Assembly (NCBI GenBank): GCA_009841435.1
Contig: VXLW01000120.1
Location: 1-64,000 of the forward strand
Length of the DNA stretch: 64,000 nt
Direction: 5' to 3'
From: Dehalococcoidia bacterium
GTDB taxonomy: Bacteria > Chloroflexota > Dehalococcoidia > Tepidiformales > Tepidiformaceae
Part shown: piece after piece, positions 1 through 64,000 of the stretch
How positions within the stretch are numbered: the stretch's first letter is position 1
Layout of the letters: each line of letters opens with the position of its first letter
Notes under the pieces: generated by a model
Told to the model about the DNA's origin: nothing
Database searches by the model: none
Seen by the model: the letters and a program-made list of their open reading frames with translations, nothing else
Program-made: the position numbers and the translations under genes

Positions 1-28
1 GCTTCTTGTCTGGTGGTCGCGGATAGGT

Positions 29-292
29 TTATATGAGACTGCGCCGGGGGATGGGGCGGGTGTAGCCCCAGACCTCGAGCTGGACGAAGTCCTGGCGGTC
101 GATGAGCCACCAGAGCGCGGCGGCGGGGTCGGGCACCTTCTGGAGGGTGGCGAGGAAGTCGCCCCAGATGAGGAGGCCGCCGGCCTTAAGGCACCCGATG
201 ACGTCGCAGTAGAGCTGGGCGGCGCGGGGCATGTCGCTGGCGCTGACGGCGAACTGGGCGACGCCGGGGTCGGGACCGTGGTCGGTGGTCAT
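29..292 (-). pseudogene. VOC/glyoxalase-family N-terminal fragment
   Basis: The 87 codons resemble the first beta-alpha half of a vicinal-oxygen-chelate (glyoxalase/bleomycin-resistance) domain: 'FAVSASDMPRAAQLYCDVIG' at residues 14-33 and 'VQLEVWGYTRPIPR' near the end. Full VOC proteins run to 120-160 residues. Here the frame meets a TAA just after 'RRSLI', and the bases beyond the stop still read as plausible family sequence (TYPRPPDKK) up to the window edge. I infer a nonsense-interrupted or truncated gene. The window edge prevents seeing whether the second half follows. Confidence 0.5.
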
Positions 293-328
293 GGGCAGCC
301 TCCGGGGGTGGGAGCGCGATTGTACGGC

Positions 329-1789
329 TCAGGCGGCGGCAGCGAAGGGGCGGCGAGGCGGGGGGGAGAACACGATCAGGAGAGCGCCGGCGAGGGCGAT
401 AACGGCGAGGATGAAGAAGCCGGTCTCGAAGCCGCCGGTGAAATCGCGCATGAGGCCGGCGAAGAGGGGGCCGGTCATCATGCCGGAGGTCATGACGAGC
501 TGGGAGAGCCCCATGATCTTGCCGAAGTCGCGGGGACCGAAGTAGTCGGCGCGGAGGGCGAGCAGAACGGGGCCGCGGACACCCCAGGCGAGTCCGTGCA
601 GGAGAGCGAAGACGAAGATCATCCAGAGGGCGTTGGCAGCGACGAGGATGAGGATGGCGATGCCCGCGGTGATCATCGCGCCGGCTCCGAGGGCGCGCTT
701 GTTCACGCGGTCCCCGAGGATGCCGCCGGCAAGCGTGCCCACGACCATGGCGATGGGGATGATGCTCTGGATGATGCCGGCCTCGGTGAAGGAATACCCG
801 AGGCTTTCCGTGAGGTGCGTGATGAGGTGGACCATGACCGCGGAGACGACGAGGAGGGCGGACCCGTGGCCCAGTGAGATGAACCAGAACTGGCGCGTCC
901 TGAGGGCCTCGCCGACGGTGAAGCCCGAGGCCTCATGGGGAACTTCGGCGACGGTGCCGGGGCCAGCGGAGGTGGAGCGTTCGGGGGGAGGAGCGCCATC
1001 GATGCGCTCGCCGTAGTCCTCGGGGCGCGTGCGGATGAGCTGGGAGGCGGGCAGGCCGAGGGCGAGCACGATGAGGCCCGAGCTAAGGGCCGTCGTGCGC
1101 CAGCCGAAGGCCTCGATCGCGAGCACGACGACGGCGACGATCACCCCACCGATGGCGAAGCCACCGGTGATGAAGCTGATGGCCGTGGCGCGGTAGCGTT
1201 CGAACCAGTTGACGATGGCGACCATGACGGAGAGGAAGCCGCCGAGGCTCATCCCGATCGCAACGACGAAGAGGGTGGGGAAGAGGTGGCCCAGCTCGGA
1301 TATCCGGCTGAAGAGGATGAGCCCGCCCGCGAGGATCACGAGTCCGACGCGGATGACGGCGCGGGGCCCGAAGCGGTCGGTCAGATACCCCTGGCCGGGG
1401 CCGACGACGCCGTTCGTGCCCTGGATGGTGGAGTAACCGAGCGCGAGCATCGTGCTGCTCCAGCCGAACTCGGTCTTGAAGACGGCGACGTAGGCGCCGT
1501 AGGCATGCATGACAAGGGCGCCGATGAGGGCGTTGAGGACCATGCCCGCGCCGACGATCCACCAGCCATAGAAGAGCTGGCTGGGGTGCGCGACTTGCTG
1601 CAGTCCCGGCAGGCGAGCGAGAACGGGAGCCTCCCCATGGCGACGACGCTGCGGCGCGCCCGCCCGATGGTAGCAGCGCCGTCCGGTTGGGGATGCAGGC
1701 GGCAGGCGAGGGGATTGCCCAGTGCTTGCTCTCAGTGGCAGAGTGGTCCCGTGCCAATGAAAATCACGGTCAAGAACGTACCGCCCCAC
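329..1789 (-). CDS. MFS transporter, monocarboxylate/oxalate-formate antiporter type
   Basis: Twelve-helix major facilitator protein of the inner membrane. The conserved N-terminal 'FYGWWIVGAGMVLNA' marks TM1, and 'GILGDRVNKRALG' corresponds to the inter-helix loop after TM8. This subgroup (MCT/OFA-like) usually carries small carboxylates; the substrate cannot be read here. The start is uncertain. The only in-frame conventional start upstream of TM1 is a GTG at 1789, which would overlap the antitoxin gene on the opposite strand by 33 bp and add about 65 residues with no family resemblance. The next ATG (1543) would remove half of TM1. A CTG near 1603 would fit the family best. Confidence 0.8.
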   Translation of the reverse strand: MGRYVLDRDFHWHGTTLPLRASTGQSPRLPPASPTGRRCYHRAGAPQRRRHGEAPVLARLPGLQQVAHPSQLFYGWWIVGAGMVLNALIGALVMHAYGAYVAVFKTEFGWSSTMLALGYSTIQGTNGVVGPGQGYLTDRFGPRAVIRVGLVILAGGLILFSRISELGHLFPTLFVVAIGMSLGGFLSVMVAIVNWFERYRATAISFITGGFAIGGVIVAVVVLAIEAFGWRTTALSSGLIVLALGLPASQLIRTRPEDYGERIDGAPPPERSTSAGPGTVAEVPHEASGFTVGEALRTRQFWFISLGHGSALLVVSAVMVHLITHLTESLGYSFTEAGIIQSIIPIAMVVGTLAGGILGDRVNKRALGAGAMITAGIAILILVAANALWMIFVFALLHGLAWGVRGPVLLALRADYFGPRDFGKIMGLSQLVMTSGMMTGPLFAGLMRDFTGGFETGFFILAVIALAGALLIVFSPPPRRPFAAAA

Positions 1790-1987
1790 GTTCGGGACGA
1801 GTTGGCGGCCCAGGCAGCGCGGAAGGGTCAGTCGATGCAGGCGTTCCTTCTTGACGAGCTGACGCGGCTTGCCTCGGAGCCCTGGGCTGACGATTTGCGG
1901 GGCGAGGCTCGGAGAGGCGCGCGGTCCCAGAAAACCCAGCCAGCGGACATCTCCATGGTCGAGGCATCGGAGGCAGAACGGACGTGA
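1757..1987 (+). CDS. Orphan FitA-like ribbon-helix-helix antitoxin
   Basis: A 76-residue protein whose first 40 residues (MKITVKNVPPHVRDELA, then 'RKGQSMQAFLLDEL') are the ribbon-helix-helix DNA-binding segment of FitA/VapB-type antitoxins. The C-terminal 35 residues are polar and would be the toxin-binding tail. In this family the next gene is normally a PIN-domain ribonuclease (FitB/VapC) overlapping or within a few bases. Here the following ORF (2018) has no PIN features, so the antitoxin appears to have lost its partner. The ATG at 1757 starts exactly at the family N-terminus. Confidence 0.75.
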   Translation: MKITVKNVPPHVRDELAAQAARKGQSMQAFLLDELTRLASEPWADDLRGEARRGARSQKTQPADISMVEASEAERT

Positions 1988-2017
1988 CCCACGCTGTTCG
2001 CGGTGCGTCCCTCGGCT

Positions 2018-3421
2018 ATGGCTAGGTTCTTTGCAGTAGGTTGCGGCCCGCTACATGCCGACTCAGGAGCGGAATTGTACGAGCACGGCCAAGAGGTGTC
2101 GTTGGATGACGCCGATGTCGTTTTCTTCGGATTGCCGGAAGCGCCTTGGGAGCCCAAACGCTACAGGGGAAAGCCATCCTTGGACGATGATGACTCGTTT
2201 CGATACAAGGCCCTATTGAGCCGGTGGCGTACCGAGCTCCTCTCAGCACTACGAGCAGGCAAGACTGTCTTCGTCGAACTCACGTCCCCGGATGTTGTCT
2301 ACGCTGGCACCGGTGAGGTTCAGCGCAGCGGTACAGGCCGAAACGCCGAGAAGACGCGTCTCGTAGAGGAAGTGTCGAGTTTGGCCGCAATTCCCTACGA
2401 CCTTGATGGCATTGTGATAGGCGAAGGCCACGAGATTCGGCGTGTGCCTGCTTCCCGCTTGCTGAGTTCGTATTGGACGAAGTTTGGGTCACTGTCGTGG
2501 TACGAGATGCGTTTCGCTAAACAACAGGGGTTGAAACCACTCCTAACGAGCAGAAACTCCGAGCAACTGGTGGGCGCAGTCGTCGCTGCGGAGGGAGGGG
2601 GCCACTTGGTATTACTGCCAGCCGTGTACCTCGGAGAACACGACGATGCCACCGAGGGAGGAGACAGCAGCGCTGGCGAAGCCAGCTTCCGTCTGAATTC
2701 CATTGACTTCGTCCAGCGGCTATTGGGAGTCGACTCGGAACTCAGGGGAACCCCTTCCTCGCCCCCACCAGGCTGGGCCACAGGCACTGCGTACGAGACC
2801 GCCACTCAACGCAAACTGCGAGAGGACCTCCTTAAAGCCCAGGCAGAAGAGGAAGCGGCGCGAAGGCACAAGGAGGAAATTGAGAGTGCACTTCAGGATG
2901 CCAGCTCGCTGCAGGGGCTGCTGTTTGGCCAGGGTCGACAACTCGAAGAGGCCGTCCTCCGTGCACTCAGGTTAATGGGTATCGAAGCCCAGAGGCACGT
3001 GGACGACGAATCTGAGTTTGACGCCGTCTTCGGTATCGATGGGCAGCGATTCCTGGGTGAGACAGAGGGACGGGACAGGGCTGCGATCGATATCGACAAG
3101 ATCACTCAACTTGAGCGAAACATTGGCGAGGACTTTACCCGAGACGAAGTCGCAGAACATGCGCGGGGAGTTCTCTTCGGAAATCCGCAACGCCTTACCG
3201 CTCCGGGCGAGCGAGAGAAGACGTTCACACCCAAATGCATGACCAGTGCTGAGCGAAACCAATTCGCCCTTGTCTTGACTCACCAGATGTTCGGGCCAGC
3301 TGCCTACCTCGAAGCCACCGCCGACCAGAAGTACGCGGAGGATTGCCGAACGGCCATCACAAGTGCCAAAGGGCAGGTCGTTCAGTTCCCTGAGGTGCCC
3401 AGCACCGACGGCGACGCGTGA
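2018..3421 (+). CDS. Unknown protein: N-terminal alpha/beta domain, coiled coil, nuclease-like C-terminus
   Basis: I cannot name this 467-residue protein. Residues 1-235 look like an alpha/beta fold with hydrophobic strands ('ADVVFFGLP', 'GKTVFVEL', 'GHLVLLPAV'), reminiscent of class-I glutamine amidotransferase-like ligand domains. Residues 265-295 form an acidic/basic coiled coil. From about 300 the pattern 'GRQLEEAVLRALRLMGIEA', then 'EFDAVF', 'FLGETEGRDRAAI' and 'ITQLERNI' resembles a PD-(D/E)XK nuclease core (D, ExE/K, downstream helix), with Arg or Glu where Lys is usual. Base composition is visibly less GC-rich than the neighbours, suggesting horizontal transfer. It starts at ATG 2018; a GTG at 2003 is also in frame. 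The role is unknown, possibly defence. Confidence 0.6.
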   Translation: MARFFAVGCGPLHADSGAELYEHGQEVSLDDADVVFFGLPEAPWEPKRYRGKPSLDDDDSFRYKALLSRWRTELLSALRAGKTVFVELTSPDVVYAGTGEVQRSGTGRNAEKTRLVEEVSSLAAIPYDLDGIVIGEGHEIRRVPASRLLSSYWTKFGSLSWYEMRFAKQQGLKPLLTSRNSEQLVGAVVAAEGGGHLVLLPAVYLGEHDDATEGGDSSAGEASFRLNSIDFVQRLLGVDSELRGTPSSPPPGWATGTAYETATQRKLREDLLKAQAEEEAARRHKEEIESALQDASSLQGLLFGQGRQLEEAVLRALRLMGIEAQRHVDDESEFDAVFGIDGQRFLGETEGRDRAAIDIDKITQLERNIGEDFTRDEVAEHARGVLFGNPQRLTAPGEREKTFTPKCMTSAERNQFALVLTHQMFGPAAYLEATADQKYAEDCRTAITSAKGQVVQFPEVPSTDGDA

Positions 3422-3431
3422 CGGCTACGCC

Positions 3432-4175
3432 TCATGCCCGCTCGTAGATCGAGACGTGGCCGGTGCTGGCGGAGGTGAAGGGGTTGCGGCGCCAGTCGGA
3501 CCAGCGGGAGCGGAGGCGCATGCCGGCGAGTTGGGCCATCAGGTCGAGCTCGGAGGGCCAGGCGTAGCGGATATCGACGGGGTACATCTGGACGCCTTCT
3601 GGCGTTATGTAGATATGGGATGAGGCGACCGTCTGGGTGGTGGGGTCGTGGCGGTCGAGGTCGATGGAGACGAGGTCGTGCTCGACGATGCCCGTCGAGA
3701 CACGCTGATCCCGGTCGAAGCGGGTCATGTCGGGCACGAACGCCTCGACGAGGAAGGCTCCACCGTCGGTGAGGTGCTCGGCGACGCTGCGGAAGCAGTT
3801 GACCTGAGCTTCCTGCGAGGGGAGGGCGAAGAGGGTGTTGAAGACGACGTAGATGAGGGACCAGTGCCCCTCGACCTCCATCTGCTCGAAGTCGCCAATG
3901 GTGACGGGGATGCCGTCGCCGCCCGGCTTCTCGCGCATCTTCGCGACCATCGCCTCGGAGGCGTCGACACCGTGGACTTCGACGCTGCGCCGGGCGAGGG
4001 GCGCGGCGATGCGGCCAGTGCCGATGCCGAGTTCGAGTACGCGCCCCCCGCCGGCAAGTTCCGCAAGCACGTCGACCATGGGGGCGACGACTTCGGGCGT
4101 GCTCAGATGCGCGTGGACTTCGTCGTAGATTCCGGCGAAGCGGTCGCCGTAGGTGGCGGCGTTCGGGTTGTCCAT
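3432..4175 (-). CDS. Class I SAM-dependent methyltransferase
   Basis: A 247-residue Rossmann-fold methyltransferase. Motif I is 'VLELGIGTGRIAAPLA' (about residues 46-61), followed by the acidic end of strand 2, 'VHGVDASEAMV', and motif IV around 'WSLIYVVFNTLFALPS'. The C-terminal half has the 'PVDIRYAWPSELDLMAQLAGMRL' region common in small-molecule O/N-methyltransferases of this type. The substrate cannot be inferred. A TACAGT box 28 nt upstream of the start (4210-4215) may be its -10 element. It converges with the unknown gene ending at 3421. Confidence 0.85.
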   Translation of the reverse strand: MDNPNAATYGDRFAGIYDEVHAHLSTPEVVAPMVDVLAELAGGGRVLELGIGTGRIAAPLARRSVEVHGVDASEAMVAKMREKPGGDGIPVTIGDFEQMEVEGHWSLIYVVFNTLFALPSQEAQVNCFRSVAEHLTDGGAFLVEAFVPDMTRFDRDQRVSTGIVEHDLVSIDLDRHDPTTQTVASSHIYITPEGVQMYPVDIRYAWPSELDLMAQLAGMRLRSRWSDWRRNPFTSASTGHVSIYERA

Positions 4176-4209
4176 GGCGCGTCTCTCGTGGGCAGGAGCC
4201 CTGCTAACG

Positions 4210-4215
4210 ACTGTA
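4210..4215 (-). promoter_or_regulatory. Candidate -10 box of the methyltransferase gene
   Basis: Reading leftwards the sequence is TACAGT, giving a leader of about 28 nt to the ATG at 4175. No convincing -35 is seen. Confidence 0.35.
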
Positions 4216-4259
4216 GCGCGACCTTCTCCTACGCGACGGGGCGGCGCTTCCGCGCAGGC

Positions 4260-4979
4260 TCAGGCGAGCAGGTCCGATAGCGCGGCGATGATCCTGTCCG
4301 GGCGGACCGGACTTCCTTCGGGCACACCAGCCCCGTCCGGGTCGACCCAGATTGCGTAGACGCCGACCCGCTGGGCGCCGAGGATGTCGGCGCCCAGGTT
4401 GTCGCCGACCATCCAGGCTTCCGTGGGCTCGACGCCGAGGGCCGCGAGGGCGTTCCGGAACGCACCCGCTTCGGGCTTCCCGGCACCGAACTCCCCTTCG
4501 ATCTGGATGTGGTCGAAGTAGCTTTCGAGCGCGAATCGCTCGATCTTCCCGCGCTGGGACGGGCCGTCGCCGTTGGAGAGCAGGGCGAGGCGGACGCCCG
4601 CCTCCTTCAGGCGCCCGAGGGTCTCCAGGGCGCCGGGGAAGGGCCGTATCGCCTCGTCGCGAAGGGCGGTGAAGCGGTCAGCCATATCCTCGGCCGCGGG
4701 GGAGTAGGGGAGGTCGAGGTGGCCGAGGGCCCGCCGCACGATCGTTCGACGCGTCCCGGTCATATTGAGGCGGGCGCGACGGGAGCGCTCAGCGTCGCCC
4801 CAGATCCAGTCGCGCGATTCGAGCACAGCGGCGTGGAGGGCTTCCGGAGACGCGGCCCCGAGGCGACCGGCAAACTCGCGGCAAACGCCGATCCAGGCGG
4901 CGTCGGGGTTCCGGTGGGCGTCCAGAATGGTGTCGTCGAGGTCGACGAGGAGGGCACGGGGAAGGTTCACGTCATTCAC
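4260..4979 (-). CDS. HAD-superfamily hydrolase (haloacid dehalogenase-like phosphatase)
   Basis: A 239-residue HAD enzyme. Motif I is 'LLVDLDDTILD' (residues 10-20), with Asp nucleophile and general acid. Motif II is 'LALLSNGD', motif III is the Lys in 'GAGKPEAGAF', and motif IV is 'WMVGDNLGADILGA'. The architecture matches the YjjG/phosphoglycolate phosphatase-like branch with an alpha-helical C1 cap; the substrate is unknown. It lies 3 nt downstream of fumC on the same strand, so the two are probably co-transcribed. Confidence 0.87.
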   Translation of the reverse strand: MNDVNLPRALLVDLDDTILDAHRNPDAAWIGVCREFAGRLGAASPEALHAAVLESRDWIWGDAERSRRARLNMTGTRRTIVRRALGHLDLPYSPAAEDMADRFTALRDEAIRPFPGALETLGRLKEAGVRLALLSNGDGPSQRGKIERFALESYFDHIQIEGEFGAGKPEAGAFRNALAALGVEPTEAWMVGDNLGADILGAQRVGVYAIWVDPDGAGVPEGSPVRPDRIIAALSDLLA

Positions 4980-4982
4980 TCA

Positions 4983-6371
4983 TCAAGGGCGGGTCATGTC
5001 CTCGGGTCGGACCCACTCGGCGAACTGCTCCTCGGTCAGCAGGCCGAGCGCAAGGCCGGCCTCGAGCAGGGTGCTGTTGTCGGCGTGGGCCTTCTTCGCG
5101 ATGGCGGCGGCGTTGTCGTAGCCGATGTGCGGGTTGAGCGCAGTGACGAGCATCAGGGAGGAGCGCATGAGCTCGTCGATCCGGGACAGGTTGGGCTCGG
5201 CGCCGGCGATGCAGTTGTCGGTGAAGGAGACGGCCGCATCGCCGAGCAGGCGGATGCTCTGCAGGTTGTTGAAGGCGATGACGGGCTTGAAGACGTTGAG
5301 CTCAAAGTGGCCGGTGGCTCCGGCGACGGAGACCGAGACGGCGTTCCCGATAACCTGCGCGCAGACCATGGTCATGGCCTCGGACTGTGTGGGGTTGACC
5401 TTGCCGGGCATGATCGAGGAGCCGGGCTCGTTCGCGGGGAGCTGCAGCTCGCCGAGGCCGGCGCGCGGGCCGGAGCCGAGCATGCGCACGTCGTTCGCGA
5501 TCTTCATGAGGGACACGGCGATGGTGTTGAGGGCGCCGGCCAGCTCGACCTGGGCGTCATGCGCGGCGAGGGCTTCGAACTTGTTGGGGGCGGTCACGAA
5601 GGGGAGGCCGGTGTAGCGGGCAATCTCCTCCGCCACGCGTCCGGCGTACTCGGGGTGCGAGTTGATTCCGGTGCCCACGGCGGTCCCGCCGAGGGCGAGC
5701 TCGTAAAGGCGCGGGAGGACCTGCTCGGCGCGTTCGATACCGTAGGAGACCTGCTGCACGTAGCCGCTGAACTCCTGCCCGAGCGTAAGCGGAACCGCGT
5801 CCATGAAGTGGGTGCGGCCAATCTTGACGATCTCGGACCACTCGTCGGCCTTCTGCTGGAGGGCGTCGCGCAGGTGCCGGAGGCCGGGGACGAGGTGGTG
5901 CACGGTCTGTTCGGCGGTGGCGACGGCCATGGCCCCGGGGAAGACGTCGTTCGAGGACTGCGACATGTTGACGTGGTCGTTGGGGTGGACGGGCGACTTG
6001 GAGCCGATCTCCCCGCCCAGGAGCTCGATGGCCCGGTTCGAGATGACCTCGTTTCCGTTCATGTTGGATTGCGTGCCCGACCCGGTCTGCCAGACGACAA
6101 GGGGGAAGTGGTCGTCGAGATCGCCGTCGATGACCTGCTGGGCGGCGGTGCGAATGGCGCCGGCGAGCTCGGCATCGAGCTTGCCCAGCTCCTGGTTGGC
6201 CGTCGCGGAGGCGTGCTTGACGATCCCGAGGGCGCGGAGGAGGGGTCGGGGCATGCGTTCGCCGCCGATGCGGAAGTTCTGCAGGGAGCGCTGGGTCTGG
6301 GCGCCCCAGTAGCGATCGGCGGGAACCTCGACGGTTCCCATCGTGTCGGACTCGATGCGGATGTCGGTCAC
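4983..6371 (-). CDS. fumC: Class II fumarate hydratase
   Basis: Fumarase C interconverts fumarate and L-malate in the TCA cycle; it is a cytosolic homotetramer with no Fe-S cluster. The 462-residue length is typical. The family signature '[13 protein letters not shown]' is present, as are '[10 protein letters not shown]' and '[16 protein letters not shown]'. The start is the GTG at 6371 ([12 protein letters not shown]...), which matches the family N-terminus and has a GAGGAG Shine-Dalgarno about 6 nt upstream. The open frame continues a further 47 codons without family similarity. Aspartase and argininosuccinate lyase share the fold, but '[18 protein letters not shown]' near the N-terminus is class II fumarase. 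Confidence 0.95.
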
Positions 6372-6468
6372 TTCGGACTCCTCAGGCTGGTCTGGCCATG
6401 ATGGGGCGCTTCGGCCACCCGCGCTCTTCGGCTGTAGTCTGTCAGGGGTGTCGCACTTCAGCGTGAAC

Positions 6469-6486
6469 GTGCTCCGGGGAGAGCAC
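6469..6486 (+). promoter_or_regulatory. Hairpin presenting the Shine-Dalgarno of the ABC permease gene
   Basis: A perfect inverted repeat, GTGCTC-cggggA-GAGCAC, ends 2 nt before the GTG start at 6489 and holds the GGGGAG ribosome-binding motif in its loop and 3' arm. A TAGTCT box at 6435-6440 is a candidate -10. Folding could modulate translation; that is inference. Confidence 0.35.
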
Positions 6487-6488
6487 AA

Positions 6489-7271
6489 GTGATCGAGTGG
6501 GGCTACGTGCACGCCTTCGTGGGGTCGTACACGAAAGGGCTGCGCGAGGGCCGCGACTTCGACGCGTTCCTGATGGGGCTGGCCACGGGGGTGCCGACGG
6601 CGGCGGTGGTGGCGTGGGTGGCGAACTCACGCGGGGACGAAGCGATTTTCACCTACCTGTGCGTGGGGGTCGTGCTGTTCGGGGTCTGGAACGGGGCGGC
6701 CTTCCGGACGGGGTTCTCGCTGGAGACGGAGTTTTCCCTGGGGACGTTCGGACCGAGCCTGCTGACGCGCGCGCCGCTCTTCGTGATCCTCGCGGGGCGG
6801 GTCGCCTCCGACCTGACCCTCGGACTGGTGGCGGCGGTCGGCGGCGTCCTCACGATCGTGGCCATCGCGGACGTGCCACTCCAGGTCGCGAACGTACCGC
6901 TGTTCGCCCTCTCGGCCGTTTTCGGGTACGTCACGCTGCTGTGCCTCGGGCTGCTGCTCTCACCGCTGATGGTGCTCTCGCGAGAGCGAAGCGGTTTCAC
7001 GAACGCCGTGCGGCCCTTCGCCGCCGTCATCAGCGGCTTCACGTTCGCGGCTCCGGTGCTTCCCATAGGCCTTGAGGTGTTCACCTGGTTCTGGCCGACA
7101 GCCTGGGCAATGCGGGCGGTTGACGGCTCGATCCGCGGGGCACCGTGGGGGGAGATTGCCGGCCAGCTGGCGCTGGGCGTACTGCTGATGGTGGTGTTCT
7201 TCGGGTTCGCCCAGGCGCTCTTGCGGGTGGTCGAACGCAAGGTACGAGTCTCGGGAGACCTGGCGTTGTGA
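6489..7271 (+). CDS. ABC-2 type transporter permease (first of two)
   Basis: A 260-residue integral membrane protein with about six hydrophobic helices. Its layout is that of ABC-2/DrrB-type exporter permeases: a short cytoplasmic N-terminus, paired helices, '[16 protein letters not shown]' before the late helices, and a C-terminal '[16 protein letters not shown]'. It would pair with the permease at 7271 and the ATPase at 8081 to form a heterodimeric export complex. The gene starts with GTG and its stop codon overlaps the next start (TGATG). Confidence 0.85.
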
Positions 7272-8071
7272 TGATGCTGACCACCGTTCGCCGCTTCGCC
7301 CTGCAGTCGTACCTATCGTACCGGGGGCTCTTCCTGTGGCTCACACCCGTGAGCTACGTGTCGAACGTCGTGTTGCGGCCAGTGCTCGCGGTGATGATGT
7401 TCGGGTTCCTGGCGCAGTACGCCATCGATGAGGAGACGGCCCGCGTGTACGCCGTGGGGCTGGCGGGTTACTCGGTGGGACGCATCATCGCTGGGGGCGT
7501 GATGCAGTCGCTCTATCGCGACGCCGCTTTCGGGACGCTGGCGGCCGTCTACGCCTCGCCGGTGAACCGGGGGATGCTCTACTTCAGCCGCTGCATCCTG
7601 CACGTGCCCAACGCCGCCCTCGTGGCGGTGAGCGTGCTGGTGTCGGCGGCGGTGTTCCTGGACCTCGGGTTCGCGCAGGTCGACTGGGGCGGGCTGGTAG
7701 CGGCGTTCGCCGTGATGACGTTCTCCACGATGCTGTTCTCGCTGTTCGTGGCCACGCTCATCCTGCTCTCGGGCACGAACTGGGCGAACTGGATCATCAT
7801 CCTCGACGGGCTCCTGCTGAGCCTGACCGGCATCATCATCCCGACGGCGGAACTGCCCGCCGTGCTGTTCGAGATCGGGCAGATGCTGCCGGTGACGCAC
7901 GGGCTGGACGGGCTGCGGGAAGCGTTCGCGGGCGGGCCGAGCTCGGGCTACTGGCCCGACCTGGCACGTGAGGCGGTCCTGGGGCTGGGGTACGGTGTCG
8001 TGGGATTGGCACTCTTCCGGGTGGCCGAGATCCAGGCCAAGAGACGCGGCGTACTGGCGCGGGCGGGGTAG
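7271..8071 (+). CDS. ABC-2 type transporter permease (second of two)
   Basis: A 266-residue ABC-2 membrane subunit with about six transmembrane segments, including 'GLFLWLTPVSYVSNVVLRPV' and 'IILDGLLLSLTGIIIPTAELP', the latter being the re-entrant region characteristic of these exporters. The ATG at 7271 overlaps the TGA of the upstream permease; a GTG at 7268 and a second ATG at 7274 are alternatives. The substrate is unknown; neighbours give no natural-product cluster, so a lipid or drug exporter is equally possible. Confidence 0.85.
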   Translation: MMLTTVRRFALQSYLSYRGLFLWLTPVSYVSNVVLRPVLAVMMFGFLAQYAIDEETARVYAVGLAGYSVGRIIAGGVMQSLYRDAAFGTLAAVYASPVNRGMLYFSRCILHVPNAALVAVSVLVSAAVFLDLGFAQVDWGGLVAAFAVMTFSTMLFSLFVATLILLSGTNWANWIIILDGLLLSLTGIIIPTAELPAVLFEIGQMLPVTHGLDGLREAFAGGPSSGYWPDLAREAVLGLGYGVVGLALFRVAEIQAKRRGVLARAG

Positions 8072-8080
8072 GAGAGCGCG

Positions 8081-9064
8081 GTGACGGACGGGTACGCGAT
8101 CGAGTGCGACGAGCTGCGACGGGTGTTCCGCTCCCGGCGGCTGACGGGACAGGTGGAGGAGGTGGTGGCGCTCGACTCGCTTAGCCTGCAGGTGCAACCG
8201 GGCGAGGTGTACGGGGTGCTGGGGCCGAACGGGGCAGGCAAGACCACCGCCATCCGCATCTTCTCGACGCTCCTCATCCCGACGGCGGGTTCCGCGTACG
8301 TCATGGGGCACGACGTGGTGAAGGCAGCGGGGGAGGTGCGGCGGCGCATCGGCCTCATCCTCGGGGGCGAGCGGGGGCTGTACGAGCGCCTCACAGGGCG
8401 GCAGAACCTCCAGTACTTCGCCTCGCTCTACCTGATGAGCCCCCGGCGGGGCGCGGAACGGGCGGATGCCGCGCTGGAGGATGTGGGGCTGACGCACGCA
8501 GCCGATCGCAGGGTCGAGCAGTACTCGCGGGGGATGCGGCAGCGGCTGCACGTCGCGCGGGGGCTGCTCCCGGACCCTGATGTCATCTTCATGGACGAGC
8601 CCACGATCGGGCTGGACCCGGAGGCGGCGCAGGACTTCCGGCGGCTCGTGCCGGAGCTACGGGAGCGGGGCAAGACTGTGCTGCTCACGACGCACTACAT
8701 GCTGGAGGCGGACGTCCTCTGCGAGCGCATCGCCGTGATCGACCACGGGAGGCTCGTCGCGCTCGACACGCCGGAGGGATTGAAGCGGCGGTTCGGCCAG
8801 GGCCAGGTGACGGAGGCGACGCTGCGAGCGGCGACCCCGGGACTGGCGGACCGGCTGCGGGCCCTTCGCGGGGTCACGGCGATCGAGTCGGACATGGAGG
8901 GGGCGGCGCAGCGGGTGAAGGTCTATGCCGATGCGGGGCGGGACATCGCCTCCGGCCTCCGAAACCTGGCGGGGACGGACGCGATCCAGAGCGTCGTCAC
9001 TCGAGAGCCGTCGCTGGAAGAGGCGTACCTGAGCCTCATCCGGGAGAGCAGCGCCGGCGAGTAA
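8081..9064 (+). CDS. ABC transporter ATP-binding protein (DrrA-like)
   Basis: A 327-residue nucleotide-binding subunit. Walker A is 'GPNGAGKTT' (about residues 47-55), the signature is 'YSRGMRQRL', Walker B is 'DVIFMDEPT' and the H-loop is '[11 protein letters not shown]'. The C-terminal 90 residues form the small domain seen in DrrA/CcmA-type exporter ATPases. It starts with GTG, 9 nt after the permease stop, with GGAGAG as Shine-Dalgarno. It energises export through the two upstream permeases. Confidence 0.93.
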
Positions 9065-9077
9065 GCCGGGAGGCCCG

Positions 9078-9734
9078 CTAGCTCGCCTCGACGACGCCTA
9101 CGGGGCAGCCGACGCCGGTGCCGCCGATACCGCAGTAGCCGAAGGGGTTCTTGGCGAGGTACTGCTGGTGGTAGTCCTCGGCGTAGTAGAACTCGGGGGC
9201 GTCGATGATCTCGGTGGTGATGGGGCCGTAGCCGGCAGCGGTGAGGGCCTGCTGGTAGCGGTCACGACTCTGCTCGGCGGCCTCGCGCTGGGCCTCGCCG
9301 TAGACGTAGATGCCGGAGCGGTACTGCGTGCCCACATCGTTGCCCTGACGCATGCCCTGGGTGGGGTCGTGGCCCTCCCAGAAGGCGCGCAGCAGGTCGG
9401 CGTAGCTGACCTGTGAGGGGTCGAAGACGACGAGGACGACCTCGTTGTGGCCGGTGAGGGCGCTGCAGACCTCGTGGTAGGTGGGGTTGGGCGTGTGCCC
9501 GGCGGCGTAGCCGACGGCGGTGCTGTAGACGCCCGGGAGCTCCCAGAAGATGCGCTCCGCGCCCCAGAAGCAGCCCAGCCCGAAGATCGCGCGCTCCAGG
9601 CCCTCGGGGAACGGCACTTCGAGGGGGGTGCCGTGGACGTAGTGCTGCGGGGGGACGGGCATGCGCTCGGAGCGGCCCGGCAGGGCCTCCTCCGCGGTGG
9701 GGAGCTCGTGCTTGTTGCCGAAGAGCCAGGCCAT
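9078..9734 (-). CDS. msrA: Peptide-methionine (S)-S-oxide reductase
   Basis: Repairs methionine-S-sulfoxide in proteins. The catalytic '[10 protein letters not shown]' motif with its reactive Cys sits about one quarter in. '[22 protein letters not shown]' (shown in part) and '[10 protein letters not shown]' are family landmarks. C-terminal cysteines in '[13 protein letters not shown]' are likely resolving residues. The 218-residue form starting at ATG 9734 ([12 protein letters not shown]) matches long MsrA proteins; the open frame extends further without similarity. It is divergent from the DUF1214 operon. A TATCAT box at 9812-9817 is a possible -10. Confidence 0.94.
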
Positions 9735-9884
9735 GGCTGCGCCTCTCGTTCCGTGTGTGTTGCGGTGCGCGCCGGGGCGCCTCAAGAGCACGGGCTGCGC
9801 GTTCGCTATCCATGATACGGGGTGCGCGGTTTCGACCCGGTCAGGCGGCTTAACCGGCACCGGGCCGGGCAGGCGGCGCCGTGC

Positions 9885-9902
9885 GGGCCAGTAGACTGGC
9901 CC
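9885..9902 (+). promoter_or_regulatory. Palindrome over the -10 box of the DUF1214 operon (candidate operator)
   Basis: Perfect 8+8 bp inverted repeat GGGCCAGT-ag-ACTGGCCC. The -10-like TAGACT (9892-9897) lies at its centre, so a dimeric repressor bound here would block RNA polymerase. No regulator gene is adjacent. Confidence 0.5.
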
Positions 9903-9931
9903 GGACCAGTCGCGCTGCAAGGAGGTACGCC

Positions 9932-11113
9932 TTGCCGAAGTTCGCCGTTCGCCTGCTTGCCCTGTTTCGATGGGCCTCCCTGTTGTTCTGGAAGCTGCGC
10001 GGCAAGACAGAAGAGGATGTGACCGCGCAGCGCGTGACCCGCGGTGACTCGTGGAGTGAGTTCTGCGACACGCTGAAGGCCGCGGGCGTCGCGTTGCAGT
10101 TCCCCGGGGCGCCCCGGGATGCGTTCAGCCAGGCGGAGGGCTACCGGTACCTGAGCCGCCTGACGCGGGCGGGCCTGATGGCATTCATCGAGCACTCCGA
10201 CCCGAAGGCGCCGGTCCTGCACCGCGTCGTCAACGACATCACGAAGCTGGGCGCGGACAACCCCGACAACTTCTATCAGACGGCCGCCCTGCACGGCGAG
10301 TACGAGTACAAGATCACGGGGCGGCGCAACACCATCGCCTACCTGAGCCTTGGCACGCAGTCCGGCAACTACGGCCAGGGACGCGGGTTGCCCCCCACCG
10401 GCCACATCGAGTCGGACCAGATCGAGATGGACGAGGACGGAAACTTCGATCTGATCCTCAGCAGCCGTCCGCAGGAGGGGAACTGGCTCCCGATGACGCC
10501 GGAGACGCGGACGCTCGTCGTTCGCCAGACGTACCGTGACCGGGAGACGGAAGTGCCGGCTGACCTCCACATCGAGCGCATCAACTGCGCGGAGGATGAG
10601 CGGAGGCCCTCGCCGTTCACGGCGAGGCAGCTCGACGAGGGCCTGCAACAGGCAGGCGCACTGGTGGCCGGCGCACCCCTGCTCTTCGCCAAGTGGGCGC
10701 GCGACTTCCAGCAGCACAGCAACGAGCTGCCACAGTTCGATCCCGACCGCTCACTCGCGGCGGGAGGCGATCCCAACATCGCCTACTACCACAGCCACTG
10801 GGCCGTGGCGGAGGACGAGGCACTCGTGATCGAGGTGATGCCGCCTGAGTGCGAGTACTGGAACTTCCAGCTGAATAACTACTGGATGGAGTCGCTGGAC
10901 TACCGCCACCACCGTATCCATACGAACAAGCATCTCGCCAGCTACGAGGCTGACGGGTCCATTCGGCTGGTGGTGGCGCACACGGATCCCGGCCACCCCA
11001 ACTGGCTTGAGACCACGGGACACACGTCGGGAACCATGTGCTTCCGCTGGGTGCAGGCAGAGGAGCACCCTCAACCCCGGACGCGGCTGGTCAAGCTGAG
11101 CAGCCTGCACTAG
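9932..11113 (+). CDS. DUF1214 domain-containing protein
   Basis: A 393-residue protein of the DUF1214 family (function undefined). The C-terminal 110 residues ('[29 protein letters not shown]', shown here as landmarks around residues 290-320, then '[14 protein letters not shown]') are the conserved domain. A hydrophobic stretch near the N-terminus (residues 4-18) may be a signal anchor. The start is a TTG preceded by an excellent AAGGAGGT Shine-Dalgarno at 9919-9926; no ATG or GTG fits. It is first in an operon with a sulfotransferase-family protein and an SDR, a combination also common in actinobacterial lipid/steroid loci. Confidence 0.85.
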
Positions 11114-11127
11114 CCGGATACAGAGAC

Positions 11128-12396
11128 ATGGCCAGCCGCACCGAGGAGACCTCCACCGACTACCGGCACCCCTACCGTCCTCTGCCTGTCAGGGCGTTCA
11201 ACGCCCTTGGCCGGGCCGCGGGAGCCGTTGGCTGGTCGAACGCGCTGAGCGTGGAGGCACTCGTCGACTCCGCGAAGCGGAAGACCGGGCTTTCGGACTT
11301 CGGGGACGATGGCCATGTCGAGGCGTTGGGCGTGCTGGTGCGGTCGATGAACGAGGAGGCGCAACTGACCGCCACCGGCAGAGTGGTGCAACGGTCGCGG
11401 CTCGACGGGGCGCTGGTGCAGCGCCTGCGGATTCAGGAGCTGCTCAGGCGACATCCGGAGATCAACGACGTCGAACTCGGTTCAGTCATCGTGATCACGG
11501 GGCTGCAGCGGACCGGAACGACCCTGCTCCACCGCCTGCTGTTCTCGCATCCGGAGATTCGCGGGGTGACGGGTTTTGAGGCCATGGAGCCCGTTCCGGC
11601 CGAGGCGGTCAACGGGCGGCGACCGGCCGTCCCGATCACCCGCGCCACGCTTGCGCAACGCGCGATCGGGTACCTGTCCCCGAACTTCAACGCGATCCAT
11701 CCGATGGACCCGGGTGAGCCGGAGGAAGACATCCTGCTGCTCGATCTGAGCCTCATGAGCCAGACGCCGGAAGCGACCATGCATGTCCCGACGTACGCCC
11801 GCTGGCTGGAGGAGCAGGACCAGGAACGGGCCTACGAGTACTTCGCGAAGGTGCTGAGGATCCTGTGCTGGCGGCATCCCGGCCGGCACTGGGTGCTCAA
11901 GACCCCGCAGCACATGGAGTACCTCGACGTGTTCCTGAAGGTCTTTCCCGAAGCGCTGGTGGTCCAGACGCACCGCGACCCGCGCAAGACAGTGCCGTCG
12001 TTCTGCAGCATGGTGGCGCACGGCCGAGGCATCTTCAGCGACGCCGTCGACCCGCGGGAAATCGCCAGCCACTGGCTCAGGAAGACGCAGCGGATGGTGG
12101 AGTCGGCCATGGAGACGCGAGTCACGGCGAATCCCGACCAGTTCATCGACGTGTCGTACTACGACCTCATGGACGACCCCATCGGCCAGCTTCGGCGCAT
12201 TACCGACCGCGCGGGGCTTGCGTTCGACGGCGAGGCCGTGCGGAACGCCGAGGAGTACCTGCAGGCCAACCCCCAGAACCGGTTCGGCCGGCACAGCTAC
12301 CGGCTGGACGACTTCGGGCTGGACGAGGAAACCATCGACCGGGCGTTCGTGGCCTACCGGGCTAGGTACGCGATTCCGGTGGAGCAAGACGAGTAG
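11128..12396 (+). CDS. Sulfotransferase-family protein
   Basis: A 422-residue member of the sulfotransferase family (PAPS-dependent in characterised members). The 5'-phosphosulfate loop is 'ITGLQRTGTTLLHRLL' and the 3'-phosphate-binding segment is 'VVQTHRDPRKTVPSFCSM'. The long-form architecture (over 380 residues, with 'HPGRHWVLKTPQHMEYL') matches the bacterial Sulfotransfer_3 group often encoded beside DUF1214 and SDR proteins. ATG 11128 lies 14 nt after the upstream stop. Acceptor unknown. Confidence 0.88.
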   Translation: MASRTEETSTDYRHPYRPLPVRAFNALGRAAGAVGWSNALSVEALVDSAKRKTGLSDFGDDGHVEALGVLVRSMNEEAQLTATGRVVQRSRLDGALVQRLRIQELLRRHPEINDVELGSVIVITGLQRTGTTLLHRLLFSHPEIRGVTGFEAMEPVPAEAVNGRRPAVPITRATLAQRAIGYLSPNFNAIHPMDPGEPEEDILLLDLSLMSQTPEATMHVPTYARWLEEQDQERAYEYFAKVLRILCWRHPGRHWVLKTPQHMEYLDVFLKVFPEALVVQTHRDPRKTVPSFCSMVAHGRGIFSDAVDPREIASHWLRKTQRMVESAMETRVTANPDQFIDVSYYDLMDDPIGQLRRITDRAGLAFDGEAVRNAEEYLQANPQNRFGRHSYRLDDFGLDEETIDRAFVAYRARYAIPVEQDE

Positions 12397-12414
12397 AGGC
12401 AGGGGACAGGCTCG

Positions 12415-13422
12415 ATGGGACGAGAAACGAAACAGATGGGCGATGGCAGCTTCGTGAACGCTTTCGTCAGAGCAAGCCGGGACCTCAGGGCTCCGAAGGT
12501 TGCGGAGGTAGACCCGGCCCCGGGAGACGCTCGCATCGACGGCAGGACCTGCCTCGTGACGGGAGCGAACAGCGGGCTGGGAAAGGCGGCGGCGGTGGAG
12601 CTGGCCCGGCGCGGGGGCAACATGATCCTCGCCTGCAGGCCGGGGCACGCGGACATCCGCGACGAGGTCGCGCGGCTGTCGGGGTCCGAGGCGGTGGAGA
12701 TGCTGGAGGTGGACCTGGCGGACCTCGCTTCCGTTCACCGCCTCTGCGACCGCCTCGCCGAGCGCGACACCCGGATCGACATTGTGGTGTTCAATGCCGG
12801 CCTGATGCCGCGAACGGCTCAGAGGACCCCGCAGGGGTACGAGACGATGTTCGCGGTCCACTTCCTGTCCAGCCGGGTGATGATCGACCGCTGGCTCGAG
12901 AACGGCGTGCTTCGACCGGGCGGTGTCGCCGGCGAGGTTCCGCGGGTCGTCTTCGTCTCGTCGGAGGCACACCGGTCTGATCACACCATCGACTTCGAGC
13001 ACTTTGGCGCCTTCGTGGACTACGGCATGAAGGAGAGCATGGTGCGCTACGGCCTCACCAAGCTCGTGCAGTGCACGTTCGCAACGGAGCTGTCGCGCAG
13101 GCTCAACCCGGAGGGAAGCGTAGAGGTGGCGGTGCACGCCCTGTGCCCGGGAGGCGTAGCGTCGAACATCGCGCGGGACACGCCGCTCCTGCTCAAGCCG
13201 CTGGCGAGGGCCGTGCTCAAGCATTTCTTCCAGACGCCGGAAGAGGCGATCGGGCCCGTCATCTACCTGTGTTGCGCGGAGGAGGCGGGCCGGACGACAG
13301 GGATGTACCTGCACCTGATGCAACGGAAGGCCGTCTCTCCCACCGCCTCGGAACCGGAGAACGGCGCCAGGTTGTGGGAAGCGAGCGAGCCGCTCGTGGC
13401 GAAGTCGCGGGAGAGGGGCTGA
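12415..13422 (+). CDS. Short-chain dehydrogenase/reductase
   Basis: A 335-residue SDR. The cofactor motif is 'LVTGANSGLGKAAAVELA' (residues 45-62), then 'VVFNAGLM' (NAG motif), 'VVFVSSEAHRS' with the catalytic Ser, and 'MVRYGLTKLVQ' with the YxxxK pair. An Arg after strand 2 ('LACRPGHAD') favours NADP(H). Sequence style is closest to retinol-dehydrogenase/WWOX-like SDRs. It is last gene of the DUF1214-sulfotransferase operon, with GGGGAC upstream as a Shine-Dalgarno, and converges with the YbaY-like gene. Confidence 0.9.
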   Translation: MGRETKQMGDGSFVNAFVRASRDLRAPKVAEVDPAPGDARIDGRTCLVTGANSGLGKAAAVELARRGGNMILACRPGHADIRDEVARLSGSEAVEMLEVDLADLASVHRLCDRLAERDTRIDIVVFNAGLMPRTAQRTPQGYETMFAVHFLSSRVMIDRWLENGVLRPGGVAGEVPRVVFVSSEAHRSDHTIDFEHFGAFVDYGMKESMVRYGLTKLVQCTFATELSRRLNPEGSVEVAVHALCPGGVASNIARDTPLLLKPLARAVLKHFFQTPEEAIGPVIYLCCAEEAGRTTGMYLHLMQRKAVSPTASEPENGARLWEASEPLVAKSRERG

Positions 13423-13436
13423 GCCGAGCGGCTTGA

Positions 13437-14216
13437 CTACTCTTCGGGAAATTCGTCGGCCGGGAAGACGTCGTTCACCAGTTGCAGGTCGTCGTTCGGG
13501 CAGTGCGGCAGCCAGACACGGCGCCACTCCTCCCGGGGGATGTGGAAGAGGACCTCGTCGCCGACGACGATCTCGGCTTCCAGCTCGTACCGGTGGTTGC
13601 GGCTGATCTGGACGCCCTCGTGCGGCAGTTCGAACTCGAACGGGAAGTCGCCGAGGTCGCCCTGGATCACTTGCGTGACCACGACCGGCTCTTCGGGGTC
13701 GGTGACGTCAACCAGGCGAACGTGGAGCACGGCGTCCGCGGGGAATTCTCGATCGGGGAAGCTCGAGTGCAGCACCCCCGGCAAGGGCTCGACGCATGCG
13801 TCGAAGGGGTTCGTTGAGACGACTACGACATCAGAGTTGCGGGGCGCTCCCCGCGTAAGGACTGTGTGGACGGTGTCGTTGATGTAGAGCAGGTCATCAC
13901 CGTGCCGGACCTCGGCGCTGAGGGAGTACTCGTTGCGTTCGGAGACTTCGTCGGGGTCGTACTCGATGCGGAAGCGAACGGGGAGGCGCTCGGCGTCGTG
14001 GATCACGTCGCGGCCGAGTTCTACCGATGCCGCATCGGCCAGGGACGTGTCGAGCAGCCTTACCGTCACGACGGCGCCTTCGGGCAAGTCGACCGCGCGG
14101 GCAAAGCGCACCTCGCCGCTGATCACGCCCTCCGATCCGGACCCACAGGCGGCTGAAACAGCTGCGACCACTGCGAAGACGGCGACAACGAGGGCATGCG
14201 AAACGAGAAGCGTCAC
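13437..14216 (-). CDS. Lipoprotein with two YbaY-type domains
   Basis: A 259-residue predicted lipoprotein. The hydrophobic signal is followed by the lipobox 'VSAACGSGS', so Cys becomes the acylated N-terminus outside the membrane. Two tandem domains follow (about residues 35-125 and 145-240), each with the beta-sandwich pattern of YbaY/YscW-like proteins: 'GEVRFARAVDLPEGAVVTVRLLD' is echoed by 'FPDREFPADAVLHVRLVD'. YbaY proteins usually have one domain. The start is the GTG at 14216 with GGAGAGGAG upstream. It is divergent from the repeat-containing surface protein. Confidence 0.75.
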   Translation of the reverse strand: MTLLVSHALVVAVFAVVAAVSAACGSGSEGVISGEVRFARAVDLPEGAVVTVRLLDTSLADAASVELGRDVIHDAERLPVRFRIEYDPDEVSERNEYSLSAEVRHGDDLLYINDTVHTVLTRGAPRNSDVVVVSTNPFDACVEPLPGVLHSSFPDREFPADAVLHVRLVDVTDPEEPVVVTQVIQGDLGDFPFEFELPHEGVQISRNHRYELEAEIVVGDEVLFHIPREEWRRVWLPHCPNDDLQLVNDVFPADEFPEE

Positions 14217-14368
14217 CGGTTCACTCCTCTCCCGCCATAGACAGAGTATGCGGTGGAGCCGGGAATCGTTCCCTGTCGGGGCCTTTACGGCTTCCAGGGC
14301 GGGGGAGAGGCCATAGACTGGGGCGGATAGGATGGCCGTCACCGTCCTAAACCCAGGAGAGACACACC

Positions 14369-15526
14369 GTGAGCAAGCGACTATCGACGCAGGTGGCCCG
14401 CGCCCTGATTGCACTTCTGGCCGTGGCCGCGGCGCTGACTGTCCTGGCCGGCTCCGCCCAGGCGGAGGACGACACCGAGGAGCCGCGAGCCCAGCTGACC
14501 TTGAGCGTGAGCGAGGCGCAGCCGGGGGACACCATCACGGTTGAGGCCTCCGGTTTCCGGGTGGAAGAGGACGGGTCCTTCATCTACAGCTCGACCATCA
14601 CCATCGGCGGCATACCGATTGCCGGCGTGGCGAGCGTCGACGCCGAGTCGGGTTACCTCCACGCCGGCAGGTACTCCGACTCGGGCCAGTGGATCGCCGA
14701 GCACATCCACATCGACCCGCCGGACACCACCCCTGACGGGGCGTTCATCGCGACGTTCGTATTGCCGGACGACCTGCCGGCAGGCGACCACGAGTTGGTC
14801 GTAATCTCCTGCTGGGCCGGGCCCGACGGGGACTACCCCGAGGACGGCGTCGCGCCCTGCGGCACGGTCGGCCTGGGCGGCGGCGTCAAGGACCGCGTCG
14901 CGACGGCAACGCTCACCATCCACGACGCGCCCCAACTGACCCTGAGCGTGAGCGAGGCGCAGCCCGGCGAGACCATCACGGTTGCGGGCTCCGGTTTCCG
15001 GGTGGAAGAGGACGGGTCCTTCATCTACAGCTCCACCATCACCATCGGCGGCATACCGATTGCCGGCGTGGCGAGCGTCGACGCCGAGTCGGGTTACCTC
15101 CACGCCGGCAGGTACTCCGACTCGGGCCAGTGGATCGCCGAGCACATCCACATCGACCCGCCGGACACCACCCCTGACGGGGCGTTCATCGCGACGTTCG
15201 TATTGCCGGACGACCTGCCGGCAGGCGACCACGAGTTGGTCGTAATCTCCTGCTGGGCCGGGCCCGACGGGGACTACCCCGAGGACGGCGTCGCGCCCTG
15301 CGGCACGGTCGGCCTTGGCGGCGGCGTCAAGGACCGCGTCGCGACGGCAACCCTGACCATCGTCGCCAGGAGCGCCGAGCCGCCGGCCGTTGCGGATGCC
15401 GGCAACGCGGGACTCGGCGTGGAGGAGGACGTGGGTGCGCCCGCAGGGGTAATCGCCCTCACCGTCATCCTCGCCGCACTCGTCGCGGGCGCAACCGGCT
15501 ACCGACTGGGCCGCAGGAGGGCCTAA
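14369..15526 (+). CDS. Secreted, membrane-anchored protein with two near-identical Ig-like repeats
   Basis: A 385-residue protein. Residues 1-32 are a Sec signal peptide ending 'AGSAQA', and residues about 357-380 are a C-terminal transmembrane helix followed by 'GRRRA', so it is held at the outer face. Between them lie two 147-residue repeats (from residue 41 and from residue 188) that are nearly identical at the protein level. Each starts 'QLTLSVSEAQPG' like an IPT/Ig beta-sandwich and carries two cysteines ('VISCWAGPDGD' and 'VAPCGTVG') that could form a disulfide. Function unknown; adhesion or cell-surface structure is plausible. It starts with GTG behind CCAGGAGAG. Confidence 0.8.
   Translation: MSKRLSTQVARALIALLAVAAALTVLAGSAQAEDDTEEPRAQLTLSVSEAQPGDTITVEASGFRVEEDGSFIYSSTITIGGIPIAGVASVDAESGYLHAGRYSDSGQWIAEHIHIDPPDTTPDGAFIATFVLPDDLPAGDHELVVISCWAGPDGDYPEDGVAPCGTVGLGGGVKDRVATATLTIHDAPQLTLSVSEAQPGETITVAGSGFRVEEDGSFIYSSTITIGGIPIAGVASVDAESGYLHAGRYSDSGQWIAEHIHIDPPDTTPDGAFIATFVLPDDLPAGDHELVVISCWAGPDGDYPEDGVAPCGTVGLGGGVKDRVATATLTIVARSAEPPAVADAGNAGLGVEEDVGAPAGVIALTVILAALVAGATGYRLGRRRA
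14491..14931 (+). repeat. Direct repeat copy 1 (441 bp)
   Basis: In-frame 441-bp unit inside the surface-protein gene; it differs from copy 2 only at a handful of scattered bases, mostly near the start of each unit. Confidence 0.93.
14932..15372 (+). repeat. Direct repeat copy 2 (441 bp)
   Basis: Second unit directly abutting copy 1. Even third codon positions are conserved between the copies over long stretches, pointing to recent duplication or ongoing gene conversion. Confidence 0.93.
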
Positions 15527-15538
15527 ACACGAGCCAGG

Positions 15539-15564
15539 TCCGGGGTGGGCCTGCCCACCCCGGA
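15539..15564 (+). terminator. GC-rich hairpin after the repeat protein
   Basis: The two 12-base arms TCCGGGGTGGGC and GCCCACCCCGGA are perfectly complementary around a tight CT loop, 12 bp past the stop codon. No T-tract follows, so it is either a terminator lacking a U-run or an mRNA 3'-end stabiliser. Confidence 0.6.
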
Positions 15565-15593
15565 TCCATCGGCACGATCGTGAAGGGCGGCCC

Positions 15594-16505
15594 ATGAGGC
15601 CGCGGGAGAACTACGTGCGCTTTGGATTCCGTATCGGCGAAAGGGACTGGGGCTCGGGATGGTTCGTAACCCTTGCCGTGTTCGCAATCGCCATTGGCGT
15701 CTTCTTCCTCATAGCCCTCCCTTCCTGCCTCCGCGACGATCCCTGGGAGAGCCTCGAGGGCGTCACGTCCATCAGTATGGAGTCCCGTGGGGCATGCGCG
15801 CTTCTCAGGGACGGGGCAGTAGCATGCTGGGGATCGTTTCGCGAGGATGGTCGACCCGATAGGACCTTCGTCTCCGTGAGCGTGGGGAGGCACCACGCGT
15901 GCGGCGTGACGACCGACAGCCTTGTCGTCTGCTGGAGAGCAGATGGCAAGCCCTGGGGTGAGCCGCAGGGTGACCGGTTCGCCTCAGTAAGCTCGGGGCT
16001 CGACCAGGCGTGCGGGGTCACGAGCGCTGGCGCGTTGCGCTGCTGGGGCTCCCCCGGCTTTGTCCACGGCACCGTGCCCGAAGGCGACTTCACCGCGGTG
16101 AGTGTTGGCAACTACCACTCCTGCGGGATACGGGCCGATGGTTCTGTAGCCTGCTGGGGCGTGAACGACCGCGGGCAGGCTGCGCCGCCCGAGGGCGCAT
16201 TCAGCTCACTCAGCGCCGGTCCTCTCTACACCTGCGGCATCAGGGTCAACCAGTCTGTCGAGTGCTGGGGGGCTAACGACGCCGGGCAGGCCACACCGCC
16301 CGGAGGGAGCTTCACCTCCATCACCGCCGGGTGGAAGCACGCGTGTGGGGTAAGGCCAGATCACTCGGTCGCCTGCTGGGGACTGAACGCGCAGGGTCAG
16401 GCGACGCCCCCGCCCGGGCAATTCACCGTGGCGAGTGCTGGACTCAACCAGACATGCGGCGTCACGACGAGCGGTACCGTTGTTTGCTGGGGCCCTGGCC
16501 GCTGA
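15594..16505 (+). CDS. Membrane-anchored RCC1-like seven-bladed propeller protein
   Basis: A 303-residue protein: a short cytoplasmic N-terminus, one transmembrane helix (about residues 22-43), then seven repeats of roughly 33-36 residues with the pattern 'F.SVSAG..H.CGV..D.SV.CWG.N..GQ..PP.G'. This is the RCC1/BLIP-II beta-propeller repeat. Every repeat has two cysteines (C..V..CW), giving 14 in all, which suggests a disulfide in each blade of the extracytoplasmic domain. Related bacterial proteins are secreted binding modules. The ligand is unknown. The start has GAAGGG upstream. Confidence 0.8.
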   Translation: MRPRENYVRFGFRIGERDWGSGWFVTLAVFAIAIGVFFLIALPSCLRDDPWESLEGVTSISMESRGACALLRDGAVACWGSFREDGRPDRTFVSVSVGRHHACGVTTDSLVVCWRADGKPWGEPQGDRFASVSSGLDQACGVTSAGALRCWGSPGFVHGTVPEGDFTAVSVGNYHSCGIRADGSVACWGVNDRGQAAPPEGAFSSLSAGPLYTCGIRVNQSVECWGANDAGQATPPGGSFTSITAGWKHACGVRPDHSVACWGLNAQGQATPPPGQFTVASAGLNQTCGVTTSGTVVCWGPGR

Positions 16506-16695
16506 ACGGAGTCAGGGTTTCGCCGAGCAAGGCTGTCATCAACTACTCGATGCCCACGCCTCCCGACAGCACCACGAAGAACCGGGCGCAGCCTCTTTCG
16601 TCGCCGGTTCTGCCTACGGTAACGTGTGGTAAGTGTTGTGGACGCGTGGCGATCGGGATCACGATCGTTCCGCGAAGCGGTCAGGCGACTGTGAG
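16506..16695 (+). other. 190-bp intergenic stretch
   Basis: No gene, RNA motif, strong terminator or promoter could be recognised between the propeller gene and the BtrH-like gene. A short ORF in frame with the latter extends back to 16633 but lacks family-like sequence. Confidence 0.5.
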
Positions 16696-17628
16696 ATGTC
16701 TATGTTGGGCTACATCGGGAACGGTCCGTACTGCTACGCCAACTCGGCCGCGATGCTCCTGGATAGCGTCGGCGAGACAATCGAGCCACGGCTGCTCGAA
16801 GTCCTGTCTGGCGTGGGGCTGGGAGCCTTCTGGCTCGCCGAGTCTCAGACGCTGTTCTTGAGCGGCTGGGCATCCATGCCGGATGTGGGCCTGTCTCGGG
16901 CGTTCGGGCTGCTGGGATTCAAGGTGGCCGAGGAAGCGGAGTCCGACGGCGCCCCCATGCCTGCGGAAGCGCTGGCCCGACAGCTCGACGACGGGCCGGT
17001 GTTGCTCGGTCCGCTGGACGTGGGAGAGCTCCCCTACCAGCCTGATAGCCAGGGAGGGAACGGTGTCGATCACTTCGTCCTCGCCCTCGGCTTCGAAGGC
17101 GATGAAGTTGTCTTGCACGATCCCGACGGATACCCCGCGGTGCCGATCGCCCTTGAAGCGCTTGATCGCGCCTGGAAAGCAGACCTGATCGAGTACCGCA
17201 GGGGTTCATACCGTCGGTGGCACTCGCCCGTTCGCGTCGAGAGCCCAGCTCCCGAAGAGATCTCCGGGATGGCGATTCAGTCCTTTGCTCAGGCCTACGG
17301 GGAGTCCCGAGCCACGGTTCCCTCGGGAGTCGCTATCGGCCCCGATGCGGTGGAGTCCCTGGCTGCAACCCTCAGGGCTGGGGATCTGGGAGAGCAGGGG
17401 CTGGAGCACCTGCGAAGATTCGCATTGCCGTTGGGCGTGAGACGAGCCCTGGACTACGCCTGGTTCTTGCGCGATGTCGACTCGGAGCTCGCCGACCTCA
17501 AGAGCAGGCAGGCACTATGCCTGGGGAGGGCTCACGCTGCGGCAGTTCAAGGCGACTGCGAGCTCCTTGCCAGGCACATGTCGACAGTTGCCGAGCAGGA
17601 GCGTCAAGTCGAAGCCGCACTCGCATGA
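16696..17628 (+). CDS. BtrH-like papain-fold protein
   Basis: A 310-residue protein whose N-terminal half resembles BtrH_N/peptidase C39-like domains. Cys13 lies in 'YIGNGPYCYANSAAML', His126 in 'GVDHFVLALGF' and Asp142 in 'VVLHDPDGYP', together a likely Cys-His-Asp triad. BtrH is an acyltransferase in butirosin biosynthesis, and relatives are widespread with unknown roles. The C-terminal 120 residues are helical with charged patches. ATG 16696 is chosen over 16633 because the intervening 21 residues are not family-like; ATG 16702 is an alternative. The TGA overlaps an ATG (ATGA) in frame with the downstream double-GNAT. Confidence 0.65.
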   Translation: MSMLGYIGNGPYCYANSAAMLLDSVGETIEPRLLEVLSGVGLGAFWLAESQTLFLSGWASMPDVGLSRAFGLLGFKVAEEAESDGAPMPAEALARQLDDGPVLLGPLDVGELPYQPDSQGGNGVDHFVLALGFEGDEVVLHDPDGYPAVPIALEALDRAWKADLIEYRRGSYRRWHSPVRVESPAPEEISGMAIQSFAQAYGESRATVPSGVAIGPDAVESLAATLRAGDLGEQGLEHLRRFALPLGVRRALDYAWFLRDVDSELADLKSRQALCLGRAHAAAVQGDCELLARHMSTVAEQERQVEAALA

Positions 17629-17771
17629 ACCGCCCGGACGGTCCCGATCCCGCCCCTTCGCTGCGTCACGCCGGACGCTCGGCTGACAACGCGAGCACAT
17701 GCACCAACCACAACCAGGCCGGTTCGACTGTACGGTGGGAGGCGGCGGCCCAGCCTGCCAGGAGCACCGGC

Positions 17772-18881
17772 GTGACCAGGCCCACCGAACTGAGGACAGA
17801 ACGCCTTCTCCTCAGGCCGTTTCGGCTTTCGGACATCGACGATGTCCTCCGCTACGCCAGTGATCCCGAGTGGGCAGGGTTCTATCCACGGCCCTACGAC
17901 CGTGGGGTTACGGAACACATGGTTGCGCGATCGGTGGTGATCTCGTGGGAGAAGGAAGCCGTATTCGCGATGGAGTCCGAGGGTCGTGTGGTAGGTCTGG
18001 TGAGTCTCGAGGTTGATTCTGAGTCAAAGGCGGCCGAGTTGGGCTATGACCTTGCCAGGGACATGTGGGGACGAGGCCTGGCGACGGAGGCCGCGGCAGC
18101 CGTGGTCGACTGGGGATTCCGGGAGTACGGGCTTGCGCGAATCTTCGCGGAAGCGGACGCGCGCAACGGGCGTTCGCTGCGCGTCATGGAGAGGCTTGGA
18201 ATGACTCGCGAGGGCCTCCACCGGAGGGACCAGATCGAGCGAGGAGAACGCGAGATTGCCCGCTACGCGCTATTGAGGAGCGAGTGGAGTAGCCCTGGTG
18301 GAGCTCTGCCCTCCACCGTGCTCCCGTCCGGAGAATACGAGACGACCGATCGCAACCAGCTCCCCGAGCTGACAACCACACGGCTCGTACTGAGAAGGTT
18401 CCGTCCAAGCGATATCGAAGACGTCTATGCCTTTGCGGCCGACCCGGAGTGGAACCGTTACCTCGGGCTGCCCGAACCCTACTCCCGTCGCGACGCCGAG
18501 GAGTTCGTCGCGAAGGCCATGCTGTACGACCCCGAAGCAGTCTCCATGTGGGCAATTGTCCATGAAGAGCGGTGCTCCGGCAGCATCTACCTGCGCGGGG
18601 AGGGTCCCGGCTCTGCGACACTCGGCTACTCCATCGCCAGGCCACTCTGGGGGCGTGGACTGATGACCGAAGCAGCAAGCACAGTGGTCGCCCACGGTTT
18701 CGAGGACCGTGGGCTGGCCCGCATCTATGCCTTCGTGATCGTCGGCAACGACCCGTCGGCGCGGGTGCTTGAGAAGGTGGGGATGAAGCGCGAGGGCATC
18801 CTCCGCAGCAACCGCCTGGTTCACGGTGATCGCGTTGACGACCTCCTCTACTCCATCCTTCGAGAGGATTGGCAGGCCTAA
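17772..18881 (+). CDS. Tandem double GNAT acetyltransferase (RimJ/RimL type)
   Basis: A 369-residue fusion of two Acetyltransf_3 domains. Domain 1 spans about residues 3-175 ('TERLLLRPFRLSDIDDVLRYA', acetyl-CoA loop 'RDMWGRGLATEA', 'VMERLGMTREG'). Domain 2 spans about 195-368 ('TTRLVLRRFRPSDIEDVYAFA', 'RPLWGRGLMTEA', 'VLEKVGMKREG'). Both keep the pyrophosphate-binding loop, so both may be active on N-terminal or side-chain amines. The start is the GTG at 17772 with GGAG 7 nt upstream; an ATG at 17625 overlapping the previous stop would add 49 unconserved residues. Confidence 0.85.
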   Translation: MTRPTELRTERLLLRPFRLSDIDDVLRYASDPEWAGFYPRPYDRGVTEHMVARSVVISWEKEAVFAMESEGRVVGLVSLEVDSESKAAELGYDLARDMWGRGLATEAAAAVVDWGFREYGLARIFAEADARNGRSLRVMERLGMTREGLHRRDQIERGEREIARYALLRSEWSSPGGALPSTVLPSGEYETTDRNQLPELTTTRLVLRRFRPSDIEDVYAFAADPEWNRYLGLPEPYSRRDAEEFVAKAMLYDPEAVSMWAIVHEERCSGSIYLRGEGPGSATLGYSIARPLWGRGLMTEAASTVVAHGFEDRGLARIYAFVIVGNDPSARVLEKVGMKREGILRSNRLVHGDRVDDLLYSILREDWQA

Positions 18882-18885
18882 AGGC

Positions 18886-19368
18886 ATGGCCGGCCACGCT
18901 TCCGTAAGGGAGGTTCGCGACGAGGAGTTGGAAGCGGTCCTGGCCCTGTGGCGAGATGCCTACGGAACGGTAGGTGTGACAGATTCCCTCGGCGATGTCC
19001 TGCAGGCGGCGAATGGGGCCACTTCAGTAGTGCTGGTTGCCGAGGAGGAGGGGCGCATCGTCGGGACGGTCATCGGGGGCTTCGACGGCTGGCGGGGCAA
19101 CATTTACAGGCTGGCAGTGCATCCGGACTACCAGAGGCAGGGAATAGCTCGCAGGCTGGTCTGTGACCTGGAGGCTCGCCTCGCTGACATGGGGGCGAAG
19201 CGAATCACCGCCCTCGTCGAGAGGGACCACCTATGGGCCACGGGCTTCTGGGATGCTGTGGGGTACGGTCTCGACGCGGGGATGGGGAGGTACGTGCGCA
19301 ATCTCCAGAGCACCCCGCCTAGGCGTTGGCTCCCCGGCGAGGATTCGAACCTCGAACCTAGCGGTTAA
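18886..19368 (+). CDS. GNAT acetyltransferase; C-terminus runs into tRNA-Asn antisense
   Basis: A 160-residue GNAT with acetyl-CoA loop 'VHPDYQRQGIARRLVC' and the preceding strand 'IVGTVIGGFDGWRGNIYRLAV'; the closest style is the YpeA/RimI-like single-domain group. It begins 4 nt after the double-GNAT stop and is likely co-transcribed with it. The domain proper ends at about residue 145 ('GRYVRNL'). The last 15 codons read through the complement of the tRNA-Asn gene and end in 'LPGEDSNLEPSG', a tail that recurs wherever an ORF runs antisense into a tRNA. Confidence 0.82.
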   Translation: MAGHASVREVRDEELEAVLALWRDAYGTVGVTDSLGDVLQAANGATSVVLVAEEEGRIVGTVIGGFDGWRGNIYRLAVHPDYQRQGIARRLVCDLEARLADMGAKRITALVERDHLWATGFWDAVGYGLDAGMGRYVRNLQSTPPRRWLPGEDSNLEPSG

Positions 19369-19401
19369 CAGCCGCTCGCTCTACCGTTGAGCTACCGGGG
19401 A
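19327..19401 (-). tRNA. tRNA-Asn (anticodon GTT)
   Basis: 75 nt including an encoded CCA. The acceptor arms TCCCCGG and CCGGGGA pair fully, with discriminator G. The anticodon loop reads CTGTTAA, giving GUU (Asn), and the T-arm carries the GGTTCGAATCC motif. The gene is transcribed leftwards, and its 3' half is overlapped by the end of the GNAT gene on the other strand. Confidence 0.97.
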
Positions 19402-19490
19402 ACGGGCTCTCAGTTTCCGGCGGGGCGGGGGAACGGGCAACAGGTGAGGGCCGCCCGATCCGCTCTGCCAGCCCCTATCGGGGGCTCTGC

Positions 19491-19496
19491 TACAGT
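19491..19496 (+). promoter_or_regulatory. -10 box of a leaderless aarF-like transcript
   Basis: TACAGT lies exactly 6 nt before the ATG at 19503, so transcription would begin at or next to the start codon. No Shine-Dalgarno is present. Confidence 0.5.
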
Positions 19497-19502
19497 GGAT
19501 TT

Positions 19503-20840
19503 ATGGCCAGGATTCACACGGGTCTCCAACCCCTTCCCTGGCCCCGACGCATCTGGCGGTTCCTGCTCGTTGCCTGGAACTTCGTCGTCCTCTACCTGGG
19601 ATACAAGCGCATCCAGAAGACGCCCGGTCTGAGCGAGGCGGAGCGCAAGGCGCGCTACCGCGACCAGCACCGCGCGACGGGCGAAAGGCTCTACCGGCTG
19701 GCGATCCGGATGCAGGGGCTGCTGATCAAGTCGTGCCAGTTCCTCAGCAGTCGGGCGGACGTGGCGCCGCCGGAGCTGGTAGCGGTGCTGAGCCGGCTGC
19801 AGGATTCGGTGCCGCCACGGTCGTACGAGGAGATTGCGGGGCAGGTGCGGCGGGAGCTGGGGGCGGCGCCGGAGGAGGCGTTCGCGAGCTTCGAACGCGA
19901 GCCGATCGCGGCGGCGTCGCTGGCGCAGGTGCACCGGGCGGTCACGCACGACGGTCGCGAGGTGGCGGTGAAGGTGCAGTACCCAGGCATCTCGCGGGTG
20001 GTGGAGACGGACCTCCGCAGCATCAGCATCCTGATCGAGATCCTGGCGCGTATCGAGCGGCGCTGGGACTTCCGCATGCTGATCGCGGAGATCGCGGACT
20101 ACACGCCGCGGGAGCTCGACTTCGTGGCGGAGGGGCGGAGCGCGGAGCGGGTAGCGCGAGAGCTTTCGCACCGGACGGACGTGCGCGTCCCGGAGATCAT
20201 CTGGGAGCACACCGAGCGGCGCGTCTTGACGATGGAGTACATCGACGGCATCAAGATCTCGGCGACGGACGAGCTGGTGGGGGCGGGGATCGACCCGGAC
20301 GTGGTGGCGCGCATCATGATGGAGGCGTACTGCGAGCAGATCCTCGTGAACGGTTTCTTCCACGCGGACCCGCACCCGGGGAACCTGCTGGTGCTGCCGG
20401 GTCCGGTGGTGGTGTTTCTCGATTTCGGCATGAGCAAGCACCTGCCCGACGACTTCCGCAAGACCTACAACCTCTTCACGCTGGCCGTCCTGAGCCAGAA
20501 CGACGCGGGCATGCTGAAGGGATTCCAGGACCTCGGGTTCAAGACCCGGTACGACGACCCGGAGATGCTGGTGGCGCTGGGGCGCTCCTTCTTCGAGTCC
20601 GCGGGGCCGGAGCAGCGTCCCTACGCCGACGCCGAAGTGATCGGCGAGGTGAACGAGCGGCTCGCGCGGCTGCTGTCGGAGAACCCGGTGACGGAGATGC
20701 CGCCGGACATCCTGCTGATCCTGCGCGTGCTGGGGCTGATGAGCGGTCTGCAGAAGCGGCTCGACAGCACGGTGGACGTGGCGGAAACGATCACGCCGTT
20801 CGCGGAGGCGCAGATCGCGGGCGAGGCGGCTGGAAGCTAG
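19503..20840 (+). CDS. ABC1/AarF/UbiB-family atypical kinase
   Basis: A 445-residue member of the UbiB/ADCK family, ATPases that support quinone and isoprenoid-lipid metabolism at the membrane. It has an N-terminal hydrophobic segment (residues 18-34), the alanine-rich nucleotide loop 'IAAASLAQVHRA' (135-146), Lys157 in 'VAVKVQYP', 'ELDFVAEG', the catalytic 'FFHADPHPGNLL' and metal-binding 'FLDFGMSKHL'. The family-defining KxGQ motif reads K-S-C-Q here (residues 76-79), an unusual Gly to Cys change. It is followed by a HEPN protein; no quinone biosynthesis gene is nearby. Confidence 0.88.
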   Translation: MARIHTGLQPLPWPRRIWRFLLVAWNFVVLYLGYKRIQKTPGLSEAERKARYRDQHRATGERLYRLAIRMQGLLIKSCQFLSSRADVAPPELVAVLSRLQDSVPPRSYEEIAGQVRRELGAAPEEAFASFEREPIAAASLAQVHRAVTHDGREVAVKVQYPGISRVVETDLRSISILIEILARIERRWDFRMLIAEIADYTPRELDFVAEGRSAERVARELSHRTDVRVPEIIWEHTERRVLTMEYIDGIKISATDELVGAGIDPDVVARIMMEAYCEQILVNGFFHADPHPGNLLVLPGPVVVFLDFGMSKHLPDDFRKTYNLFTLAVLSQNDAGMLKGFQDLGFKTRYDDPEMLVALGRSFFESAGPEQRPYADAEVIGEVNERLARLLSENPVTEMPPDILLILRVLGLMSGLQKRLDSTVDVAETITPFAEAQIAGEAAGS

Positions 20841-20924
20841 CAGGATCCTGCGTGGCAGGCCGGACAACATGGCATCTGGCTCCCCCAGCAGGTAAAGTTG
20901 ACTCGAACAACGGAGGCGAGACGA

Positions 20925-21308
20925 ATGGTGTCCAGCGACCCGAGCGTGATCGCAGACCATGAGAGCCAGGCGCGGGAGTTCCTCGAGAAGGCGCGTGACT
21001 ACCTGAGCGCCGGCGACCTGCACCAGGCGTCCGAGAAGGGCTGGGGGGCGGCTGCCCACATGGCGAAGGCCGTGGCAGTCGCCCAGGGGTGGGAGTACGA
21101 GACGCACGCCGACTTCAGCGTTGTCCTGAACCAAGCGTGGCAGGCCACCGGCAACGATCGCCTGCGAGATCTCCGGGGGATTGCGAACGAATTGCATGGC
21201 AATTACTACCGGCGCAAGCGGCACCTGAATGCCGAGGTCATCGAGCAGGACATCGAGAGCGTGGCGGAACTCATGGCGGCGTTGGTGCCGCTGGCGGGCG
21301 AAAGCTAA
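20925..21308 (+). CDS. PaREP1/HEPN-like helical protein
   Basis: A 127-residue all-helical protein. The stretch 'YLSAGDLHQASEKGWGAAAHMAKAVA' (about residues 26-51, landmarks only) followed by 'GWEYETH' and the late 'ELHGNYYRR' matches PaREP1/HEPN-related proteins. HEPN proteins can be RNases or nucleotide-binding partners. The classic RxxxxH motif is not obvious here, so activity is unclear. ATG 20925 is preceded by GGAGGCGAG; the open frame starts at a TTG 27 nt earlier. No partner nucleotidyltransferase is adjacent. Confidence 0.65.
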   Translation: MVSSDPSVIADHESQAREFLEKARDYLSAGDLHQASEKGWGAAAHMAKAVAVAQGWEYETHADFSVVLNQAWQATGNDRLRDLRGIANELHGNYYRRKRHLNAEVIEQDIESVAELMAALVPLAGES

Positions 21309-21342
21309 ACATTTCTCGCTAGCGCTATCCCGCCCGATTCGC

Positions 21343-21348
21343 TAGTCT
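21343..21348 (+). promoter_or_regulatory. -10 box of the pyr operon
   Basis: TAGTCT, placed so that transcription would start around 21355, immediately before the PyrR-binding hairpin at 21356. Confidence 0.5.
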
Positions 21349-21355
21349 TGGTTAG

Positions 21356-21388
21356 CCCTTTAAGGCGGTCCCGAGAGGCTGCCAAGGG
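21356..21388 (+). promoter_or_regulatory. PyrR-binding RNA hairpin in the pyr leader
   Basis: The RNA forms an outer CCCTT/AAGGG stem, an inner GGC-G/CTGCC stem and the loop sequence TCCCGAGAGG, which carries the hallmark of PyrR-binding loops (conserved purine-rich GAGAGG). Its 3' strand overlaps the AAGGGAGGAGG Shine-Dalgarno (21384-21394) of the leader peptide. UMP-bound PyrR would therefore be expected to stabilise the hairpin and block translation, as known for the mycobacterial pyr leader. Confidence 0.85.
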
Positions 21389-21401
21389 AGGAGGCGCCGC
21401 C

Positions 21402-21464
21402 ATGAGCGGCTGGCCCTGCGCAGGCCCGAATACCCCCCACCTGACCGAGGCGTTCCCGCTGTGA
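21402..21464 (+). CDS. pyr operon leader peptide (20 aa)
   Basis: A 20-codon ORF, MSGWPCAGPNTPHLTEAFPL, with a strong GGGAGGAGG Shine-Dalgarno 7 nt upstream. Its TGA (21462-21464) overlaps the pyrR GTG (21461-21463). pyrR itself lacks any ribosome-binding site, so its translation probably depends on ribosomes finishing this peptide. The peptide sequence itself may not matter. Confidence 0.7.
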   Translation: MSGWPCAGPNTPHLTEAFPL

Positions 21465-22015
21465 GTCCCGTTGAGTTGCAACGGGGCCAGGAAGTCGCGC
21501 GCACGATCCGGCGGCTCGCGCACGAGATCGTCGAGAGCAACGGCGGCGCGGAGGACCTGGTGCTGGTGGGGCTGCTGACGCGGGGTGCGCCCCTGGCGGG
21601 ACGGCTGGCGTCGGCGATCGAGGCGTTCGAGGGCGAGTGCCCGCCGGTCGGGCGGCTCGACGTGGGGCTGTACCGGGACGACGTGGCCCACCGCGACCCC
21701 CCTGCTCCCGTACGCCCCAGCGACATCCCCCTCGGGGTCGACGGCGCCACCGTGGTGCTCGTCGACGACGTGCTCTACACGGGACGCACGATCCGGGCGG
21801 CGATGGACGCAATCATGGACTTCGGGCGGCCGGCGCGGGTGCGCCTGGCGGTGATGGTGGACCGCGGCCACCGCGAGCTGCCGATTCGCCCCGACTTCGT
21901 TGGCCGCAACATCCCGACGGCGCCCTCGCAAACGGTCGAGGTGCGGTTGGCGGAAACAGACGGCGAGGACGCGATCTACCTGATGGAGGGAGCCGACAGT
22001 CATGGTGAGCATTGA
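21461..22015 (+). CDS. pyrR: Bifunctional pyr operon regulator / uracil phosphoribosyltransferase
   Basis: A 184-residue PyrR: binds pyr mRNA with UMP/UTP and usually has weak uracil phosphoribosyltransferase activity. The PRPP-binding motif is 'VVLVDDVLYTGRTIRAAMD' (about residues 98-116), and 'LVGLLTRGAPLA' and 'VGRNIPTAP' are also conserved. It starts at the GTG overlapping the leader-peptide stop and is followed by pyrB with a 14-nt overlap. Together with the hairpin at 21356 it forms an autoregulatory loop. Confidence 0.95.
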   Translation: MSPVELQRGQEVARTIRRLAHEIVESNGGAEDLVLVGLLTRGAPLAGRLASAIEAFEGECPPVGRLDVGLYRDDVAHRDPPAPVRPSDIPLGVDGATVVLVDDVLYTGRTIRAAMDAIMDFGRPARVRLAVMVDRGHRELPIRPDFVGRNIPTAPSQTVEVRLAETDGEDAIYLMEGADSHGEH

Positions 22016-23027
22016 ACCGGCCGCCCCGACAGCCACCGAGCCGGAAGAGCAGCAGGGGCCGGCCGTCACGGAGGACCCCGCCGTCTGGGCGCGGAAGGAC
22101 CTGCTCGATACGGACACGCTCTCGGCCGAGGAGATCGACCTCGTGCTGGAGACGGCAGACGCGATGGCGGAAGTGCGGGAGCGGCCCGTGGGCCGGGTGG
22201 CGACACTGCGGGGCACGACCGTCGTGACCCTCTTCTACGAGAACAGCACGCGCACGCGGGCCAGCTTCGAGATCGCGGCGAAGGCGATGGGCGCCGACGT
22301 CATCAACCTCGCGGCGTCGGGGAGCAGCGTCGGCAAGGGGGAGTCGCTGGTCGATACGGTGCGGACGATCGAGGCAGTGGGGGCGGACGTGGTGGTGATG
22401 CGCCACCCGAACTCGGGGGCGGCGGCGCTGGCAGCGCGGCACACGAGCGCGAGCGTCGTGAACGGCGGGGACGGGTCGCACGCGCACCCGACGCAGGCGC
22501 TGCTCGACCTGTACACGATGCGCCGGCACGTAGGCGAGATCGAGGGTCGCAAGGTCGTCATCGTGGGCGACATCCTCCACAGCCGCGTGGCGCGCTCGAA
22601 CCTGTGGGCGCTACAGGCGGCGGGGGCGCAGGTGACGCTCTGCGGTCCAGCAACGCTGCTGCCGCAGTCGCTGCGCTCGCTGCCAGGATACGAGGGACCG
22701 GGGGGCTGCGAGGTGACGACCGACCTCGAGGGGGCGCTGACGGGCGCGGACGTGGTGATGGCGCTCCGCATCCAGCGGGAACGGCAGGACCAGGGCCTGC
22801 TGCCCTCCCTGCGCGAATACATCCGGCAGTACCAGATCACAGAGGAGCGGCTGGCGCGGGCGAACGCAGGGGCGCTGGTGATGCACCCCGGCCCAATGAA
22901 CGAGGGGGTCGAGATCGCGCCCGAGGTGGCGCACGGGTTGCGCTCGGTGGTGGAGGAGCAGGTCACGAACGGGGTGGCGGTGCGCATGGCCATCCTCTAC
23001 CTGATGGCGACGGCGAGGCGGCGATGA
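22002..23027 (+). CDS. pyrB: Aspartate carbamoyltransferase catalytic subunit
   Basis: Condenses carbamoyl phosphate with aspartate, the second step of UMP synthesis. The carbamoyl-phosphate motif is 'FYENSTRTRASFEIAAK' (residues 78-94), with 'GDGSHAHPTQALLDLYT' and the aspartate-binding 'MHPGPMNEGVEI' also present. At 341 residues it has a 30-residue N-terminal extension relative to E. coli PyrB; the GTG at 22005 is an alternative start. No regulatory pyrI gene is present, as is usual outside enterobacteria. The stop overlaps pyrC. Confidence 0.96.
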   Translation: MVSIEPAAPTATEPEEQQGPAVTEDPAVWARKDLLDTDTLSAEEIDLVLETADAMAEVRERPVGRVATLRGTTVVTLFYENSTRTRASFEIAAKAMGADVINLAASGSSVGKGESLVDTVRTIEAVGADVVVMRHPNSGAAALAARHTSASVVNGGDGSHAHPTQALLDLYTMRRHVGEIEGRKVVIVGDILHSRVARSNLWALQAAGAQVTLCGPATLLPQSLRSLPGYEGPGGCEVTTDLEGALTGADVVMALRIQRERQDQGLLPSLREYIRQYQITEERLARANAGALVMHPGPMNEGVEIAPEVAHGLRSVVEEQVTNGVAVRMAILYLMATARRR

Positions 23028-24346
23028 GGGCATTGCTGATTCGCGGGGGACGGCTGATCGACCCGGCATCGGGTCGGGACGAGCAGGGCGATGTGCTCAT
23101 CGAAAACGGTCGCGTGAGCGCGGTCGGGGGCAACCTGTCCGGCGACGGGGCGGAGGTGGTGGACGCGGCGGGGTGCATCGTGACGCCGGGGTTCATCGAC
23201 CTGCACGCGCACCTGCGCGAGCCCGGGTTCGAGCAGAAGGGCACGCTGGCAACGGAGACGGAGGCGGCGCTGCGGGGAGGCTTCACGACAGCGTGCGCGA
23301 TGCCGAACACGGACCCGGCGCCGGACAGCGCTCCGGCGGTCGAGGGATTCCTGAAGCTGGTGGCGCAGAAGGCGCGCGTGCGCGTCCTGCCGGTGGGGTC
23401 GACGACAGTTGGGCGCAGGGGGGAGCGGCTGGCGGCGCTGAGCGAACTGGCGGAGGCAGGGTGCGTCGCGCTGAGCGACGACGGCAGCCCGGTTCCCGGC
23501 GGCAACCTGATGCGGAACGCGCTCACGCTGGCGGGGGCGCTGGGGCTGGCGGTGGCGGAGCACTGCGACGAGCCCTCGCTGAGCGGGAAGGGCTCGATGC
23601 ACGAAGGCGCGGTGAGCGAACGGCTGGGGCTGGAGGGGCAGCCGGCGGCGGCGGAGACGGTCGCGATAGCCCGAAACATCGAACTCTGCGAGCTTACCGG
23701 CGGACGTTTCCACATCATGCACGTGACGACGGCGAGAGGCGTAGAGCAAGTGGCGCACGCGAAGGAGCGTGGGTTGCCGGTGACGTGCGAGGTCACCCCC
23801 AGCCATCTCTTCCTGACCGACGAGGCGGTCGCGGGGAGCGACCTGACTCCCGCCTATGACACCTCGGCGAAGGTGAACCCGCCACTGCGCACCGAGACGG
23901 ACCGGCTGGCCCTGCTGGCAGGCGTCAATTCGGGCGTGATCGACGCGATCGCGACGGACCACGCGCCGCACGCGCCGGAAGAGAAGCTGCGGGAGTTCGA
24001 CCACGCGCCGTTCGGCATCAGCTGCGCCGAGACGGCGCTCGCGACGGTTACGACGCTCGTGTCGCGCGGGGAGCTTGAGCTGGGCGCGACGCTACGGGCG
24101 CTGACGCAGGGACCGGCGGAGACGTTCGCGCTCGATGGCCATGTTCCGGGCATCGGAACGCTCGCGGTCGGAGCGCCCGGTGACGTGACGGTGTTCAACC
24201 CCGAGGAGCGCTGGACGGTCGACCCGGCGGCGTTCGCGTCGAAGGGGAAGAACACGCCGCTTGCGGGTCTCGAACTGCAGGGGCGGGTGCGGGCAGTCGT
24301 GGTCGGCGGTGAGCTGCGGCATGTGCTGGAGGCGGCGCATGTCTAG
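23024..24346 (+). CDS. pyrC: Dihydroorotase
   Basis: A 440-residue class I dihydroorotase: cyclises carbamoyl-aspartate. The metal-binding 'FIDLHAHLREPG' near residue 55, 'VAEHCDEPSL', 'FHIMHVTTARG' and 'IATDHAPHAPEEK' supply the His/Asp ligands. A 'LSDDGSP' segment sits at the active site where class I enzymes commonly have Asp and a modified residue. The ATG overlaps the pyrB stop (ATGA), and the end overlaps the carA start by 8 nt. Confidence 0.95.
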   Translation: MRALLIRGGRLIDPASGRDEQGDVLIENGRVSAVGGNLSGDGAEVVDAAGCIVTPGFIDLHAHLREPGFEQKGTLATETEAALRGGFTTACAMPNTDPAPDSAPAVEGFLKLVAQKARVRVLPVGSTTVGRRGERLAALSELAEAGCVALSDDGSPVPGGNLMRNALTLAGALGLAVAEHCDEPSLSGKGSMHEGAVSERLGLEGQPAAAETVAIARNIELCELTGGRFHIMHVTTARGVEQVAHAKERGLPVTCEVTPSHLFLTDEAVAGSDLTPAYDTSAKVNPPLRTETDRLALLAGVNSGVIDAIATDHAPHAPEEKLREFDHAPFGISCAETALATVTTLVSRGELELGATLRALTQGPAETFALDGHVPGIGTLAVGAPGDVTVFNPEERWTVDPAAFASKGKNTPLAGLELQGRVRAVVVGGELRHVLEAAHV

Positions 24347-25505
24347 CGCGAGGCTGGTGCTCGCCGACGGGAGCGTCTTCGAGGGCCGCGCGGTGGGCGC
24401 GACCGGGTCGGTGGGCGGCGAGGTGGTGTTCAACACCTCGATGACGGGCTACCAGGAGATGCTGACGGACCCCTCCTACGCGGGGCAACTGCTCACGCTG
24501 ACCTACCCGATGATCGGGAACTACGGGGTCGATACGGCGGTGGAGGAGTCGGGGCAGATCCAGCCGCGGGGGCTGATCGTGCGCGAGGTGGCGCCGGTCT
24601 CGAGCCATCCGCTTTCGACGAGCGACCTCGCGACGTTCCTGGCCGAGCGCGGCGTGGTCGCCATCGACGGGGTCGACACGCGCGCGATCACGCGGCGCAT
24701 CCGGCGTCACGGCGTGATGCTGGGCGTGATCACGACGGAGCCGGTCGAGGAGGCGCAGGAGCGCGTCCGCACGCTCCCCGGGTACGACGGTATCGACTGG
24801 GCGTCGCAGGTCTCGACGGGGAAGCAGTACGCCTGGGAGTCGTTCGCGGAGAAGCACGAGCTCCGGCCTGCCATGGAGTCGCGCTCGAACAAGGCGATCG
24901 TGAAGCCTGAGGGAGCGGAGGCGGCGGGGAGTCCGAAGCGAGTCGTGCTCATCGACGGCGGGGTGAAGCGCAACATCATGCGTTCGCTCGTCGCGCGAAA
25001 CTGCGAGGTGACCGTTCTCCCCATCGACGCGAACGCGGAGGAGGTGCTCGCGCTCAGGCCGGACGGCGTCCTGTGGTCGCCGGGGCCGGGCGACCCGCAG
25101 GTGCAGAACGCGCAGGTCGAGGAAACCCGCAAGCTGATCGGGAGGGTTCCCCTGTTCGGGATCTGCCTGGGCCACCAGGTAATCGCGCGGGCGCTGGGGG
25201 CGGGCACGTTCAAGCTGCCGTTCGGGCACCGGGGCGGGAACCACCCCGTTCGCGACGAGCGCACGGGCACCGTGACGATCACGGCGCAGAACCACGGCTA
25301 CGCGGTCGACCCCGAGCATCTGGCGGCATCAGCGGCGGTAAGCCACGTGAACCTGAACGACGGCACGGTCGAAGGGCTCAGCATGAGTGACGAGCCGGTG
25401 ATGACCATCCAGTACCACTCGGAAGCCAGTCCGGGGCCACTCGACAGCATGGGGATGTTCGACCGCTTCGTGGAGATGATGGACTCGGCAGGAGGCAGGC
25501 GATGA
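24339..25505 (+). CDS. carA: Carbamoyl-phosphate synthase small (glutaminase) subunit
   Basis: A 388-residue class-I amidotransferase subunit that delivers ammonia from glutamine to CarB. The N-terminal domain holds 'FNTSMTGYQEMLTDPSY'. The nucleophile is the Cys of 'FGICLGHQVIA', and the His/Glu pair is in 'QYHSEASPGP'. It overlaps pyrC and the following GNAT gene (ATGA), so two unrelated small genes separate it from carB. Confidence 0.96.
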   Translation: MSSARLVLADGSVFEGRAVGATGSVGGEVVFNTSMTGYQEMLTDPSYAGQLLTLTYPMIGNYGVDTAVEESGQIQPRGLIVREVAPVSSHPLSTSDLATFLAERGVVAIDGVDTRAITRRIRRHGVMLGVITTEPVEEAQERVRTLPGYDGIDWASQVSTGKQYAWESFAEKHELRPAMESRSNKAIVKPEGAEAAGSPKRVVLIDGGVKRNIMRSLVARNCEVTVLPIDANAEEVLALRPDGVLWSPGPGDPQVQNAQVEETRKLIGRVPLFGICLGHQVIARALGAGTFKLPFGHRGGNHPVRDERTGTVTITAQNHGYAVDPEHLAASAAVSHVNLNDGTVEGLSMSDEPVMTIQYHSEASPGPLDSMGMFDRFVEMMDSAGGRR

Positions 25506-25954
25506 CGCGCACCACGGCCATGCGGCAGGCGACAACGGACGACGCGGCTGCCGTCGCCTCCATCGCGCACGCCCTCCGCGACGAGTCGAACACGAGCCTT
25601 CCGCCAAACCTCGACACCGACATGGCACGAGGCTGGCTGTCGCGCATCGGGGAGCGCGGGGCCGCGGCGATCGCGCTCGATGGGTCGATTCCGGTGGCGT
25701 TCGGGATGGTCGAAGCGAGCCCGGACGAGCCGGAGACGGCCGAGCTCGGGGTCTGGGTGCTGCCCGACCACCGCCAGCGGGGAATCGCCACGCAGCTCGC
25801 GGAGGAGCTGCTGGCGCTCGCACGTGAGCGCGGCCTGCGCCGTATCCGCGGGCGGCTGCCCGAGGGTAACGAGCCCGCGCTCAGCTTCCTCTCTTCCATC
25901 GGGGGGATGGTTCCCCTGCGCAACCCCGACATGACGTTCGAGTTGCCCCTTTAG
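25502..25954 (+). CDS. GNAT acetyltransferase within the pyr operon
   Basis: A 150-residue single-domain GNAT. The acetyl-CoA loop is 'LPDHRQRGIATQLAEELLALA' (about residues 81-101, landmarks), preceded by the strand 'ETAELGVWV'. It overlaps the carA stop by 4 nt and abuts the next gene, so it is translated as part of the pyrimidine operon. Substrate unknown. Confidence 0.82.
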   Translation: MTRTTAMRQATTDDAAAVASIAHALRDESNTSLPPNLDTDMARGWLSRIGERGAAAIALDGSIPVAFGMVEASPDEPETAELGVWVLPDHRQRGIATQLAEELLALARERGLRRIRGRLPEGNEPALSFLSSIGGMVPLRNPDMTFELPL

Positions 25955-26431
25955 ATGGCAGCCGTGAGCAGCACACGCCGCCCCCTGCCGCCGACACGCG
26001 GCGGAGCCGTCCGGCGCGACGCGTCGCGCGCGGCGGCGAGCTGGACAGACGTGCTCATCGCCCTCGCGGCGACGGCGCTGGCGATGGCGGTGTTCGTCCT
26101 CATCGCGACCTTCGCGGGCGAGAACGTGGCCGGCGAAGAGGCGGGTCGGTTCTGGGCGCTGCTGTTCGCGGCCGGGCTCGGGCTTTCCGGGGTGTTCCTG
26201 GGGATGCTGGGGCTGTTGCTGCTGGGCGAGGGGGCTCGAGAGGGCGGCCGCTACCTGGTTCCGGTCGCGACGGGCATCGCGACGGGTGCGATCGTGGGGG
26301 CGCTGGTGCTGGACGGGGCGAGCCGCGGAGCGGTGCTCGCGCCGCTGCTTTTGCTCCTGCTCGCAACGCCGCCGCTGCGGGAAGGGCTGGGGTGGCTGAT
26401 GCGGCGCGGCGCCGGAAGGAGGGCGCGATGA
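25955..26431 (+). CDS. Small membrane protein of unknown function in the pyr operon
   Basis: 158 residues: a basic N-terminal tail ('RRPLPPTRGGAVRRD'), then four hydrophobic helices (about 30-52, 65-88, 98-118, 123-140) and a basic C-terminus. No family recognised. The ATG follows the GNAT stop directly and its TGA overlaps the carB ATG, so expression is coupled to carB. Positively charged tails suggest both ends are cytoplasmic. Confidence 0.65.
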   Translation: MAAVSSTRRPLPPTRGGAVRRDASRAAASWTDVLIALAATALAMAVFVLIATFAGENVAGEEAGRFWALLFAAGLGLSGVFLGMLGLLLLGEGAREGGRYLVPVATGIATGAIVGALVLDGASRGAVLAPLLLLLLATPPLREGLGWLMRRGAGRRAR

Positions 26432-29400
26432 CGAAGCCGGAAAGCGTCCTGATCATCGGCTCCGGGGCGATCGTGATCGGGCAGGCCGCGGAGTTCGACT
26501 ACGCCGGCACGCAGGCCTGCAAGGCCGTGCGCGAGGAGGGGGTGCGCAGCATCCTCGTGAACTCGAACCCGGCCACGATCATGACCGACCTCGACGTGGC
26601 TGACGCCGTCTACATCGAACCGCTTACGGTGCCGACGATCGAGCGCATCATCGCGCGGGAGCGGCCGGACGGCCTGCTCCCCACGCTCGGGGGCCAGACG
26701 GGCCTCAACCTCGCCGTGGACCTCGCGAACGCGGGGATTCTCGAGAAGTACAACGTGAAACTGCTGGGCACGCCGCTGGAGTCGATCCGGCGAGCGGAGG
26801 ACCGGGAGCTGTTCAACGACCTGCTGGCGAAGATCGGCGAGCCCGTGCTCGAGAGCGAGCCCTGCGAAACGGTCGAGGCGTGCGAGGCGGCGGCGGAGCG
26901 GATCGGGCTGCCGGTCGTGATCCGACCGGCCTACACACTTGGGGGCACGGGCGGAGGCATCGCGTTTACGCCGGAGGAGCTGCGCACGATCGCGACGAGC
27001 GGCCTGGCGGCAAGCCCGATCACGCAGGTGCTGGTCGAGCGCTACCTCGGCGGCTGGAAAGAGGTCGAGTACGAGGTGATGCGGGACGGCGCGGGCAACT
27101 GCGTGACGATCTGCAACATGGAGAACCTCGACCCGATGGGCGTCCACACGGGCGACTCGATCGTGGTCGCGCCCTCGCAGACGCTGACGGACAAGGACTA
27201 CCAGATGCTGCGCTCAGCGGCGCTGCGCATCATCGACGAGCTCGGCATCGAGGGCGGCTGCAACATCCAGTTCTCGATGGCGCCGCGCAAGGACGTGCGC
27301 GACTGGGAGGGCGACCCGAGCGAACCGCTTCCGTACTTCGTGATCGAGGTGAACCCGCGCGTCTCGCGCTCGTCGGCGCTGGCCTCGAAAGCGACGGGGT
27401 ACCCGATCGCGCGGGTGGCGGCGAAGATCGCCTGCGGGAAAACGCTCGACGAGATCCCGAACGCGGTTACGCAGCGCACTACGGCGGCGTTCGAGCCGGC
27501 GCTGGACTATTGCGTCGTCAAGATTCCGCGCTGGCCGTTCGACAAGTTCGCCCTGGGCGATCGGGGGCTGGGCACGCAGATGAAGGCCACCGGCGAGGTG
27601 ATGGCCATCGACCGCACCTTCGAGGGGGCGCTGAACAAGGCGGTGCGCTCGCTCGAGTTCGGGCGCCGCACGCTGCTCTGGGAGGACGCCGCGTGGCGCG
27701 ACAAGGCAATCGATCTGCGAGCCACCGACACGCGCCTCTGGGCGCTGATGGCGGCGCTGCGGCGGGACGTGCCGGTCGCCGACCTCGCGACGGAGACGGG
27801 TGTCGACCCGTGGTTCCTGGAACGGCTGCAGCGGATCGTCGGGGTCGAGCGCCGGCTGCTCTCGGAGCCGCTCGACGCCGAGCTGCTGCTGGAAGCAAAG
27901 CAGATGGGGTTCAGCGACGAGATGGTGGGACAGCTCGCCGACCGGCTCGCGGAGCACGTGCGGGAGCTGCGCCTCCAGCTTGGGATGCGACCGGTCTACA
28001 AGATGGTCGACACCTGTGCGGCCGAGTTCGATGCGTTCACGCCCTACTTCTATTCGACCTACGAGCAGGAGAACGAGGCGACGCCAGAGCCGGGAGTCTC
28101 GACGGTGGTGCTGGGGAGCGGCCCGATCCGGATCGGGCAGGGGATCGAGTTCGACTACGCGAGCGTGCACGCCGCCTGGGCGCTGCAGGACGCGGGCCGT
28201 CGCGCAATCCTCGTGAACTCGAACCCGGAGACGGTCTCGACGGACTTCGACACGAGCGACCGGCTGTATTTCGAGCCGCTGGACGAGGAGGCGGTACGGA
28301 ACATCCTCGAGAACGAGGCGGGGGAGACAGGGGAGACGCCGACGAGCATCGTGCAGTTCGGCGGGCAGACGGCGGTGAACCTGGCGGAGCCGCTGTGGCG
28401 GGCGGGACAGGGGATTATCGGGTCGAGCGCGGAGGCGATCGACACGGCCGAGGACCGCGAGCTGTTCGAACGGTTCCTGCAGAACCTCGGCATTCCCCAG
28501 CCTCCGGGCGCGGCGGTGCGCACGCTGGAGGAGGGGCTGAAGACAGCGCAGACGATCGGCTACCCGGTGCTCGTGCGGCCTTCGTACGTGCTCGGGGGGC
28601 GGGCGATGGAGATCGTGCAGAACCCACGCGAGATGGTGGGGTTCCTCGCGCAGGCGGCAGAGGCGGCGGAGGGGCGGCCGATCCTGATCGACAAGTACCT
28701 TGAGGGCCGGGAGGTGGAGGTGGACGCGATCTGCGACGGCGAGCGCGTCCTCATCCCCGGGATCATGGAACACATCGAGCGCACGGGGGTGCACTCGGGC
28801 GACTCGATGGCGGTCTACCCGCCGGTTCACCTCGACGAGGAGGAGCGGGAGACCATCTGCCACCACACGGAGCAGATCGTGCTCGGCATGGGGGCGATCG
28901 GGCTCACGAACATCCAGTACGTGGTGCTCCCCCGGGATGCCTCCGGCCAACCGCAGGTGTACGTGATCGAGGTGAACCCCCGGGCGAGCCGCACGGTGCC
29001 GTTCATCTCGAAAGTGACCGGCGTGCCGATGGTGCAACTGGCGGTGCGAGCGATGTGCGGTGAGTCGCTGGAGAGCCAGGGCTACGAGGGCGGCCTCTGG
29101 CCGGAACGGAACCTGGTGGCGGTGAAGGCCCCCGTCTTCTCGATGTCGAAACTGGCCGAGGTCGACACGTACCTCGGGCCGGAGATGAAAAGCACGGGCG
29201 AGGTGATGGGCATCGACAGCGCCTACGAACCGGCGCTGGCGAAGGCGCTCGTCGCCTCGGACCTCGCGCTAGAGCCGGGAACGCCCGTGCTCCTCTCGTT
29301 GAGCGACCAGACGAAGGCGGAGGCGCTGCCGCTTGTCCACGCGCTGCACGACGCGGGCTGCGACCTCTACGCGACCGAAGGCACGGGGGCGATGCTGGAC

Positions 29401-29679
29401 GCACTCGGCATCCCCTCGACGGTGGTGACGAAGGTGCTGAGCGGCGCTCATCCGAACGTGGTGGACGTGATCGAGGACGGCTCCGTCCGCTGCGTGCTCA
29501 ACACGTCCGAAAACCGCATGACGGGTTCGCTGCGGGACGGGTTCCACATCCGGCGGGCGGCGGCGGAGAAGCGCATTCCCTGCTTCACGTCGATCGACAC
29601 AGCACGGGCGGCCATCGAGACGATGCGCGGGACCGTGACGCCGGCGGTCGCCCGGCTGGACGAGTACGTGGCGCGATGA
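26428..29679 (+). CDS. carB: Carbamoyl-phosphate synthase large subunit
   Basis: Full-length 1083-residue CarB. Two homologous ATP-grasp halves are evident: 'IIGSGAIVIGQAAEFDYAG' in the first and 'VLGSGPIRIGQGIEFDYAS' in the second, with 'RPAYTLGGTGGG' and 'RPSYVLGGRAME' as the matching ATP loops. A C-terminal MGS-like allosteric domain ends at 'PAVARLDEYVAR'. The ATG at 26428 has AAGGAGG upstream. It makes carbamoyl phosphate for PyrB and, elsewhere in the genome, arginine synthesis. Confidence 0.97.
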   Translation: MTKPESVLIIGSGAIVIGQAAEFDYAGTQACKAVREEGVRSILVNSNPATIMTDLDVADAVYIEPLTVPTIERIIARERPDGLLPTLGGQTGLNLAVDLANAGILEKYNVKLLGTPLESIRRAEDRELFNDLLAKIGEPVLESEPCETVEACEAAAERIGLPVVIRPAYTLGGTGGGIAFTPEELRTIATSGLAASPITQVLVERYLGGWKEVEYEVMRDGAGNCVTICNMENLDPMGVHTGDSIVVAPSQTLTDKDYQMLRSAALRIIDELGIEGGCNIQFSMAPRKDVRDWEGDPSEPLPYFVIEVNPRVSRSSALASKATGYPIARVAAKIACGKTLDEIPNAVTQRTTAAFEPALDYCVVKIPRWPFDKFALGDRGLGTQMKATGEVMAIDRTFEGALNKAVRSLEFGRRTLLWEDAAWRDKAIDLRATDTRLWALMAALRRDVPVADLATETGVDPWFLERLQRIVGVERRLLSEPLDAELLLEAKQMGFSDEMVGQLADRLAEHVRELRLQLGMRPVYKMVDTCAAEFDAFTPYFYSTYEQENEATPEPGVSTVVLGSGPIRIGQGIEFDYASVHAAWALQDAGRRAILVNSNPETVSTDFDTSDRLYFEPLDEEAVRNILENEAGETGETPTSIVQFGGQTAVNLAEPLWRAGQGIIGSSAEAIDTAEDRELFERFLQNLGIPQPPGAAVRTLEEGLKTAQTIGYPVLVRPSYVLGGRAMEIVQNPREMVGFLAQAAEAAEGRPILIDKYLEGREVEVDAICDGERVLIPGIMEHIERTGVHSGDSMAVYPPVHLDEEERETICHHTEQIVLGMGAIGLTNIQYVVLPRDASGQPQVYVIEVNPRASRTVPFISKVTGVPMVQLAVRAMCGESLESQGYEGGLWPERNLVAVKAPVFSMSKLAEVDTYLGPEMKSTGEVMGIDSAYEPALAKALVASDLALEPGTPVLLSLSDQTKAEALPLVHALHDAGCDLYATEGTGAMLDALGIPSTVVTKVLSGAHPNVVDVIEDGSVRCVLNTSENRMTGSLRDGFHIRRAAAEKRIPCFTSIDTARAAIETMRGTVTPAVARLDEYVAR

Positions 29680-30440
29680 TCCGCGAAGAGGCGACGGTCC
29701 TCTCGAACGAGCCGTGCTACGAAGGCGGCTACGTCATCTGGCTCGATGCACCCAACCTGGCGGCGGCGGGACACACGCCCGGACAGTTCGTGATGGTGCG
29801 CTGCGCCGCCGAAGGTGGAGATCCCGAGTTCTCACGCGCGTTCAGCTACCACCGCGCGGAGGAGGGGCGGGTCGCACTGCTCTACACAGTCGCGGGGCGA
29901 GGGACGGCCTGGCTGGCGGGGCGCCGCCGGGGGGACACGGTGTCGCTCTACGGCCCGCTCGGGAACGGCTTCCGGCTTCCCGACGGCTCCGGGAACCTGC
30001 TGCTGGTGGCAGGGGGCGTGGGCGTCGCGCCGATGGTTGACCTGGCCGAGGTGGGGCTGGCCCGGGGGCACCAGGTGACAGCGATGATGGGCGCACGGAC
30101 GGCCTCGCAGCTCCTGCCGGCCTCGGCCTGGCCGAGCGAGGTCGAGTACGTGGTGGTGACGGAGGACGGGTCGCAGGGGTTGCGGGGGCGGGTCACGGAG
30201 CACCTCGACGAGTACGTGGCGTGGTCGAGCAGGCTGTACGCGTGCGGTCCGAACCCGATGTTCGCCTCGATGGCGGAGGCGTTGCGGCAGAACGGTCGGC
30301 GCCAGCGTCCCGAGATCCTGATGGAGGAGAACATGCCCTGCGGCTGGGGACTGTGCTACGGGTGCGCGATCTTCACGCGCCACGGTGTTCGCCTGTGCTG
30401 CAAGGACGGGCCGCGGTTCAACCTGTTCGACGTGTTCTAG
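29676..30440 (+). CDS. pyrK: Dihydroorotate dehydrogenase electron-transfer subunit
   Basis: A 254-residue FAD/[2Fe-2S] protein of the PyrK type, which passes electrons from the PyrD subunit to NAD+. The N-terminal half is a ferredoxin-reductase FAD barrel ('GQFVMVRCA', 'SRAFSYHRA', 'GPLGNGF'), then 'LLVAGGVGVAPMV' and 'LYACGPNPMF' of the nucleotide domain. The C-terminal cysteines in 'MPCGWGLCYGCAIF' and 'VRLCCKDGP' bind the cluster. In the usual RPxS flavin motif Pro is Ala here. No pyrD is next to it. Confidence 0.9.
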   Translation: MIREEATVLSNEPCYEGGYVIWLDAPNLAAAGHTPGQFVMVRCAAEGGDPEFSRAFSYHRAEEGRVALLYTVAGRGTAWLAGRRRGDTVSLYGPLGNGFRLPDGSGNLLLVAGGVGVAPMVDLAEVGLARGHQVTAMMGARTASQLLPASAWPSEVEYVVVTEDGSQGLRGRVTEHLDEYVAWSSRLYACGPNPMFASMAEALRQNGRRQRPEILMEENMPCGWGLCYGCAIFTRHGVRLCCKDGPRFNLFDVF

Positions 30441-30458
30441 TCAGGCCGAAGAGGTTGC

Positions 30459-30470
30459 GTACATACGTTC
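30459..30470 (+). promoter_or_regulatory. Candidate SOS/LexA box upstream of recA
   Basis: GTAC-atac-GTTC, one mismatch from the GAAC-N4-GTTC LexA palindrome of Gram-positive-type SOS boxes; it sits just upstream of the putative -10 TAGCAT (30479-30484). A bound repressor would cover the promoter. Confidence 0.5.
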
Positions 30471-30478
30471 TAGTGCCG

Positions 30479-30484
30479 TAGCAT
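30479..30484 (+). promoter_or_regulatory. Candidate -10 box of recA
   Basis: TAGCAT, 30 nt before the recA ATG; the leader carries a GGGGAGGG Shine-Dalgarno. Confidence 0.4.
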
Positions 30485-30514
30485 TGCCTTCCAACACAAG
30501 GGGAGGGACACCCC

Positions 30515-31594
30515 ATGGCCCAGACGGCGAAGCAGGAAGCGGATCGGAAACGCGCGCTGGACCTGGCCCTGAGCCAGATCGAGAAGCAGTACGGCAGCGG
30601 CGCCATCATGAAGATGGGCGACGCGACCGCCAACATGACGGTGGGCGCCATCTCCACGGGATCGCTCTCGCTCGACATCGCCCTCGGCATCGGCGGTCTG
30701 CCACGTGGCCGCGTCACGGAGATCTACGGACCGGAATCGGCGGGCAAGAGCACCCTCGCCCAGCACGTCATCGCGCAGGCGCAGCGCAGCGGCGGGGCCG
30801 TCGCCTACATCGACGTGGAGCACGCGCTCGACCCCTCCTACGCCCAGGACCTCGGCATCAACACGGAAGACCTGCTCATCAGCCAGCCGGATACGGGCGA
30901 GCAGGCGCTGGAGATCTGCGAGGCGCTCGTGCGCTCCAACGCCATCGACTGCATCGTGGTGGACTCGGTGGCGGCGCTCGTACCGCGCGCCGAGATCGAG
31001 GGCGAGATGGGAGACTCGCACGTCGGGCTTCAGGCCCGGCTCATGTCGCAGGCGCTGCGGAAGCTGACGGCGACGATCTCGCGCACGAGCACGGCCGTCG
31101 TCTTCATCAACCAGCTGCGGGAGAAGGTCGGCGTGGTGTTCGGCAACCCGGAGGTGACGCCGGGCGGGCGGGCGCTCAAGTTTTACTCGTCCGTGCGCAT
31201 CGACCTCCGCGCCATCGAGAGCATCAAGAAAGGCACGACCGTCGTGGGGCGCCGGGTGCGAGCCAAGATCGTGAAGAACAAGGTGGCGGCGCCCTTCCGC
31301 ACGGCGGAGTTCGACATCATGTTCACGGCGCCGCGCGGCATCAGCCGCACGGCGGACGTTGTCGACCTCGGCGCGGAGTCGGGCATCCTCACGAAGTCGG
31401 GGGCGTTCTACAGCTACGGCGACCTCCGCATCGGCCAGGGCCGCGAAGCGGCGAAGGCGTTCCTGTACGAGAACCTCGACATCCTGGAGGCGATCGAGCG
31501 CGAACTGCGGCTTGAGGCGGGTCTGCCCGTGGCGGACGAGGGTGAGGCCAGTAGCGAGGCCGTCGATACGGCGATGGCGGCCGGAGCATCCTGA
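30515..31594 (+). CDS. recA: Recombinase RecA
   Basis: A 359-residue RecA: DNA strand exchange and LexA cleavage coprotease. The N-terminus has the diagnostic '[16 protein letters not shown]'. Walker A is 'GPESAGKST' (about 71-79) and Walker B '[12 protein letters not shown]'; '[17 protein letters not shown]' spans loop L2. The acidic C-terminal tail is present. recX follows 8 nt later in the classic recA-recX pair. Confidence 0.98.
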
Positions 31595-31602
31595 GCGGTT
31601 CG

Positions 31603-32262
31603 ATGTCCCCGGATGAACGGGACGGACCTCCCCGGGTCACGGCGATCAAGCGGCGGCCGGAGGGGCCTGCCGTGCTGACCACAAGCGACGGCGAAACCGT
31701 CATCGTGCATGCGGAAGCGCTCAAGCTGGCGGGGATACGCGAAGGAGACATCTTCGACCACAAGGCACGAAAGAAGCTGGACCTTGAGAAGTACCGCCAG
31801 ACTGCGCACAACGGAGCGCTCCGTCACCTGTCGCGCCGACCCCGCAGCGAGAAGGAGTTGCGCACGTACCTGCGGCAGCGGCGCATCCCAGCGGACATCA
31901 TCGAGGAGGAAGTGGAACGGCTGCGGGGGGCGGGTCTGGTGGACGACGAGGCGTTCGCGGAGTCCTGGGTGGGGGAGCGGCAGGCGAGCGCGCCCCGTGG
32001 GCAGCGCCTCCTGCGCTACGAGCTGCTCGGAAAAGGCGTTCAGGCCGAGGTGGCGGACGAGGCGGTGTTGTCGGTGGACGACCGGACGGCCGCCCTGGCG
32101 GTGGCCAGGGGGCGGGCGCACCGGCTGGCGGACCTCGAATTCCGGGTGTTCAGCCAGCGGCTCGGGGGCTTTCTGCGGCGTCGCGGGTTCGCCTACGACG
32201 ACATCCAGGAGGCGGTACGAACGGTCTGGAACGAGACCGTGCCGGAGTCGGAGCGGCGGTAG
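31603..32262 (+). CDS. recX: Regulatory protein RecX
   Basis: A 219-residue RecX, a helical-repeat protein that limits RecA filament growth. Signature segments are 'ALRHLSRRPRSEKELRTYL', 'IIEEEVERLRGAGLVDDEAFAESWV' (landmarks) and 'FLRRRGFAYDDIQEAV'. The N-terminal 60 residues are an extension with a short beta domain. It starts 8 nt after recA and is probably co-transcribed with it. Confidence 0.93.
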   Translation: MSPDERDGPPRVTAIKRRPEGPAVLTTSDGETVIVHAEALKLAGIREGDIFDHKARKKLDLEKYRQTAHNGALRHLSRRPRSEKELRTYLRQRRIPADIIEEEVERLRGAGLVDDEAFAESWVGERQASAPRGQRLLRYELLGKGVQAEVADEAVLSVDDRTAALAVARGRAHRLADLEFRVFSQRLGGFLRRRGFAYDDIQEAVRTVWNETVPESERR

Positions 32263-32302
32263 GGGCACGCCCTCGGGTGGCGCTCATTGCACCATGAAAG
32301 CT

Positions 32303-32332
32303 TTGACGGCTTCTTGGCAAGACACGTACCAT
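32303..32332 (+). promoter_or_regulatory. Promoter of rny
   Basis: TTGACG (32303-32308) and TACCAT (32327-32332) with an 18-bp spacer, in the recX-rny gap. This is the best -35/-10 pair I see in the window. Confidence 0.5.
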
Positions 32333-32340
32333 CGCCCGAG

Positions 32341-32357
32341 AGCGGCGTACCGCCGCT
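32341..32357 (+). other. Hairpin at the predicted 5' end of the rny transcript
   Basis: AGCGGCG-tac-CGCCGCT, starting within a few bases of the transcription start predicted from the promoter at 32303. It could protect the mRNA 5' end or mediate RNase Y autoregulation; alternatively it is the recX terminator, although no T-tract follows. Confidence 0.45.
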
Positions 32358-32402
32358 TTGGGAAGACTATGTCGCAACCTGCGATTCACCTGGAGCACGA
32401 CC

Positions 32403-33932
32403 ATGCCGGCGATCATTGCCGTTATCGCCGGCCTCGTGGGCATTCTGATCGGGATCGGCGTGGGCTACATCCTGCGCCGCCGCTCTGCGCAGCACTCATT
32501 GCAGCAGGCGGAGGAGGACGCCCGGCAGATACTCTCTGAGGCCGAAACCAAGAGCCGCGAGCTTGAGCTGGAAACCAAGGAGGAAGCGCTCAAGCTCAGA
32601 AACGAAGCAGAATCCGATATCCGCGAGTGGCGTTCGGAACTCTCGCGGACGGAAAACCGCCTCTCCCAGCGCGAGGAGAACCTGGACCGCAAGGCCGAGG
32701 GGATCGATTCGCGCGAAATTGCCCTGCAGGACCGCTCAGAGGCGCTGCGCGCTTCCGAGGACGAGATCGCCGACCTGCGTACGGAGCACGAGCGCGCGAT
32801 CGAGCGGGTCAGCGGCCTCAGCCGCGAGGAGGCTCGCGCGCAGCTGCTCGCGGCCGTCGATGATGAAATACGGGACGAAGCAAGCCGCCGCGTCCGCGAG
32901 ATGGAGCGCGAAGCGGAACAGACCGCAGCAACGCGCGCCCGCAAGGTGATTGCGACGGCGATCCAGCGGTACGCAGGCGAGGTGACGGCGGAAACGACCG
33001 TCTCCGTCGTGCCTATCGGCAGCGATGACATGAAGGGGCGCATCATTGGGCGCGAGGGGCGCAACATCCGCGCCATCGAAGCCGCGACGGGCGTGGACCT
33101 GATCATCGACGACACACCCGACGCCGTGACTATCAGCTCGTTCGACCCGGTGCGGCGCGAGGTTGCACGGGTGGCGCTTGCCGGACTCGTTCAGGACGGG
33201 CGTATCCACCCGACCCGGATCGAGGAGGCGGTCTCGAAGGCGCAACGCAACGTCGAAACGACAATGGCCGAATCGGCCGAGGCCGCGGCGACGGAGGCCG
33301 ACGTACTCAACCTGCACCCCGAGGTGATGAAGACCTTCGGGCGGCTGCGCTACCGCACGAGCTACGGCCAGAACGTCATGCGCCACTCCGTGGAGACGGC
33401 GCACATCGCCGCGATGATCGCGCGGGAGGTGGGCGCGGACGAGGACATCGCCCGCGCGGGCGGCTTCCTGCACGACCTCGGCAAAGCCGTCGACCACGAG
33501 GTCGAGGGCACGCACGCGCTCATCGGGGCCGACATCGCGCGGCGCTACCGCGTCCGCGAGGAGGTCGCGCACTGCATCGAAGCGCACCACGAGGAGGTCG
33601 AGCTCGGCACGGTCGAGGCGGTCATCGTGCAGATGGCGGACGCTATCAGCGGCGGGCGCCCCGGCGCCCGGCGCGAATCGCTCGACAGCTACGTGAAGCG
33701 CCTGGAGACGCTGGAGCAGATCGCGAAGGACCAGAAGGGCGTGGAGCAGGCATTCGCCATCCAGGCGGGCCGTGAGCTCCGCATCGTTGTCAGCCCCGAG
33801 CAGGTCGACGACCTCGAATCGATGCGCATCGCGCGCGACGTGAGTCAGAAGATCGAGGAGAGCGTCGACTACCCGGGGCAGATCAAGGTGACCGTCGTGC
33901 GCGAGACGCGCGCGACCGAGTACGCGCGCTAG
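32403..33932 (+). CDS. rny: Ribonuclease Y
   Basis: A 509-residue membrane-anchored endoribonuclease that initiates mRNA decay. In order: an N-terminal transmembrane helix (residues 2-22), a long charged coiled coil (25-190), a KH RNA-binding domain with 'IIGREGRNIRAIEAATG' and an HD domain with 'RHSVETAHIAAMIA' and 'FLHDLGKAVDHE' carrying the metal-binding His-Asp. The ATG at 32403 begins right at the membrane helix, as in the family; the open frame starts 45 nt earlier. Confidence 0.95.
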   Translation: MPAIIAVIAGLVGILIGIGVGYILRRRSAQHSLQQAEEDARQILSEAETKSRELELETKEEALKLRNEAESDIREWRSELSRTENRLSQREENLDRKAEGIDSREIALQDRSEALRASEDEIADLRTEHERAIERVSGLSREEARAQLLAAVDDEIRDEASRRVREMEREAEQTAATRARKVIATAIQRYAGEVTAETTVSVVPIGSDDMKGRIIGREGRNIRAIEAATGVDLIIDDTPDAVTISSFDPVRREVARVALAGLVQDGRIHPTRIEEAVSKAQRNVETTMAESAEAAATEADVLNLHPEVMKTFGRLRYRTSYGQNVMRHSVETAHIAAMIAREVGADEDIARAGGFLHDLGKAVDHEVEGTHALIGADIARRYRVREEVAHCIEAHHEEVELGTVEAVIVQMADAISGGRPGARRESLDSYVKRLETLEQIAKDQKGVEQAFAIQAGRELRIVVSPEQVDDLESMRIARDVSQKIEESVDYPGQIKVTVVRETRATEYAR

Positions 33933-33940
33933 GCGGCGTC

Positions 33941-34804
33941 GTGGCGACCGGTGACTTCCACCTGCACAGCACTGCTTCGGACGGGGTCCGCAGCCCTACG
34001 TGGGTGATGGAGACGGCGGCGGCCAACGGCGTGCGAACGCTGGCGCTGACCGACCACGACACGACGGAGGGGCTGGCGGAGGCGCGGGCCACCGCGGAGA
34101 GGGTGGGGCTGCGCCTCATCTCCGGCATCGAGCTAAGCGTCGACATCGACGGGGCGGATGCGCACTTGCTCGGCTTCGGGTTCGACATCGGGCACGGGCC
34201 GCTACAGGCGTACCTGAGCGAGCAGCGCGAGGGCCGCGTTGGGCGAATGAAGCGCATGGTGCGCGTGCTGGGCGAACACGGAGTCTCCATCGATGCCGAG
34301 CGCGTGCAGGAGATCGCCGGTGATGCGAGCGTCGGGCGACCCCACGTGGCGCGAGCGCTCGTGGAGGCGGGATACGTCGGGAGTGTTGCCGAGGCGTTCG
34401 GTACCTGGCTCGGTGACGGCAAGCCCGCCCACATCACACGCGACCGGCTGACGCCGGCGGAAGCGATCGCGCTGCTGCACGAAGCGGGCGGGGCGGTCTT
34501 CGTGGCGCATCCCGTGTACCTCGGAGACGACTACGAGGAACGCGTGACCGAACTCACGGGGATGGGACTCGACGGCATCGAGACGTACTACAAGTTCTAC
34601 GACGCGGAAACCATAGCCGCGCACGAAGCGCTCTCGGAGAAGCTCGGGCTGGCCCGCTCGGGAGGGAGCGACTACCACGGGCTGGGCAATCCGAATGACC
34701 GCGAGATCGGCGACATTCCTTTCGAGGACAGCGCCGTCGCGGAGTTCGTGGCCTTCCTCGAAGAGCGCGCGGTCCCCGGGCTCGCGCAGGCGGGAGCATC
34801 CTGA
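33941..34804 (+). CDS. PHP-domain phosphoesterase (YciV/RnaAM-like)
   Basis: A 287-residue PHP metal-dependent phosphoesterase. The metal ligands are in 'DFHLHSTASDG' (residues 5-15), 'ALTDHDTTEG', 'GIELSVD', 'AVFVAHPVYLGDD' and 'GSDYHG'. The size and order match the YciV group, whose E. coli member degrades short RNA/AMP-containing nucleotides. It is 8 nt after rny, suggesting a linked role in RNA turnover, and its stop overlaps fabZ (TGATG). It starts with GTG. Confidence 0.9.
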   Translation: MATGDFHLHSTASDGVRSPTWVMETAAANGVRTLALTDHDTTEGLAEARATAERVGLRLISGIELSVDIDGADAHLLGFGFDIGHGPLQAYLSEQREGRVGRMKRMVRVLGEHGVSIDAERVQEIAGDASVGRPHVARALVEAGYVGSVAEAFGTWLGDGKPAHITRDRLTPAEAIALLHEAGGAVFVAHPVYLGDDYEERVTELTGMGLDGIETYYKFYDAETIAAHEALSEKLGLARSGGSDYHGLGNPNDREIGDIPFEDSAVAEFVAFLEERAVPGLAQAGAS

Positions 34805-35253
34805 TGGACGTGAACCTGAGCGCCGACGAGATCGAGCAGATCATCCCCCACCGCTACCCGATGCTGCTGGTCGACCGGATGGTCGAGATTGAGGACGGGG
34901 CGCGCGGCGTCGGTATCAAGAGCGTGACCGCAAACGAGTGGTTCTTCGAGGGGCACTTCCCCGGGAACCGGGTGATGCCGGGCGTGCTCATCGTGGAGGC
35001 GCTGGCGCAGGTAGCGGCGATCACGCTGCTGCGGGACGTGGACCAGGCCGGGAAGATCCCGATGTTCGGGGGCATCGAGAAGATGCGTTTCCGGCGTCCG
35101 GTGACTCCGGGCGACCAGCTGCGGCTGTCGTTCACACTGGAGCGGATGCGGGGCCCGGTGGGGCGCGGGGCGGTCGAGGCGAGCGTCGACGGGCAGGTGG
35201 TGGCGGACGGCACGATCTCGTTCGCGCTGGTGGAGAACCCGACCGGCCAGTAG
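34804..35253 (+). CDS. fabZ: 3-hydroxyacyl-[acyl-carrier-protein] dehydratase
   Basis: A 149-residue hot-dog-fold dehydratase of type II fatty-acid synthesis. 'IIPHRYPMLLVDRM' near the N-terminus, the catalytic His in 'FFEGHFPGNRVMPGVLIVEALAQ' (landmarks) and Glu in the following helix are all FabZ hallmarks. Its start overlaps the PHP gene stop. No other fab gene is adjacent. Confidence 0.95.
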   Translation: MDVNLSADEIEQIIPHRYPMLLVDRMVEIEDGARGVGIKSVTANEWFFEGHFPGNRVMPGVLIVEALAQVAAITLLRDVDQAGKIPMFGGIEKMRFRRPVTPGDQLRLSFTLERMRGPVGRGAVEASVDGQVVADGTISFALVENPTGQ

Positions 35254-35305
35254 GGCTGCTCACACCCCCTCACGGTCCGTTACCGGAGGCGTCCGGGGCG
35301 TCTGC

Positions 35306-35311
35306 TAGCAT
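35306..35311 (+). promoter_or_regulatory. -10 box of a leaderless transcript (B-box membrane protein)
   Basis: TAGCAT ends 7 nt before the ATG at 35319. If used, the earlier in-frame ATG at 35310 lies inside the box and cannot be translated. Confidence 0.45.
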
Positions 35312-35318
35312 GGAGTCG

Positions 35319-35801
35319 ATGCCCGAAACGGTGGAGTGCGCCCGCCACGCGGGGGTCGAGACCGCCCTGCGCTGCAGCCGCTGCGAAGCCCCGATCTGTC
35401 CGTCCTGCCTGATCCAGTCGCCCGTGGGGGCGCGCTGCCCGGACTGCGCCCGGGTGGTGCGAGCGCCCATGTACGTGCTCTCGGGTCAGAACATGCTGCG
35501 GGCGGGGCTGGCGTCGGTCGTAGGCGGGGTGGTGATGGGGCTTCTCTGGGCGCTCATCCTGCTGCCGTTCACACGAGGGTTCTTCGCGCTCATCGTGGGG
35601 GTGGCGCTGGGCTACGGCTTCACGCGACTGCTGGAGTTCGCGACGGGCGGGAAGCGGGGTCCGGGGATGGTGGGGTTCGCGATTGGCGGAATCGTGCTGG
35701 CGTGGGTGGTGCTGATCCTGTTCGGCGGGCAGCACTTCGCGCTGTGGGGGCTGGTGGCGGCGGGGATCGGCGTCTGGTTCGCGTACCAGAACCTGCGGTG
35801 A
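35319..35801 (+). CDS. B-box zinc finger membrane protein
   Basis: A 160-residue protein. Residues 5-42 form a B-box-type zinc-binding module ('ECARHAG', 'LRCSRCEAPICPSCL', 'GARCPDCA') with cysteines and a histidine in the expected spacing. Three or four hydrophobic helices follow (about 55-80, 82-98, 112-132, 135-153). Such 'B-box plus rhomboid-like/DUF' membrane proteins are common in Chloroflexota and Actinobacteria, with no assigned function. An alternative start lies 9 nt upstream. Confidence 0.75.
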   Translation: MPETVECARHAGVETALRCSRCEAPICPSCLIQSPVGARCPDCARVVRAPMYVLSGQNMLRAGLASVVGGVVMGLLWALILLPFTRGFFALIVGVALGYGFTRLLEFATGGKRGPGMVGFAIGGIVLAWVVLILFGGQHFALWGLVAAGIGVWFAYQNLR

Positions 35802-35853
35802 CGCACAGGTTCTTCAACCACTGCCAACAGCCGCCACCAGGGCTCCGGATAGG

Positions 35854-38205
35854 CTACTCAGCACGGACGCGGGCGTACCCGAGCACGTCAATCTCGTTTC
35901 CGATGAACGGCATCCTGCTCGCATCGGGGAATCCCCAGACCAGAATCACGTAGTCCGACGGAGCGCCAAGCACCGCCGGGAACCGGAACGTAGCGGTGAA
36001 CGTCCTGCCGTCCAGTGCGTATTCGCTGGCGACAACGTCGCCCGGGTCGTCGAGTATCCACCGGCCCGAAACGAGCGAAGGGAGAATCGAGCCCGCATAG
36101 TCGTAGTCGTCGGCAGAGCTCAGGTTGAAATTCGTTTGTCCACCCGTTCGCGCATCCGCCATGGTTTCCTTTGAGAGAACCGCGTCGCCAAGCAAAGTGC
36201 CGCTGAAGGTGACGAATGCGCCGTCTTGGGTTGGGTACTGGTCCCACTGAATCAGGCCGTGGCTGGTCCGGGTAACGCCCTCGTCAAAGGGACGGCCTTC
36301 AGGGGCGTTCAGAGCGCCGGACCAGTGCTTCTCGACGATGGCCAGCTGGCCGTCGAATACCTCCTGCACCTCCGCGATGCCAGCGGTCTCACTGTCCTCT
36401 TCGGTCGTGAGCGCCACCCCGTACAACTCGCGCAGCTTCTGGGTGAACGCCTCGCGCCCCAACGTCTCCAGCAGCTCCTGGAATAGCATCTGGCCGAGGA
36501 AGTAGTTGCAACCGTAGCGTCCCTGCTGCCCCGGCGAAGGATTCCACTCGGCCAGCATCGCCAGATCGTGGGCCTCGCAGCCGTCGCGGCGGGGCGCGAC
36601 CAGCAACCCCGGACTCACCCCGGCGTCCACTCCGTACAGGTACTCGAAGACCCGCGCCACGCCTTCGTCGACCCAACCGCTGTGGCCCCTCCAGAAGAAG
36701 TGGGCGATCTCGTGGACGAGGTTCGTTCGGAAAACGAGCGTGTCGTGTGGCGTCCCGTGCTGCTCGCTGTCCGACAGCAGGCTAAGGGCATAGCCGAAAT
36801 TCGTTCCGCCGTAGTTCTCGGTGACGGCGTAGTCGTCCAACACGACGACGACGTGGTCCACGGGCAGGGGGCGCTGCATGATGCGCTCCACGAACTCCAC
36901 CGTGTCCCTGACGTCATCCACCGTCGCCGGTCGAGACTGGGTGCCGGTGCGGACAACGCTGATCTTGAGGTCCGGCGTTTGCTCCGTCGCCGCGAACGCC
37001 ACTTCGGTGCGTGCGACACCGGGGCCCAGGATGTTGCGGATCGCGCTCGCGGTACGGATTGTGCCCGCCGCCACCACGAGGGTCGTCTGGTCATCGGTGA
37101 TGCCGTCGTGGAAGTCCTGGTGCTCCAGCACGGCGTCCAGGCGGTCGTCTTGCTGGAAGGCCAAACTCTGGAGGCTACGAAGCGCCAGTACGTCATTGTT
37201 CTCGATAGACGCCAGGAAGGGCATGCCGATCACTGCCAGGGCTGCTTCCTCGCTCCAGTAGTCCAGCGAACGCAGCCATGTAAGCGCCTCACCTTCGACT
37301 TCGGTGATGCCGTCCCGGAACCATGGCAGGGCCACCACCGACTCGATGACGGCCGTGCCCCTGGCATCGTCTTCGTCATCAAGCCAGCTCACTGACCGGA
37401 TAGCCCTGGCTTCCGTTGCCGTGACCCCATTCCGGAACCACGGCATGGCGAGGACGCTAGCGGCGTCGTGCGCGCTGGCGTGGCCCAGCCACTGGAACCA
37501 CTCAATGGCGTCGGCCTCTACATCGGTCACGTCATCCCGAACCCACCCCAGGGCCAAAGTGGAACGCAGATTGTCGATGTCCGTCACGCCGATATACAGC
37601 AGGTTGTCAACGGCCGTGGTCTCGGTCGCGTTCACACCGTCACTGACCCAGGGCAGCGTCGTGAGCTGCCCGTGCAGATCCGGGTAATGGTGCTGCAGCC
37701 AGCGCAGGTTCTGCGTCTCGGCGAGCGGCTGCGACGGTTCGCCAGACGGAAGCGGCACATCAAGGGCGATATCGCCGTAGCGGAAGGTGCCGCGGCTGCT
37801 CACGCCATCGAGGGTGAGGGGGATGGTGCCGAGCGTGGCCCAACTCCCCGCTTCGTGGCGAGCGCTCACGTAGATACGGAGCGGGTTCGCAATGTGCTGC
37901 CAGACGCGAAGCTGCACGGTTGTCGCCAGGTCCGCGGAGGCCAGCGGCACGTCGAGAGCGACATCGCCGTAGCGGAAGGTCCGGCGGCTGCTCACGCCGT
38001 CGAGGTCGAGGGGGATCGTGCCGAGCGTGGCCCAACTCCCCGCTTCATGGCGGGCGCTGACATAGATACGGAGCGGGTCTCCGATGCGCTGCCAGACGCG
38101 CAGATCTACGGTCGCGGTCGAGTCCTGCGCGCTGGCAGGAAGCACCACTGCGAGCGCGAGCGCCCCCGCAAGAGTGGCGACGAACCAGCGAGTAGCAGGA
38201 GACAT
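35854..38205 (-). CDS. Secreted HExxH metalloprotease-like protein with N-terminal tandem repeats
   Basis: A 783-residue exported protein. A signal peptide (1-27, ending 'LPASAQ') is followed by two about 57-residue beta repeats (about 32-88 and 96-152: 'RVWQRIGDPLRIYVSARHEAG'-type, quoted in part). Then come about six helical repeats to residue 385 of the form 'LPWFRDGITEVEGEAL'. The C-terminal half has 'LVHEIAHFFW' with 'WVDEGVA' 12 residues later, a gluzincin-like zinc site (His, His, Glu near residues 498, 502 and 514). Probably an extracellular peptidase or a surface module; substrate unknown. Confidence 0.75.
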   Translation of the reverse strand: MSPATRWFVATLAGALALAVVLPASAQDSTATVDLRVWQRIGDPLRIYVSARHEAGSWATLGTIPLDLDGVSSRRTFRYGDVALDVPLASADLATTVQLRVWQHIANPLRIYVSARHEAGSWATLGTIPLTLDGVSSRGTFRYGDIALDVPLPSGEPSQPLAETQNLRWLQHHYPDLHGQLTTLPWVSDGVNATETTAVDNLLYIGVTDIDNLRSTLALGWVRDDVTDVEADAIEWFQWLGHASAHDAASVLAMPWFRNGVTATEARAIRSVSWLDDEDDARGTAVIESVVALPWFRDGITEVEGEALTWLRSLDYWSEEAALAVIGMPFLASIENNDVLALRSLQSLAFQQDDRLDAVLEHQDFHDGITDDQTTLVVAAGTIRTASAIRNILGPGVARTEVAFAATEQTPDLKISVVRTGTQSRPATVDDVRDTVEFVERIMQRPLPVDHVVVVLDDYAVTENYGGTNFGYALSLLSDSEQHGTPHDTLVFRTNLVHEIAHFFWRGHSGWVDEGVARVFEYLYGVDAGVSPGLLVAPRRDGCEAHDLAMLAEWNPSPGQQGRYGCNYFLGQMLFQELLETLGREAFTQKLRELYGVALTTEEDSETAGIAEVQEVFDGQLAIVEKHWSGALNAPEGRPFDEGVTRTSHGLIQWDQYPTQDGAFVTFSGTLLGDAVLSKETMADARTGGQTNFNLSSADDYDYAGSILPSLVSGRWILDDPGDVVASEYALDGRTFTATFRFPAVLGAPSDYVILVWGFPDASRMPFIGNEIDVLGYARVRAE

Positions 38206-38230
38206 CCTTCGACTCAGCTGCCGCAGGGCG

Positions 38231-38473
38231 TCAAGCGATGACGGCCATGACCAGGACGAAGGCGAGCGTGACTACGCTGACGACGGCGACGGCGGCGAGG
38301 TCACGGCGGACGTAGCGGTAGTCGGTGGCGACGTGGTGTTCGCGGGGGGTCTGATCGGGGATGCTCGCGGCGGTAGCGCCGGCGGGCTGGGGGATGGGGG
38401 TCGCGCTGGGACGCGGGAGGGTCGAGGCGCGGTCGCGGCGGCGGCGCTGGCGTCGGGGGCGACGGGAACTCAT
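38231..38473 (-). CDS. Small single-pass membrane protein
   Basis: 80 residues: an Arg-rich cytoplasmic-type N-terminus ('SSRRPRRQRRRRDR'), a linker with 'TDYRYVRRDLA', and a C-terminal transmembrane helix ('AAVAVVSVVTLAFVLVMAVIA'). No known family. It lies just upstream of the protease gene on the same strand, divergent from acs. The 'YRYVRRDLxxVAxVS' pattern looks conserved-protein-like rather than random. Confidence 0.55.
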   Translation of the reverse strand: MSSRRPRRQRRRRDRASTLPRPSATPIPQPAGATAASIPDQTPREHHVATDYRYVRRDLAAVAVVSVVTLAFVLVMAVIA

Positions 38474-38526
38474 TGCCAGCGATCGTAACGCGGGCCGGTG
38501 TGGCGCGGAAGCACGGAGCGTATCGG

Positions 38527-38532
38527 TAGAAT
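38527..38532 (+). promoter_or_regulatory. Candidate -10 box of acs
   Basis: TAGAAT, about 51 nt upstream of the acs GTG; the leader ends in an AGGAGGCC Shine-Dalgarno. Confidence 0.4.
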
Positions 38533-38583
38533 CTCGCGCACGACCTGATTGAGGCGTGCCTGTGGGCGCGCAGGAGGCCAGAC

Positions 38584-40550
<1,967 letters not shown>

Positions 40551-40554
<4 letters not shown>

Positions 40555-40925
40555 GGGGCGTCCGGGTTTAGCGGCAGGCGCAGCTGATCGCGCTCCGGAG
40601 CGCTGCCGGCGAGCAGGAGCTCGACGGCGGCGACAGCCGCCTCGCGCTGGTCGCGGGCCTCGGCACGGTCGAGCAGGAGAGGCGCGAGCGCCTCGATGGC
40701 GCGGGCGAGCTCGGGATCCTCGGCGCACAGGCGGTCGTGCGCTTCGGCGGCGCTCAGGCCCTCGGCCCAGTAGCGGCGCACGGCCGCGGCTACGAACGCT
40801 CCGCCCAGCACATCGACACGGTCACCCGCCTCGTAGCCTGCTTCGACAAGGGCGCGCTGGACGATCTCGATGGCCTCGTTGCGGTCGCGGCCGCGCAGGT
40901 CGAGGGGGCGGTCCTCCTCGCTCAT
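40551..40925 (-). CDS. Small protein coupled to ligD
   Basis: 124 residues, rich in Glu/Arg/Ala helices ('[25 protein letters not shown]', quoted in part, and '[13 protein letters not shown]'). No family recognised. Its ATG overlaps the ligD TGA (ATGA), so translation is coupled to the ligase. That makes it a candidate accessory factor of the end-joining system or simply a passenger. Confidence 0.6.
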
Positions 40926-43642
40926 GCTTCGATCCCGAGGAGGGCGGTCAGGTCCTGCTTGGCATCGAGAATGCCGGCCCAGAGGTCGCCGGTTTCGGCG
41001 AAGCGCTCGGGGGCGGTGAGCACGGTGAAGTCGGTGGGGTAGAGATCGTCGAGCTCGTCCCAGCGGACGGGCACGGAGACGGGGGCGCCCGGCTTCGCGC
41101 GGGGCGAAAAGATGGCGGCGACGTTCTTGGCGCGGGCGTTCTGGTTGACGTCGAGGAAGATCTTGCCGGTACGCTTCTCGGAGGCCCACTCGAGGGTGAC
41201 GTCGCGGGGCATGCGGGCGAGCAGCTCGCCGCTGACGGTCTCGCAGAGGGAGCGGATGACGGGGTAGGGGAACTGGCGGAGGACGGGCACGTAGATGTGC
41301 AGGCCGGTCGCGCCCGACGTCTTCACGTAGGAGGGGAGAGCGGCGGCATCGAGGATCTCCTTGAAAGCGCGGGCCACTTCGACCGTCTTGGCGAACGCCT
41401 TGCGGTTGAGCTGGGGCTCCTCGCCCGCGGCCTCGTCGCCCCGGTAGATGTAGGGGTCGAGGTCGAAGAGGAGGAAGTCGGGGTAGTTGAGGACGGATGC
41501 CTCGACGTTCTCGCGAGAGCCGGTGAAGTCGCGGGGGAGGCCGTGGGCGTCGGGCTCGGGCGAGACGCGGGCCATGGTCGCGTGAAACTCGAGGTTGGCA
41601 AGCTGCCCCAGCCAGAGCAGCGTCGCGAGGTTGTTGCAGAGCAGGAACTCGCGGTCGCCGCCGGCGCCCTCGGAGTGGTGGGTCACGGTCTCGACAAAGT
41701 CGGGGGGCGGCGCCTCGGAGTGCTTCTGATAGAAGTGCAGTTCGTCGATGCCATTGGGGTAGCGGGTGAGGGTGATGAGGCGGTCGCGCAGGTGGGGGAG
41801 CATCATCGGGGCGACGGTGGAGAGGTAGCGCAGCAGGTCGCGCTTGGTGACGGCGCGCTGGGAGCCGTGCTCGGGCCAGAGCGCCTTCCCGAGATTCGTG
41901 ACCGGAATCTCGTGGCCATCGACGTCGAGCCGCAGCTCCTCGCGATTCTCCTCGAGTTGGGCCAGCACCGAGGCGACCTGGCTCGAAAGCGGCGGGGCGG
42001 TGGGAGGTGCGGGGGCGGGGGACGCCGGTTCCGCGAGGAATACGACGTCCTCGGGGGCGATGTCGGAGCGGAGGAGCTTGAAGACGGGGGCTCGCAGCAG
42101 CCCGGCTGACGTGACCTCGGTGTATTCGACCTCGACGACCAGCTCGGGGCGGACGAACGTGGCGTCCTCGGCTTCGGGCGGGGTCTCGGCGAATGGGGAG
42201 GCGTCGGTCGTGAGGGCGTCGAGCTGGGCGCGGAGGTCCACGAGCAGGGCATCAGTGAAGCCACCGCCGGCGCGGCCGCGGTAGGTCAGGGCGCCGTCTT
42301 CTTCGCGGGCGGCGAGGAGGAGCGCGCCGAAGGTCGGCTCACGGAGGCCCTCGCCGGGGGTGAAGCCGGCCACAACGAACTCGGCGGTCTGGCGGGCCTT
42401 GATCTTGGCCCAGGAGTCGGAGCGCTTCCCGGGGAGGTAGCGGCTGCCGCGGCGCTTGGCGACGACGCCTTCGAGCCCAAGCGCGACGGCACCCTCGTAG
42501 GCCTCCTTGCCCTCGGCCTGGAAGTGCTCGACGAGGGCGACGGGTCCGACCGGCAAGAGGACGCGGGCCAGAGCCTCCTTGCGCTCCTCGAGGACGACGC
42601 CTGTGAGGTCGAAGCCGTCGAGGTGGAGCAGGTCGAAGGCCATGTACGAGACGGGGACGCGCGCCTCGGCGCCGGCGATGTCGAGCTCGCCGGCGAGGTT
42701 CATGCGCTGCTGGAGGAGCTCGAAGGAGGGGACGCCGCGCTCGTCGAAGGCGCAGATCTCGCCGTCGTAGACGGCCTCGGCGACGGGCTGGGCAGCGAGG
42801 GCGGCGACGAGGCCGGGGTAGGTGGCGGTGAGGTCAGTGCCGCGACGCGAAAAGAGGCGCGCTTCGCCGCCGGAGACGTGGGCCACGGCGCGGGTGCCGT
42901 CGAGCTTCGGCTCGAAGAGCCAGTCGGGGTGCGAGAAGGGCTCGCGGACGCTCGCCATCATGGGCGGGAGGGAGTCGGGGAAGGGCGCGGCATTCGAGCC
43001 ATTGAGGGCGTCGGGCGTGTAGTCGGAGGGGGCCCTGCGGTGGCGGGGGAGGCGGCCGTCGCGGATGTCGTCGAGGCTGAGGCCGGAGACGACGGAGCGA
43101 TCGAGGGCGGGGAGGTCAGCGTCGGGGTCGGCGAGGGGGTCGTCGTGCTTGAGAAGGAGCCAATCGGTGGAGGTCTTGACGAGGGACCAGGAACCCTTGA
43201 GCTTGCGGCCGCGCATCTGGACGGAGATCTTGCCGGCCTCGATGGCCGCCTCCATCGCGGCCTCGGCCTCTTCGCGGGAGGAGAAGTCGAAGACGCGGTC
43301 GTGCTCGGGCGCGTAGGTGCCGGCATCCCAGACGATGACCTGCCCGGCGCCGTACTGGCCCTTCGGGATGACGCCCTCGAAGGCGGAGTAGGCGATGGGG
43401 TGGTCCTCGGTCATGACGGCGTGACGGCGGACGGCGGGGTCGCTGGAGGGACCGCGGGGCACGGCCCAGGACTTCATGACGCCGCCGACCTCGAGGCGGA
43501 GGTCGTAGTGGAGGCGGGTCGCGTCGTGCTTCTGGACGACGAAGGTGAGGGGTCCGGTGCGGCCCTGGGGGACGGCATCGGGGGGCTCGGGCGTTGCCGC
43601 GAAGTCGCGCTTCTCGCGGTATTGGTCGAGGGGCTCGGTCAT
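40922..43642 (-). CDS. ligD: Multifunctional DNA ligase D (3'-phosphoesterase, ligase, polymerase)
   Basis: A 906-residue NHEJ enzyme. The phosphoesterase domain is at about 20-165 ('HDATRLHYDLRLE', His/Asp site). The ATP-dependent ligase domain is at about 225-540, with the adenylated Lys246 in 'FEPKLDGTRA' and motif V 'EGVVAKRRGS'. The primase-polymerase domain is at about 575-900, with catalytic acids in 'LLFDLDPY'. This PE-ligase-polymerase order differs from Pseudomonas only in detail and from mycobacteria (Pol-PE-Lig). The start chosen is MTEPLDQYREKRDF at 43642, matching the family; 9 extra codons lie upstream. Confidence 0.95.
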   Translation of the reverse strand: MTEPLDQYREKRDFAATPEPPDAVPQGRTGPLTFVVQKHDATRLHYDLRLEVGGVMKSWAVPRGPSSDPAVRRHAVMTEDHPIAYSAFEGVIPKGQYGAGQVIVWDAGTYAPEHDRVFDFSSREEAEAAMEAAIEAGKISVQMRGRKLKGSWSLVKTSTDWLLLKHDDPLADPDADLPALDRSVVSGLSLDDIRDGRLPRHRRAPSDYTPDALNGSNAAPFPDSLPPMMASVREPFSHPDWLFEPKLDGTRAVAHVSGGEARLFSRRGTDLTATYPGLVAALAAQPVAEAVYDGEICAFDERGVPSFELLQQRMNLAGELDIAGAEARVPVSYMAFDLLHLDGFDLTGVVLEERKEALARVLLPVGPVALVEHFQAEGKEAYEGAVALGLEGVVAKRRGSRYLPGKRSDSWAKIKARQTAEFVVAGFTPGEGLREPTFGALLLAAREEDGALTYRGRAGGGFTDALLVDLRAQLDALTTDASPFAETPPEAEDATFVRPELVVEVEYTEVTSAGLLRAPVFKLLRSDIAPEDVVFLAEPASPAPAPPTAPPLSSQVASVLAQLEENREELRLDVDGHEIPVTNLGKALWPEHGSQRAVTKRDLLRYLSTVAPMMLPHLRDRLITLTRYPNGIDELHFYQKHSEAPPPDFVETVTHHSEGAGGDREFLLCNNLATLLWLGQLANLEFHATMARVSPEPDAHGLPRDFTGSRENVEASVLNYPDFLLFDLDPYIYRGDEAAGEEPQLNRKAFAKTVEVARAFKEILDAAALPSYVKTSGATGLHIYVPVLRQFPYPVIRSLCETVSGELLARMPRDVTLEWASEKRTGKIFLDVNQNARAKNVAAIFSPRAKPGAPVSVPVRWDELDDLYPTDFTVLTAPERFAETGDLWAGILDAKQDLTALLGIEA

Positions 43643-43763
43643 GTCGAACCCCGGCGCGGACGCGCCCACGAGGGTAGCGGCACGAACGTGATGGCGAGTG
43701 CAATCACAGTGCGATTATCGGGCATAGGGGTGGGGTCACGACGCACGGAGTGATCGAGCCGGG
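43643..43763 (-). other. 121-bp gap upstream of ligD
   Basis: Contains possible -10 elements reading leftwards (GATAAT at 43714-43719). No gene or RNA structure recognised. Confidence 0.35.
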
Positions 43764-43973
43764 TCACGAAGTGAGGTACACCGCCAGCAGAAACACCCCG
43801 ATGAGGCCAACCAGCACAAGCACCACAAACCCGGCGAAGCTCAAAGCCCGAACCCGACCCAACCTCCTCTGGATGCGAAGCCTCTCCTGGCAGGACCCGC
43901 AGATGGCCTCGGAGTCCATGGCCTTCGGCCCCCCACACTTTGAACACTCGCCGTAGACCCGTGGACTACTCAA
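43764..43973 (-). CDS. Zinc-ribbon single-pass membrane protein in the NHEJ locus
   Basis: 69 residues. The N-terminal CxxC pairs 'CSKCGG' and 'CGSCQ' form a zinc ribbon; a basic stretch 'RIQRRLGRVR' precedes one transmembrane helix (about 47-67). It lies between ku and ligD on the same strand, with 42-bp and 121-bp gaps. A link to end joining is positional only. Confidence 0.6.
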   Translation of the reverse strand: MSSPRVYGECSKCGGPKAMDSEAICGSCQERLRIQRRLGRVRALSFAGFVVLVLVGLIGVFLLAVYLTS

Positions 43974-44015
43974 ATGCCCGTGCTCCCCGACAGGACGCTT
44001 CCCTGCTCGCCGCCC

Positions 44016-44855
44016 CTACTCGGCGGCGACGGCGGCCTTCTCGTCGGCCATGGCGCCGTTGTCCGCGGCCGGGGCGGACTCGCCCTCCTTGCGGGCCATC
44101 GCGGCCTCAACGCTGGCGCGGAGGGCGGCCATGAGGTCGACGGCGGGCTGCGGCGCGGCCGCCTCGGGGGTCGCGATCTCCTGCCCCTCGAGCTTGGCGT
44201 TGATGATGGTCATCAGGGCTTCGCGGTACTGGTCCTTGTACTTCTCCGGGTCGAACGGCTCCTCGAGCATCTCGATGAGCGCGCGGGCCATCTCCATCTC
44301 CTCCTCAGAGACCTCGTCGACGGCGACGGACTCGCCGGGATCGCGGATCTCGTCGGGGTAGTAGAGCGTCTCGAGGATGAGCTGGTCGCCGCGCGCACGG
44401 AGAGCGCAGAGGCGCTCCTTCGTGCGGATGGCGACCTTGGCGATGGCGATCAGCCCCTTCGCCTGCATGGCGCGGATGAGGAGGGAGTAGGGCTTGATGC
44501 CCGCGTCCTCGGGAGAGAGGTAGTAGGACTTCTCGTAGTGGACGGGGTCGATCTCGGCCTCTTCGACGAAGGCGGTGAGCTCGATGGTGTGCTTGGTGGG
44601 GAGGGGCAGCTTCTCCAGGTCCTCATCGTCGACGATGACGTAGCGGTCCTTGGCGTACTCGTAGCCCTTCACGATCTCCTCGTAGGGCACTTCCTGCTCC
44701 TCGACCGGGTCCCAGCGGAGCATGCGGACGCGGGTGTTCGTGTCGCGGCGGAGCTGGCGAAAGCCGATGTCCTTGCTCTCGGTGGCGGGGAAGAGGCGGA
44801 TGGGGATGCTCACCATGCCGAAGCTGATGACACCCTTCCAGATGGCTCGGGGCAT
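44016..44855 (-). CDS. ku: Non-homologous end-joining protein Ku
   Basis: A 279-residue bacterial Ku homodimer subunit that threads onto DNA ends and recruits LigD. The core beta-barrel runs from 'RAIWKGVISFGMVSIPIRLFPA' (quoted in part) to 'KEYxD-type' linker 'DPEKYKDQYREAL'. 'RWDPVEEQEVPYEEIVKGYEY' replaces the usual Cys-rich bridge. A 60-residue Ala/Glu C-terminal tail is the variable part. It has a CGGAGGCG Shine-Dalgarno. It is first gene of the NHEJ locus, divergent from the riboswitch-controlled gene. Confidence 0.95.
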   Translation of the reverse strand: MPRAIWKGVISFGMVSIPIRLFPATESKDIGFRQLRRDTNTRVRMLRWDPVEEQEVPYEEIVKGYEYAKDRYVIVDDEDLEKLPLPTKHTIELTAFVEEAEIDPVHYEKSYYLSPEDAGIKPYSLLIRAMQAKGLIAIAKVAIRTKERLCALRARGDQLILETLYYPDEIRDPGESVAVDEVSEEEMEMARALIEMLEEPFDPEKYKDQYREALMTIINAKLEGQEIATPEAAAPQPAVDLMAALRASVEAAMARKEGESAPAADNGAMADEKAAVAAE

Positions 44856-44956
44856 TGCACGCCTCCGGGAATGCCAACTTATGTCGGCAGCACCTGTCAG
44901 TGTACGACCACTGGCGCATGTAGGTCAGATCACGGCGGGGGGCTCCATAACGCGTG

Positions 44957-44962
44957 ATAAAC
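44957..44962 (+). promoter_or_regulatory. Candidate -10 box of the riboswitch transcript
   Basis: TAAACT within GTGATAAACT, placing the start of transcription near 44969, about 10 nt before the aptamer. No clear -35. Confidence 0.35.
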
Positions 44963-44978
44963 TGGAAGGGCCGAATCT

Positions 44979-45107
44979 TCGCGCGACTCACTCGGGTCGC
45001 TCGGGGAGCGGGGGACCCATTGTTGGGGTGAAGTGCGCGAGAGCGTACAGGCGATCTCCGACGCCGAACCCGTCAGCTAACCCCGCAGGCGTTCGGAGGC
45101 TCGCGAC
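44979..45107 (+). ncRNA. Cyclic di-AMP riboswitch (ydaO/yuaA aptamer)
   Basis: The conserved core of the ydaO-yuaA class (Rfam RF00379) is present in order and spacing: GAGCGGGGGACCCA, then GGGGTGAA, then CGAACCCGTCAGCTAACC followed directly by CCGCAGGCGT. A short P1 helix can form between TCGCG at 44979-44983 and CGCGA at 45102-45106. These aptamers bind two c-di-AMP molecules and mostly switch genes off. It lies 94 nt upstream of a lysine 2,3-aminomutase-family gene on the same strand and is the content of the only gap above 300 bp. Confidence 0.95.
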
Positions 45108-45201
45108 TACGCGACCAGCCTCCCAGTCGGTGGTTTCGAGCAGAGATCGCCCGCCCCCGCCCCATTGGCGGGGTATACAGTAGCCAGAGGAGGCACCCTT
45201 T
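45108..45201 (+). promoter_or_regulatory. Likely expression platform and ribosome-binding site
   Basis: Contains the hairpin CCCCGCC-ccatt-GGCGGGG (45155-45173) followed by TATAC instead of a T-run, then the Shine-Dalgarno AGAGGAGG 8 nt before the ATG. The hairpin could act as a weak terminator or sequester upstream sequence; which one cannot be decided by eye. Confidence 0.5.
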
Positions 45202-46575
45202 ATGACGAGCACAGTAGTTGACCTCTCCGAGGAATCCCCGGAGCGCGCCAAATACCGCGCGATCACCCTCCACAACATCGCGGGACTGCCCCAGGCCGAG
45301 CGGCTGAGCGACGATCAGCGCTTCGCCATTGACGTGGTGTCCCGCGTGCTGCCGTTCAAGACGAATAATTATGTCGTGAACGAGCTGATCAACTGGGACG
45401 ACGTGCCCAACGACCCGATCTTCACGCTGACGTTCCCGCAGCAGAACATGCTGCGCGACGACCACTTCGACGAGGTGGCGAGGCTGGTCTCGCAGGACGC
45501 TTCCCGGGCCGATATCGACGAGGCGGCAAACCGCATTCGCATGACGCTGAACCCGCATCCCGCGGGGCAGCTCGAGCACAACGTGCCGGTCCTCTACGAG
45601 GAGACCGTCGAGGGGTTGCAGCACAAGTACGAGGAGACGGTTCTCCTCTTCCCGAGCAACGGCCAGACCTGCCATGCGTACTGCACGTTCTGCTTCCGCT
45701 GGCCGCAGTTCGTGGGGCTCGACGACCTGAAGTTCGCGACGAAGCAGGCGAACGGGCTCGTCGCCTACCTGAAAGAGCGGCCGCGCGTGAGCGACGTGCT
45801 GATCACCGGAGGCGACCCGATGGTGATGAAGACGCGGCGCTTCAAGCAGTACATCGACCCGATCCTGGAAGAGGATCCGCCGAACCTGCGGACAATCCGC
45901 ATTGGGACGAAGGCGCTGGGTTACTGGCCGTACCGCTTCACGACGGACGACGACGCCGAGGAGATGCTGGACATCTTCCGGCGCATCACGGCGACCGGGC
46001 GGCACCTCTCGATCATGGCGCACTTCAACCACCCGCGAGAGCTGAGCACGCCGGCGGTGCGCGAGGCGACGGAGCGCATCCGCGAGACGGGCGCGCAGAT
46101 CCGGACGCAGTCGCCGATCATGCGGAACATCAACGACAACTCGGACGCGTGGGCAGAGATGTGGCGCGAGCAGGTGCGGCTCGGAATGATCCCGTACTAC
46201 ATGTTCGTCGCGCGCGACACAGGCGCGAAGCACTTCTTCGAAATCCCGCTGGTGCGGGCGTGGGAGATCTTCCGCGGCGCGTACAACCAGGTCAGCGGCC
46301 TGGCGCGAACGGTGCGCGGGCCGAGCATGTCGGCGGAGCCCGGCAAGGTAGCCGTGAGCGGTCCGGCGGAGGTCGCCGGCCAGAAGGTGCTCACGCTGAG
46401 CTTCCTGCAGGGTCGCGACCCGGACTGGGTCGGGCGCCCATTCTTCGCGCAGTACGACGAGTCGGCGACCTGGCTGAACGAGCTTCGGCCCGCCTTCGGC
46501 GAGGAGAAGTTCTTCTTCGAGGACGAGCTGGCGCATCGCTACGAGGCAGGCATCGGCGCCGGTACGGAAGGCTAA
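45202..46575 (+). CDS. Lysine 2,3-aminomutase-family radical SAM protein
   Basis: A 457-residue KamA-like enzyme. The radical-SAM cluster is in 'CHAYCTFCFRWPQF' (Cys157, 161, 164), with 'VLITGGDPMVM' (GGE-like motif) and 'IRIGTKALGYWPYRFT' following. KamA converts L-lysine to L-beta-lysine using PLP, and beta-lysine is the precursor of the osmolyte N-epsilon-acetyl-beta-lysine. The PLP-lysine motif PGGGGK of classic KamA is not present; the equivalent place reads 'MSAEPGKVAVSG', so the PLP lysine may be kept in a changed context. Control by the upstream c-di-AMP riboswitch and a strong terminator downstream make it a single-gene unit. Confidence 0.85.
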   Translation: MTSTVVDLSEESPERAKYRAITLHNIAGLPQAERLSDDQRFAIDVVSRVLPFKTNNYVVNELINWDDVPNDPIFTLTFPQQNMLRDDHFDEVARLVSQDASRADIDEAANRIRMTLNPHPAGQLEHNVPVLYEETVEGLQHKYEETVLLFPSNGQTCHAYCTFCFRWPQFVGLDDLKFATKQANGLVAYLKERPRVSDVLITGGDPMVMKTRRFKQYIDPILEEDPPNLRTIRIGTKALGYWPYRFTTDDDAEEMLDIFRRITATGRHLSIMAHFNHPRELSTPAVREATERIRETGAQIRTQSPIMRNINDNSDAWAEMWREQVRLGMIPYYMFVARDTGAKHFFEIPLVRAWEIFRGAYNQVSGLARTVRGPSMSAEPGKVAVSGPAEVAGQKVLTLSFLQGRDPDWVGRPFFAQYDESATWLNELRPAFGEEKFFFEDELAHRYEAGIGAGTEG

Positions 46576-46602
46576 CCAGCCGGCGACTCGGCACAACGCC
46601 AG

Positions 46603-46630
46603 ACGGGGCCCGTTCGACGGGCCCCGTTTT
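46603..46630 (+). terminator. Intrinsic terminator of the aminomutase gene
   Basis: Perfect 11-bp stem ACGGGGCCCGT / ACGGGCCCCGT with a TCG loop, ending in TTTT, 27 bp after the stop. Confidence 0.9.
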
Positions 46631-46673
46631 CGTGTCCGGAGCAGGCGGACGAACGGTGGCCGAGCGGGGCGGC

Positions 46674-46679
46674 TATCCT
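46674..46679 (+). promoter_or_regulatory. -10 box of a leaderless SnoaL-like transcript
   Basis: TATCCT ends 6 nt before the GTG at 46686, and no Shine-Dalgarno is present. Confidence 0.45.
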
Positions 46680-46685
46680 TTGCGC

Positions 46686-47084
46686 GTGACCGAGCCTGGA
46701 ACGCACACGGAAGCGGAGCAGGAAGCGCTCCTCGCGAACGAGGGGTTCTACCGTGCGCTCGGCAACTCCGACATGGGGGCGATGGAGCAGGTCTGGGCGC
46801 GCATGGCGCGGGTGACGTGCCTGCACCCCGGCTGGACGCTGCTGACCGGCCGCGAGGACGTGCTGGAGAGCTGGCGCACGATCCTCTCGAACCCGAACCA
46901 GCCGCGCATCGTGGGGGGCGGCGCGAGCGTGAGCGTGCTCGGCGACACGGCGGTCATCCTCTGCCGGGAGGTGGTCTCGGGCAGCCCCCTCTACGCAACG
47001 AACGTGTTCGTGCGCGAGGAGGGGTCGTGGCGGATGACGCACCACCACTCGGGCCCGGTGATGGTTCCGGGTACGGAGGCGTAG
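46686..47084 (+). CDS. SnoaL/NTF2-like protein
   Basis: A 132-residue cone-fold protein with 'LLANEGFYRALGNSDMGAMEQVW' (quoted in part), 'WTLLTGREDVLESWRTIL', and the closing strands 'ATNVFVREEGSWRMTHHHSGPV'. This matches the DUF4440/SnoaL_3 pattern whose members are small enzymes or ligand-binding proteins. The pocket function is unknown. GTG 46686 is favoured by the leaderless promoter; an in-frame GTG at 46656 is the alternative. Confidence 0.8.
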   Translation: MTEPGTHTEAEQEALLANEGFYRALGNSDMGAMEQVWARMARVTCLHPGWTLLTGREDVLESWRTILSNPNQPRIVGGGASVSVLGDTAVILCREVVSGSPLYATNVFVREEGSWRMTHHHSGPVMVPGTEA

Positions 47085-47091
47085 GGAGACG

Positions 47092-47160
47092 TAGTGACTA
47101 GGGGCTGGTGGCTAGTGGCTCGTCGTTCTCCAGACACCAACCACTAGCCACTCGTCACTA
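47092..47160. repeat. Imperfect inverted repeat between convergent genes
   Basis: The left arm (47092-47120) contains TAGTGAC and GGTGGCTAGTGGCT; the right arm (47135-47160) is its approximate reverse complement (AACCACTAGCCACT and GTCACTA). It fills the space between the SnoaL-like and enoyl-CoA hydratase stops and could act as a bidirectional terminator or be a small dispersed repeat. Confidence 0.65.
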
Positions 47161-48009
47161 TGGCCTGAAACCTTCGCGGTTGAAGGGCTCGTCGCGCCAG
47201 GCGAGGGCGGCGCGCAGGCCTTCGGCGTTGGAGATGCGTCCGAACTCGCCAGCGCCGGGACGCATGCGTCCGCTGAGGGCGTGCCACTGGGGACCGGTGT
47301 TGAGGGCGGTGCGGATGCCCTGGATCTCGTAGGTCTGATTGATGGCGAGCTTGTTCGCGGCGAGCAGGTCGGGGGCGATGCTGGAGAGGGCGCGGACTTC
47401 CTTCATGACCTCCTCCTCGAGGGAGTCGGCGGGGAAGCTCTTCGCGATCCAGCCCCACTCGGCGGCTTCCTTGCCGGTCAGGCTGTTGCCGCTGAGCTGG
47501 AGGTACTTGGCGCGGCCCATCTGCAGCTTCCAGGGGAAGTAGATGACGTCGGGCGTGGTCATGCCGCGCATGGGCGGGTAGCCGATCTTGCAGTCGTCGG
47601 AGGCGAAGGCGATGTCGCACATCGACATGAGCTCGGAGCCGCCGGCGAGGCAGTAGCCGTGCACCATGGCGACGACCGGCTTGAGCAGGTCCCAGATGGT
47701 CATCCAGTCGCGGACGCAGCTGCGGGCGAAGGGGTCGGTCCAGGTGTCGAAGTGCTTCTCCGAGACGAGGATGCCAGCGCGAGCGTCGGCAGGCTGGTTG
47801 GGGGTGATGTCATAGCCGGCGGAGAAGGCGCGTCCGGCGCCACGCACGAGGATGACGGTAACGTCGTCATCGCGTTCGGCGACCTTGAGAGCGTCGACGA
47901 ACTCGCCGCGGAGGTCGCGGTTGAGGGCGTTCAGCTTCTCCGGGCGGTTGAGGGTGATCGTGGCGATCTTGTCTTCGGTGGAGTAGAGGATGTTCTCGTA
48001 CTCGGGCAT
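47158..48009 (-). CDS. Enoyl-CoA hydratase/isomerase (crotonase) family protein
   Basis: A 283-residue crotonase. The oxyanion-hole motifs are 'RAFSAGYDI' and 'VHGYCLAGGSELMSMCDIAFAS' (quoted in part). The Glu usually found in hydratases lies at 'PPMRGMTTPDV', where the pattern differs (no EVxxG), so isomerase, hydrolase or other crotonase chemistry is possible. ATG 48009 is preceded by an excellent GCAGGAGG. It lies downstream of the fused CoA-transferase on the same strand. Confidence 0.88.
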   Translation of the reverse strand: MPEYENILYSTEDKIATITLNRPEKLNALNRDLRGEFVDALKVAERDDDVTVILVRGAGRAFSAGYDITPNQPADARAGILVSEKHFDTWTDPFARSCVRDWMTIWDLLKPVVAMVHGYCLAGGSELMSMCDIAFASDDCKIGYPPMRGMTTPDVIYFPWKLQMGRAKYLQLSGNSLTGKEAAEWGWIAKSFPADSLEEEVMKEVRALSSIAPDLLAANKLAINQTYEIQGIRTALNTGPQWHALSGRMRPGAGEFGRISNAEGLRAALAWRDEPFNREGFRP

Positions 48010-48044
48010 GTGGGGCCTCCTGCAGGTTGCGGGATTGTAGGGGG

Positions 48045-50405
48045 TCAGGGCGTGGTGAGGGGGGCGACGACGAAGGGCGGGGTGGGGACAGCCGGCTCGT
48101 CGGCGGTGGCGCCCACTTCGTAGAGGTGCGCGATGGCCTCGGCGTCGAGACCGAGCAGCTCGCCGAAGACGTAGTCGTTGGCCTCGGCGAAGCGGGGGGC
48201 GGGGCTGTGCACGGCCGGCGCCGTCTTCGAGAAGCGCCACATGAAGCCGGGGTAGGGGTAGACGCCCGTGTCGGGGTGCTCGATATCGATGAAGGAGCCG
48301 CGGGCGTGGAAGTGGGGGTCGGCGTGGAGCTGCCAGTTGTGGAGGATGGAGGCGGCGGGGACGCCCACGGCCTGCAGTTCGCGGACGGCCTCGAAGCGGG
48401 TGCGGGGCTTCGTCCAGGCGGCGAGGCGCCCGTCGATCTCCTCGCGGCGGGATACGCGGGCGGGGCCGTCGAGCGAGGCGAGGTCGTCAAGGCCCGCGAC
48501 CTCGCAGAGGGCGCGCCACTGCTCGTCGGTGCGGACGGCGATGGCGACCCAGTCGTCGCGACCATCGACGGGGTAGGCGCCGGTAGGGGCGTCGGCGGGC
48601 TCGATGTTGCCGAGGCGGGGCATCGACCCTCCGTGGTCGTGGACGTGGGCGAAGGCGGCGACCATGAAGGTCATGGCCGACTCGGTCAGGGCCATGTCGA
48701 CGTGCGAGCCGCGACCGGTGCGTTCGAGCCGCTCGAGCCCGGCGACGGCGGCGATGGCGGCGTGGGCGCCGGCGATCGGGTCGGCAATGAAGGAGCCGGT
48801 GCGGTAGGGGCGCTCGTCACCGGGGTAGCCGGTGGTGGAGGCGAGCCCGCTGGCGGCCTCGATGTTCGAGCCGTAGGCGATCCAGTCGCGGCGGACGCCG
48901 GTGGCACCGAAGCCGCTGATCGAGACCATGACGAGCCGCGGGTTGACCTCGGCCAGCTTCTCGTAGGCGAGGCCGAGGTTGGGCATGACGCGGGCGCTGT
49001 TGTTCTCGATGACGACGTCGGCCTTTGCGGCCAGGTCGAGGAAGACCTGCCGTCCCTCGTCGGTCGCCATGTTGAGAGAGATGTCGCGCTTGTTGCGGTT
49101 CATCTCGTTGAAGTAGCCGGAGCGGTTGTAGTGGTACTTGCCGGGGTCGAGGCCGGGGTAGTGGCTGCCGCGGGTGGCGGGGCGCGTCGCCAGCTCGACT
49201 TTGATGACCTCGGCGCCGAGGTCGGCGAGATGGCGGCAGGCGATCGGTCCGGCCCAGTTGTTCGTGACCTCGATGATGCGCAGGCCTTCGAACGGCGAGG
49301 CGGAGGGAGTTCGCTCGCCGGACGGGGGAGGCGGGGCATCGCCGGCGAGGGCGCGAGCGAGGGTGTCGGGGAGGGCTGGTTCCGACCAGGAGTCGGTCCA
49401 GCGGTAGGGGCGGCCGGGCATGGATTTGCCGCGACAGTCGCGGAAGTATTCGCGGTCGGCGAGGTGGTCGTCGGCGAGGAGCCAGGGGGCGTCGGCCATG
49501 TAGACGACGGGCACCCGCAGCGACTGGCCCTTCTCGACGATCTCCATCATGGGGCGCTGAGCGCACCATTCGCGGGCGATGGCTTCGATCTCCTCGAGGT
49601 GGTCACGGCGACCGAGGATGGTCTGGAAGTCCTCGTGGGCGGCGAGGTCGGGACGGTCCAGTAGAACGAGGACGTTCTGGTGGACGATGACGTTGAAGAA
49701 GTGCACCCAGCCGTCCTTCGCGCGGTAGAGGTCCGAGCCGGTGCGCATGAAGACGCGGCCCTCGTGGGTCCAGGCCACGGTGGTGCTCCAGTGGGCACCC
49801 AGCATGGCCTCGGCGGCGCTCACCTCGATCTCCTGGCCCTCGCCGGTGCGGCGGGCGTAGCGCAGGGCCGCAAGCGAGGCGAAGGCGACCTGGAGGCCAG
49901 CGTGGAACTGGGCCTGGTGGCCGGGCACGCGCAGGGGCTCGCGCTCGGGGTGGCCGGCGATCGACCAGTAGCCGCCGAGCGCGTAGTCGGTCAGCTCGTC
50001 GCCCGCCCAGCGGGCGTAGGGACCGCTGCGGCCGAAGTGGTCGGCGTTGGCGACGACGATCGCGGGGTTGGCGGGACGGAGGAGCTCGAAGAGCGCGTCC
50101 TGCTCGAGCTCGGGAAGGGAGAAGTCGGTGAGGACGAGGTCGAAGTGGGGGGCGAGGGCGGGTAGGGCGGCGAGGAGGGCGTCGCGGTCGAGGCGGTCGT
50201 CGTGGAGCTCGACGCCGTCCTCGAAATAGGCGTAGACGAGGTCGCTGGGGGGCCAGTCGCCGGGACGGGGGTCGGTCCAGCGCCACCAGGTGCATTGCGC
50301 GCCGAGGTCGGCGAGGAGGCGGGTGGCGTAGGCCCCGGCGACGCCGCGGGCGAGGTTGAGCACGCGGAAGTCGAGGGGGGCGGTCCCGTCGGGCATGCGG
50401 GGCAC
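48045..50405 (-). CDS. Fused double CaiB/BaiF-type CoA-transferase
   Basis: A 786-residue protein of two class III CoA-transferase domains. Domain 1 (about 8-375) keeps the Rossmann and the 'RTGEGQEIEVSAAEAMLGAHW' region, but the catalytic Asp position reads 'HQAQFHAG' (Gln166). Domain 2 (about 385-770) has the intact 'FIADPIAGAHAA' Asp, plus 'GLRIIEVTNNWAGPIACRHLADLGAEVIKVE' (quoted in part). Likely one active and one structural domain, mimicking the interlocked dimer of the family. Starts at 50405 or 50396 are both possible. It transfers CoA between acyl-CoA and a free acid. Confidence 0.88.
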   Translation of the reverse strand: MPRMPDGTAPLDFRVLNLARGVAGAYATRLLADLGAQCTWWRWTDPRPGDWPPSDLVYAYFEDGVELHDDRLDRDALLAALPALAPHFDLVLTDFSLPELEQDALFELLRPANPAIVVANADHFGRSGPYARWAGDELTDYALGGYWSIAGHPEREPLRVPGHQAQFHAGLQVAFASLAALRYARRTGEGQEIEVSAAEAMLGAHWSTTVAWTHEGRVFMRTGSDLYRAKDGWVHFFNVIVHQNVLVLLDRPDLAAHEDFQTILGRRDHLEEIEAIAREWCAQRPMMEIVEKGQSLRVPVVYMADAPWLLADDHLADREYFRDCRGKSMPGRPYRWTDSWSEPALPDTLARALAGDAPPPPSGERTPSASPFEGLRIIEVTNNWAGPIACRHLADLGAEVIKVELATRPATRGSHYPGLDPGKYHYNRSGYFNEMNRNKRDISLNMATDEGRQVFLDLAAKADVVIENNSARVMPNLGLAYEKLAEVNPRLVMVSISGFGATGVRRDWIAYGSNIEAASGLASTTGYPGDERPYRTGSFIADPIAGAHAAIAAVAGLERLERTGRGSHVDMALTESAMTFMVAAFAHVHDHGGSMPRLGNIEPADAPTGAYPVDGRDDWVAIAVRTDEQWRALCEVAGLDDLASLDGPARVSRREEIDGRLAAWTKPRTRFEAVRELQAVGVPAASILHNWQLHADPHFHARGSFIDIEHPDTGVYPYPGFMWRFSKTAPAVHSPAPRFAEANDYVFGELLGLDAEAIAHLYEVGATADEPAVPTPPFVVAPLTTP

Positions 50406-50440
50406 TCTACAACGCCGGGCGGTGGTGAGGCGGAGCGGGG

Positions 50441-51373
50441 CTACTCGTGGACGACGGGGGGCTTGGGGCTGCGGTCCCAGTGCAGGCGGAAGACATCAGG
50501 GCGGCTGTAGTGGCCGACGCCATCGATCCAGCGCTTCGCCTCGACGAGGTCGGCGGGGTCGATTTCGGCGTAGAGGATGATCTCGTCGTCGTAGACAGGT
50601 CCGGCCAGGTACTTCCCGCCGGGGGCGATGATGGCGCTGCCGCCGTTCATCTCCCACATGCGGGGGTGCTCGGCGAAGGGCGTCCCGGGCGGGAGACGTT
50701 CGGCGGACATGATCTCGCGGGCGACGACGACAGCGCAGGCGTTCTCGACAGCGAGCATGCGGGTAGCGGCGTCGACGTTCGCGTGGAGGGAGGGATAGCC
50801 GGGCCAGACGGAGGCGTGGGCCTGCACACCGAGGCCGGCGAGGGCGTAGCGGGCTGGCGCCATGAAGTGCTCGTAGCAAATGAGGCCGCTGAGGCGGCCG
50901 GCGGGCGTGTCGTAGGCGTCGAGGTCGGAGCCGTCGCCCATGCCCCATACGGTGCGCTCGGAGAGGGTGGGGACGAGCTTGCGGTGGCTCCCGAGGAGGG
51001 CGCCGTCGGGACCGAAGTAGCAGAGGGTGTTGTAGAGCGTGCCCCCCGCACGTTCCGTCACGCCGATGACGACGGTCGCGTTCGCGCGCTTCGCGGCCTG
51101 CCCGAGGGCCTCGGTCTCGAGGCCGGGAATCTCGACGCTGTTCTCAGTCAGCTTTCGGAAGAGGTCGCGGACGGCGCGATTGGGTCGCTGCTCGGTGCAC
51201 CAGTACGGGTAGCCGGGCAGCCACGCCTCGGGCAGGACGATGAGGGTGACGCCCTCGCGCGAGGCTTCGTCGATGGCGTCGACGGCGCGCCTAACACCGG
51301 CCTGCAGATCGCCGAACGTGGGCGCCCACTGCACGGCGGCGGCGACGTAGGGGCCGGGGAGTGCGGAGGGCAT
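50441..51373 (-). CDS. Nitrilase-type carbon-nitrogen hydrolase
   Basis: A 310-residue nitrilase-superfamily enzyme with a Glu49-Lys132-Cys166 triad in 'LPEAWLPGYPYW', 'SHRKLVPT' and 'GLICYEHFMAP'. The CxEHxxP context and 'YPYW' lid are those of true nitrilases (nitrile to acid plus ammonia) or cyanide hydratases rather than amidases. ATG 51373 begins the family N-terminus; the open frame extends 16 codons further. It lies on the same strand as the fused CoA-transferase, 35 bp away. Confidence 0.9.
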   Translation of the reverse strand: MPSALPGPYVAAAVQWAPTFGDLQAGVRRAVDAIDEASREGVTLIVLPEAWLPGYPYWCTEQRPNRAVRDLFRKLTENSVEIPGLETEALGQAAKRANATVVIGVTERAGGTLYNTLCYFGPDGALLGSHRKLVPTLSERTVWGMGDGSDLDAYDTPAGRLSGLICYEHFMAPARYALAGLGVQAHASVWPGYPSLHANVDAATRMLAVENACAVVVAREIMSAERLPPGTPFAEHPRMWEMNGGSAIIAPGGKYLAGPVYDDEIILYAEIDPADLVEAKRWIDGVGHYSRPDVFRLHWDRSPKPPVVHE

Positions 51374-51432
51374 GGGATCAACTGTACAGGGCACCAGAGA
51401 GGGGCACCTCAACAGACACACAATATTCCCTT

Positions 51433-51438
51433 ACACTA
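51433..51438 (+). promoter_or_regulatory. Candidate -10 box of the DUF4258/DUF2283 pair
   Basis: TACACT in an AT-rich patch (51418-51442), unusual in this GC-rich window, 32 nt before the GTG. Confidence 0.4.
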
Positions 51439-51470
51439 ATGGTTGTGGATCCTTCGAGCTGGTGGTCTGA

Positions 51471-51701
51471 GTGAGGCGGTTCACCCGGCACGCCCGCCAG
51501 CGCATGCGCGAGCGGCGTGTTTCCGAGGAGGCGGTTGATGCGGTTCTGGCCAGCTATCACACTAGTCGTCCAGCGAGCCGTCGCCCGGGAGCAAGGCCAG
51601 CCGTGATCTACGTTGGGATATGGCAGAACCGCACACTCCGCGTGTACGTTCGGCGGGATGCCAGCCCGCCGGTCGTTACGACAGTGGCATGGGAGGACTA
51701 G
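51471..51701 (+). CDS. DUF4258 RelE-fold-like protein, putative toxin
   Basis: 76 residues. 'FTRHARQRMRERRVSEEAVDAVL' (quoted in part) at the N-terminus and C-terminal strands 'RTLRVYVRRDA', 'VVTTVAWED' match DUF4258, related in fold to RelE/HigB mRNA interferases. GTG start. The next gene begins directly after its stop. Confidence 0.75.
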   Translation: MRRFTRHARQRMRERRVSEEAVDAVLASYHTSRPASRRPGARPAVIYVGIWQNRTLRVYVRRDASPPVVTTVAWED

Positions 51702-51947
51702 ATGCCCGCCGCTACCTACGACCCCGAGGCCGACATCCTCTACGTACGGCTCCTGGATGACGAGGCGGTCGAACGGCAGACGTACCTCGACGACGCCCGC
51801 ATCATCGACCACTCGGCCGACGGCTCTGTGATTGGCGTCGAGTTCGTCGGCGCAAGCGACGGCATTGAGCTTGGTGACGTGCCCTTCGCCCAGCAGATCG
51901 AAGAGCTGATCGGGGGGAGCGGGCACTCGTTCCGCATCCTCGTTTAG
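51702..51947 (+). CDS. DUF2283 protein, putative antitoxin partner
   Basis: 81 residues with the DUF2283 pattern 'YDPEADILYVRLLDD', 'RIIDHSADGSVIGVEFVGAS'. DUF2283 genes are repeatedly found directly after DUF4258 genes and are proposed antitoxins. The stop-start abutment here (TAG then ATG) supports co-expression. Confidence 0.8.
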   Translation: MPAATYDPEADILYVRLLDDEAVERQTYLDDARIIDHSADGSVIGVEFVGASDGIELGDVPFAQQIEELIGGSGHSFRILV

Positions 51948-51976
51948 TGCCAACGCCCCTGTTCCAGGCGGGCTGA

Positions 51977-51982
51977 TAGACT
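51977..51982 (+). promoter_or_regulatory. -10 box of a leaderless cinA transcript
   Basis: TAGACT (within TGATAGACT) ends 7 nt before the GTG at 51990; the intervening bases are CG-only with no Shine-Dalgarno. Confidence 0.5.
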
Positions 51983-51989
51983 CGCGCGC

Positions 51990-53183
51990 GTGAAGGCGGA
52001 GATTGTCGCGATCGGCACCGAGATCCTGCTTGGCGAGATCGTCGACACGAACAGCGCCTGGATCGCCCAGCATCTCCCCGCCCTCGGTATCGACCTGAAC
52101 CACACGAGCGTCGTGGGGGACAACCTCGATCGCGTGACGGGGACGCTGCGGCGCGCCTGGGAGCGCTCGGACCTCGTGGTCACGACAGGAGGGCTCGGTC
52201 CGACCGAGGACGACCTGACGCGCGAGTCGATCGCCAACCTGCTGGGCGAGGAGCCGCACGTCGTGCCCGAGCTGGAGGAGCGCCTGCGGTCGTTCTTCTC
52301 GCGGCGGGGCATCGAGATGCCGGAGACGAACATCAAGCAGGCGTGGCTCATCCCGAGCGCGCGCGTCATCGACAACCCGCGCGGGACGGCGCCGGGCTGG
52401 TGGACCGAGCGGGACGGCCGCGTGATCGTCTCGATGCCGGGCGTTCCCCCCGAGATGGAGCGGATGTGGACCCACGAGGTTTCGCCGCAGCTTGAGGGGC
52501 GCTCGGGGTCGGTACTGGTAACACGCACGCTGAAGACGGCCGGCCTCGGTGAGGGGACGGTCGACGAGATGGCGCGACCGGTGTTCGACATGCCCGGGAT
52601 CGGCGTGGGGACCTACGCGCGCGCAGACGGCGTGCACCTGCGCATCGGCGCGAAGGCGGCGACGCGCGAGGAGGCGCAGCAGCTCATCGAGCCGGTCGAG
52701 CGGGAGCTGGACGCCATCTTCGGAAACGCCATCTGGGGTCGCGACGAGGACACGCTCGAGGGGTTCATCGCACGGACGCTGCGAGAGCGCGGCCAGACCG
52801 TCGGCGCGTTGGAGACGGCGACCGGCGGTCTGCTTGCGAGCACGCTCAGCGACGCGCCCGAGGCGGGCGGCTCGTTCGCCGGAGGGCTCGTCTCGCCGCG
52901 CTCGGCGGAGGAGTTCGCGGACGTCTCGGCGGAGACGGCGCAGGCGATGGCCGGCGCCGCCCGCGAGCGACTGGGAAGCGACTACGGGGTCGGCATCACG
53001 GCCTCGCTCGAAGGCGACGCAACCGTCGAGCAGCCGGGCACGTTCTTTGTGGCGGTCGCGAGCCCGTCCGGGGGCCGGCGCTCGATGAAGATGGTCATGG
53101 CACAGGGGCGCGCGGCGACCAAGCGGCGCGCCATCACCACAGCATTGATGCTGCTGCGAACCAGCATCCTGGAAGGGGAGTAA
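51990..53183 (+). CDS. cinA: CinA-family protein (MoCF_biosynth + PncC-like domains)
   Basis: 397 residues. An N-terminal MoCF/COG1058 domain ('EIVAIGTEILLGEIVDTNSAWIA', quoted in part, and 'TGGLGPTEDDLT') acts as an ADP-ribose pyrophosphatase in relatives. The C-terminal CinA domain deamidates nicotinamide mononucleotide in pyridine-nucleotide salvage. The deamidase motif ESxTGG reads E-T-A-T-G-G (275-280), so the catalytic Ser is Thr, and 'VSPRSAEEF' replaces the usual 'YSNxxK'. The second activity may be lost. Confidence 0.88.
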   Translation: MKAEIVAIGTEILLGEIVDTNSAWIAQHLPALGIDLNHTSVVGDNLDRVTGTLRRAWERSDLVVTTGGLGPTEDDLTRESIANLLGEEPHVVPELEERLRSFFSRRGIEMPETNIKQAWLIPSARVIDNPRGTAPGWWTERDGRVIVSMPGVPPEMERMWTHEVSPQLEGRSGSVLVTRTLKTAGLGEGTVDEMARPVFDMPGIGVGTYARADGVHLRIGAKAATREEAQQLIEPVERELDAIFGNAIWGRDEDTLEGFIARTLRERGQTVGALETATGGLLASTLSDAPEAGGSFAGGLVSPRSAEEFADVSAETAQAMAGAARERLGSDYGVGITASLEGDATVEQPGTFFVAVASPSGGRRSMKMVMAQGRAATKRRAITTALMLLRTSILEGE

Positions 53184-53188
53184 CCAAG

Positions 53189-53566
53189 ATGAACAACGCC
53201 GAGATCGTGCGGAACTTCTGTGCGGAGTGGGACGCGCCCGCTCCCGACGGGGACACGCTCGCCTCGTACTTCACCGAGGACGCGTTCTACCACAACATCC
53301 CGATGGACCCGATCAGCGGGCGCGACAACATCCGCAACGCGCTCGGGGGCATGGCCGGGACGATGGTGAGCAAGGGCTGGGACGTACTCAACATCGTGGC
53401 CGACGGCAACGTCGTGATGACGGAGCGCGTCGACAAGTTCGACGCAGGCGGGAACGAGGTCGCGCTGCCCGTGATGGGCGTGTTCGAGCTGCGGGACGGG
53501 AAGATCGCGTCCTGGCGCGACTACTTCGACCTGGGAACGTTCCAGACGCAGATGGCGGGCGGCTAG
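53189..53566 (+). CDS. Limonene-1,2-epoxide hydrolase-like protein
   Basis: A 125-residue NTF2-fold protein of the LEH family. 'FYHNIPMDPISGRDNI', 'VMTERVDKFDAGG' (Arg-x-Asp pair) and 'GKIASWRDYFDLGTF' (second Asp) are the catalytic and structural segments; LEH opens epoxides directly with water. Enzymes of this family in mycobacteria act on lipid or steroid epoxides. It begins 5 nt after cinA and may be co-transcribed. Confidence 0.85.
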   Translation: MNNAEIVRNFCAEWDAPAPDGDTLASYFTEDAFYHNIPMDPISGRDNIRNALGGMAGTMVSKGWDVLNIVADGNVVMTERVDKFDAGGNEVALPVMGVFELRDGKIASWRDYFDLGTFQTQMAGG

Positions 53567-54189
53567 GACCCGGGCACTCCCGAATCCCCAGCGACGGCCT
53601 CCAGAATTGGGAGGGCGTCCGTGATGCGTTCGATGCGGTGGATATTCTCGCGTTCGACGCCGTGATTGCGCGGCCAGTCGACGAGGAACACGTGGGGGAT
53701 GCGCTCGGCGAGAAGAAGGGCGGTGTTGGGGTCGTCCTCGAAGTGGGCGAGGGGCTTGAGCGGGGGGATGACGCGCGCCTTGAAGGCGGAGGAGCGCTCG
53801 CGCCAGGAAGAGCGGAGGCGAACGGGCGGGGAAACCCCGAGCGTGCGCGCGAGCCAGTCCTCGGTGAGGGGGCGGGAGCCTTCGCCACGGGCGGAGACGA
53901 CGGCGCACTCGAAGCGCTCGGCGATGGCGTGGAATCCCTCGACGGCCCCGGGCATCGGCTTGCGCCGGAAATAGAGCCAGCGTTCGATGGGCCAGGTGGG
54001 GCGAGGGAGGCGAGGAGGAGAGGTGGCGTCGGAGCTCACCCCGCCTGGGTTTATGCCGAGGGGGTTGCGGCAGAGGACGCCGTCCATATCGAAGGTGACG
54101 AGGGGTCGGGAGCGGCCCACACGGCCAATGCTACGGCTGGTCCGCGTCTGGCGCTCTAAGCCGCCCGTACGGTAGCCTTCCGACATCAC
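53563..54189 (-). CDS. HAD-like hydrolase
   Basis: A 208-residue HAD protein. Motif I is 'LVTFDMDGVLCRNP' (about 30-43), 'AVVSARG' is the motif II position, and 'LAHFEDDPNTALLL' near the C-terminus supplies motif IV acids. The first 27 residues ('GLERQTRTSRSIGRVG') are unconserved, so the real start may be a later GTG. Convergent with the epoxide-hydrolase-like gene, overlapping by 4 nt. Substrate unknown. Confidence 0.7.
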   Translation of the reverse strand: MMSEGYRTGGLERQTRTSRSIGRVGRSRPLVTFDMDGVLCRNPLGINPGGVSSDATSPPRLPRPTWPIERWLYFRRKPMPGAVEGFHAIAERFECAVVSARGEGSRPLTEDWLARTLGVSPPVRLRSSWRERSSAFKARVIPPLKPLAHFEDDPNTALLLAERIPHVFLVDWPRNHGVERENIHRIERITDALPILEAVAGDSGVPGS

Positions 54190-54218
54190 GCCCGGGCGTT
54201 ACGGGCCCGGAGCGGGGG

Positions 54219-54512
54219 GTGGCAGGAGTGCTCTTTTCGGTACGGCTGGTTTCGAGGCAGCCCTCAGACCTCGATGCGGAGGCCTGGCAGGGTGTCGTCG
54301 CCCAACAGCTGGCAGCGACGAAAGCGCTCCGGGACGAGGGCAAGATCAAGGCCATCTACCGCGAGACGGGCGTGGGCGTGCTGGCCATCTTCGACGTGGC
54401 GGATGCCGCGGAGATGGATCAGATCCTCGCCGGACTGCCGATGGGCCGCTACTTCAGCAGCGTCACGGCGAACGCCATCTGGGACATGGGTCCCGCGCTT
54501 GAGAATGCGTAG
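54219..54512 (+). CDS. Muconolactone delta-isomerase-like protein
   Basis: A 97-residue ferredoxin-like alpha/beta protein of the MIase family: 'LFSVRLVSRQPSDLD', 'GVLAIFDVADAAEMDQILAGLPMG' (quoted in part) and 'VTANAIWDM'. Classic MIase acts in the beta-ketoadipate pathway, but many relatives are stand-alone with unknown substrates. It starts with GTG; a GTG at 54228 with GGCAGGAG closer by is an alternative. It is followed 5 nt later by the flavin reductase. Confidence 0.75.
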   Translation: MAGVLFSVRLVSRQPSDLDAEAWQGVVAQQLAATKALRDEGKIKAIYRETGVGVLAIFDVADAAEMDQILAGLPMGRYFSSVTANAIWDMGPALENA

Positions 54513-54517
54513 CGCCG

Positions 54518-55003
54518 ATGTCGCCAGTTGACGCGGATACCTTCAAAGACGCACTCGCTTCCTGGGCCTCAGGCGTCACGGTCCTGACGACGGAGCACGA
54601 GGGGCAGGTGTACGGCATCACCGCCTCGAGCTTCTCGACCCTCTCGATGGACCCGCTGCTGGTGCTGGTCTGCATTCAGAACGGGAACCACCTGGAGCGC
54701 ATGGTGCCGGCCTCGGGCAAGTTTGCGGTGAGCGTGCTGGCGACGGGCCAGGACGACATCTCCAATCACTTCGCGATCTCGGGCCGCGACCCGGGACCGG
54801 ACCTGGACGGCTTCGAGACGTTCACGGACCAGACGGGCTGTCCGATCGTGTCCGGCGCCATTGCGCACCTCGACTGTGAGCTCGAGGCGGTGGTGCCCGG
54901 CGGCGACCACGTCATCGCCCTGGGACGGGTGGTGGGGGCCGCCTCCGACCCGGACAAGGAGCCGCTGATGTACTTCCGGCGCGGCTACCACGGGCTCGAC
55001 TGA
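54518..55003 (+). CDS. Flavin reductase-like FMN-binding protein
   Basis: A 161-residue split-barrel flavoprotein. 'FKDALASWASGVTVLTT', 'YGITASSFSTLSMDPLLVLVCI' (quoted in part) and 'FAVSVLATGQDDISNHF' are the FMN/FAD-binding signature of two-component monooxygenase reductases (HpaC/FRP group). It could supply reduced flavin to an oxygenase not encoded in this window. GATG-type spacing to the preceding MIase gene implies co-transcription. Confidence 0.9.
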   Translation: MSPVDADTFKDALASWASGVTVLTTEHEGQVYGITASSFSTLSMDPLLVLVCIQNGNHLERMVPASGKFAVSVLATGQDDISNHFAISGRDPGPDLDGFETFTDQTGCPIVSGAIAHLDCELEAVVPGGDHVIALGRVVGAASDPDKEPLMYFRRGYHGLD

Positions 55004-55082
55004 GACGGGGCGATCGGGCGTTCGTGATACTTTGCACAGGCGCGGGCAGACGCGTACGATCCGCTTCCGGGGAGGGTAGGTC

Positions 55083-55754
55083 GTGTCGGTAGCGCTGGCG
55101 CTGGTCGGAGTTTCGGTCCTCGGGACGTGGGGGATCGCGACGATCGCCCTCATCGTGAGCGGCATCATCCTGATCGTTGCTCCGGGCGACGCCGAGACGG
55201 TCTCCAGCGGCCTTGCCGTCGGCATCTTCCTGCTGATTTCCGGCCTGATCTCGGGTGGCCTGATGCAAATCGTGGCGATGCCACTGATGGGCCTCGATCC
55301 GCCGCTTCCGATCAAGGCAAGCAGCATCATCTCGCACGACCGCATGAAGGAGTGGGCGAACGCGGGTCCCCTCCGCAGCTTCCCCGACGGCATCGCCACG
55401 GAGGTGCGGCTTCGCAGCCTGCGCGTGGCGATCGTGCGGCAGGGCGAAGAGGTGAGCGCGATGGCGGCGCTATGTCCCCATGCGCGGCTTCCGCTGGGCA
55501 GCTTCCCGGGCGCGCCGATCAAGGCGGAGCCGGTTCGCGACGGCTGTGTGATGTGCCCCTTCCACGGGGCGCGCTTCGACGTCTCGAACGGGAGCGTCGT
55601 TCGCCAGCCATTCAGCAGCGAGTTCAACTCGAACCATCCGTTCCTCGGGGCCTTCCAGTCGAAGCTGTTCTTCTGGAACATGGGCGCGGAGGATATCCAG
55701 ACCTACCCCGTCCGCGTCGAGAACGACGAGGTGCTGGTCGGGCTGCCCCGCTAG
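55083..55754 (+). CDS. Membrane-anchored Rieske [2Fe-2S] protein
   Basis: A 223-residue protein: two N-terminal transmembrane helices (about 5-30 and 42-65), then a Rieske domain with ligands in 'ALCPHARLPLG' (Cys-x-His) and 'CVMCPFHGARFD' (Cys-xx-His). The fold is of the ferredoxin type, with a hydrophobic C-terminal 'AFQSKLFFWNMG'. The partner enzyme is unknown; electron transfer to or from membrane carriers is likely. It starts with GTG behind GGGGAGGG; a GATACT at 55027-55032 is a possible -10. Confidence 0.85.
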   Translation: MSVALALVGVSVLGTWGIATIALIVSGIILIVAPGDAETVSSGLAVGIFLLISGLISGGLMQIVAMPLMGLDPPLPIKASSIISHDRMKEWANAGPLRSFPDGIATEVRLRSLRVAIVRQGEEVSAMAALCPHARLPLGSFPGAPIKAEPVRDGCVMCPFHGARFDVSNGSVVRQPFSSEFNSNHPFLGAFQSKLFFWNMGAEDIQTYPVRVENDEVLVGLPR

Positions 55755-55816
55755 CCTGTCCTCTCCGACTCCGCTCCCCCGGGAGCAGCGTGCTATTCTC
55801 CCGCCGAGGAGCGACC

Positions 55817-56266
55817 GTGGCTGACGTAACCGAAAGCAAGATCACCGACGAACACCGCGCCATGCTCGGGCAGCGGAGCGACCCCATCGAGGTCGTGCCG
55901 AAGACGGCGGACGCGCAGCGCATGCGCGATCTGCTGGGCGACACGGACCCGCGCTGGGCGGACGGCACGGGCATCGCGCCGCCGTACATCCTCGCGATGA
56001 TGGAGCCGCGGCTGCCCGCGGAGCTTTCGCCGCAGGTGCTCTCCAGCGGCATCCTGACGCAGACGGAGTGGAAGTTCAGCCAGCCGATCAAGCTGGAGGA
56101 GCCGCTGCAGGCGGTCACGCAGCTGATCGACGTGCGCGACCGGCTCGGGGGGCGTTACGGCTACAGCGTGCTCGTGATGTTCCAGACCTCGTACCTGAAC
56201 AGCGACGGAGAGGAGGCGGCCGCCTCGCTGCGCACGATCACGCAGTTCGACCGGCCGGAGTCCTAG
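55817..56266 (+). CDS. MaoC-type dehydratase, FAS1-like N-terminal subunit
   Basis: 149 residues with the N-terminal hot-dog pattern 'APPYILAMMEPRLPA', 'VLSSGILTQTEWKFSQPIKLEEPL' (quoted in part) of FAS1-like/MaoC_dehydrat_N domains. These pair with a catalytic MaoC subunit as heterodimeric enoyl-CoA hydratases, as in mycobacterial HadAB/ChsH. The next gene is that partner, 2 nt away. GTG start with GAGGAG; TATTCT at 55793-55798 is a candidate -10. Confidence 0.82.
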   Translation: MADVTESKITDEHRAMLGQRSDPIEVVPKTADAQRMRDLLGDTDPRWADGTGIAPPYILAMMEPRLPAELSPQVLSSGILTQTEWKFSQPIKLEEPLQAVTQLIDVRDRLGGRYGYSVLVMFQTSYLNSDGEEAAASLRTITQFDRPES

Positions 56267-56268
56267 CC

Positions 56269-56694
56269 ATGAGCCAGCGCTATTTCGAGGACATCGCCAC
56301 CGACGACGAGCTGGAGCCGCGCGAGCAGCTGCCGACCGAGGACAAGGCGGTCGAGTTCTTCGGGCGCGACAACCCCACCAACCCCGCGTTCGGCGACGCC
56401 GAAGCGGGGCGCCGCATGGGGTTTGGGGGCGCGCTCGTGCCGGGCCTGCTCAAGCTCTCGTGGATCACGAACTACGTTGGGATGTGGGCGGGTTCGGAGG
56501 CGAACCTGCGCAGCGTGCGCGTCGCGTTCCGGCGCCCCGACATCGCGGGCAGGCCGCTGACGCTCGCGGGCCGCGTGGTCGACAAGCGCCAGGAGGACGG
56601 CGTCAACGTCGTCGAGCTCGAGGTGGTGACGCTGGCGGACGACCAGCCCACCGTGCGCGGGAACGTGCAGGTCGAGATCCCCTCGCGACCGTAG
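56269..56694 (+). CDS. MaoC-type dehydratase, catalytic partner
   Basis: 141 residues. The hot-dog domain carries 'RDNPTNPAFGDAEAGRRMGFGGALVPGLL' (quoted in part), which resembles the hydratase-2 region, although the usual D-x4-H pair (…DxNPIHxD…) has Asn/Phe at the His position. The pair with 55817 may be an enoyl-CoA hydratase with altered catalysis or a structural pair. It precedes two CaiB-type CoA-transferases in one operon. Confidence 0.8.
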   Translation: MSQRYFEDIATDDELEPREQLPTEDKAVEFFGRDNPTNPAFGDAEAGRRMGFGGALVPGLLKLSWITNYVGMWAGSEANLRSVRVAFRRPDIAGRPLTLAGRVVDKRQEDGVNVVELEVVTLADDQPTVRGNVQVEIPSRP

Positions 56695-56704
56695 GCCCAG
56701 CACC

Positions 56705-57889
56705 ATGCCCCTCCCGCTGGAAGGCATCCGCGTGCTGGAGGTGGGCACGTTTGTCTCCGCGCCGTATTGCGGGCGCCTGTTCGCGGGCTACGGGGCGGAA
56801 GTCATCAAGGTCGAGCCGCCGGGGGGCGACATTGCCCGCGCGCACGGTCCCTTCAAGGACGGCGTGCCCGACCCCGAGACGAGCGCGCTCTTCCTCTACC
56901 TGAACACGAGCAAGCGGTCGGTGGAGCTCGACCTGGGCTCGCAGGCGGGGCGCGACGCCTTCCTGCGGCTGGCGGCCGACGCCGACGTCATCATCGAGAA
57001 CTACCGGCCGAGCGACGCCCGCGCCCTCGGGCTCGACTACGAGCGCCTGCGGGCGGTGAACCCGCGGCTCGTGCTGGTCTCGATCACGGCGTACGGGCAG
57101 GAGGGCCCGTACGCGGAGTACCACTCGAACAACCTCATCGCCTTCGCTATGGGCGGGCAGATGTTCCTGACCGGCGATCCGGACAAGCCGCCGGTCAAGA
57201 ACGGTGGCTACCAGGCCGACTACCAGGGCGGGCTGAACGCCTTCTCGGCGGCTAACCTGGCCCTGCTGGCGGCAGAGCGCGACGGTGAGGGGCAGCACGT
57301 CGATATCAGCGTGCAGCACTGCATGGCGCCGATCCTCGAGGCGGGCGTGCCGTTCTACTCATACAACGGCCTCTGGCTGGGGCAGCGGCGCGGGAACCTG
57401 ATGTCGAGCTTCATGGGCGTCTACCCCTGCCTGGACGGGCAGGTTGGCGTGCACGTGATGGCGCGCAACTGGCCCCCCTTCGCGGAGGCGACGGGCCACC
57501 CGGAGTGGCTCGAGGACGAGCGCTTCGCGACGGCCGAGTCGCGGCGCGAGCACGACGACGTCCTGATGGCCGAGGTGATCGCGTGGGCGGCGGGGATGCG
57601 GAAGAAGGAGGCATACGCGCTCGGCGGGGAGTTCCGCGCGCCGATCACGTTCATCCACACGATGGAGGACCTGCTGGAGAGTCCGCAGCTTGAGGCGCGG
57701 GGCTTCCTGCGGCGCATCGAGCACCCGGTCGCGGGGGAGGCCTCCTACCCGGGGCCGCCGTGGTGGATGGGTCCGGACGCCTGGCGGGACGGCCCGGCCC
57801 CACTGCTGGGGGCGGACACGCAGGTGGTGCTGGCGGAAGCGGGCCTGTCGGACGCCGAGATTGCGACCGTCGCGGGGGCGCCGGCATGA
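56705..57889 (+). CDS. CaiB/BaiF-type CoA-transferase
   Basis: A 394-residue class III CoA-transferase with 'GIRVLEVGTFVSAPYCGRLFAGYGAEVIKVEPP' (quoted in part) at the N-terminus. The catalytic Asp is in 'GGYQADYQGGLNAF', and the C-terminal 'ARGFLRRIEHPVAG' is conserved. It acts as an interlocked dimer. The gene's end overlaps the next ORF by 4 nt. Confidence 0.92.
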   Translation: MPLPLEGIRVLEVGTFVSAPYCGRLFAGYGAEVIKVEPPGGDIARAHGPFKDGVPDPETSALFLYLNTSKRSVELDLGSQAGRDAFLRLAADADVIIENYRPSDARALGLDYERLRAVNPRLVLVSITAYGQEGPYAEYHSNNLIAFAMGGQMFLTGDPDKPPVKNGGYQADYQGGLNAFSAANLALLAAERDGEGQHVDISVQHCMAPILEAGVPFYSYNGLWLGQRRGNLMSSFMGVYPCLDGQVGVHVMARNWPPFAEATGHPEWLEDERFATAESRREHDDVLMAEVIAWAAGMRKKEAYALGGEFRAPITFIHTMEDLLESPQLEARGFLRRIEHPVAGEASYPGPPWWMGPDAWRDGPAPLLGADTQVVLAEAGLSDAEIATVAGAPA

Positions 57890-58353
57890 GCGAACTCGCA
57901 CGGGCGGTGGCGTTCTTCGAGCAGTGCGACGACCCGGTGCTGCTGCACGAGCTGCTGGCGGTCGTCGCGCGGCGGACGAAGCGCTTCGTCGCGCAGGCGA
58001 TGGCGCAGGGTGGGGAGGACGCCATCCCCGCACCGGCGGAGGAGCCGGCGCCGGCCACGCCCGCACGAGAGCGGGAGGCCCGCCGGCTGGTGGAGCGCAC
58101 GAAGGACTTCGCGGAGCTACAGGCGCTCGCCCGCGCAATCGGGCGGCGCACGGAGACACTGGAGATCGCGGCCTCGGCGGAGTTTCCGGCAGGGGCGCGG
58201 ATCAAGGTGCCCCGACGCGTGGCCTTCCCACCGCCCGATAACTGGGTGTCGGGCACGGTCGAGACGACGGGCACGATGCTTCGGGTCGAGCTCGACAGCG
58301 GGAAGCGCTGGGAGGGGCCGCCCAGCCTCGCGCGACCGGCGGGTTCGCCATGA
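57886..58353 (+). CDS. Unknown protein between two CoA-transferase genes
   Basis: 155 residues, no family recognised. The N-terminus is helical ('LARAVAFFEQCDDPVLLHELLAVVARRTKRF', quoted in part), followed by a Pro/Ala-rich acidic linker. The C-terminus (about 95-150) looks like a small beta-barrel ('AGARIKVPRRVAFPP', 'WVSGTVETTGTMLRVELDSGKRW'). ATGA overlaps on both sides couple it tightly to the flanking CoA-transferases, making it a candidate partner or regulator of them. Confidence 0.6.
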   Translation: MSELARAVAFFEQCDDPVLLHELLAVVARRTKRFVAQAMAQGGEDAIPAPAEEPAPATPAREREARRLVERTKDFAELQALARAIGRRTETLEIAASAEFPAGARIKVPRRVAFPPPDNWVSGTVETTGTMLRVELDSGKRWEGPPSLARPAGSP

Positions 58354-59591
58354 AGGCGCCGCTCGCGGGCATCCGCGTGGTCGACCTGACGATGGTGTGG
58401 GCGGGGCCCTTCGGCACGAGGCTGCTGGGCGACTACGGGGCGGAGGTCATCAAGGTCGAGGGCCCGGGGCAGTGGGACCTCCTGCGAGGACTGGGCGGCA
58501 TCCCGCGGACCGTGGACCGCTGGTACAACCGCGCCGCCTACTTCAACCACAACAACCGGAACAAATACTCGGCGGCGATCGACCTGCGGCAGGAGGCAGG
58601 GCGCGACCTGCTGCTGCAACTGCTGGCGAAGAGCGACGTGCTGGTCGAGAACTACCGCGCAAACGTGATGGACAACCTCGGGCTGAGCTTCGAGGAGGTT
58701 CGGGCGGTGAACCCGCGCATCGTCTACGTGTCGATGCCGGGCCACGGCAAGACCGGCCCGGAGGCGCACTACGTGACCTACGGGACGAACGTCGAGCAGC
58801 TGGCGGGACTGGTGTCGGTCTCCGGGTACGAGGGCGGGGAACCGCTGAAGACCGGGTTCAGCTACGGCGATCCAACGGCGGGGCTGGCGGTGCCGGCTGC
58901 GGTCGCGCTGGGGCTGAGGCAGCGCAACCGCACGGGCGAGGGCGTGCACATCGACCTCGCACAGCGCGAGAACCTGACGGGCTTCGTGGGCGAGTACCTG
59001 GTCGACTACAGCATGAACCGCGAACTGCGCGCGCCCGCAGGCAACACCCACCCGCACTTCGCGCCGCACGGGGTCTACCCGAGCGGCGGCGAGGACCGCT
59101 GGATCACGATCGCGTGCGAGAACGACGAGCAGTTCGGGGGGCTCTGCCGGGCCATGCAGCAGGAAGAGCTGGCCGACGATGACCGTTTCGCCACGATGGC
59201 GACGCGCAAAGCGAACGAACGGGAGCTGGACGCGATCATCGAGGAGTGGACCTCGACGTGGGGGCACTACGAGGCGATGCACATCCTGCAACGCCACGGG
59301 GTGCCCGCGGGCGCGGTGCTTACGATTCCCGAGGTGATGAGCGACCCACAGCTGCGGGCGCGGGGCGCGTGGTCGGAGCAGGTCCATCCGGACGCGGGCA
59401 CTTGGGAGGTCGAGACACCACCCTGGAACCTGACACGCACCCCGGGACACGCTCGCATCCCCGCACCCGGCTTCGCCGAGCACAACAGCTACGTGTTCCG
59501 TGACCTGCTGGGGCTGGACGAGGAGACGATCGCGCGGCTCTACGCCGACGGGGTCACCGCCGACGAGCCGAACGTGCAGTCACACACCTAG
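58350..59591 (+). CDS. CaiB/BaiF-type CoA-transferase
   Basis: 413 residues. 'GIRVVDLTMVWAGPFGTRLLGDYGAEVIKVEGPG' (quoted in part), the catalytic Asp in 'FSYGDPTAGLAV', and 'LDEETIARLYADGV' at the C-terminus. Sequence style is closest to the C-terminal half of the fused enzyme at 48045. It ends convergently with the cyclophilin gene (4-nt overlap). Confidence 0.92.
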   Translation: MKAPLAGIRVVDLTMVWAGPFGTRLLGDYGAEVIKVEGPGQWDLLRGLGGIPRTVDRWYNRAAYFNHNNRNKYSAAIDLRQEAGRDLLLQLLAKSDVLVENYRANVMDNLGLSFEEVRAVNPRIVYVSMPGHGKTGPEAHYVTYGTNVEQLAGLVSVSGYEGGEPLKTGFSYGDPTAGLAVPAAVALGLRQRNRTGEGVHIDLAQRENLTGFVGEYLVDYSMNRELRAPAGNTHPHFAPHGVYPSGGEDRWITIACENDEQFGGLCRAMQQEELADDDRFATMATRKANERELDAIIEEWTSTWGHYEAMHILQRHGVPAGAVLTIPEVMSDPQLRARGAWSEQVHPDAGTWEVETPPWNLTRTPGHARIPAPGFAEHNSYVFRDLLGLDEETIARLYADGVTADEPNVQSHT

Positions 59592-60529
59592 TTCCCGGCG
59601 TCTTCGTCGCCGGCTTCTCCGTCTTCGCCACCGTCTTCAGCCTCTGCCTCGCCTTCGTTGTCCCCCTCAGCACCCTCCTCGGCTTCGGGCTCGGGCGTGG
59701 GCGCATCGGGGTTGGGAGCGCGGGTGATGGTGACAGACTCCATGACGTCGCCCTCAGCGATGGCATTGACGACTTCCATGCCATCGATGACGCGCCCGAA
59801 GGGGTAGAAGCTATCGCGATTGCCTGCATCGAAGTCGAGGGCGGGGTTGTCCTTCAGGTTGATGAAGAACTGGCTGCCGAAATAGGGCTGGCCAGCGCCC
59901 TTCGCCATCGCGACCGTGCCGGCTTCGTTGCGAACCTCGTTGGGCTCGTCGCCGGTGATGTAGCCGGGACCGCCGCGGCCGGTACCGGTGGGATCGCCGC
60001 CCTGGACGACGAAGTTGTCGACTACGCGGTGGAAGACGAGGCCGTCGAAGAAACGGTTCTCGGCGAGGAAGACGAAGCTGTTGACAGTGTTGGGGGCGGT
60101 CTCGGCGAAGAGCTCGATAACGATGTCGCCCCTGGAGGTGGAGATGGTTGCGGTGTAGAGCTCGAATTCGGGCTTGATGACGAAGTCGGCTGCCGGGTAG
60201 TTGCGCACGATGACGTCGGAGGGCTCGTCCTCCTCCTCGGCCGGCTCGGCGGCCGCGGTCTCCTCGGCGGCGGGAGCGGTCGGGATCTCGTCGATGTCGG
60301 CATCGCCGCCCCTGTTCGGCAAGAAAGCCGCGAGGGAGATGCCGGCAACCATGAGCACGACGCCAACCGCGGCGAACGTGGCGAGCGCCGCCCGCCCGGT
60401 GAACAGGTTCATGGGGAAGCCGGGCTTGAAGGTCTGGCCCTGGCCGCCGCTGACGTAGCGCCGCTGGCGGCGTTGACGCTGGCCACGGTGCTGCTGGCTA
60501 CGCTGCTGGCGGCGTCGGTTAGGGGGCAA
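59588..60529 (-). CDS. Membrane-anchored cyclophilin peptidyl-prolyl isomerase
   Basis: 313 residues: a very basic cytoplasmic N-terminus ('RRRQQRSQQHRGQRQRRQRR'), one transmembrane helix (about 46-70), an acidic linker, then a cyclophilin domain with 'FHRVVDNFVVQGGDPTGTGRGG', 'FFINLKDNPALDF' and 'FGRVIDGMEVV'. An 'EGEAEAEDGG' acidic tail follows. The domain faces outside, so it would assist folding of secreted proteins. ATG at 60529. Confidence 0.9.
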   Translation of the reverse strand: MPPNRRRQQRSQQHRGQRQRRQRRYVSGGQGQTFKPGFPMNLFTGRAALATFAAVGVVLMVAGISLAAFLPNRGGDADIDEIPTAPAAEETAAAEPAEEEDEPSDVIVRNYPAADFVIKPEFELYTATISTSRGDIVIELFAETAPNTVNSFVFLAENRFFDGLVFHRVVDNFVVQGGDPTGTGRGGPGYITGDEPNEVRNEAGTVAMAKGAGQPYFGSQFFINLKDNPALDFDAGNRDSFYPFGRVIDGMEVVNAIAEGDVMESVTITRAPNPDAPTPEPEAEEGAEGDNEGEAEAEDGGEDGEAGDEDAGN

Positions 60530-60617
60530 GGCGGGCCTCGGTGCGTGGTCGCGCTAGTCGCGTCATAGCTGCGGCTGCGAGTATACGAAGGCGGGGGCTA
60601 GGCGAAACTTGCCCGCC

Positions 60618-62156
60618 TCAGGCGCCGGTGTGGCCGAGCTTCGCGAGCTCCTCGCGCGTGACCTCGCGGTCGTCCCAGGGGATGGATTCGCCGCCGAGCT
60701 CGATCGAGCGTTCGTGGCCCTTGCCGCAGATCACGATGCTGTCGCCGGGTTCGGCGCGGGCGAGGGCGGCGGCGATGGCCTCGCGCCGGTCCTCGACCTC
60801 GATGAAGTCGCGCCCGCGGACGCGTCCGGCCTCCTCGGCGTGGCGGCCGATCTCGCGGACGATGGTGGCGGGGTCCTCGCCACGCGGGTCCTCGTTCGTG
60901 AACACGGCGAAATCGGCGCCTTCGGCGGCGGCGCGCCCGACGCCGAAGCGTCGTCCGGGATCGCGCTCACCCGCGGCGCCAGCCACGATGATGAGGTTGC
61001 GCTCGGCGATCTCGCGCAGGACGGAAAGCACCTTGCGAACGGAGTCGCCGGTGTGGGCGTAGTCGACCACGACGCCGAATGGCTGGCCCATGTCGATGCG
61101 CTCCATGCGGCCGGGCACGCCGTGGCAGGCGGCGATGCCGCGGCCAATGGCCTCGGGCTCGATGCCCAGGGCGAGGGCGGCGCCCGCGGCCGCGAGCGCG
61201 TTGGCGACGTTAAAGAGCGCGGGCATGCGGATTTCCGTGCCCACCTCCGCGCCGGGGAGGGCGAGGCGGAAACGGCTGCCATCGGCGTGCAGCTCGATGT
61301 GGCGGGCGGTGACGTCGACGCCAGGCGTCTCGAGGCCGTAGCGGACGGCGCGCTGTGAGGTCAGGCCGAGCAGGAAGCTGGCGGAAGGGTCGTCGGCGTT
61401 GGCGACGGCGGCCCTGCCGCGGTTGACAGGCGTGTGGTCGAGGGCGGCGAAGAGCTGGCCCTTGGCCTCGCGGTAGGCCTCGAAGGTCTCGTGAAAGTCG
61501 AGGTGGTCACCGGTGAGGTTCGTGAGGACGGCGACGTCAAAGGCAACCTCGTCGAGGCGATGGAGGGCGAGGCCGTGGCTGGTGGCCTCGACCACGGCAT
61601 ACTCGCAGCCCGCCTCGACCATCTCGCGGAGCAGGCGCTGCACCTCGGGCGCCTCGGGGGTGGTCATGCGGTGGGTGTGGCTGTCGATGTCGGTACCGGG
61701 CACGTAGGCGTCGACGGTGCCGAGGCGACCGACGCGGGCGCCGGCGGCTTCGAGAATGGATGTCAGGATGTAGGCGGTGGTCGTCTTGCCATCGGTGCCG
61801 GTGATGCCAATGACGGTGAGCTCGCGACCGGGGTGGCCGTGGAGGGCGGCGGCGGCCTGCGCGAGCGCCGCGCGGGTGTCCTCGACGGCGACGATGGGCT
61901 GGTCGCCGGGGAGGTGGCGCCAGGTCCCCCGTCGGCCGCGCTCGACGACGACGGCGGCGGCCCCTGCATCGAGGGCGTCGGTGAGGAAGGCATGACCATC
62001 GACGGTGAAGCCAGGAACGGCGACGAAGAGGGCCCCGGATTCGACTCGGCGGGAGTCGTGCTCGACGTGCTCGATGACAACGTCACCGTCGCCACGCACC
62101 AACTCGGCGCCGGGAATCTCCTCGATGAGCGATGCAAGTACACGAGCGTCGCTCAT
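60618..62156 (-). CDS. murE: UDP-N-acetylmuramoyl-tripeptide synthetase (MurE family)
   Basis: A 512-residue Mur ligase adding the third amino acid of the peptidoglycan stem. The ATP motif is 'IGITGTDGKTTTAYIL' (about 116-131), with 'TNLTGDHLDFH', the carbamylated-Lys region 'YREAKGQLF' and 'DYAHTGDSV' as further landmarks. The amino-acid-binding motif, DNPR in meso-diaminopimelate enzymes, reads 'EDPRGEDP', so which diamino acid is used cannot be assigned. It lies in a leftward cluster with hisC, hisB and a Nudix gene. Confidence 0.93.
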   Translation of the reverse strand: MSDARVLASLIEEIPGAELVRGDGDVVIEHVEHDSRRVESGALFVAVPGFTVDGHAFLTDALDAGAAAVVVERGRRGTWRHLPGDQPIVAVEDTRAALAQAAAALHGHPGRELTVIGITGTDGKTTTAYILTSILEAAGARVGRLGTVDAYVPGTDIDSHTHRMTTPEAPEVQRLLREMVEAGCEYAVVEATSHGLALHRLDEVAFDVAVLTNLTGDHLDFHETFEAYREAKGQLFAALDHTPVNRGRAAVANADDPSASFLLGLTSQRAVRYGLETPGVDVTARHIELHADGSRFRLALPGAEVGTEIRMPALFNVANALAAAGAALALGIEPEAIGRGIAACHGVPGRMERIDMGQPFGVVVDYAHTGDSVRKVLSVLREIAERNLIIVAGAAGERDPGRRFGVGRAAAEGADFAVFTNEDPRGEDPATIVREIGRHAEEAGRVRGRDFIEVEDRREAIAAALARAEPGDSIVICGKGHERSIELGGESIPWDDREVTREELAKLGHTGA

Positions 62157-62180
62157 AGGTCGCGTCCGGCGCCGAGTTGT

Positions 62181-62777
62181 TCAGTCATCGAGGGTACGAC
62201 ACACGTCAAGGAAATTCGTTAGCACCCGGGCAGTCGCTCCCCAGATGAGGTGCTCCCCCCAGCGGTAGGAGGGGAGGACGACCCGGCGGCCATCGATTTC
62301 TCGCACGTCGTCGACGAGGTTGGCAGGGTCGGTGAGGTGGTTGAGGGGCACCTCGAGGAGGGAGGCGACCTCCTCTGGGGCGAACTCGAAGGTGTAGGGC
62401 CACTCCCGCAACCAGCCGACGAAGGGGCGCAGGCGGAAATCGCTGCGCGTCCAGATCTCGTCGAGCTCCCCCAGCAGGTCGACGTCCTCGGGGGCCACGC
62501 CGACCTCCTCGTGGGTCTCGCGCAGGGCGGTGAAGGCGGCGCTGCCGTCACCCTCGTCGCGGGCGCCGCCGGGAAAGCTGATCTCGCCCTTGTGATGTTC
62601 GACGAGGTGGGAGCGCTCCTGGAAGAGGAGGTGGATGCCGTCTTCGCGCTCGTAGAGGAGGAGCAGGGCGGCGGCAGGGGTCGCCTCGCGACGGTCGGTG
62701 CGGCCCGGCTCGTACGTGGCGAGTGCGGCGCGTAACTGCTCCCTGAGCGAGGCGGCGGTGCGGTTTTGGAGCGCCAT
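62181..62777 (-). CDS. Nudix hydrolase, CoA diphosphatase type
   Basis: 198 residues. The Nudix box is 'GGARDEGDG...RETHEEVG', preceded by 'LLFQERSHLVEHHKGEISFPGG', which is the CoA-pyrophosphatase (NudL/UPF0035) variant. Likely hydrolyses CoA or acyl-CoA to 4'-phosphopantetheine and 3',5'-ADP. ATG at 62777. It sits between hisB and murE on the same strand. Confidence 0.9.
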   Translation of the reverse strand: MALQNRTAASLREQLRAALATYEPGRTDRREATPAAALLLLYEREDGIHLLFQERSHLVEHHKGEISFPGGARDEGDGSAAFTALRETHEEVGVAPEDVDLLGELDEIWTRSDFRLRPFVGWLREWPYTFEFAPEEVASLLEVPLNHLTDPANLVDDVREIDGRRVVLPSYRWGEHLIWGATARVLTNFLDVCRTLDD

Positions 62778-62849
62778 GCAATTGACTCGCGGGGCATGGT
62801 CAACGCGCCCGCTCAGGCTGTCAAACGACGTGAGCCGAACGCCAACGAG

Positions 62850-63443
62850 CTAGAGCGCGCCCTTGGTGGAGGGGAGGTCGCCGCCGCGGCGGGGGTCGAC
62901 GCGGGTGGCGGCGTCGAGGGCGCGGGCGAGCGCCTTGAAGCAGGCCTCGGCTTTGTGGTGGTCGTTGGCGCCGGCGAGCGTGCGGACGTGCAGGTTCGCG
63001 CCGAGGGCAGCGGCAAACGATTCGATGAAGTGCGCAAGCAGGTCGGCGGGCAGCTCGCCCACGGTGCGGCCGAGGAGGCGCAGGTCGAGCTCGGCGTAGG
63101 GGCGGCCGCTGAGGTCGACGGCAGCGAAGGCGAGGGCTTCGTCGAGGGGCATGTGGGCCGAACCGGCACGCACAATCCCCGCCTTGTCGCCGAGGGCTTC
63201 GCGGAAGGCCTCGCCGAGCGCGATGGCGGTGTCCTCGACGGTGTGGTGGGCATCAACATGGAGGTCGCCCTCGGCCTTGATGGCAACATCGAAGACGCCG
63301 TGCTTGGCGATGTGGCTGAGCATGTGGTCGAAGAAGCCGAGGCCCGTGGCAATCTCGAACTGGCCCGTGCCGTCGAGGTCGACGGTGATGGCGATGGTCG
63401 TCTCGGCGGTCTGGCGGGTGACGGTGGCGGCGCGGTCACTCAT
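62850..63443 (-). CDS. hisB: Imidazoleglycerol-phosphate dehydratase
   Basis: A 197-residue monofunctional HisB: Mn-dependent dehydration in histidine synthesis. The two metal-binding motifs are 'DAHHTVEDTAIALG' and 'GANDHHKAEACFKA'; 'TGLGFFDHMLSHIAKHG' also fits. No phosphatase domain. The ATG at 63443 overlaps the hisC stop by 8 nt, so the two are translationally coupled. Confidence 0.96.
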   Translation of the reverse strand: MSDRAATVTRQTAETTIAITVDLDGTGQFEIATGLGFFDHMLSHIAKHGVFDVAIKAEGDLHVDAHHTVEDTAIALGEAFREALGDKAGIVRAGSAHMPLDEALAFAAVDLSGRPYAELDLRLLGRTVGELPADLLAHFIESFAAALGANLHVRTLAGANDHHKAEACFKALARALDAATRVDPRRGGDLPSTKGAL

Positions 63444-64000
63444 CGGGGACGACCTCCTTGAGGGCTTCGATCAGGCGGTCGGTGTCCCGGGGGCGTCCGG
63501 CGCTGATGCGCAGCTTGTTCGCGAGATCGGGCCGGTCGTAGCGCCGCACGAGGACGCCGCGCCGGCGGAGCGCGTCCGCGATCTCGCCGGAGTCGCCCAC
63601 CTTCACGTCGAAGAGCACGAAATTGGCGTCGGAGGGCTGAGGGGCGAGCCAACCGAGGGCGCCCACCTCCCGGGAGAGACGGTCGCGCTCAGCGACGATG
63701 GCGCGCACGTTCGCGAGCAGCTCGTCGCGGTGGGCGAGCGCGGCGCGCGCGGCGGCGTCTCCGGCGGCGTTCACGTTGTAGGGCTGCTTGATGGCGAGCA
63801 TCGGTTCCACAAGGTCAGCGTGCGCGACGGCGTAGCCAACGCGCAAGCCGGCGAGCCCCGCCCACTTGCTGAAGGTGCGCATGACGATGAGGTTGGGGTG
63901 TGCGTCGAGGAGGGGGACGGCGCTCGTGCCGGCGAACTCGGCGTAGGCCTCGTCGACGACGACGAGGGTGTCGAGGGCGCAGAGCGCCTCGACCTCCTCA
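63436..64000 (-). CDS. hisC: Histidinol-phosphate aminotransferase (partial, cut by window edge)
   Basis: The gene is open at position 64000; the visible part covers the C-terminal 188 codons. 'VVVDEAYAEFAG' is the PLP-Asp/Tyr region, 'RTFSKWAGLAGLRVGY' carries the Schiff-base Lys, and the C-terminal 'ANKLRISAGRPRDTDRLIEAL' holds the substrate-binding Arg. A possible internal ATG at 63882 is not the true start. It forms the upstream end of the hisC-hisB-Nudix-murE run. Confidence 0.93.
   Translation of the reverse strand, partial: EEVEALCALDTLVVVDEAYAEFAGTSAVPLLDAHPNLIVMRTFSKWAGLAGLRVGYAVAHADLVEPMLAIKQPYNVNAAGDAAARAALAHRDELLANVRAIVAERDRLSREVGALGWLAPQPSDANFVLFDVKVGDSGEIADALRRRGVLVRRYDRPDLANKLRISAGRPRDTDRLIEALKEVVPDE

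Follow-up and report, generated by a model that had tools for sequence, protein, structure and literature searches.

A c-di-AMP riboswitch upstream of a divergent KamA-like gene in Dehalococcoidia

Introduction

In Dehalobacter sp. CF, a tandem Na+/c-di-AMP riboswitch on the lysine 2,3-aminomutase gene ablA was tested in vitro, and an osmolyte rationale was given for placing c-di-AMP control on this gene (White et al. 2022, PMC9337991). In that case c-di-AMP acts as an OFF signal, and the expression platform is in competition with nucleotides of P1 and the pseudoknot (PMC9337991). The general pairing of a c-di-AMP riboswitch with a KamA-family gene is already published, and the initial annotation of the locus described here, which suggested that the combination had not been described, was mistaken on this point (PMC9337991). 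Enzymes related to lysine 2,3-aminomutase can have other substrates. According to the authors of SFLD, glutamate 2,3-aminomutases that were misnamed as lysine enzymes can be recognized by Lys and Asn in place of the lysine-binding Asp pair (PMC3965090). Beta-glutamate is established as a compatible solute, with reports from methanogens and from a small number of bacteria (PMC1224877).

We analyzed 64,000 nucleotides of DNA from a Dehalococcoidia bacterium (the window), in which a c-di-AMP aptamer precedes a KamA-like gene (Table 1). The locus is similar to that of Dehalobacter ablA in that a c-di-AMP aptamer leads a KamA-family gene, osmolyte control is proposed, and an OFF switch with competing strands is predicted. 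In contrast to Dehalobacter ablA, the locus has no Na+ aptamer and no leader terminator, and it is from a different phylum. In addition, its enzyme is far more divergent and does not have the lysine-binding Asp pair. The new elements are that the aptamer is single, that it has long been conserved in families of Chloroflexota with two platforms, and that the enzymes form an unassigned clade with a different predicted substrate. Our reading of the locus, to which we give a probability of roughly 0.6, is that a c-di-AMP OFF switch acts on an enzyme that makes a beta-amino acid solute, with an acidic amino acid as its most likely substrate.

Results and Discussion

The leader contains a full-length c-di-AMP aptamer

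We found that the DNA upstream of the KamA-like gene contains a genuine c-di-AMP (ydaO/yuaA) riboswitch. The initial annotation had proposed one from core motifs, and all four motifs are present in the order that it gave (45006-45019, 45025-45032, 45069-45082 and 45085-45092). It had also named the lack of an RF00379 match above the gathering threshold as one result that would refute the assignment, and the search did not refute it. The match was full length (model positions 1-134) and scored 74.1 bits, compared to a gathering score of 38 bits. The E value of 2.5e-15, which covers both strands and all Rfam families, is far beyond chance. A tRNA was the sole further match to Rfam within the window. 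The P1 helix that had been called plausible is paired in the RF00379 alignment, with one non-standard pair at its end. The riboswitch had been placed at 44979-45201; the aptamer begins ~20 nt earlier and ends at ~45106, and the rest of that interval is the expression platform.

Table 1. Features of the riboswitch and the KamA-like gene. Positions are those of the window.
Feature	Position	Strand	Basis or remark
Putative -10 region GTGATAAACT	44954..44963	+	inferred; immediately 5' of aptamer
c-di-AMP (ydaO/yuaA) riboswitch aptamer	44959..45106	+	RF00379, full model
P1 5' strand	44969..44972	+	cmscan alignment
P1 3' strand	45088..45091	+	cmscan alignment
Pseudoknot 5' strand UCUCCGA	45055..45061	+	pairs with 45093-45099
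Pseudoknot 3' strand UCGGAGG	45093..45099	+	complementary to internal UCUCCGA
Expression platform	45107-45201	+	between aptamer end and ATG
Anti-Shine-Dalgarno GCCUCC	45118..45123	+	complementary to 45095-45100 or Shine-Dalgarno
G+C-rich leader hairpin without U-tract (not an intrinsic terminator)	45155..45173	+	sequence
Shine-Dalgarno GAGGAGG	45187..45193	+	sequence; 8 nt before ATG
457-aa divergent KamA-like radical SAM/PLP protein	45202..46575	+	CxxxCxxC 157-164, R166, R338, R369, S375, K382

The element shares with other ydaO/yuaA riboswitches the full-length match, the conserved core and the 3' strand of the pseudoknot. It differs from them in that the target gene is outside the usual K+ and cell-wall set and in that the platform appears to be translational rather than a terminator. 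Many relatives preserve the pseudoknot pairing through compensated sequences (CUUCCGA/UCGGGAG, UCUCCUUA/UGGGGAGA and CCUAAG/CUUGGG), and in single relatives it is not above the shuffled null.

The aptamer and the ATG are on the same strand and 95 nt apart. On the other side, ku (44016-44855) is on the opposite strand and divergent from the KamA-like gene. Relatives have an AT-rich element at the same place as the putative -10 region (for example, TGGTAAACT in L089 and L091), and a sigma-70 scan gave nothing at this site in the window. Directly 3' of the KamA-like gene is a SnoaL-like open reading frame (46686-47084, + strand). The SnoaL-like open reading frame is on the opposite strand in L007 and is therefore not a conserved operon partner.

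The riboswitch is conserved upstream of the gene in part of the class

A survey of 294 genomes of the class yielded orthologues that are 52-98% identical to the window protein. The surroundings of 50 were scanned, and 30 of them had RF00379 upstream of the gene and on the same strand. In a tree of 72 proteins, the riboswitch was present in 28 of the 29 rows of the clade that contains the window protein (support 96/82). The sole exception, L093, is from the same genus; it has lost the whole aptamer and kept the arrangement of ku and the KamA-like gene. L093 is a natural deletion of the riboswitch and offers a ready comparison for studies of regulation. A second set of five loci (L076, L114, L115, L148 and L150) also has the riboswitch.

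The other 20 of the 50 class orthologues, including L093, had no RF00379 match; orthologues from f14, f44, f78 and f21-g32 were without it. In addition, 12 loci from other phyla were scanned and none had an Rfam element near the gene, including the Na+ riboswitch. Based on these absences, the enzyme works without a c-di-AMP riboswitch in many organisms.

The distance from the riboswitch to the start codon was mostly <150 nt, and was ~300-790 nt in L101, L104, L106 and L112. Very short open reading frames (6-17 codons) or one longer open reading frame lie between the riboswitch and the KamA-like gene in L101, L106 and L112. The short ones are possibly leader peptides.

Computed folds are consistent with an OFF switch

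The window leader contains GGAGGC both in the pseudoknot and in the Shine-Dalgarno region, with GCCUCC standing between the two. That is, the 3' strand of the pseudoknot together with C45100 is a copy of the Shine-Dalgarno sequence. This triad recurs in L006, L087-L090, L092, L101, L106 and L112, and the GCCUCC hexamer is at +31 to +38 in relatives from f1. In such GC-rich leaders, an anti-Shine-Dalgarno hexamer with its target is not improbable by itself (null of 0.37 for the window).

In folding of the window leader, the anti-Shine-Dalgarno made 4.0 bp with the free pseudoknot strand and 5.4 bp with the Shine-Dalgarno when the pseudoknot strands were blocked. Blocking the pseudoknot strands decreased the unpaired fraction of the Shine-Dalgarno from 0.50 to 0.20, compared to 0.48 with a shifted control. 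The same effect was seen in five of the seven genus-level leaders tested (L002, L006, L088, L089 and L090; weakly in L006). There was no effect in L087, L092, or other members of f1, f2 and f21; L091 was not scored. We can reasonably infer that the window leader works by sequestration of the Shine-Dalgarno.

Leaders of the f59 and f70 lineages have a different architecture. The aptamer is directly followed by a G+C-rich hairpin, which in most cases has a T-rich tail, and in L102 a hairpin of this type was called as a terminator. A terminator scan of the window leader found no intrinsic terminator. In nearly all of the f59 and f70 leaders the terminator hairpin was stable whatever was blocked. 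Equilibrium folding was therefore uninformative about competition between the pseudoknot and the terminator, and we set that computation aside. A platform that blocks the Shine-Dalgarno and a terminator-like platform both fit an OFF switch.

Taken together, we propose that the single gene for a radical-SAM/PLP 2,3-aminomutase-like enzyme is under the control of a c-di-AMP OFF riboswitch acting in cis. In a cell without osmotic challenge, c-di-AMP would be high and would stabilize the aptamer and the pseudoknot. The 3' strand of the pseudoknot (UCGGAGGC) would then be unavailable, leaving the anti-Shine-Dalgarno GCCUCC to pair with the Shine-Dalgarno and block translation. A fall in c-di-AMP would let GGAGGC of the strand released from the pseudoknot take GCCUCC, which would free the Shine-Dalgarno and allow the enzyme to be made. 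The enzyme would produce a beta-amino acid that serves as a compatible solute, and its substrate would most likely be acidic (glutamate, giving beta-glutamate) rather than lysine. What the sequences show is the aptamer and where it is conserved, the class of the enzyme's fold, and the altered residues in its substrate site; binding of c-di-AMP, the direction of the switch, the role of the Shine-Dalgarno and the identity of substrate and product are predictions.

It is very improbable that the aptamer is instead vestigial or acts as an ON switch. A vestige, or an ON switch, would fit the congener L093, which kept the gene after losing the aptamer, and the leaders that have no computed switch. 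It would not fit the conservation of the core and the pseudoknot across 60-98% protein identity and in two different leader architectures.

The enzyme is related to KamA and probably does not act on lysine

The initial annotation assigned the protein to the lysine 2,3-aminomutase family. It is KamA-related, and "family" applies only loosely, as the protein reached the cut-off of no KamA-type NCBIfam model, those for EpmB and glutamate 2,3-aminomutase (EAM) included. The scores were 121 bits with TIGR00238 (cut-off 199), 113.2 bits with the AblA model TIGR03820 (cut-off 525.4), and 91.4 bits with the glutamate 2,3-aminomutase model TIGR04368 (cut-off 650). In the sample of the phylum, no glutamate 2,3-aminomutase above the cut-off, sought as a positive control, was found. 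Undoubted AblA proteins from the same class and phylum scored 544-754 bits, and one was fused to AblB. A 741-aa AblA-AblB fusion is encoded at 1378-3600 of L176, from a Dehalococcoidia genome of family f14.

An AlphaFold model of the window protein had a mean pLDDT of 83, and was lower at the cluster loop (159-177). The best PDB match, by both fold and sequence, was lysine 2,3-aminomutase (2a5h), with 19% structural identity. The window protein has the KamA fold and the features of that superfamily: CxxxCxxC, the Arg that binds carboxylate (R134 in lysine 2,3-aminomutase, R166 here), and the PLP Lys (K337 and K382, respectively).

The two proteins differ in the site for the side chain of the substrate. 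In the numbering of lysine 2,3-aminomutase, Asp293 and Asp330 are the residues that bind the lysine side chain. A profile comparison aligned the window protein without gaps to classical KamA proteins around the PYY motif, placing Arg338 at the position of Asp293. Past the point where the computed alignment ends, reading further without gaps puts Ser375 opposite Asp330 and Lys382 opposite the PLP lysine. All 131 homologues have Arg at the first of these positions, and all 131 have Ser, Val or Ile, mostly Ser, at the second. R338, T340, T370, S377 and K382 were invariant in the 131 homologues, and residue 369 was Arg in 130. The cysteines and R166 belonged to the pattern used to retrieve the homologues and are invariant by construction; K382 did not belong to it.

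By the same reasoning that the SFLD authors applied to Lys and Asn, Arg at the position of Asp293 suggests a negatively charged side chain on the substrate. The charge of the site is reversed as in glutamate 2,3-aminomutase (Lys in that enzyme, Arg in the window protein). The second position is different, being Asn in glutamate 2,3-aminomutase and Ser here, and the model score is far off. The protein also falls short of the cut-off for glutamate 2,3-aminomutase, and so the assignment of the substrate is not firm. The evidence agrees better with an acidic substrate, perhaps glutamate (with beta-glutamate as the product), than with lysine, and this branch of enzymes probably does not act on lysine.

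We consider it quite improbable that the protein is a lysine 2,3-aminomutase that has diverged and makes beta-lysine, as the initial annotation had it. In favor of that view, lysine 2,3-aminomutase is the nearest match among solved structures and is also among the best NCBIfam matches, and ablA is the gene in the published riboswitch case. Against this, the AblA model was missed by ~400 bits while real AblA proteins from the class and phylum pass it, and both Asp residues of the lysine side-chain site are changed, one to an invariant Arg. In addition, a search for the AblB-type acetyltransferase (TIGR03827), which had been suggested as a check, found none in the window's own genome, which is 90% complete. 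Based on these three lines of evidence we rejected beta-lysine as the product.

Genes of osmotic physiology adjoin the gene in some other genomes

We surveyed the neighbors of the 80 closest loci in other genomes, including Nitrososphaerota, Bacteroidota, Halomonas, Methylocaldum and Gallionellaceae. A gene for an MscS-type channel was within ~1 kb in 12 of the 80 loci (nine of these divergent, in Nitrososphaerota) and a K+/H+ or Na+/H+ antiporter-type gene was within ~4 kb in eight; neighbors that several loci of one lineage share are not independent cases. In L021, the gene is surrounded by sucrose-phosphate synthase, a sugar-kinase-like gene, MscS and antiporters. Osmotic neighbors were common in Nitrososphaerota and in Gallionellaceae-like loci, and absent from most of the 80. 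They are unrelated to the riboswitch and thus give independent support for an osmotic role of the enzyme. Osmotic control, which the initial annotation had suggested, is likely; its proposed route through beta-lysine is unsupported.

It is possible, but unlikely, that the enzyme acts on another substrate (aspartate, glutamine, or a residue in a protein or peptide, as EpmB does with the lysine of EF-P) and that its role is not osmotic. The failure of the protein to reach the cut-off of any functional model, including EpmB and EAM, would fit such a role, as would the finding that no metabolic partner gene was conserved across phyla. In contrast, c-di-AMP control in Chloroflexota points to osmotic physiology, and so, independently, do the MscS, K+/H+ antiporter and sucrose genes that adjoin the gene in unrelated lineages.

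The question of the enzyme is the more interesting half of the finding. We tentatively suggest, at slightly less than even odds, that an uncharacterized and widespread KamA-like family (Nitrososphaerota, Bacteroidota, Halomonas, Gallionellaceae and Chloroflexota) produces an osmolyte that is an anionic beta-amino acid, probably beta-glutamate, and that its members in Dehalococcoidia have long been under a c-di-AMP riboswitch with two alternative platforms. We found nothing in open-access papers on this clade of enzymes in Nitrososphaerota or marine bacteria. If the suggestion is correct, then many marine and saline microbes, including ammonia-oxidizing archaea, have a candidate enzyme for a beta-amino acid solute, and a likely annotation error (lysine 2,3-aminomutase) would be corrected. 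It would also extend osmocontrol by c-di-AMP riboswitches to solute synthesis in Chloroflexota.

Other c-di-AMP riboswitches in the genome and its relatives

The window's own genome (2.7 Mb) has three copies of RF00379, that is, two besides the one described here. A search for a diadenylate cyclase, also proposed in the initial annotation, found one gene with a DAC domain (142 bits). One of the other copies of RF00379 (L001 1218-1577, - strand; C3) has a gene for a small zinc-ribbon protein as the first gene after it. This protein (~60-75 aa, CPRCRGSMIxERDWYGxYxxCLSCGYVHE) is encoded by the first gene after RF00379 in many Dehalococcoidia, including L118, L128, L130, L137 and L144, and matched no Pfam family above the cut-off. 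The third copy (L003 1501-1965; C57) is before an 87-aa open reading frame with no Pfam match, followed by a dnaX-like gene. In related genomes (L122 and L140), RF00379 is before GT20-family genes of the trehalose-phosphate synthase type, another link to compatible solutes.
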